A DNA stretch of 20,673 nt from a virus. The notes below the pieces were generated by a model that was not told the origin of the DNA, ran no database searches, and was given only the letters and a program-made list of their open reading frames with translations. Below, piece after piece: positions 1 to 20,673 of the stretch (positions are counted from its first letter, which is position 1; every line of letters starts with the position of its first letter). The stretch is from positions 1 to 20,673 of IMG/VR virus record IMGVR_UViG_3300029319_000653. One strand, written 5' to 3'. Made by a program: the position numbers and the translations under genes.

Positions 1-2025
1 CTTAGTACCTCTACAGTGGGACGCGATGCACTATTTAACGCAATCATTCAAAGTGCGTTACCTATAGCTCAATCAAATGCACAGGCTTTACAGCAACGCG
101 CACAGCAGAACCTGAGTAATCAGCAACAAGCTAATCTTGCTTCTGCACAGAATACTATGCAAGTGCGTATGGCTAATCTGTCTAATCGTCAAACAGCAGC
201 ATCACAGACTGCACAGATGGCACAGCAGATTAAAGTACAGCAAGGTCAGTTCAGACAAGAAGCTACTATGTTGACTGCACAGCAGCGACAGCAGACAGAG
301 ATGGCTAACTTCCAAGCTGCACAGCAAAGAGCTTCTCAGGAATCTAGTCAACGTCAGCAAACAGCATTAGCTAATCTTGATGCTGGTTCACGTATGGATC
401 TGGCTAACCTTCAGGCATTGAATGCTGCTGGCGCACAGAACCTAAACGCAGAACAACAAGCTAGGCTACAATCTTATCAGGCGCAAGTAAACAGAACAAT
501 GCGTCAGGCAGAGCTTGAGCAAGACATGACAAAAGCTAATCTATCTTCAGAGTTGCAGATAGAAATGGCTAACCTGACTGAACAAAATGCAGCCGCTCGT
601 GACACGATGACTGCTGAGAATCAGGAGAGACTTACAAATCTCCAAACTCTTGTTGACTTCAAGAAGACCAATGCAAACCTTGCTCAACAGATGGATTTAG
701 CAAACCTCAATAACGAGCAACAAATGGAGCTTGCTAATCTAGCTGAAAGAGCAGCTACCGATTCAGCCAACATGACTGAGGCCAATAGGTTCAGGCTTCA
801 AGAGTTGACGATGGCTACAAAGATTCTTTCGGAGAATACAGAGCTACGTCAAAGGGCTGAGTTAGCACAGTTAAGTGCATCAGAGAAAGTATCGTTAGCA
901 AACCTTACTGCTAAGAACCAAGCTGACTCCGAAAGCATGAATGCTAGAAACGTAGCAGAGTTGGCTACCTACGAGAAGAAAATGCAAGCGGCTACTGTTA
1001 ACGCTCAGTTAGCGCAGCAGATGGGACTAGCTAATCTAAGCAACGAGCAGCAAGCAGCTATGTTTAATGCTCAGATAGACGCTAACTTAGACATGAAGCA
1101 GTTTGATGCTAATCAGCAAATGCAGTTAGCTAATAGTCAGTTTATGCAGACTACTGCCTTGAAGAATCTTGACAATAGACAACAAGCTGCTATGCAGAAC
1201 GCTACAATGATGGCGCAGATGGACTTAGCGTCTGCTGACCAGCGTACTAAGTTAGCTATTGAGAATGCACGTAACTTCTTACAGATGGACATGGCTAACC
1301 TAAGCAATGAGCAACAGTCTCTTGTTCTTGATCAGCAGATGAAGCAGCAGCGTATTCTTTCTAATCAAGCGGCTGAGAATGCTGCTAGACAGTTTAACGC
1401 TACGTCAGAGAATCAGACTAATCAGTTCTTAGCCTCTATGGAAGCTAACATGAACCAGTTTAATGCTGCTCAGTCTAATGCTATGGAACAGTTTAATACT
1501 GCTGAAAAGAACCGAACAGAAGCAATCAATGCAGGTAATCAGTTAGAAGCTGACAGATTCAATGCACAGATTACTACACAAGTAGAGCAGTTCAACGCTC
1601 AGATGGATTACCAAGTAGAGCAGTGGAACGCAGCCAACGCACAGGCCGTAGAACAATCTAATGTTGATTGGAGACGTAGGGCTAACCTAGCTGACACAGC
1701 CGCTCAGAACGCAGCTAATCAGCAGCAAGCAGCGTTTCAGTTTGACTTAGACAAGACTTCACAGACTCAGCTTTGGCAGCAGCTACGTGACCAAGCAGCC
1801 TTTGACTTCCAAAGAGAAGAGTCAGAAAGAGATAGACTAGTTAACGTAATTAACGCTGCACTATCTAATGAGGCGTTCATGACAGATAAGAACATGAAAA
1901 GCCAAAGAGATCAACTTTTCAGTTTGTTGAAGAGAGTTACTGGCGGTGAAGAGATTGATTTTATGTCACCGGACAGAGGCGCTAGTCCCGGTAGGTCAAA
2001 TACTGATGGCAGTCGCGGAAGGTAG
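1..2025 (+). CDS. Hendecad-repeat virion protein (Q/N/A-rich), 5' truncated
   Basis: The reading frame is open to the left edge: codons 1-15 read L-S-T-S-T with no stop before the GTG at 16. The true start is therefore probably outside the window. Residue numbers here count the GTG as 1. About 669 residues are visible, extremely rich in Gln, Asn and Ala, with no cysteine seen and almost no proline outside the two ends. Residues 20-580 consist of 11-residue units with Asn commonly at position 2, Leu/Ala at 3 and Leu/Met/Gln at 11. This pattern is expected for a long alpha-helical, probably coiled-coil, rod. Residues 581-640 are more charged and still helix-like; the last 30 residues are Gly/Ser/Arg-rich and look disordered. 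It precedes a block of ejection-type proteins, so a virion role (fibre, rod or ejection component) is inferred. I do not recognise a named family, although similar Q/N-rich proteins occur in marine phages. Confidence 0.85.
   Translation, partial: LSTSTVGRDALFNAIIQSALPIAQSNAQALQQRAQQNLSNQQQANLASAQNTMQVRMANLSNRQTAASQTAQMAQQIKVQQGQFRQEATMLTAQQRQQTEMANFQAAQQRASQESSQRQQTALANLDAGSRMDLANLQALNAAGAQNLNAEQQARLQSYQAQVNRTMRQAELEQDMTKANLSSELQIEMANLTEQNAAARDTMTAENQERLTNLQTLVDFKKTNANLAQQMDLANLNNEQQMELANLAERAATDSANMTEANRFRLQELTMATKILSENTELRQRAELAQLSASEKVSLANLTAKNQADSESMNARNVAELATYEKKMQAATVNAQLAQQMGLANLSNEQQAAMFNAQIDANLDMKQFDANQQMQLANSQFMQTTALKNLDNRQQAAMQNATMMAQMDLASADQRTKLAIENARNFLQMDMANLSNEQQSLVLDQQMKQQRILSNQAAENAARQFNATSENQTNQFLASMEANMNQFNAAQSNAMEQFNTAEKNRTEAINAGNQLEADRFNAQITTQVEQFNAQMDYQVEQWNAANAQAVEQSNVDWRRRANLADTAAQNAANQQQAAFQFDLDKTSQTQLWQQLRDQAAFDFQREESERDRLVNVINAALSNEAFMTDKNMKSQRDQLFSLLKRVTGGEEIDFMSPDRGASPGRSNTDGSRGR
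73..1755 (+). repeat. 51 in-phase 11-residue (33-bp) coding repeats
   Basis: Laying residues 20-580 of the first protein in rows of 11 gives 51 rows in one register. Asn falls at position 2 in roughly 33 rows, position 3 is mostly Leu or Ala, and position 11 is mostly Leu, Met or, near the end, Gln. Examples are ANLNNEQQMEL (residues 229-239), ANLSNEQQAAM (339-349), FNAQITTQVEQ (515-525) and FNAQMDYQVEQ (526-536). At the DNA level the units differ at many synonymous sites, so the order is kept in the protein rather than as identical tandem DNA. Confidence 0.9.
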
Positions 2026-2051
2026 TTAGAATTTAAAGGAGAATAGTATCA

Positions 2052-3014
2052 ATGGGATTCCTAAGTAAACTTTGGAAAGGTATTAAAAAGACTTTCAAGA
2101 AGATTTTCAAGCCTATTAAAAAGGTTTTTAAGTCTATCGGAAAGTTCGTAGGTAAACTAGGTATCGTAGGTCAAGTTGCTATGGCTTTCGTAGGAGTGCC
2201 TAGTATATTTAGTATGATGTCCAATACATTCGGAGGCATTGCTGGAACATTAGGAAGGTTTACTACTGGTCCCCTAGGAAAGCTTGCTAAAGGAGGTCAG
2301 TGGTTTATGGATAAGGCTGGAAAATTTTCTAGCACTTTAGGCCAAGGTTTTAAAACTGTGAGCGATACTGTAACTTCTTTCTTTGGAAACACTGCTAAGT
2401 TTATTGGTAATAAGTTAAATATTACTAAATTTGATAATGTCCCTACAAATTTCTTTGGAGAAAAAGGAGTCATGTCGGATGTGTTTGAAACCTTCAATAA
2501 TAACTTTGATAAGTTTAGAGGAGAAGCAGGGGACTTAATCAGCTTAGGAAAAGGTTCTCCAACAGCAGAAGCAGCAGCCTCTGTAGCGCAACCTGAGAAA
2601 ATTGAAACTTCTCCAGTTAGTGAAGCTATTGAGGAGGCTACAGAAGAGGCCGTGAAACCAAAAGGATTCTTTAATAACCTAAGGATGAAACCTTTTCAAA
2701 CGTTAACTGGCGCAGAATCTGTAGGAGATTTTGCAGTAAAAACAGGACAGGGAGCCGTAGGTAGCCTAACAACTCAAAGTCTGTTAGGTGCGGTTCAAGG
2801 GGACCCAGAGCAACCCGGACCTGCGTGGGCTTCTCAATACTTTCCTCAATCATTTAGCCAACCTAGTCCGGCTTTTATGCAAGCTAGGCAAGAAATGATG
2901 TTACCTAGTTTACCTGTGTTTTCACAATCAACTATTGATTATAGTCAGTTTATGCAAGCACTTGCGCCCACATTTGGTACGAGTCCACAAGGTATTTACG
3001 GACTAAATAGGTAG
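2052..3014 (+). CDS. Putative internal/ejection virion protein with cationic amphipathic N-terminus
   Basis: The protein has 320 residues. The ATG follows AAAGGAG (2035-2041) by ten bases, a strong ribosome binding site. The first 35 residues contain about 12 lysines interleaved with Phe, Ile, Val and Trp (for example KKTFKKIFKPIKKVFKSIGK), which should form a cationic amphipathic helix. Residues 36-75 are hydrophobic and Gly-rich, which suggests membrane contact. Residues 160-205 are Ala/Glu/Pro-rich and acidic, and the C-terminus is rich in Pro, Gln, Phe and Ser. There is no enzymatic motif. The position after the repeat protein and before two very large proteins fits the inner-core/ejection module of a podovirus. 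The function is inferred from context and composition only. Confidence 0.8.
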   Translation: MGFLSKLWKGIKKTFKKIFKPIKKVFKSIGKFVGKLGIVGQVAMAFVGVPSIFSMMSNTFGGIAGTLGRFTTGPLGKLAKGGQWFMDKAGKFSSTLGQGFKTVSDTVTSFFGNTAKFIGNKLNITKFDNVPTNFFGEKGVMSDVFETFNNNFDKFRGEAGDLISLGKGSPTAEAAASVAQPEKIETSPVSEAIEEATEEAVKPKGFFNNLRMKPFQTLTGAESVGDFAVKTGQGAVGSLTTQSLLGAVQGDPEQPGPAWASQYFPQSFSQPSPAFMQARQEMMLPSLPVFSQSTIDYSQFMQALAPTFGTSPQGIYGLNR

Positions 3015-3023
3015 GATATTAAT

Positions 3024-3554
3024 ATGTCAGACGTAGAACTAGATCAAGCATTTTTTAAAGCTGGGACATCTTTTGATAGGGCAATGCCCGGAGAGTCTCT
3101 TACTCGTGACCCTGACGATAGGTTGCCTTTTGAACAGCCTCCTAAGTTTACGGATCGTAAAGAAGCTTTAGAATATTACTTTGAATTATTCACCGAAGAA
3201 GATAACTATGTCGGTATTATGGATACTTTAGAGTCAGGTGTATCCATTATGGAAGTAGTTCAAGTATTTCTTATGCAGGGATTTAGGGATGGTCTAGTTA
3301 ATCCAGACATGATTTTAATGTTGGCAGAACCTTTAGCATACATGATAGCAGCTTTAGCAGAAAGAGCAGACGTAGATTTTACAATCATGAACGATCCTGA
3401 TGAGATGGCTACTGATGAAGAAAGAGAGCTACCTATTATGAATCAGAAACTAGGTACGATTGAAAAACCGCAAATGGATGAAGACTTTCCTGCTGATCTG
3501 GCAGGTAAGCTAGAAAATGTAGAAGCACCACCCTCTTTGTTAGGAGCAAGATAA
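3024..3554 (+). CDS. Acidic hypothetical protein of the virion block
   Basis: The protein has 176 residues. The ATG is preceded by AGGA (3013-3016) with seven bases of spacing. It is strongly acidic, with many Asp and Glu residues especially at 45-60 and 125-155. The middle (about residues 70-115) is more hydrophobic and helix-like, followed by an Asp/Glu-rich tail ending in a short Pro-Pro-Ser-Leu-Leu segment. No transmembrane segment of convincing length and no catalytic motif were seen. It ends directly before the ATG of the next gene (TAA then ATG, with AGGAG at 3542-3546 inside this gene), so translation of the two is probably coupled. It could be an assembly partner of a neighbouring large protein, but that is a guess from position. 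Confidence 0.8.
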   Translation: MSDVELDQAFFKAGTSFDRAMPGESLTRDPDDRLPFEQPPKFTDRKEALEYYFELFTEEDNYVGIMDTLESGVSIMEVVQVFLMQGFRDGLVNPDMILMLAEPLAYMIAALAERADVDFTIMNDPDEMATDEERELPIMNQKLGTIEKPQMDEDFPADLAGKLENVEAPPSLLGAR

Positions 3555-5999
3555 ATGGCGAACGGTAACGACTTAGCACAAGCTTATTCAATTCTTGGTC
3601 AAGGTATGACCGCAGAGTATGAGCGTAGGCGAAGAGAAGAAGAAGAGTATCGTAAGAGAGCTAGAAGGGATCAGCTTCTTGGTTATCTTATTGCACCTAT
3701 TGGACAAGAGCTTGCTAAAGGCGTTTCTCAAGTTATCTCTGCACCCTTTCAGCAAGCAACAGAAAAGTTTCTTGCAACTGAGCAAGGTAGGGCGCTAAAC
3801 AAAGATATAGCTAAAATAGGTAGCTTCAAGTCTCAGGCTAATGCTAGAGACAAAGAAATTAATAGTAAGTTTGCTGGAGATGATTATGCTTATCATCTGG
3901 ACATGGTTGAGCGAAATATAACCAAGCAGACCCGCGCAGATTTTATACAGGAGTTTGGTGTTTCTGAGTCTGCGTTAGATGATAAGAATACAGATATTTC
4001 TAGAAGATATAGGTCTTTTCTACAAGAGCAGTTAGCTAGAGCAGAAGAGATTGCAAAAAGAGAGACAGAAGAATATCAAGCTTTTAGAGCCGCCGTTTCT
4101 AGTTATAAAACAGGACAAGACGCTAAAGAAGTTGTTTCTAGATATGGTCCGTATGCTAAGGGTCCATTGGGAGGAATAATTAACGTAGGTAAAAGATTGT
4201 TTTCTGGTATGTCTTTTTCTGAAGCTATTTCTGGGCCTTCTCAAGAAGAAAAAGATAAGGCTGTCATTAAAGCTAGGCAGACTCTTAATTTAACAGATCA
4301 AGAGTTTGCATCTCTTTCTGAAAAGGCTAAGTCTGGTTTAAGTTTTGCAAAACTAGACGAAGAGATTGACAAGTTAGCTACTTCTAAAGATCCCGCAATA
4401 GAGCAATTAAGAATACGTCAAAAACGTGACGAAGAGTTCCATGCTGCTTTTGATGCACGAGAGCTTCCTGCTATATATACCACTAGTTACAGAAGGTACA
4501 TGGCCGAAAAAGATGGAAGAAGGCCCGGACTAGACGAGCTTATGTTTTATATGGAAGAAAAACAAGGGATAGATGCTTTAGGTTTTTCTGAAAATGAGCG
4601 CGGCAATATCATAACCAAGATGAACAGTGTTCCTTCTGTTGTCTCTCTAGGAAACGAGTTTAAAGAAAGCATATTAAAAGACATGGACGTTGACGATCCT
4701 ACTAAAGCCTCTGCTACGCAAATACAAAGGGCCGAAAAAAAGTGGGAAAATGTTTTAGATTCTGCGTTATATCAAGCTCAAATAGAATATGCACAGGCTT
4801 CAAATATTGCTCCAGAAGATAATCCTCTTCTGTTAATGTCTGCTGGCGAGAAACGCTCGCTAATAATTCAAAACGCTATTGATAAGCTTTCTATGTTAGA
4901 GAGAGAACCTGCCGAAGAGCAAGGAGCGATAAGTAAGTTCTTCGGGATGGAGCATGTTCCAACCCCCGGAAGATTTACTGGTGCGTTTAATTTTGATGCT
5001 TTAAAAGCTTCTAGTCCTGAGTCTGCTGCTCCTCAAGTAAGTACGCAAGCTGCGCCACCTAGTTTAGGGCCGCTTCCTAGAGAGCTTGAACAGGATATTA
5101 TAAGAACGGTAACTACTGGAGATGAGGCAGGGGCTATAGAAAAAATTAAGCTTCTTGAGGAAGGAGGATATACGATCCCTATAGCTCTAAAGAACCTTGA
5201 GGTTATTTCTATTGAAGAACCAGATGCTGGACCTTTATCTCAAGCTGAAAGAAAAAGAGCAAGAGGAAGAGGCCAAAGAGTTGATCTTAGTGAGCTGCTT
5301 CCAGAAAGCCCAAGTCAGTCAGGTAGAATGAAACGAGCATTGAAAAGAAATCTTGAAAAAGCACAAGAAGCAGAACCTGTTTCTACTGTTACTCAGGGGC
5401 CTACTGCCGCGCAACGAATGGATAGCTTGTTAGCAGATATAGGGGTTGATGAAAGGGACTTAGAGCCAACGCCTCGCACATCTTTTGAAAGCAGTCCTAG
5501 CTCTTTTGTCGCTAGTATTGAAAGACGCACCAATAGGTTAGACGTTCCTAACGTAAGGACCAAGGCAGGGCGCGGAATTGTATCTAAAATGAAACAAGAG
5601 GTTAAAGAGCAGCTAGGGGTTGAGCTTAGTAGAAAAGAAACCCAACAAGTAGTTGATGGTTTAATTGATCCTAGTGAAGATCAGATTCAAGGTATTTTAG
5701 ATATTTTGTCTAAAAGACCTCCTATTAAAGGCATGACTATGGAGCCTAGTGAGGATCAAATAGCTGGTCTTTTGAAAGTTCTTGAAGGCATTGCACCTGC
5801 TAAAAAATCTGATCCTTCTCTTTTATCAGACACAGAAAGCTTAGACATAGATCGTCAAATTGCTAGAGAGTTAGCAGACGATATTAAATCTCTTAGGGGG
5901 TTTTCTGGTATGAATAGGCAAACTATAGAAGAGCGCATAGCTAATATGAACGTATCTTCTGGTATAAGAGACTTAGCACTTCAGTTTATTTTTGAATAG
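3555..5999 (+). CDS. Large charged, coiled-coil-rich putative internal virion protein
   Basis: The protein has 814 residues and starts immediately after the previous stop. The N-terminal 40 residues are rich in Arg, Glu and Tyr (EYERRRREEEEYRKRARRDQ), followed by a helix of mixed hydrophobicity. Long charged helical stretches run to about residue 470. A Pro/Ser/Ala-rich linker lies near 475-510, and low-complexity charged regions follow to about 660. Near residues 705-745 there is a duplicated PSEDQI-x-G-x-L motif, 25 residues apart. No lysozyme, transglycosylase or protease motif was recognised. Large size, helical composition and position next to a 1263-residue protein fit podoviral ejection proteins of the T7 gp15/gp16 kind. 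This is an analogy by context, not visible homology. Confidence 0.8.
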   Translation: MANGNDLAQAYSILGQGMTAEYERRRREEEEYRKRARRDQLLGYLIAPIGQELAKGVSQVISAPFQQATEKFLATEQGRALNKDIAKIGSFKSQANARDKEINSKFAGDDYAYHLDMVERNITKQTRADFIQEFGVSESALDDKNTDISRRYRSFLQEQLARAEEIAKRETEEYQAFRAAVSSYKTGQDAKEVVSRYGPYAKGPLGGIINVGKRLFSGMSFSEAISGPSQEEKDKAVIKARQTLNLTDQEFASLSEKAKSGLSFAKLDEEIDKLATSKDPAIEQLRIRQKRDEEFHAAFDARELPAIYTTSYRRYMAEKDGRRPGLDELMFYMEEKQGIDALGFSENERGNIITKMNSVPSVVSLGNEFKESILKDMDVDDPTKASATQIQRAEKKWENVLDSALYQAQIEYAQASNIAPEDNPLLLMSAGEKRSLIIQNAIDKLSMLEREPAEEQGAISKFFGMEHVPTPGRFTGAFNFDALKASSPESAAPQVSTQAAPPSLGPLPRELEQDIIRTVTTGDEAGAIEKIKLLEEGGYTIPIALKNLEVISIEEPDAGPLSQAERKRARGRGQRVDLSELLPESPSQSGRMKRALKRNLEKAQEAEPVSTVTQGPTAAQRMDSLLADIGVDERDLEPTPRTSFESSPSSFVASIERRTNRLDVPNVRTKAGRGIVSKMKQEVKEQLGVELSRKETQQVVDGLIDPSEDQIQGILDILSKRPPIKGMTMEPSEDQIAGLLKVLEGIAPAKKSDPSLLSDTESLDIDRQIARELADDIKSLRGFSGMNRQTIEERIANMNVSSGIRDLALQFIFE

Positions 6000-6006
6000 G
6001 TAACAA

Positions 6007-9000
6007 ATGGATCTAGACACCTTTAGTATTGGTCAAGATGATGAAGAGGAAGAAGAAACGCTGTTTTCTATTGACGATATAAAAAATCGTATAGCAGAAA
6101 CGCAAGAGCTTGTTTCTCAGAATCAGCAAGACTTTGACAACGTAGACACCTCTAGAAAGGCGGCATACGGTTTCGCACAGGAGCCTATGTTAACTGCTAA
6201 CTTAGGTAGATATGCTTCGGCTATTTACGATTCAGCAACCAGTGACCTTACGTTTGATGAAGCTTTATCTGAAATAGAATACAAGAGACAACAGGATATA
6301 TTTAAAGAGTATCCTGAGTTTAGAGGTATCTCAGAACAAAAAGAAGATGCGGCTGTTATTGCAGGAAGAGTCGGTGGGGTTGTTGCTGATCCTATTACTT
6401 GGGCTTTTCCTTGGTTAAAAGTAGCAAAGGCAGGAAAACTAGCGGCGGCTACAACAGGCGCGACGTTTACTGGTACAGAGGTTGCATTACGCGACAATCT
6501 AATATATGGAGAAGTCAACCCGATTAACTTAGGTGTTGCTACTGTATTAGGCGGCGCTGGAGGTACTCTGTCTGGTTACTTGGCTAACAGAGTTAAAGCT
6601 GGTGAGGTTGTTGAACAACGCGCTCAGAGGGCTTTAGCAGAGGTGGCAGAAGATCCTGCTGCTGTTGAAAGAATTGAAATAGACGCAAGCGTAGACCCTA
6701 AGCCTAGAGTTAGGGTAAGACCTTTTCAAGAGGGAGAAAAGCCTAGAATTATTTTATCTGCTCAAGAGATAGCAGACATTGAAGATGCGGCTAGTCGTGT
6801 AGTTACTGCTGAATCTAGGATGGCAGCTATTCCAGAGGCAACCGCTACTGGAACTAATTTAACTATGCGGCATGAGCCTATTGTAAAAATGGAGCAGGTT
6901 CTAGCAGACTTAAAATCTTTTACTGTTTCACCTAATTCAAAAAAGAGAGACGCGGATAAGATGGTTGCTTCTCTTGAAAGAGCTTTAAAGAGGCAACAAA
7001 AGAAAGAAAGACCTGATCGTTTAATTATAGAAGACATACAAGAAAGACTTGCTTTCTTTAGAACAGAAAAAACAGCAAAAGCTGCACAAGGAACTAAAGC
7101 CTACAACGCTGCTTTAACAGATAGGATATCTTCTATACAGGAGAAAATAACTGACCTAGAAAATAAGTTTATGAGTGGGCATATTAAACGTTCTACCGCC
7201 GCCGTAGACTTAGCAGCTAACACGCTAGAAGACCTAAATAAAAATAACAAGATGACTCAGGGTATTTTAAAGACGTTAATCTTTGAGCCTACTAGACCAA
7301 TCATAGGCGGCATAGGTGGCTATGTTACGGCTGGTGTTGTAGGTGACGAAGATGACGCTGCTTTAACTGGTGGGCTTATAGCGGCAGGGGCTGCTTTAGG
7401 GTATTACCAAAAAGCATTACAAAATATGCGTCTTAGTGCTGTAGATCTAGAAACAGGAAGAATGTATATAGGTCAGGCAGCAGAAAGCACACTAAACACA
7501 GCTTCTAAAATATTGACCGCAGGAACCTCTGCGACTAAGTCAGATGCTTATGGCGGCTGGAACAAGATTATAACTAATCTACTTATTCAAAAGCCCGGAG
7601 GGGCAACTAACTCTGTAGAGACAACTTACTTATCTGACTTTTCGTCTTATATGGGAGATGTGGCTAGAATCTATGGGGACTCCTTTGAGAACACAAACGT
7701 AGTTAAAACTGTTACAGAAGTTATGCGTGGATGGACTGATCCTTCTCAAATAAGGGCCGGGTATCGTGGAATAAGTGGCGAGCTTTCTAAGAAAGGTTTA
7801 ACAGAAGCAGATGTAGCAGAAGTCCAGAGAATTGCTCCGCTGTTAACGCAGGCTAATGACAGTATTAAAGAGAGCATGAAAGCGGCAGGAATTAAGTTTA
7901 CTGAGCTAGACAACTATGGACTGGCCCAGCTTTGGAACTATGAAACCATTGCTAAAAAAGGAGTAGATAGTTATTTAGATGATGCTGTTCAGGCGTTTAC
8001 TATTCAATACGACAACAAGCTGGCTGCTGGTCTTATAAAGAATATGCCAAGCGAAGAACGTATTTTAAAAGAAGCCAGCGACTTTGTTGACAATGTTAGA
8101 GGAATAGATCGTTATTCTAGTTCAGGTAGCTATAACTCTTATGCACTTTTCACAGAAGGAGCAAATCCTAGATTTAGACCGCTTGCAAAAAACTTTGAAA
8201 AACATCGTAAGCTAACAGACACACAAGCAACAGCGTTTATGGCTGAAAGAGGATGGCTTAACTTAGATTCTAAGGCAGTGTCTTATATGTATGCTGATAG
8301 AGCTATAAAGATGCGTAATTTTGCTAATGTGTTTGGGGCAGAAGGAGAGCTGATAAACAGAGCTTTTTCTAATATTGATGAGGTCTTTAAAAAAGCAGGT
8401 GCAGATAAAGCTAGGTTTGGTAACGCTTATGCTGCTAATTTAAGAAATACTATTGAAGCTTTTTGGGGAGTACATGGACAATCTTCAAAGTTTGGTTCAA
8501 TAGGCGCGCCTTTTATGTCCCTTGTTACTACGCTTGCTAACTCAACTATGTTGACCCGTGTAAGTATCTCGGCGCTTGGCGACTTAATTCAGCCTATTCA
8601 AAATAGTGGTGTTGGTCCTACCATAAAAACCATTATGGGTAAGGTAACGCCCGGACAATCTTTTTCTAGTAAGTCAGGATTTAAGTACGACAAATCTTTT
8701 GAAAGAGAGTATACGGCTCTTATGGCACATGGTACAGATCCTTTCAGCTCATTTCAAACAGGCTTAAATAATTTTAATAGAATGTTTTTTAAGATTGTTC
8801 AGTTAGAAAGGGTTACAAAGATAGCTAGAGGCTTTGCTTATGATATAGGTGTTAGGCGCTCTTATGACCTAGCAAAAAGTATAAATAGAAAAGGCGGCAA
8901 GATTTCTGACGCTGCTCAAAAAGAGCTTAACCAGATGGGGATGTCGGCTGACGATGTTGCTTCTCTCGGTAAATATAAAAATGTAAATGAGGCTTTTGAT

Positions 9001-9798
9001 GCAGAAGACGGTCAAAAAATATTAGACATGGCTGGCCGAAGACTATCAGATAGGGATGCTATTGTTCCTATTGTAGGAAACAGACTTTTGTTTACTCAGA
9101 CAGGTAATCCTTATATTAGATCGCTTGGTCAGTTTTTGTCTTGGGCGCAGGCTAAAACAGCGCAAACTAACGCTCTTGTTGAGCGTATTGAAAATAAAGA
9201 TGCGGCTTTGGCAATGCGTACTGTAGGCTTAGTTCCTCTTTATATGGGTGTTCAGTATTTAAGAGAAGTGACAAAGCCTTCAGACCCACGCAGATCAGAA
9301 GCTCACGATGCTTTATCTAACAAACACGTTCAAGAGTCGTTAAAACTATCTGGAAATATTTTACCATTTCACATAGATAAAATAGTTAGCGGTGTAGGCG
9401 CACCTAGTAATAAGCTTATATCTGCAAACATTTCTCCTTCTTTAAGCTACGCAGATAATTTTGCTCAACAGATAAGTAAAGCAACTAGAAACATTAAGGC
9501 AGAAGATTATGATGGAGCTGTCAAGAACATGATTGAGATTGCTCCTTTTGGTAAGGAAGCTTCTTATTATTTGTTGGATTTAAAAGATCGCCCTAATTTT
9601 GAAAAAGGTGGCGAGGTAACAGACGTACCTAATGTGCCTACTGAACCTGATCAACGTATTGACAAGATGACAGGTATGCCCTACGACCAACAGGCTGGTA
9701 TGGCTTTTGTTGATGAAGAAGATCCAGTACGTAGACTAGGTTTCGTAGGTGGAGGGCTGACGCAAGACCCTTTACGTAAGTTAGGGTTTGGAGGATAA
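6007..9798 (+). CDS. Very large (1263 aa) putative ejection/internal core protein
   Basis: This is the largest gene in the window. The start ATG has only a weak upstream AGG, six bases after the previous stop. The N-terminus is very acidic (residues 11-17 are nearly all Asp/Glu). Gly/Ala-rich hydrophobic stretches at about 115-195 and 430-475 could enter or cross a membrane. Long helical regions surround a conserved-looking hydrophobic part at about 833-870. The C-terminal 32 residues carry two copies of a DP-(V/L)-R-(R/K)-LGF-(V)-GG motif. No enzyme motif was identified. Marine podo- and myoviruses often carry proteins of this size and style in the late region, and a role in the DNA-ejection core is the best inference. 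The final Gly-Gly codons supply the GGAGG used by the next gene. Confidence 0.85.
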   Translation: MDLDTFSIGQDDEEEEETLFSIDDIKNRIAETQELVSQNQQDFDNVDTSRKAAYGFAQEPMLTANLGRYASAIYDSATSDLTFDEALSEIEYKRQQDIFKEYPEFRGISEQKEDAAVIAGRVGGVVADPITWAFPWLKVAKAGKLAAATTGATFTGTEVALRDNLIYGEVNPINLGVATVLGGAGGTLSGYLANRVKAGEVVEQRAQRALAEVAEDPAAVERIEIDASVDPKPRVRVRPFQEGEKPRIILSAQEIADIEDAASRVVTAESRMAAIPEATATGTNLTMRHEPIVKMEQVLADLKSFTVSPNSKKRDADKMVASLERALKRQQKKERPDRLIIEDIQERLAFFRTEKTAKAAQGTKAYNAALTDRISSIQEKITDLENKFMSGHIKRSTAAVDLAANTLEDLNKNNKMTQGILKTLIFEPTRPIIGGIGGYVTAGVVGDEDDAALTGGLIAAGAALGYYQKALQNMRLSAVDLETGRMYIGQAAESTLNTASKILTAGTSATKSDAYGGWNKIITNLLIQKPGGATNSVETTYLSDFSSYMGDVARIYGDSFENTNVVKTVTEVMRGWTDPSQIRAGYRGISGELSKKGLTEADVAEVQRIAPLLTQANDSIKESMKAAGIKFTELDNYGLAQLWNYETIAKKGVDSYLDDAVQAFTIQYDNKLAAGLIKNMPSEERILKEASDFVDNVRGIDRYSSSGSYNSYALFTEGANPRFRPLAKNFEKHRKLTDTQATAFMAERGWLNLDSKAVSYMYADRAIKMRNFANVFGAEGELINRAFSNIDEVFKKAGADKARFGNAYAANLRNTIEAFWGVHGQSSKFGSIGAPFMSLVTTLANSTMLTRVSISALGDLIQPIQNSGVGPTIKTIMGKVTPGQSFSSKSGFKYDKSFEREYTALMAHGTDPFSSFQTGLNNFNRMFFKIVQLERVTKIARGFAYDIGVRRSYDLAKSINRKGGKISDAAQKELNQMGMSADDVASLGKYKNVNEAFDAEDGQKILDMAGRRLSDRDAIVPIVGNRLLFTQTGNPYIRSLGQFLSWAQAKTAQTNALVERIENKDAALAMRTVGLVPLYMGVQYLREVTKPSDPRRSEAHDALSNKHVQESLKLSGNILPFHIDKIVSGVGAPSNKLISANISPSLSYADNFAQQISKATRNIKAEDYDGAVKNMIEIAPFGKEASYYLLDLKDRPNFEKGGEVTDVPNVPTEPDQRIDKMTGMPYDQQAGMAFVDEEDPVRRLGFVGGGLTQDPLRKLGFGG

Positions 9799-10170
9799 GT
9801 GGACTACAAATATTTTACAGTAGATGAACTCAAGTGCCAACACTGTGGCGATCACAAGATGGACGATGATTTCATGATGAAAATAGAAGCTTTGCGACAT
9901 GAGCTAGGGTTTCCGTTTACGGTGACTTCTGCCTACCGCTGCCCGGATCATCCTATAGAGGCCCGTAAAGCCTCTCCGGGCGCTCATGCTTCTGGCAGGG
10001 CTGTGGACATAGCTTGCCAAGGAGACAAGGCTCACAGGCTTCTACAGGCTGCTCTACGTATGGGAATCAGTGGCATTGGTGTTAACCAGAAAGGCAGTGG
10101 TCGCTTTATTCACCTAGATGACCTAGAGAATGACTCAAGTAGGCCGCGTCCTTGGGTATGGAGTTACTAG
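9799..10170 (+). CDS. M15-family D-Ala-D-Ala peptidase (endolysin)
   Basis: The protein has 123 residues. The GTG start comes right after the preceding TAA and is served by GGAGG at 9790-9794. It contains the zinc-binding pattern of the M15 peptidases: H63 and D70 in HASGRAVD (H-x6-D) and a third ligand H105 in the H-L-D motif. The family-typical SAYRCPDH segment is at 44-51. A Cys-x2-Cys pair (13/16) lies near the N-terminus. Members of this family (peptidase_M15_3 type) cleave peptide cross-links in peptidoglycan and serve as phage endolysins. No signal peptide is visible, so it should need a holin for release, and a holin gene follows directly. The Gly-Asp-rich stretch here looks higher in GC than the genes before it. 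Confidence 0.92.
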   Translation: MDYKYFTVDELKCQHCGDHKMDDDFMMKIEALRHELGFPFTVTSAYRCPDHPIEARKASPGAHASGRAVDIACQGDKAHRLLQAALRMGISGIGVNQKGSGRFIHLDDLENDSSRPRPWVWSY

Positions 10171-10171
10171 T

Positions 10172-10561
10172 ATGAGTTTAGTATCAACTTTGGTAGGGCC
10201 TGTTACAGGCTTGTTAGATAAGTTTATTGAAGACAAGGATCAAAAGAATGCCTTGGCCCATGAGATTGCCACGATGTCAGAGAGACATCATCAGGAACTC
10301 ATGAAATCTCAGATAGAAGTTAACAAGGTTGAAGCGGCTAACTCTAATTTGTTCGTCAGTGGATGGCGACCTTTTATCGGGTGGACCTGTGGGCTAGGTA
10401 TGTTTGGTAACTTTATTACCATACCATTTGCTAACTTTGTTTTAGCTTTACTTGAAATAGCTATCGTTATACCTCTTGTACCTCTTGAAACTATGATGCC
10501 TGTGTTAATGGGTATGTTAGGTCTGGGTGCAATGAGGAGCTACGAAAAGACTAGAAAATAA
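10172..10561 (+). CDS. Three-helix phage holin (GTA-type 3TM holin family)
   Basis: The protein has 129 residues, taking the ATG at 10172, one base after the stop of the endolysin. A longer in-frame start at 10130 would overlap the endolysin by 41 bases and is less likely. Residues 20-60 are charged and helical, followed by S-G-W-R-P-F-I-G-W near 63-71. Three hydrophobic helices follow at about 68-88, 87-106 and 108-122, ending in a basic tail (RSYEKTRK). This layout, a soluble N-terminal helix, the W-R-P signature and three membrane helices, matches the 3TM holin family also found in gene transfer agents. It should permeabilise the inner membrane to release the M15 peptidase. The stop overlaps the next start as TAATG. 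Confidence 0.85.
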   Translation: MSLVSTLVGPVTGLLDKFIEDKDQKNALAHEIATMSERHHQELMKSQIEVNKVEAANSNLFVSGWRPFIGWTCGLGMFGNFITIPFANFVLALLEIAIVIPLVPLETMMPVLMGMLGLGAMRSYEKTRK

Positions 10562-11010
10562 TGTTAGCAGAGGTAGCTACAGTTATAGCAGTCATGAAAG
10601 GGCTGAATGATGCTATTGCAACTCTCAAAGAAACAGGAGGACATGCCAGCGGTTTAGCTAGTGTAATGGACAAGTACGCTAGAGCTAATGAATCTGTTCA
10701 AGATGTTGAAACTAAATATGTTGGTCGGTTGTCTGTCAAAGATAGCATGCAGATTCAAATCGCCAAAAAACAGCTTCAGACGTTTAATCAGCAACTGAAA
10801 GATATGATGCTCATGCAAGGCTTGTCTGCTGACTATAACGAAATTATGCAGCGTGTAGAAGATAGTAGAATAGCTCACGAAAAAGAATTAAAAAGAAAAA
10901 GACTACTAAGAAAAGAACGTATAGAGTTTGCTAAGACTTTTGGTCTTATATTTGGAACAGCCTTCATAGGCTTTATTTTAATAATGGGAACTATTCTTAT
11001 AGTTTTTTAA
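10561..11010 (+). CDS. Coiled-coil protein with C-terminal membrane anchor, lysis-linked
   Basis: The protein has 149 residues, with its start overlapping the holin stop (TAATG). The N-terminal 25 residues are mildly hydrophobic (LAEVATVIAVMKGLNDAI). Residues 45-110 form a long charged helix likely to be coiled coil. Residues 108-122 are very basic (KELKRKRLLRKER), and residues 125-149 are strongly hydrophobic, ending in ILIVF, a clear membrane helix at the extreme C-terminus. The basic-in rule places the coiled coil in the cytoplasm and the tail in the inner membrane. Its position suggests a lysis role or a holin regulator. It does not have the N-terminal anchor of a classical i-spanin, so I do not call it one. 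Family not recognised. Confidence 0.8.
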   Translation: MLAEVATVIAVMKGLNDAIATLKETGGHASGLASVMDKYARANESVQDVETKYVGRLSVKDSMQIQIAKKQLQTFNQQLKDMMLMQGLSADYNEIMQRVEDSRIAHEKELKRKRLLRKERIEFAKTFGLIFGTAFIGFILIMGTILIVF

Positions 11011-11021
11011 AAGAGGTAACT

Positions 11022-11207
11022 ATGGCAACAAAGAAAAAGAAGTCTACCGTTAACAAAGCTGGTAACTATACTAAGCCTACGATGCGTAGGAATCTATTTA
11101 ACAAGATCAAAGCTGGATCAAAAGGCGGCAAGCCGGGGCAGTGGTCGGCACGTAAGGCGCAGATGTTAGCCAAGCAGTATAAAGCCAAAGGCGGTGGATA
11201 CAAGTGA
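11022..11207 (+). CDS. Small highly basic protein with W-S-A-R-K-A-Q motif
   Basis: The protein has 61 residues, and the start is preceded by GAGG with good spacing. It has 15 Lys and 3 Arg and no Asp or Glu. The N-terminal half is Lys/Thr/Asn-rich. The C-terminal half contains GGKPGQWSARKAQMLAK and ends GGGYK. I recall near-identical C-terminal motifs in many marine phage mini-proteins, but not a function. The charge suggests binding to nucleic acid, and its place in the late arm suggests a product made during assembly. The stop overlaps the next start (GTGA). Confidence 0.8.
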   Translation: MATKKKKSTVNKAGNYTKPTMRRNLFNKIKAGSKGGKPGQWSARKAQMLAKQYKAKGGGYK

Positions 11208-11407
11208 GCATAGATGCCATAGCTCAAACAAAGCCCTCTGGAGAGATTGTTAGGTGGACTACGAACAAGCAGCAGAGTGTAGATCACGCTACTAAGACTC
11301 AGACGGTGGCTGTTACCTACGAAGGTATTTTATATACGTACAAGGCTGGGGTAATGGCTACCGTTAATCTAGCTCCCGTTAAACGAATATATGACTTTAA
11401 GATATGA
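11204..11407 (+). CDS. Small hypothetical protein
   Basis: The protein has 67 residues. The GTG start overlaps the previous TGA (GTGA), with GGTGGA just upstream as a plausible ribosome binding site. The sequence looks like a small beta-rich soluble fold, with alternating hydrophobics in TQTVAVTYEGILYTY and VMATVNLAPVKRIYDF. There is no signal peptide, membrane helix or known motif. The chain of overlapping starts and stops on both sides supports it as a real gene. Function unknown. Confidence 0.65.
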   Translation: MSIDAIAQTKPSGEIVRWTTNKQQSVDHATKTQTVAVTYEGILYTYKAGVMATVNLAPVKRIYDFKI

Positions 11408-11670
11408 TTATTAGATTACTTGCTGTATTATTACTACTACAGGGATGTACGTGGTACGGAGAGATTGAACACATCTCAAGCATACCTAATGGTACTCCTT
11501 TTAATAATCTAGACGAAACCTCTACAGATATTATCTGGACAGGATTGAGAATAGAGAAGGATACTTGGTACATAGATGGCGCTGTAGGTTACGAAACATC
11601 TTCAGAGTTTGAAGGGCGTAACCCATATGGCAGGATTAAAATAGGCAAGGATATCAAAACATGGGACTAA
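11404..11670 (+). CDS. Small predicted lipoprotein
   Basis: The protein has 88 residues, and its ATG overlaps the previous stop (ATGA). The N-terminus MIIRLLAVLLLLQGC is a short lipoprotein signal: one Arg, seven hydrophobic residues, then a lipobox L-Q-G-C with Cys15 as the predicted lipidated residue. Gln at the -2 position is less usual. The mature part is about 74 residues with alternating hydrophobics (WTGLRIEKDTWYIDGAVGYE), which suggests a small beta-sheet domain. Lipidation would place it in the periplasm, probably on the outer membrane. Close to the holin and endolysin genes, it could act in outer-membrane disruption (o-spanin-like) or in superinfection exclusion. Both are inferences. 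Confidence 0.75.
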   Translation: MIIRLLAVLLLLQGCTWYGEIEHISSIPNGTPFNNLDETSTDIIWTGLRIEKDTWYIDGAVGYETSSEFEGRNPYGRIKIGKDIKTWD

Positions 11671-11903
11671 AGAAATCTCAAAAGTCTTTGAAGCGTTGGA
11701 CTAAGCAAAAGTGGAGAACGGCTAGTGGAAAGAAGTCTTCTGAAACTGGAGAGGTGTATGCGCCTTCTGCAACTATTAAGAAGCTGAAGTCCACGGCAGC
11801 AGGTAGGAAGAAGCTTGCAGCCGCTAACAAGAAGAAACGTAAGGCTACTGCTCAAGGTAAGCAACATGCTAAACATGGTTTACACAAAGGGAAGAAGCGA
11901 TGA
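11661..11903 (+). CDS. Small highly basic protein (DUF5872-like)
   Basis: The protein has 80 residues. AAGGA at 11647-11651 precedes the ATG with nine bases of spacing, and the start overlaps the lipoprotein end by ten bases. About a third of the residues are Lys or Arg and only two are acidic. The N-terminal SLKRWTKQKWRTASGKKS pattern, followed by a Y-x-P segment and a K-rich tail with GKQ, recalls the DUF5872 family of marine phages and giant viruses. That assignment is from memory and needs a profile search. It is probably nucleic-acid binding from its charge. It overlaps the next gene as ATGA. Confidence 0.75.
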   Translation: MGLKKSQKSLKRWTKQKWRTASGKKSSETGEVYAPSATIKKLKSTAAGRKKLAAANKKKRKATAQGKQHAKHGLHKGKKR

Positions 11904-12214
11904 GAGAAGATTATAAGAAGGGCGGTAAGTCTAAAAGAGATCCTAGACTAGCTCGTGCGGGTGTCAGTGGTTACAACAAGCCAAAGAGGACACCTAATCA
12001 TCCTAAGAAAAGCCATATTGTTGTCGCTAAAGAAGGTGACAAGGTTAAGACTATTCGCTTTGGTCAGCAGGGAGCTAAGACAGCAGGTAAGCCAAAGGCA
12101 GGAGAGTCTTCTCGTATGAAGAAGAAGAGAGCCAGCTTCAAGGCTCGTCACGCTAAGAACATCAAGAAGGGCAAGATGTCAGCAGCTTATTGGGCAAATC
12201 GTACAAAATGGTGA
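11900..12214 (+). CDS. Small basic conserved protein (DUF6321-like)
   Basis: The protein has 104 residues, starting in an ATGA overlap with AGGGAAG upstream. After a basic leader come GVSGYNKPKRTPNHPKKSH, VVAKEGDKVKTIRFGQQG and a C-terminal block FKARHAKNIKKGKMSAAYWANRTKW. I recall this three-block pattern (YNKPKRTP-HP-KSH, IRFGQQG, FKARH-NI-GKMSAAYWA) as the DUF6321 family, common in marine phages and also present in large eukaryotic viruses, often beside DUF5872-type sequences. No biochemical function is known to me. The protein is strongly basic. It is the last gene of the rightward arm, and its TGA abuts the stop codon of the opposing arm. Confidence 0.85.
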   Translation: MREDYKKGGKSKRDPRLARAGVSGYNKPKRTPNHPKKSHIVVAKEGDKVKTIRFGQQGAKTAGKPKAGESSRMKKKRASFKARHAKNIKKGKMSAAYWANRTKW

Positions 12215-12218
12215 TCAC
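12211..12218. other. Convergent-operon junction: abutting stop codons in a palindrome
   Basis: The + strand stop (TGA, 12212-12214) and the - strand stop (TGA read from 12217 to 12215) are directly adjacent. Together with flanking bases they form the perfect palindrome GTGATCAC. There is no intergenic space in which a conventional bidirectional terminator could sit. Confidence 0.9.
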
Positions 12219-12427
12219 TTAACTCTGCGTATATCCAGCCTTTCTGCTGCAACAACCTTAGAAGATATCTCGTATATCAAGTCTGCGTGTTTGCTGATAA
12301 GGTCTGTCATGTCTTTAACAGATGCTTCGTAGTGTTCCATAGATGCTACGGCAGTAATCACATCTACGTTAGCTCGTACTACAACTGCTAACTTTGACTC
12401 AGGTGTAAAATATATATCTTCACTCAT
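12215..12427 (-). CDS. Small hypothetical protein, last gene of the leftward arm
   Basis: The protein has 70 residues, starting at an ATG that overlaps the upstream gene's stop by eight bases. It is mixed-charge and helix-rich, with a hydrophobic patch LAVVVRANVDVITAVASM followed by a helical part to the C-terminus (RLDIRRVK). No signal, membrane helix or known motif was found. The overlap chain with its neighbours argues that it is real. Function unknown. Confidence 0.65.
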   Translation of the reverse strand: MSEDIYFTPESKLAVVVRANVDVITAVASMEHYEASVKDMTDLISKHADLIYEISSKVVAAERLDIRRVK

Positions 12428-12635
12428 GCTTTAGTGCCTGTATGTTTTGTTGTAGATAGTCGTGGAGATCATCAAACCTAAGATGACACTCCCTTAACAC
12501 TGTTCTTACGTATGCCTGTGTGTATTTGTCAGTAAATATATTTGTGACTTCTTCACTTGGCAGAGCGGAAAGCTCAGTAACAAGCCTTCCTTTTCTGTCA
12601 ATAGCTACTCTAAAGGAAATGATGTTAGCGTCCAT
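12420..12635 (-). CDS. Small hypothetical protein downstream of RNR
   Basis: The protein has 71 residues. I take the ATG at 12635, one base after the RNR stop (TAG, C, ATG), instead of an in-frame ATG at 12695 that would lie inside the RNR coding end. The sequence begins MDANIISFRVAIDRKGRL and continues as a charged, probably alpha/beta protein with two Cys/His-containing helices near the C-terminus. There is no recognised family. Immediate linkage after RNR suggests cotranscription, not necessarily function in nucleotide metabolism. Confidence 0.65.
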   Translation of the reverse strand: MDANIISFRVAIDRKGRLVTELSALPSEEVTNIFTDKYTQAYVRTVLRECHLRFDDLHDYLQQNIQALKHE

Positions 12636-12636
12636 G

Positions 12637-14496
12637 CTAAATCTCACATACACCAGAGACACATGCAAGGGTTTGCATAGCCTCCGTATTGTCATCCTTT
12701 TCCTCTATGTTCCAATTAAATCTCTTGGGCATATCTTTAGCTAGGTTAAGATAGGTATCCTTATCTATCTTTTGGTACGGGGCTTGCTTGTATACGTGGT
12801 CAGCTTCTGGAAGAAAGCTAATGCCGCTAACGCTGTCAAAGTTTTCCCAGATCCACTGACAAACAGAGAAGAAGTTATCGTCATTATAGTAACAGGTCAT
12901 TGATGGTTTGTGTTCACACCAGTGATCCTGATAAGTCTTCCAAAGTTTAAGCTGCTCCATAGCTCCCATATCTTCAACGGTAACAGCCTTGGATGGTGCT
13001 TTCTGAGGAAACGAGAATACCCAGTTAGAGTTATTCATAATGTCTTCTTCGTATGGAAACCCTGCGTCAATCATTGCAGTAGCTAGAGGATCTTTCTTGT
13101 CTGCACGTACTGTACGCAGATAATAATCACTGAACCTAGGGTGAATACCTGAAGCACTGTCTGTTAACTGTGACACAGTACCACTAGGTTTAACACAAGT
13201 AATGGCTGCTGATTGGTTGATGCCTAGCTTCTTAGCCCACTCTTTGTTGGTATCAATAGCTACCTGACGTAGAGTATCTAGGAGCTTGTCTAGTCCTGCT
13301 GTTGATCCGTTGGTAAACTTACAGTCCATGATCCCTGTCAGAGATACACCAAGCAATGCTTCTTCTTCGGTGTTCTTTTTCCATATGTTACGTAAGTAAC
13401 GGAAGTCAGTCATGGTTGCTTGTAGTGTACCTAGGATAGTAGCAATCTTAACTTTATATTTTAACGTATCCTCTGTGTCGTTAGGACGCACAATAACTTC
13501 AGATAGATTACAGAATTGATAAGGCCGCAAAATAATTTCAGAACAAGGGTTGGTTCCAAACTTATGAGTAGGATCACGCCGCTCGTTCTTAGCAGCTACC
13601 TTCTGGGCTGCTATACGACTGAAGATTCCACGTTCGCCAGACTTAGATTCGTAGAGACGCTTCATCTCAGAGGAGTAGGTGTCAAAATCAGGCCGCTCAG
13701 AGTAGACTGCGCTATTGTTCGCCAAAGCCCTTTGACCGTTCGTCAGATACCACTCACCGTTCTTGGCGTTAGCCATCCTGTTATCTGTGACGTTGCTCAA
13801 GCTGATAAGCGCAGATCTACGTACTCCACCTACTACAACAATATCCGCAATCTTACATACAAGATCATGACACTCAAGAGAAGTAAGCTTTCTACCAGCA
13901 GCACCCTTAAACATCTCAACAGAAAAGTTAAACAGATCCGCAAGAGGTTGTGGACCAGAAGCTCTACCTCCAAACGTCTTTAACCTAGCCCCGGCAGGAC
14001 GGACACGAGTTAAATCACACTTAGGTATTTTACCTGCGTACAATAGGCTGATTAGTTCACGGAAAGAACTAGCCCAACCTATCTTACTATCTGAAACAAC
14101 AATGGTTGACTCTGTGTCGTGGAAAGTATCGGCAACCTCGGGTAACTGGTTAACGTAGTCTCGTTCAACACTGAAGCCTACGCCAGTGCCGTTGAGTAAA
14201 ATATACATTAGCTCGTCAAAGGAGCGAGGGCTGTCAATCGGAAGGTAAGAGCAGTTGAATCCTGCTACGTTGTCTCTTGCTAAGGCGGGTCCAGCGGTCA
14301 TCATGCAACGCATAGAGGGCATGACTTCCATATTTAAAATAGCTGTGTACAGCTCCCCTTTGTCTTCTGTGCTTAGTTCGTTACCCCAGAAAGAAACGTA
14401 ACGCATGACTGTTTCTTCCCATGTCTCTCTGCGGTTCTCGTCATCTAGGTAACGAGCATACCTACTCTTGTGAATGTACTGTTGATACTGGTCCAT
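12637..14496 (-). CDS. Class II (adenosylcobalamin-dependent) ribonucleotide reductase
   Basis: The protein has 619 residues from the ATG at 14496; a TTG at 14508 would add four residues but sits one base from AAGGAG. The enzyme reduces ribonucleotides to deoxynucleotides using a B12-derived radical. Signature residues fit monomeric class II reductases: C82 in FNCSYLP, the active-site loop NPCSE with C318 and E320, and C329 eleven residues later (QFCNLSEV). KPSGTVS is near 436-442, and a C-terminal CVSGVC pair (C612/C617) re-reduces the active site. There is no ATP cone or class I small-subunit gene nearby. It is roughly 120 residues shorter than the Lactobacillus enzyme (739 aa). It lies in the replication operon, supplying precursors for phage DNA synthesis, and makes infection depend on host cobalamin. 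Confidence 0.95.
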   Translation of the reverse strand: MDQYQQYIHKSRYARYLDDENRRETWEETVMRYVSFWGNELSTEDKGELYTAILNMEVMPSMRCMMTAGPALARDNVAGFNCSYLPIDSPRSFDELMYILLNGTGVGFSVERDYVNQLPEVADTFHDTESTIVVSDSKIGWASSFRELISLLYAGKIPKCDLTRVRPAGARLKTFGGRASGPQPLADLFNFSVEMFKGAAGRKLTSLECHDLVCKIADIVVVGGVRRSALISLSNVTDNRMANAKNGEWYLTNGQRALANNSAVYSERPDFDTYSSEMKRLYESKSGERGIFSRIAAQKVAAKNERRDPTHKFGTNPCSEIILRPYQFCNLSEVIVRPNDTEDTLKYKVKIATILGTLQATMTDFRYLRNIWKKNTEEEALLGVSLTGIMDCKFTNGSTAGLDKLLDTLRQVAIDTNKEWAKKLGINQSAAITCVKPSGTVSQLTDSASGIHPRFSDYYLRTVRADKKDPLATAMIDAGFPYEEDIMNNSNWVFSFPQKAPSKAVTVEDMGAMEQLKLWKTYQDHWCEHKPSMTCYYNDDNFFSVCQWIWENFDSVSGISFLPEADHVYKQAPYQKIDKDTYLNLAKDMPKRFNWNIEEKDDNTEAMQTLACVSGVCEI

Positions 14497-14647
14497 ATCT
14501 TTCTTCAAACTCCTTCTCTAAAAACCTTATGTTTTTCTGTCTATATTCAGAATATTTTAACGTGTCTTTCTCTCTGTAACTATCTTTCTCGTCACAATAT
14601 TCAGCATACATTAATTGGCAAAACAACTCAAACTCAGGGTTCCGCAT
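14462..14647 (-). CDS. Small hypothetical protein overlapping the RNR start
   Basis: The protein has 61 residues and is acidic and aromatic-rich (FELFCQLMYAEYCDEKDSYREKD). Its 3' end overlaps the RNR start by 35 bases in another frame, so its last third also carries the RNR ribosome binding site (AAGGAG). Its start overlaps the previous small gene by 14 bases. No known motif was found. A long overlap with a conserved gene makes it less certain than its neighbours. Confidence 0.55.
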   Translation of the reverse strand: MRNPEFELFCQLMYAEYCDEKDSYREKDTLKYSEYRQKNIRFLEKEFEERYGPVSTVHSQE

Positions 14648-14804
14648 CTTTCATGTCCTTATCGTCATCTAACATGCGTAGCTGTTCGCGCCTCAGACTC
14701 TTGTAGCTTTTCTGAGACTTGGTAGGTTTACCTTTGTTCTTTTTATTATACTTGTTTCTGCGCTCTGTCTTAGCGTCAATGTAGTTGTTGTTATTTTTTT
14801 TCAT
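14634..14804 (-). CDS. 56-residue Lys/Asn/Arg-rich small protein
   Basis: Read directly on the minus strand: ATG at 14804, TGA ending at 14634. The product begins MKKNNNNYIDAKTERRNKYN and is very basic through residue 42, then acidic (LDDDKDMKDAEP). It fills what would otherwise be a gap between DUF3310 and the 61-residue gene and overlaps each by 14 bases, the style of this operon. A run of eight A residues spans codons 2-4. Function unknown; the basic part could bind nucleic acid. Confidence 0.65.
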   Translation of the reverse strand: MKKNNNNYIDAKTERRNKYNKKNKGKPTKSQKSYKSLRREQLRMLDDDKDMKDAEP

Positions 14805-15045
14805 CTCTTGTCAGAATCTCTAGGAGCCTCTTCTCGTACCACTCTGCTTTCTTCAGGTCTTCTATCCCGTTTTTGTACGGGAACCTCCACCGATACTTCA
14901 GGCTGTTTCCGCGTAAGTACCCAATGAACTCTTCTCTGGTTAGCATGGCCTCTATTCCGTCTATGCACTCAACGTCCCCTTTGTTGTAGTGTACTGGTCT
15001 GTTAACTACGTCCCACTCTTGTGGCGTTGCGTTATCAATGCTCAT
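14791..15045 (-). CDS. DUF3310 family protein
   Basis: The protein has 84 residues from the ATG at 15045, which overlaps the endonuclease stop as ATGA and has GGAG nine bases upstream. An in-frame ATG at 15060 is less favoured. The sequence carries the DUF3310 signature: VNRPVHYNKGDVECIDGIEAM, then FIGYLRGNSLKYRWR and KNGIEDLKKAEWY. The family is common in phages, often in replication operons; it is sometimes labelled a nucleotide kinase, but I know of no solid biochemical proof. Its place between endonuclease I and RNR fits a nucleotide or DNA metabolism role. Confidence 0.92.
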   Translation of the reverse strand: MSIDNATPQEWDVVNRPVHYNKGDVECIDGIEAMLTREEFIGYLRGNSLKYRWRFPYKNGIEDLKKAEWYEKRLLEILTRDEKK

Positions 15046-15476
15046 GTGTCGCTTCTCCATTCGTCGGGGAGAGTATCAGCAGTAAACCATCTGAACCCGT
15101 TGTCAGATGCCCACTCTCCATGCGTTCTTTTGGTTCCGTCTTTTCTTCTCTTTGCTTGAGGCATAGGTGCTGATGGGTCAGCAAACAAGAAGACTAGCTC
15201 CATTGTACTAGGTAACGCTTTCTGAATCCAGATGTATTTACTGAACTCAGCGTAGTCCCAGAACCTGCCCTTAGCCTCTATGATTATCTTCTTACGGCCT
15301 ATCCTCTTAGTAAAATCAGGGTGGTAATTATGTTCAATTACGTAAGGTATTGTACCGTCATGATGAACCCAATCTTGTAGCACCGTATCGTGTAATGTCT
15401 TTTCCCACTTGGAATCGTATCCTCTAGGCTTGTCCTTTTCAACAGGTCGCCTAGCTCTTGGTTTTCTTCTGCTCAA
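15042..15476 (-). CDS. T7 gp3-like endonuclease I (Holliday junction resolvase)
   Basis: The protein has 144 residues, close to the T7 enzyme (149). T7 endonuclease I is a dimeric PD-(D/E)XK nuclease that cuts branched DNA; in phage infection it resolves replication and recombination intermediates before packaging and helps break down host DNA. The four catalytic residues are present: E25 (YDSKWEKTL), D54 (NYHPDF), E67 and K69 (IIIEAKG). The C-terminal part HGEWASDNGFRWFTADTLPDEW matches the T7 pattern Y/H-G-E-x-C/A-x-x-x-G-x-x-F-A-D-x-L-P-x-E-W. The N-terminus is highly basic (RRKPRARRP), probably helping DNA binding. It is linked by ATGA overlaps on both sides. Confidence 0.93.
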   Translation of the reverse strand: MSRRKPRARRPVEKDKPRGYDSKWEKTLHDTVLQDWVHHDGTIPYVIEHNYHPDFTKRIGRKKIIIEAKGRFWDYAEFSKYIWIQKALPSTMELVFLFADPSAPMPQAKRRKDGTKRTHGEWASDNGFRWFTADTLPDEWRSDT

Positions 15477-15637
15477 TGTAGTGTACCGTTTCTTCTTATT
15501 ATCTCTCGTTGCAAGAGGTGAAATAGTTTAACTAAGTCATCTTCTGGAACTTGCTCTATGGTCTGTCCAGTAGACATGAAGAAGGTAAACATAGTGGCAA
15601 TCAAGTCCTCTGCGTCTTCTTCTATCTGAACGATCAT
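15473..15637 (-). CDS. 54-residue acidic small protein
   Basis: Read directly on the minus strand: ATG at 15637, TGA ending at 15473. It begins MIVQIEEDAEDLIATMFTFF and continues as one or two amphipathic helices ending with REIIRRNGTLH. Its start overlaps the upstream gene's stop (ATGA) and its stop overlaps the endonuclease start (ATGA), which fills the apparent gap exactly and supports it as a real gene. No recognised family. Confidence 0.75.
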   Translation of the reverse strand: MIVQIEEDAEDLIATMFTFFMSTGQTIEQVPEDDLVKLFHLLQREIIRRNGTLH

Positions 15638-15924
15638 GGTCTGCCGACAGAGACTTTGTAATTCTCTATGTCTTGTGTAGTGATGTCTTCTATAACAAGG
15701 CTGGGGTTCTTTCTTATAAGTCTTTTTATTATTTGCTTAGAACCTTTGTAAGAAAAGGGAATAGAATACGCAACCCCTTCTCGGTTATATACGGGAGGGT
15801 TGTCTCGGGGGATGTCTGTGTCAGAGACTTTAGCAGCCTCTTCGTCAGGCAACATACTTTTCAACCATTCAACAGCAATAGCCAATGCTTTCTTGTTGAT
15901 TCTTTTAGATACTCTTCTGTTCAT
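15634..15924 (-). CDS. Small hypothetical protein
   Basis: The protein has 96 residues, with ATGA overlaps at both ends. It has a basic N-terminus (MNRRVSKRINKKALAIAVEW) with a helix, a middle part with Pro and Asp, then YSIPFSYKGSKQIIKRLIRK and a charged C-terminus. The basic patches at 1-12 and 60-72 could touch DNA. No catalytic motif or family is recognised. The position between an exonuclease and endonuclease I suggests a role in DNA processing, by context only. Confidence 0.75.
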   Translation of the reverse strand: MNRRVSKRINKKALAIAVEWLKSMLPDEEAAKVSDTDIPRDNPPVYNREGVAYSIPFSYKGSKQIIKRLIRKNPSLVIEDITTQDIENYKVSVGRP

Positions 15925-16796
15925 GTTAGTGGAATCTCTGGTACTTTTGGTAACGATACTACACGAGTAAAGTATTTAACACCGTTAGAATACTTGAAAG
16001 CTCTCAATCCGTCCCAGCACTTAGCCTTGTGAGGGCAGTAAACACAGCCAGCCTCTAGCCTCATGTTCCCTTTCTTGCCTTCTGCTACTGGATTGTAACA
16101 AGGCTTGATAGGCGGCTCGTCTTTGGTCAGAGCATCTTTGATTGTGTTGATCCTAGTAGATACGTTTGGCTTAGAAAGGTTCCCCGGTCTAAACAAACAA
16201 ACCTCACCATTCTCTTTATTGATGGCAAGGAATCCTCCATCCTCTGTACCCTCTGACTGCTCGTATCCTGAGAGCTGGGCGATGTAGCCAAAGGGATCGT
16301 TGTCAGGTAGGGTTCCTTCAGAAAACTTCTTGAACGCAAAACCAGAGGCTGTCTTGATGTCAACTACCTCACCGTCTATCTTGCAGTCCATGTGACCTTT
16401 GATGCCATCAATCTCTACTTCTTTCTGCATATCTGTAACAGTGTGTCCAGATAGTTTAACAAGAAGAATAGCAAGATGCTCTAGCATGTGTCCGTACAAG
16501 AACTTAACAAAGGTAGAGGGGTGTACGTGCTTATCCGTAGAACCCTCTGGCTCTTCTTGCATGTCGTACCAGATACGCCTGAGAGGGCGACCAACGTTGG
16601 ACATGCGGATAGATTTAGACTGTAGCTTAGGTGTAGACCAAGACTCAAGCGACTCTTTCATAGAGGCGAGGAACTCTTCCGTAAGTTCCTCTGGGATCTC
16701 TATGCCTTCGTCTGTATTGAGATTGTCTAGCACCCCGTAGATATCCTCTATCAGGGTGTCTAGTGTTTTTACTTCCTGTGATTCACGAACCGACAT
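15921..16796 (-). CDS. PD-(D/E)XK exonuclease with four-Cys (Fe-S type) cluster
   Basis: The protein has 291 residues. It carries a RecB/Cas4-like nuclease core: a helix with E106/H107 (GHMLEHLAI), D137 in GHMDCK, then D146 and K148 in VVDIKTAS, and QLSGYEQ (Q174, Y178) as motif IV. Four cysteines follow at 233, 251, 254 and 260 (C-x17-C-x2-C-x5-C), an arrangement that in Cas4/AddB-type nucleases binds a [4Fe-4S] cluster. In podoviruses an exonuclease here corresponds functionally to T7 gp6, which degrades host DNA and removes primers, though this protein is not visibly homologous to gp6. It overlaps the neighbouring nuclease gene by 28 bases upstream and the next gene by ATGA downstream. Confidence 0.88.
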   Translation of the reverse strand: MSVRESQEVKTLDTLIEDIYGVLDNLNTDEGIEIPEELTEEFLASMKESLESWSTPKLQSKSIRMSNVGRPLRRIWYDMQEEPEGSTDKHVHPSTFVKFLYGHMLEHLAILLVKLSGHTVTDMQKEVEIDGIKGHMDCKIDGEVVDIKTASGFAFKKFSEGTLPDNDPFGYIAQLSGYEQSEGTEDGGFLAINKENGEVCLFRPGNLSKPNVSTRINTIKDALTKDEPPIKPCYNPVAEGKKGNMRLEAGCVYCPHKAKCWDGLRAFKYSNGVKYFTRVVSLPKVPEIPLT

Positions 16797-17053
16797 TTTC
16801 TTGTCTCTGAGTTATAGTGAACATATTGTACACCAAGTCTTCGTTGATCGGTAGTCTTAGAAGATAGTCTTCCGTCCTTGTATGACTTAACATCAATTAG
16901 CAGAGTGTCTCCTTTCGGGGACAGAGCTACAATGTCAGCAGGGCCAGTGCAGCCACAGTTCTTGAACACATGGTAGCCTTTGTCCCATAACCATGTGATG
17001 GCGTAGTGTTCTGCCATATCGCCTAGTCTGTTGGGTTCGTGTTTAACTTTCAT
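16769..17053 (-). CDS. Small PD-(D/E)XK nuclease (resolvase/endonuclease-like)
   Basis: The protein has 94 residues, with GGAG ten bases before the ATG. The fold signature is plain: E15 in LGDMAEHYAI, D40 in GPADIVAL, and D54-V-K56 in LLIDVKSY, the minimal E...D...D-x-K core of PD-(D/E)XK enzymes. It resembles short stand-alone members such as archaeal Holliday junction resolvases and the PDDEXK_5-type endonucleases. Its target is unknown; a structure-specific or nicking role in replication is inferred. It overlaps the exonuclease gene by 28 bases and the winged-helix gene by 11 bases. Confidence 0.82.
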   Translation of the reverse strand: MKVKHEPNRLGDMAEHYAITWLWDKGYHVFKNCGCTGPADIVALSPKGDTLLIDVKSYKDGRLSSKTTDQRRLGVQYVHYNSETRKCRFVNHRK

Positions 17054-17351
17054 TAGAAGTATTCTCCACTAGCTTGTATTCCCAAAGACCACGCTGTCTA
17101 GCTCCTCTAGGTCTTTTCATTACAGTATGAAAACCATACTTTTCTTTTCTGAAGTCTCTCAGGCTTGCAGATATGCTTGCTTCAGGATCACCTGTCTTAC
17201 TGGCTATCTCAGAAAGGGTCACCCAATCATGCGAGATCATAACAGCCCACACTCTTTCTCTTTGTTTCTTCAGCCTAGTAAAGTCAAACTTATAATCATA
17301 AACTTTACCTACCCAGTCTTCCTTTGTCTCAAAAAGATCTTTCTGCTTCAT
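17043..17351 (-). CDS. Winged-helix DNA-binding protein
   Basis: The protein has 102 residues taking the ATG at 17351, one base after the polymerase stop (TAA, C, ATG). An alternative in-frame ATG at 17375 would overlap the polymerase and has GGAG directly abutting it. Residues 28-95 fit a winged helix: a helix with RERVWAVMISHDW, a TLSEIASKTGDPEASISASL helix-turn-helix (45-64) and a basic wing (MKRPRGARQRGLWEYKL, 78-94). Such small proteins in phages can regulate transcription or act in replication. It sits between DNA polymerase and nuclease genes and shows no sign of its own promoter. Confidence 0.72.
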   Translation of the reverse strand: MKQKDLFETKEDWVGKVYDYKFDFTRLKKQRERVWAVMISHDWVTLSEIASKTGDPEASISASLRDFRKEKYGFHTVMKRPRGARQRGLWEYKLVENTSNES

Positions 17352-17352
17352 G

Positions 17353-19164
17353 TTAGTGTGTTTCACTCCAGTCATCTCCTATTTTGTACTCGCCATCAAG
17401 AGGGCATTTAAGTTCTAAGATCTCACCCGCTTCGCGGATAGCCTCAACACCTAGCTGACCTACCTGTTCGGCTTGGTCTTCTCTTACTTCTATCTGCCAC
17501 TCATCATGCACATTGGCAACAAAGTGTGCGTCTAGATCTTTGATCTTCTCTTGCAGCAACACAAGAGCTTGCTTCATTACGATAGCGCCAGCACCCTGAA
17601 GCAATGTGTTCAAGGCACTGTGTTCACTACGTACAATCAGTTTCCTACCATCAAGTCCTTTGAGGTAGTCACGCTCTACAACGACTCCTGTAACTTGATT
17701 TTTAAGATTTGCGAATGATGGGAGATTATTGAAGAAAGATTGTCTAAGTCTCTCACCAGTTCGTCTACCTCCTCCTGCCACACTGCCAAGTTTCTCATCT
17801 CCTGCTCCGTACAAGAGTGCATAGATGAAAGTCTTTGCCTGATTTCTTGATTCAAGTCCTGCAAGCTGTTGGTTAGCGGTGTGTATGTCTCCGTTAATGA
17901 TTTCATTTGTGTAGTCCTCGTCGCTCATGTAGTGAGCTAACATCCGTAGCTCAAGACCACTCGCATCAATACCGACCAGCTTGTATCCCTTTGGCACTGT
18001 CCAACAAGCACGACACTCCTTCCCGTATGGCGAAGATACACTAGGAACCTGCGCCATGTTGGGATCGCGGTGAGTCATGCGTCCTGTGATAGTACCGTTA
18101 GGAATAACAAACCCGTGAACCCTATCATCTTGTTCTACCTTCTCAAGCCAAGACCTAATCTGACCTTCTCTCTTTTGTAGCAAGAAGTGTTCTTTGATTA
18201 GTTCAGCTTCGGGTATGTCGGTGATCATGCTGAGTGTTTTTTCGTTAACGATTGGTCTTCCGTTGACAGTAAACTCAGTAGGCTTCCAGCCAAACTCCTG
18301 AAGATACTCACCTATCTGCTTACGAGAAGAGATGTTCAACTCAACGCTAGAGGTACGGACAATATGCAGAGGTACAGAGTGTTTCTCCTCGTGCATTAGC
18401 TCGTACTCTTCTTCGGTAAGTCTCACTCCCGAAATCTGTTTTAGTTCCTCTTCCTTCTGTAGCTTACGTAGGTGATAAGCTTCTTCGGTGTCAGCTACTT
18501 TGCTTATCGCTCCTGTCTTTGTGTATCTAGGAAACAGCTTCTGCCTAAATATCTTAGGAACAAATACCTTCTTGATCTCAGAGTCAAGCTCCTGCATACG
18601 TTCACGTATCTGTGCCTGTAGCAGTTCAGCCCGAATAGAATCAAAGAAGAAACCATGCTCCTCCTGCTTCTTCATGATGCCAGCTACCTGATGCTCTAGC
18701 TGAACAGATTGCTTAGAGAATCCCCGGCTAAGTTCTTTTAGTTTGTAGTACACAAGAGTGTTAAGCTCAACGTCTCGTATGCAATACTCCAACATTTCTT
18801 CAGAGTATTCTTCAAACTCTTTGAACTCAAGCTTGTTGAATCCTATCTCGTTGCCCCACTGGTTGAGACTATGCCCACCGTCTTTCACTGGGTTGAACAA
18901 CCTAGACAGTACCAACGTGTCTATGATTGTCTTGTCTTCGGCAAACGTAGGCTTGTCCATGATCCTGCGTATGACAGGTATGTCAAAGCCTATGATGTTG
19001 TGGCCCACGAGATCGTCAGCAGAGTCAAGGAGATCATACCCATCATCAAGCTTGTCAGGCCCATACGAATAGATCTCTTTTGATTCTACATCTTGGGCCA
19101 CTATGCACCAGATCTTGGTAGCATCAAGGCCATCTGTTTCTACATCAAATACTAGGCGTGTCAT
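17353..19164 (-). CDS. T7-like family A DNA polymerase
   Basis: The protein has 603 residues, with its start overlapping the primase-helicase stop (TAATG) and AGGA eight bases upstream. The 3'-5' exonuclease is intact: D7/E9 (FDVETDGL), D61 (GHNIIGFD) and Y127/D131 (YCIRD). The polymerase motifs are motif A with D400 and E405 (DASGLELR), motif B RNQAKTFIYALLYGAG from R440 with K444 and Tyr448, and motif C VHDEW (H553, D554). Tyr448 occupies the place of T7 Tyr526 and E. coli Pol I Phe762. A charged thumb insertion near 210-265 stands where T7 holds its thioredoxin-binding loop, but the sequence is different. It is shorter than T7 gp5 (704 aa). It copies the phage genome with the helicase encoded just upstream. 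Confidence 0.97.
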   Translation of the reverse strand: MTRLVFDVETDGLDATKIWCIVAQDVESKEIYSYGPDKLDDGYDLLDSADDLVGHNIIGFDIPVIRRIMDKPTFAEDKTIIDTLVLSRLFNPVKDGGHSLNQWGNEIGFNKLEFKEFEEYSEEMLEYCIRDVELNTLVYYKLKELSRGFSKQSVQLEHQVAGIMKKQEEHGFFFDSIRAELLQAQIRERMQELDSEIKKVFVPKIFRQKLFPRYTKTGAISKVADTEEAYHLRKLQKEEELKQISGVRLTEEEYELMHEEKHSVPLHIVRTSSVELNISSRKQIGEYLQEFGWKPTEFTVNGRPIVNEKTLSMITDIPEAELIKEHFLLQKREGQIRSWLEKVEQDDRVHGFVIPNGTITGRMTHRDPNMAQVPSVSSPYGKECRACWTVPKGYKLVGIDASGLELRMLAHYMSDEDYTNEIINGDIHTANQQLAGLESRNQAKTFIYALLYGAGDEKLGSVAGGGRRTGERLRQSFFNNLPSFANLKNQVTGVVVERDYLKGLDGRKLIVRSEHSALNTLLQGAGAIVMKQALVLLQEKIKDLDAHFVANVHDEWQIEVREDQAEQVGQLGVEAIREAGEILELKCPLDGEYKIGDDWSETH

Positions 19165-20673
19165 TATTCAAATCCTAGAGTGACTTCTTCCTCGTCGGTA
19201 TGAGAGATGTCATCTGTTTCAATCTCAGCAAGCCTACCAGTGTCATTGTCATAGAGCAAGTGAGTCGCTAAACCTACATCGCCTGTGTACCTAGACTTCA
19301 GGATACGCACACGAGTAGTAGAGGACTCAACAGGATCGGATGACTGTTGATTACGTTCAAGCGAGATCACGCAGTCAGACAACTGAGCAATGCTTTGAGA
19401 TCCACGCAGGTGACTAAGCCCTGTCTCAATGCCGTTCTCGTGTCCTTTGTTACCATCAATCCTACGAAGATGTGAAACAAGAATCAAGCCAACACCTGTC
19501 TCTTCAACAAGAGTTCGGAGCCTGTGCATAATCGCATCAATAGATCTACGCTCGTCGCCTTCTGTAGTGGTGGACACCAGCATGTGAAGGTGATCAACAA
19601 CAACCCACTTACACTCGCAGCCAATGATCATGAACCTAAGCTTGCTGAAAATAGAATCAATATCATTCGCACCAAAGTGAGCGTGGACCCACACACGGTT
19701 ACGGTTGCTACCATCGTACAAGATGTCAAATAACTTATCTATCTCTTCTTCGGTAAACTGTTCTCGTATGCGGTCAATGTGTAACTTAGCGTTGGCTTCA
19801 ATAGAAAGAATACCATCAACAGTACGCCGCCAGTCCTCTTCCAAGGCAACGACACCCACGTTGTCAGTAGTATTCTTGATGAGCCAGTGTTCTATCTCAC
19901 GAGTAACGCTGGACTTACCTAAGCCCGTGCCGCCTGTCAAAGTAACTAGCTCACCTTGACGCAGCCCTTCTAGCTTAGAGTTCAGACCTTGCCAAGGATA
20001 AGGGACAGAGGCTTTCTTTTCTCTGAACTTAAACTTGTCTCTGTTCTCTGAGATGTTGAGTACACCAGACGGTGTATAAGTTTTAGAGTCCCAGAATGCC
20101 TGAACAAAAGCGCCATGCTTGTTAGCACGTAGCATATCGTTAGCATCCTTGAACCCTTCGGGGAGGGTCAGGATCTTTGCTTTGCTTGGACGCAGTAACC
20201 TAGCTACTCTACGAGCCGCTTCTCTACCATGCTTGTCCGAATCAAAACAAATAACAACGTTGTCAAAAGTCTCTAGGTATTCTAGATTCTCTCGCACATC
20301 ACGCTCTGCTGACTGAGCGCCAGACTTAATACTAACTACGGGCCACTTAGATCCCATCAGTTCGTATGCAGCCATAGCATCACACTCACCCTCAGTGAGC
20401 GTAATAAACTTACCTCCTTCTCTGAATAGTTGCTGTCCAAAAAGCAAAGCTTCGCCTGCCAAACCTGACCAAGCAAAACCTTTGGACAATGTTAATCTAG
20501 TTTTAGTAGCGACCTTATCTTCTTCTCCGAAGTAAGGGTACATGTGTTTGACGATGTTGCCATTGAAGTCGTATGCAACTTTGACTCCATACTTCTTGGC
20601 TGTGTCTAAAGATATACCTCTGTCAGCTAGTGCTGCGAACTGACCTTCTTCCGCATATCCTTGCGTTTGAGGG
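19164..20673 (-). CDS. T7 gp4-like primase-helicase, 5' truncated
   Basis: The frame is open to the right edge: 43 further codons before the ATG at 20543 contain no stop and read in part ALADRGISLDTAKKYGVKV, typical of these proteins, so the true start lies beyond the window. Numbering from Met at 20543: the TOPRIM primase part has E51 (LTEGECDAM) and D101/D103 (CFDSDKHG). The RecA-type helicase has Walker A GGTGLGKS (204-211), E235, Walker B VVVDH (D317), a SH motif (H358) and GSQSIAQLSD (381-390). The N-terminal zinc-binding domain would lie off the window. It unwinds DNA as a hexameric ring and primes the lagging strand, working with the polymerase. Residues 441-459 form an acidic tail, as in T7 gp4, where it contacts the polymerase. 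Confidence 0.95.
   Translation of the reverse strand, partial: PQTQGYAEEGQFAALADRGISLDTAKKYGVKVAYDFNGNIVKHMYPYFGEEDKVATKTRLTLSKGFAWSGLAGEALLFGQQLFREGGKFITLTEGECDAMAAYELMGSKWPVVSIKSGAQSAERDVRENLEYLETFDNVVICFDSDKHGREAARRVARLLRPSKAKILTLPEGFKDANDMLRANKHGAFVQAFWDSKTYTPSGVLNISENRDKFKFREKKASVPYPWQGLNSKLEGLRQGELVTLTGGTGLGKSSVTREIEHWLIKNTTDNVGVVALEEDWRRTVDGILSIEANAKLHIDRIREQFTEEEIDKLFDILYDGSNRNRVWVHAHFGANDIDSIFSKLRFMIIGCECKWVVVDHLHMLVSTTTEGDERRSIDAIMHRLRTLVEETGVGLILVSHLRRIDGNKGHENGIETGLSHLRGSQSIAQLSDCVISLERNQQSSDPVESSTTRVRILKSRYTGDVGLATHLLYDNDTGRLAEIETDDISHTDEEEVTLGFE

Follow-up and report, generated by a model that had tools for sequence, protein, structure and literature searches.

Four kinds of phage protein are closest to the one examined here. 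The phiX174 H protein forms a decameric tube 17 nm long (PDB 4JPP), in which three hendecads (11-residue helical units) are followed by heptads and 18 of the 23 residues facing the lumen are N, Q or R (PMC7354561). Tape measure proteins of siphophages contain 11-residue units whose number changes in whole steps, so rods that vary by whole units of this size are not unprecedented (PMC3271669). Among the short-tailed phages, T7 (gp14, gp15 and gp16) and P22 (gp7, gp20 and gp16) have sets of ejection proteins. The fourth kind comprises the P22 tail needle gp26 and S74-bearing fibres; the needle is a helical trimer, and its gene 26 precedes the P22 ejection genes 7, 20 and 16.

The stretch of DNA analysed (the window) is a 20.7-kb virus record from IMG/VR (IMGVR_UViG_3300029319_000653, 20,673 nt), and there is no further sequence in the record. 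Judged from the genes read in it, the gene order is that of a short-tailed marine phage. The + strand carries, in order, the gene for a rod protein (ORF1), ORF2 to ORF5, an M15 peptidase gene and a GTA-type holin gene, the last two identified by Pfam scan. After this block, the ORFs lie on the opposite strand; by eye, from their translations and with no database search, they were taken for ribonucleotide reductase, nucleases, DNA polymerase A and primase-helicase. The M15 peptidase gene (9799-10170) and the gene for the GTA-type three-TM holin (10130-10561) overlap by about 40 bases, the start codon of the latter being tentative. Close together on the + strand at 11022-12214, just before the strand switch, are three small ORFs (61, 80 and 104 aa) with a very high Lys/Arg content. 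The features of ORF1 to ORF5 are:

1..2025, + strand: ORF1, the C-terminal 674 residues of the rod protein, open at the 5′ window edge with the start codon outside
1..75, + strand: end of the N-terminal anchor motif (...PxWA...RGLSxSTVGRDALFNAIIQSALPIAQ), invariant or nearly so in the alignments
64..1755, + strand: hendecad rod, residues 22-585 in a single phase, 50 hendecads from anchor to anchor
1393..1668, + strand: C-terminal rod rows, position 1 mostly aromatic (F/W-N-A...) every 11 residues
1669..1722, + strand: C-terminal anchor motif WRRxxNTAxTAAxNAA, conserved in the alignments and used as distance anchor
1756..2022, + strand: C-terminal tail; at this point more distant relatives have a hydrophobic stretch rich in Gly/Ala and, in some cases, an S74 or CWVAR-type domain
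2052..3014, + strand: ORF2, 320 aa, with a Lys/Phe-rich amphipathic start and then a hydrophobic stretch
3024..3554, + strand: ORF3, 176 aa, with a PIPGxSLTxxPxxxPWExPP motif, an unnamed constant partner of the rod gene
3555..5999, + strand: ORF4, 814 aa, T7 gp15-like in size and, by synteny, in place
6007..9798, + strand: ORF5, 1,263 aa, T7 gp16-like in size and place

ORF1 had been described, in a sequence-only reading of the window, as the first protein, with one 11-residue register kept over about 560 residues. The register stands, but ORF1 is not the whole protein. It is the C-terminal part of a larger one, because it is open at its 5′ end and close relatives extend about 440-850 residues further in the N-terminal direction; the window begins inside the conserved motif RGLS.STVGRDALFNAIIQSALPIAQ. 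Complete homologues that share the window's anchor distance of 556 residues are about 1,130-1,350 residues long. On other contigs, the full-length protein ranges from about 930 to 2,020 residues in the near clade and from 386 to 1,670 among distant members. Its N-terminal part is of low complexity and Lys/Arg-rich at the start, and is modular, as a LysM domain is found at residues 71-110 of the CRP-235 rod protein (L090) and RTX calcium-binding repeats in the N-terminal part of another relative (L151).

When the rod is written in rows of 11, Asn occupies position 2 in 33 of 51 rows, exactly as counted in the sequence-only reading; 2,000 shuffles, each scored in its best phase, gave a mean of 9.9 and a maximum of 15. 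Position 3 is Leu or Ala in 35 of the 51 rows, and position 11 is Leu, Met or Gln, also in 35. The autocorrelation that had been proposed as a check gave 22.4 % identity at lag 11 (z 9.6) and nothing at lag 7. Identity was high at all multiples of 11 up to lag 77 and, as it was about equally high at each of them, the register does not drift. A cyclic 11-state HMM in which phase jumps were allowed decoded residues 22-585 as one unbroken segment. The row counts, the autocorrelation and the HMM all confirm an unbroken register over about 560 residues. Among the proteins used for comparison (phiX174 H, T7 gp13 to gp16, P22 gp7, gp20, gp16 and gp26, and ORF2 to ORF5 of the window), period 11 was found in phiX174 H only.

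Phase was followed across relatives as the distance, modulo 11, that separates the conserved N-terminal anchor from the W in the WRR motif at the C-terminal side. This distance was 6 mod 11 in all 51 distinct sequences of the first homologue set, and again, wherever both anchors could be located, in further phage isolates whose data had played no part in shaping the idea. A second scan covered another 80 viral contigs and 7 genome contigs, and in all data 147 of the 150 distinct rods with both anchors gave 6 mod 11. The three others were rejected as phase exceptions and are false matches to the W pattern: the WRR motif is missing from L036 and L037, both of which stay in one phase in the HMM, and in L048 the other anchor agrees with the phase. 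Length differences among about 150 relatives are multiples of 11, the outcome on which the sequence-only reading had staked its proposal. Rod lengths took 19 different values between 138 and 1,106 residues, an eightfold range. Flank lengths in these proteins, on the N-terminal as well as the C-terminal side, fall into all 11 mod-11 classes, and small indels are plentiful there. On a quick tree built without the columns of the rod's variable part, the minimum number of length changes was 30, or about 29 as one depends on a possibly false anchor (L048), and all were of whole hendecads. Rods in isolates include those of HTVC033P (182 residues), CRP-1 (248) and HTVC103P (336), and the protein is 'hypothetical' in nearly every isolate examined. 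One homologue (L094, 1690-4281 of MW202701) is labelled 'huntingtin', evidently a low-complexity misannotation.

Proline accounts for 2 of 37,172 rod residues, versus 5.9 % of the N-terminal parts. Loops would tolerate proline and odd indels and, because neither is seen, we take the rod to be one continuous helical register. The sequence-only reading had argued that length and phase are both selected, as in a molecular ruler; this holds for phase, with no out-of-phase indel in about 150 relatives and almost no proline, but not for a fixed length, given the eightfold range. AlphaFold2 models of the window ORF1 (24 sequences, pLDDT 51) and of a short homologue (17 sequences, pLDDT 45) were both all-helical, the former with helix breaks, but these are single-chain models of low confidence and too poor to use. 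The helix breaks are not believed, as loops at these points would again admit what the family does not show. A Foldseek search with the ORF1 model had no match at E ≤ 0.001, and a PDB profile search with the rod alignment gave only a chance low-complexity match. Neither ORF1 nor its full-length homologues matched a Pfam or PHROG family, and hence none matched a tape measure family. Literature searches turned up no experimental data on the rod protein.

In some clades there is an extra length unit of ten hendecads (110 residues), which had escaped the sequence-only reading. Rods of the window's clade have 30, 40, 50 (the window), 60, 70, 90 or 100 hendecads, with 23 in one early branch, and those of another group have 12, 22, 32 and 72. 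In pairwise alignments, relatives with rods of 666 and 776 residues show single mid-rod insertions of exactly 110 or 220 residues, and the two longest relatives show two insertions. Internal identity peaks at 55, 110 and 220 residues and is highest, at 110 and 220, in the long rods. The ten-hendecad unit may be a structural quantum or the trace of an old tandem unit. The repeat copies of the window share 37-38 % nucleotide identity and the best 165-nt stretches of long rods 62-83 %; in most rods the copies are now too diverged for simple slippage.

The hydrophobic pattern is not that of a simple coiled coil. In the window rod, hydrophobic power at period 3.67 was nil (0.14), with power at 2.2 and 2.75 instead, and the helix therefore lacks the single hydrophobic stripe that the term 'hendecad coiled coil' implies. 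Over 146 rods, hydrophobic strength was 0.03 for a single face and 0.27 for two faces, power at 3/11 was at the random level, and the canonical core stripe (a, d, e, h) was not found. On a helix with 11 residues per three turns, the hydrophobic positions form two opposed seams, 9/1 (with 5) and 11/3 (with 7), and positions 9-10-11-1-2-3 read h-p-h-h-p-h. This is the Type-3 signature of the coiled-coil literature, where it goes with two seams and large alpha-helical barrels (PMC6175849), and the positional profiles show two distinct hydrophobic seams per helix, as in such barrels. A simple two- or three-stranded hendecad coiled coil does not fit two opposed seams. Between the seams, positions 6 and 10 are 41-47 % charged and positions 4 and 8 are 39-47 % amide (146 rods), and this opposition of a charged face to a Gln/Asn/Ser-rich face is the same in the four divergent groups examined. 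We infer that the Gln/Asn/Ser face (4/8) lies inside and the charged face (6/10) outside. Calibration of the seam test was unclean, with a strong second harmonic for the P22 gp26 trimer and a weak one for phiX174 H; as the test did not cleanly separate a known trimer from a known decamer, we claim no subunit number or barrel size.

The neighbourhood of the rod gene is also conserved. The order of a rod gene, one to several small genes, and genes for proteins of about 180 aa, about 300-930 aa and about 820-1,890 aa was kept in all isolates examined, and these sizes resemble the products of T7 genes 14, 15 and 16 (196, 747 and 1,318). ORF2 was found in close relatives only (36 loci), with other small genes at the same place elsewhere; in CRP-603 the gene there is annotated 'cell wall hydrolase'. 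Compared with tape measure profiles, ORF2 gave weak matches (best E 4.5e-5). The ORF3 family lies downstream of the rod gene in 65 loci, and Pfam, PHROG and PDB searches found no convincing relative for it. Members of the ORF5 family match the PHROG profiles 'virion structural protein' and 'endolysin'. The block headed by the rod gene is thus like the T7 gp14/gp15/gp16 and P22 gp7/gp20/gp16 sets in genome place and size series. However, the T7 and P22 ejection proteins lack period 11 and show no sequence match: PDB profile searches with alignments of the rod, ORF3, ORF4 and ORF5 did not find gp14, gp15 or gp16 of T7. The rod protein would be an additional member of such a set. In annotated phages, separate tail-fibre genes are present and the rod gene comes after them. 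Synteny fits an ejection protein and a needle alike, because the needle gene of P22 just precedes the ejection genes.

With phiX174 H the rod shares hendecads and a hydrophobic, Gly/Ala-rich end and, if its copies assemble as suggested below, helices packed laterally with an amide-rich inner face. It differs in having 12-100 hendecads rather than 3, in belonging to another virus realm with no sequence homology shown, and in the place of the hydrophobic end, which is C-terminal in the rod family and N-terminal in phiX174 H. Like the siphophage tape measures, it is a long helical protein (a virion protein there, a putative one here) with a variable number of 11-residue units, gapless in-phase alignments and, in part, a fixed spacing of F/W (PMC3271669). 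The rod family differs from them in coming from short-tailed phages, in having Asn at position 2 as its main mark, in its ten-hendecad quantum and in matching no tape measure profile.

The explanation we tentatively prefer, at not quite an even chance, is that the ORF1 rod is part of a DNA-delivery tube or pilot. ORF1 would encode the rod portion of a virion protein in marine phages with short tails, and the rod would be a single straight alpha-helix. Copies would form a large barrel or sheet of helices by packing laterally through the two seams (9/1 with 5; 11/3 with 7), with the charged positions 6/10 outward and the Gln/Asn/Ser positions 4/8 inward. The protein would be carried in the virion with those of ORF3 to ORF5 and, at infection, would cross the cell envelope as a tube or pilot, working much as the phiX174 H tube does. 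Such packing would explain the absence of indels other than multiples of 11, since any of these would twist all later residues out of the seams. The conserved phase, the near-absence of proline from the rods, the period of 11 shared with phiX174 H, the two seams, the amide face, the T7-like block, the separate tail-fibre genes, the LysM domain of CRP-235 and the Gly/Ala-rich C-termini all argue for a tube or pilot. Against it stand the four relatives that bear S74, the lack of a match of ORF4 or ORF5 to gp15 or gp16, the unclean seam calibration and the low confidence of the models. The shortest rods, of 138-182 residues (21-27 nm if straight), fit the Gram-negative envelope, but a straight window rod would measure 83 nm and the longest rod 166 nm, far more than the envelope spans. 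A more specific version, with Type-3 hendecad helices in a large Gln/Asn-lined barrel, adjustable in whole-hendecad steps and in some clades by ten-hendecad modules (16.5 nm) from about 20 to 166 nm, is rather unlikely as a whole; if true, this all-helical tube would be unlike known podovirus ejectosomes.

Lengths of 83-166 nm would suit a fibre better than an envelope channel, and the main competitor, though an unlikely one, is an external rod: a tail fibre, needle or whisker, trimeric or of several helices, with the variable N-terminal part for attachment, the rod as spacer and variable tips at the C-terminus. Of the options in the sequence-only reading, both an external rod and a helix that extends during DNA ejection may apply. 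The strongest fact in its favour is Peptidase_S74, a chaperone that normally marks trimeric fibres or spikes. It was found above cut-off at the C-terminus of the rod protein in CRP-3 (L081), CRP-212 (L092), CRP-235 (L090) and CRP-738 (L091), all roseophages, with an S74-like C-terminus below cut-off in L134. The RTX repeats of L151 and the swapped C-terminal domains look like surface modules, the rod gene follows tail-fibre genes, and P22 gene 26, another helical rod gene, lies upstream of ejection genes. However, S74 occurs in a single divergent clade only (4 of 7 rows), the other members lack it and the Pfam scan did not find it in the window protein. Unlike the P22 needle, a short trimer, the rod does not show the single hydrophobic face on which a core of two or three strands would be built. 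Nothing resembling a receptor-binding beta domain can be made out beyond the rod, tail fibres have genes of their own, and the low-complexity, Lys/Arg-rich start is unlike a conserved tail-binding domain. In the four S74-bearing phages, rod and S74 are separated by a hydrophobic stretch rich in Gly/Ala, which S74 self-cleavage could expose as the mature C-terminus; a stretch of this kind ends many distant relatives, though not those of the window's close clade. In HMO-2011 (L002) and in L154, the rod is followed by a domain of the type CWVAREVYG...RW..FR.WL...AP.W, which has no Pfam match.

The hendecads could instead be helix marks of a tape-measure-like ruler or scaffold that determines how long a core stack or extensible tail becomes and is bound by a small chaperone such as ORF3. 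The F/W at every eleventh residue of the C-terminal rows resembles the F/W marks of tape measure proteins (PMC3271669), ORF3 is a constant small partner, ORF2 has its weak tape measure matches, and exact ten-hendecad steps suggest a length unit. Nevertheless, the F/W marks are restricted to the C-terminal rows, ORF1 matches no tape measure profile, and, as the tails of cultured relatives are short (PMC6918029, PMC9038755), a ruler would have no long tube to act on; this reading is improbable. Still less likely is that phase is not selected at all and that a repeat array is resized by recombination between 33-bp units. This would yield whole units, and the internal identity at 110 and 220 residues in long rods agrees with it, but the repeats are too diverged at the identities given above, and recombination would not purge the ordinary small indels that abound in both flanks. 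A lipid- or surface-binding amphipathic helix of the LEA, perilipin or synuclein kind has the same 11-residue, three-turn period; it needs one hydrophobic face, which the single-face strength and random-level 3/11 power reported above do not provide, and we give this idea hardly any credence.

Podoviruses of the HMO-2011 type and related ones rank among the most abundant phages in the sea, and their rod family is an extreme natural case of register conservation, with up to 100 hendecads traversed without a slip. Isolates with rods of 15-30 hendecads would let rod length be set directly against the dimensions of a fibre, core or channel. If the rod is part of a DNA-delivery tube, the pilot proteins of ssDNA phages, the tape measure proteins and the ejection machinery of podoviruses would share a common building principle.
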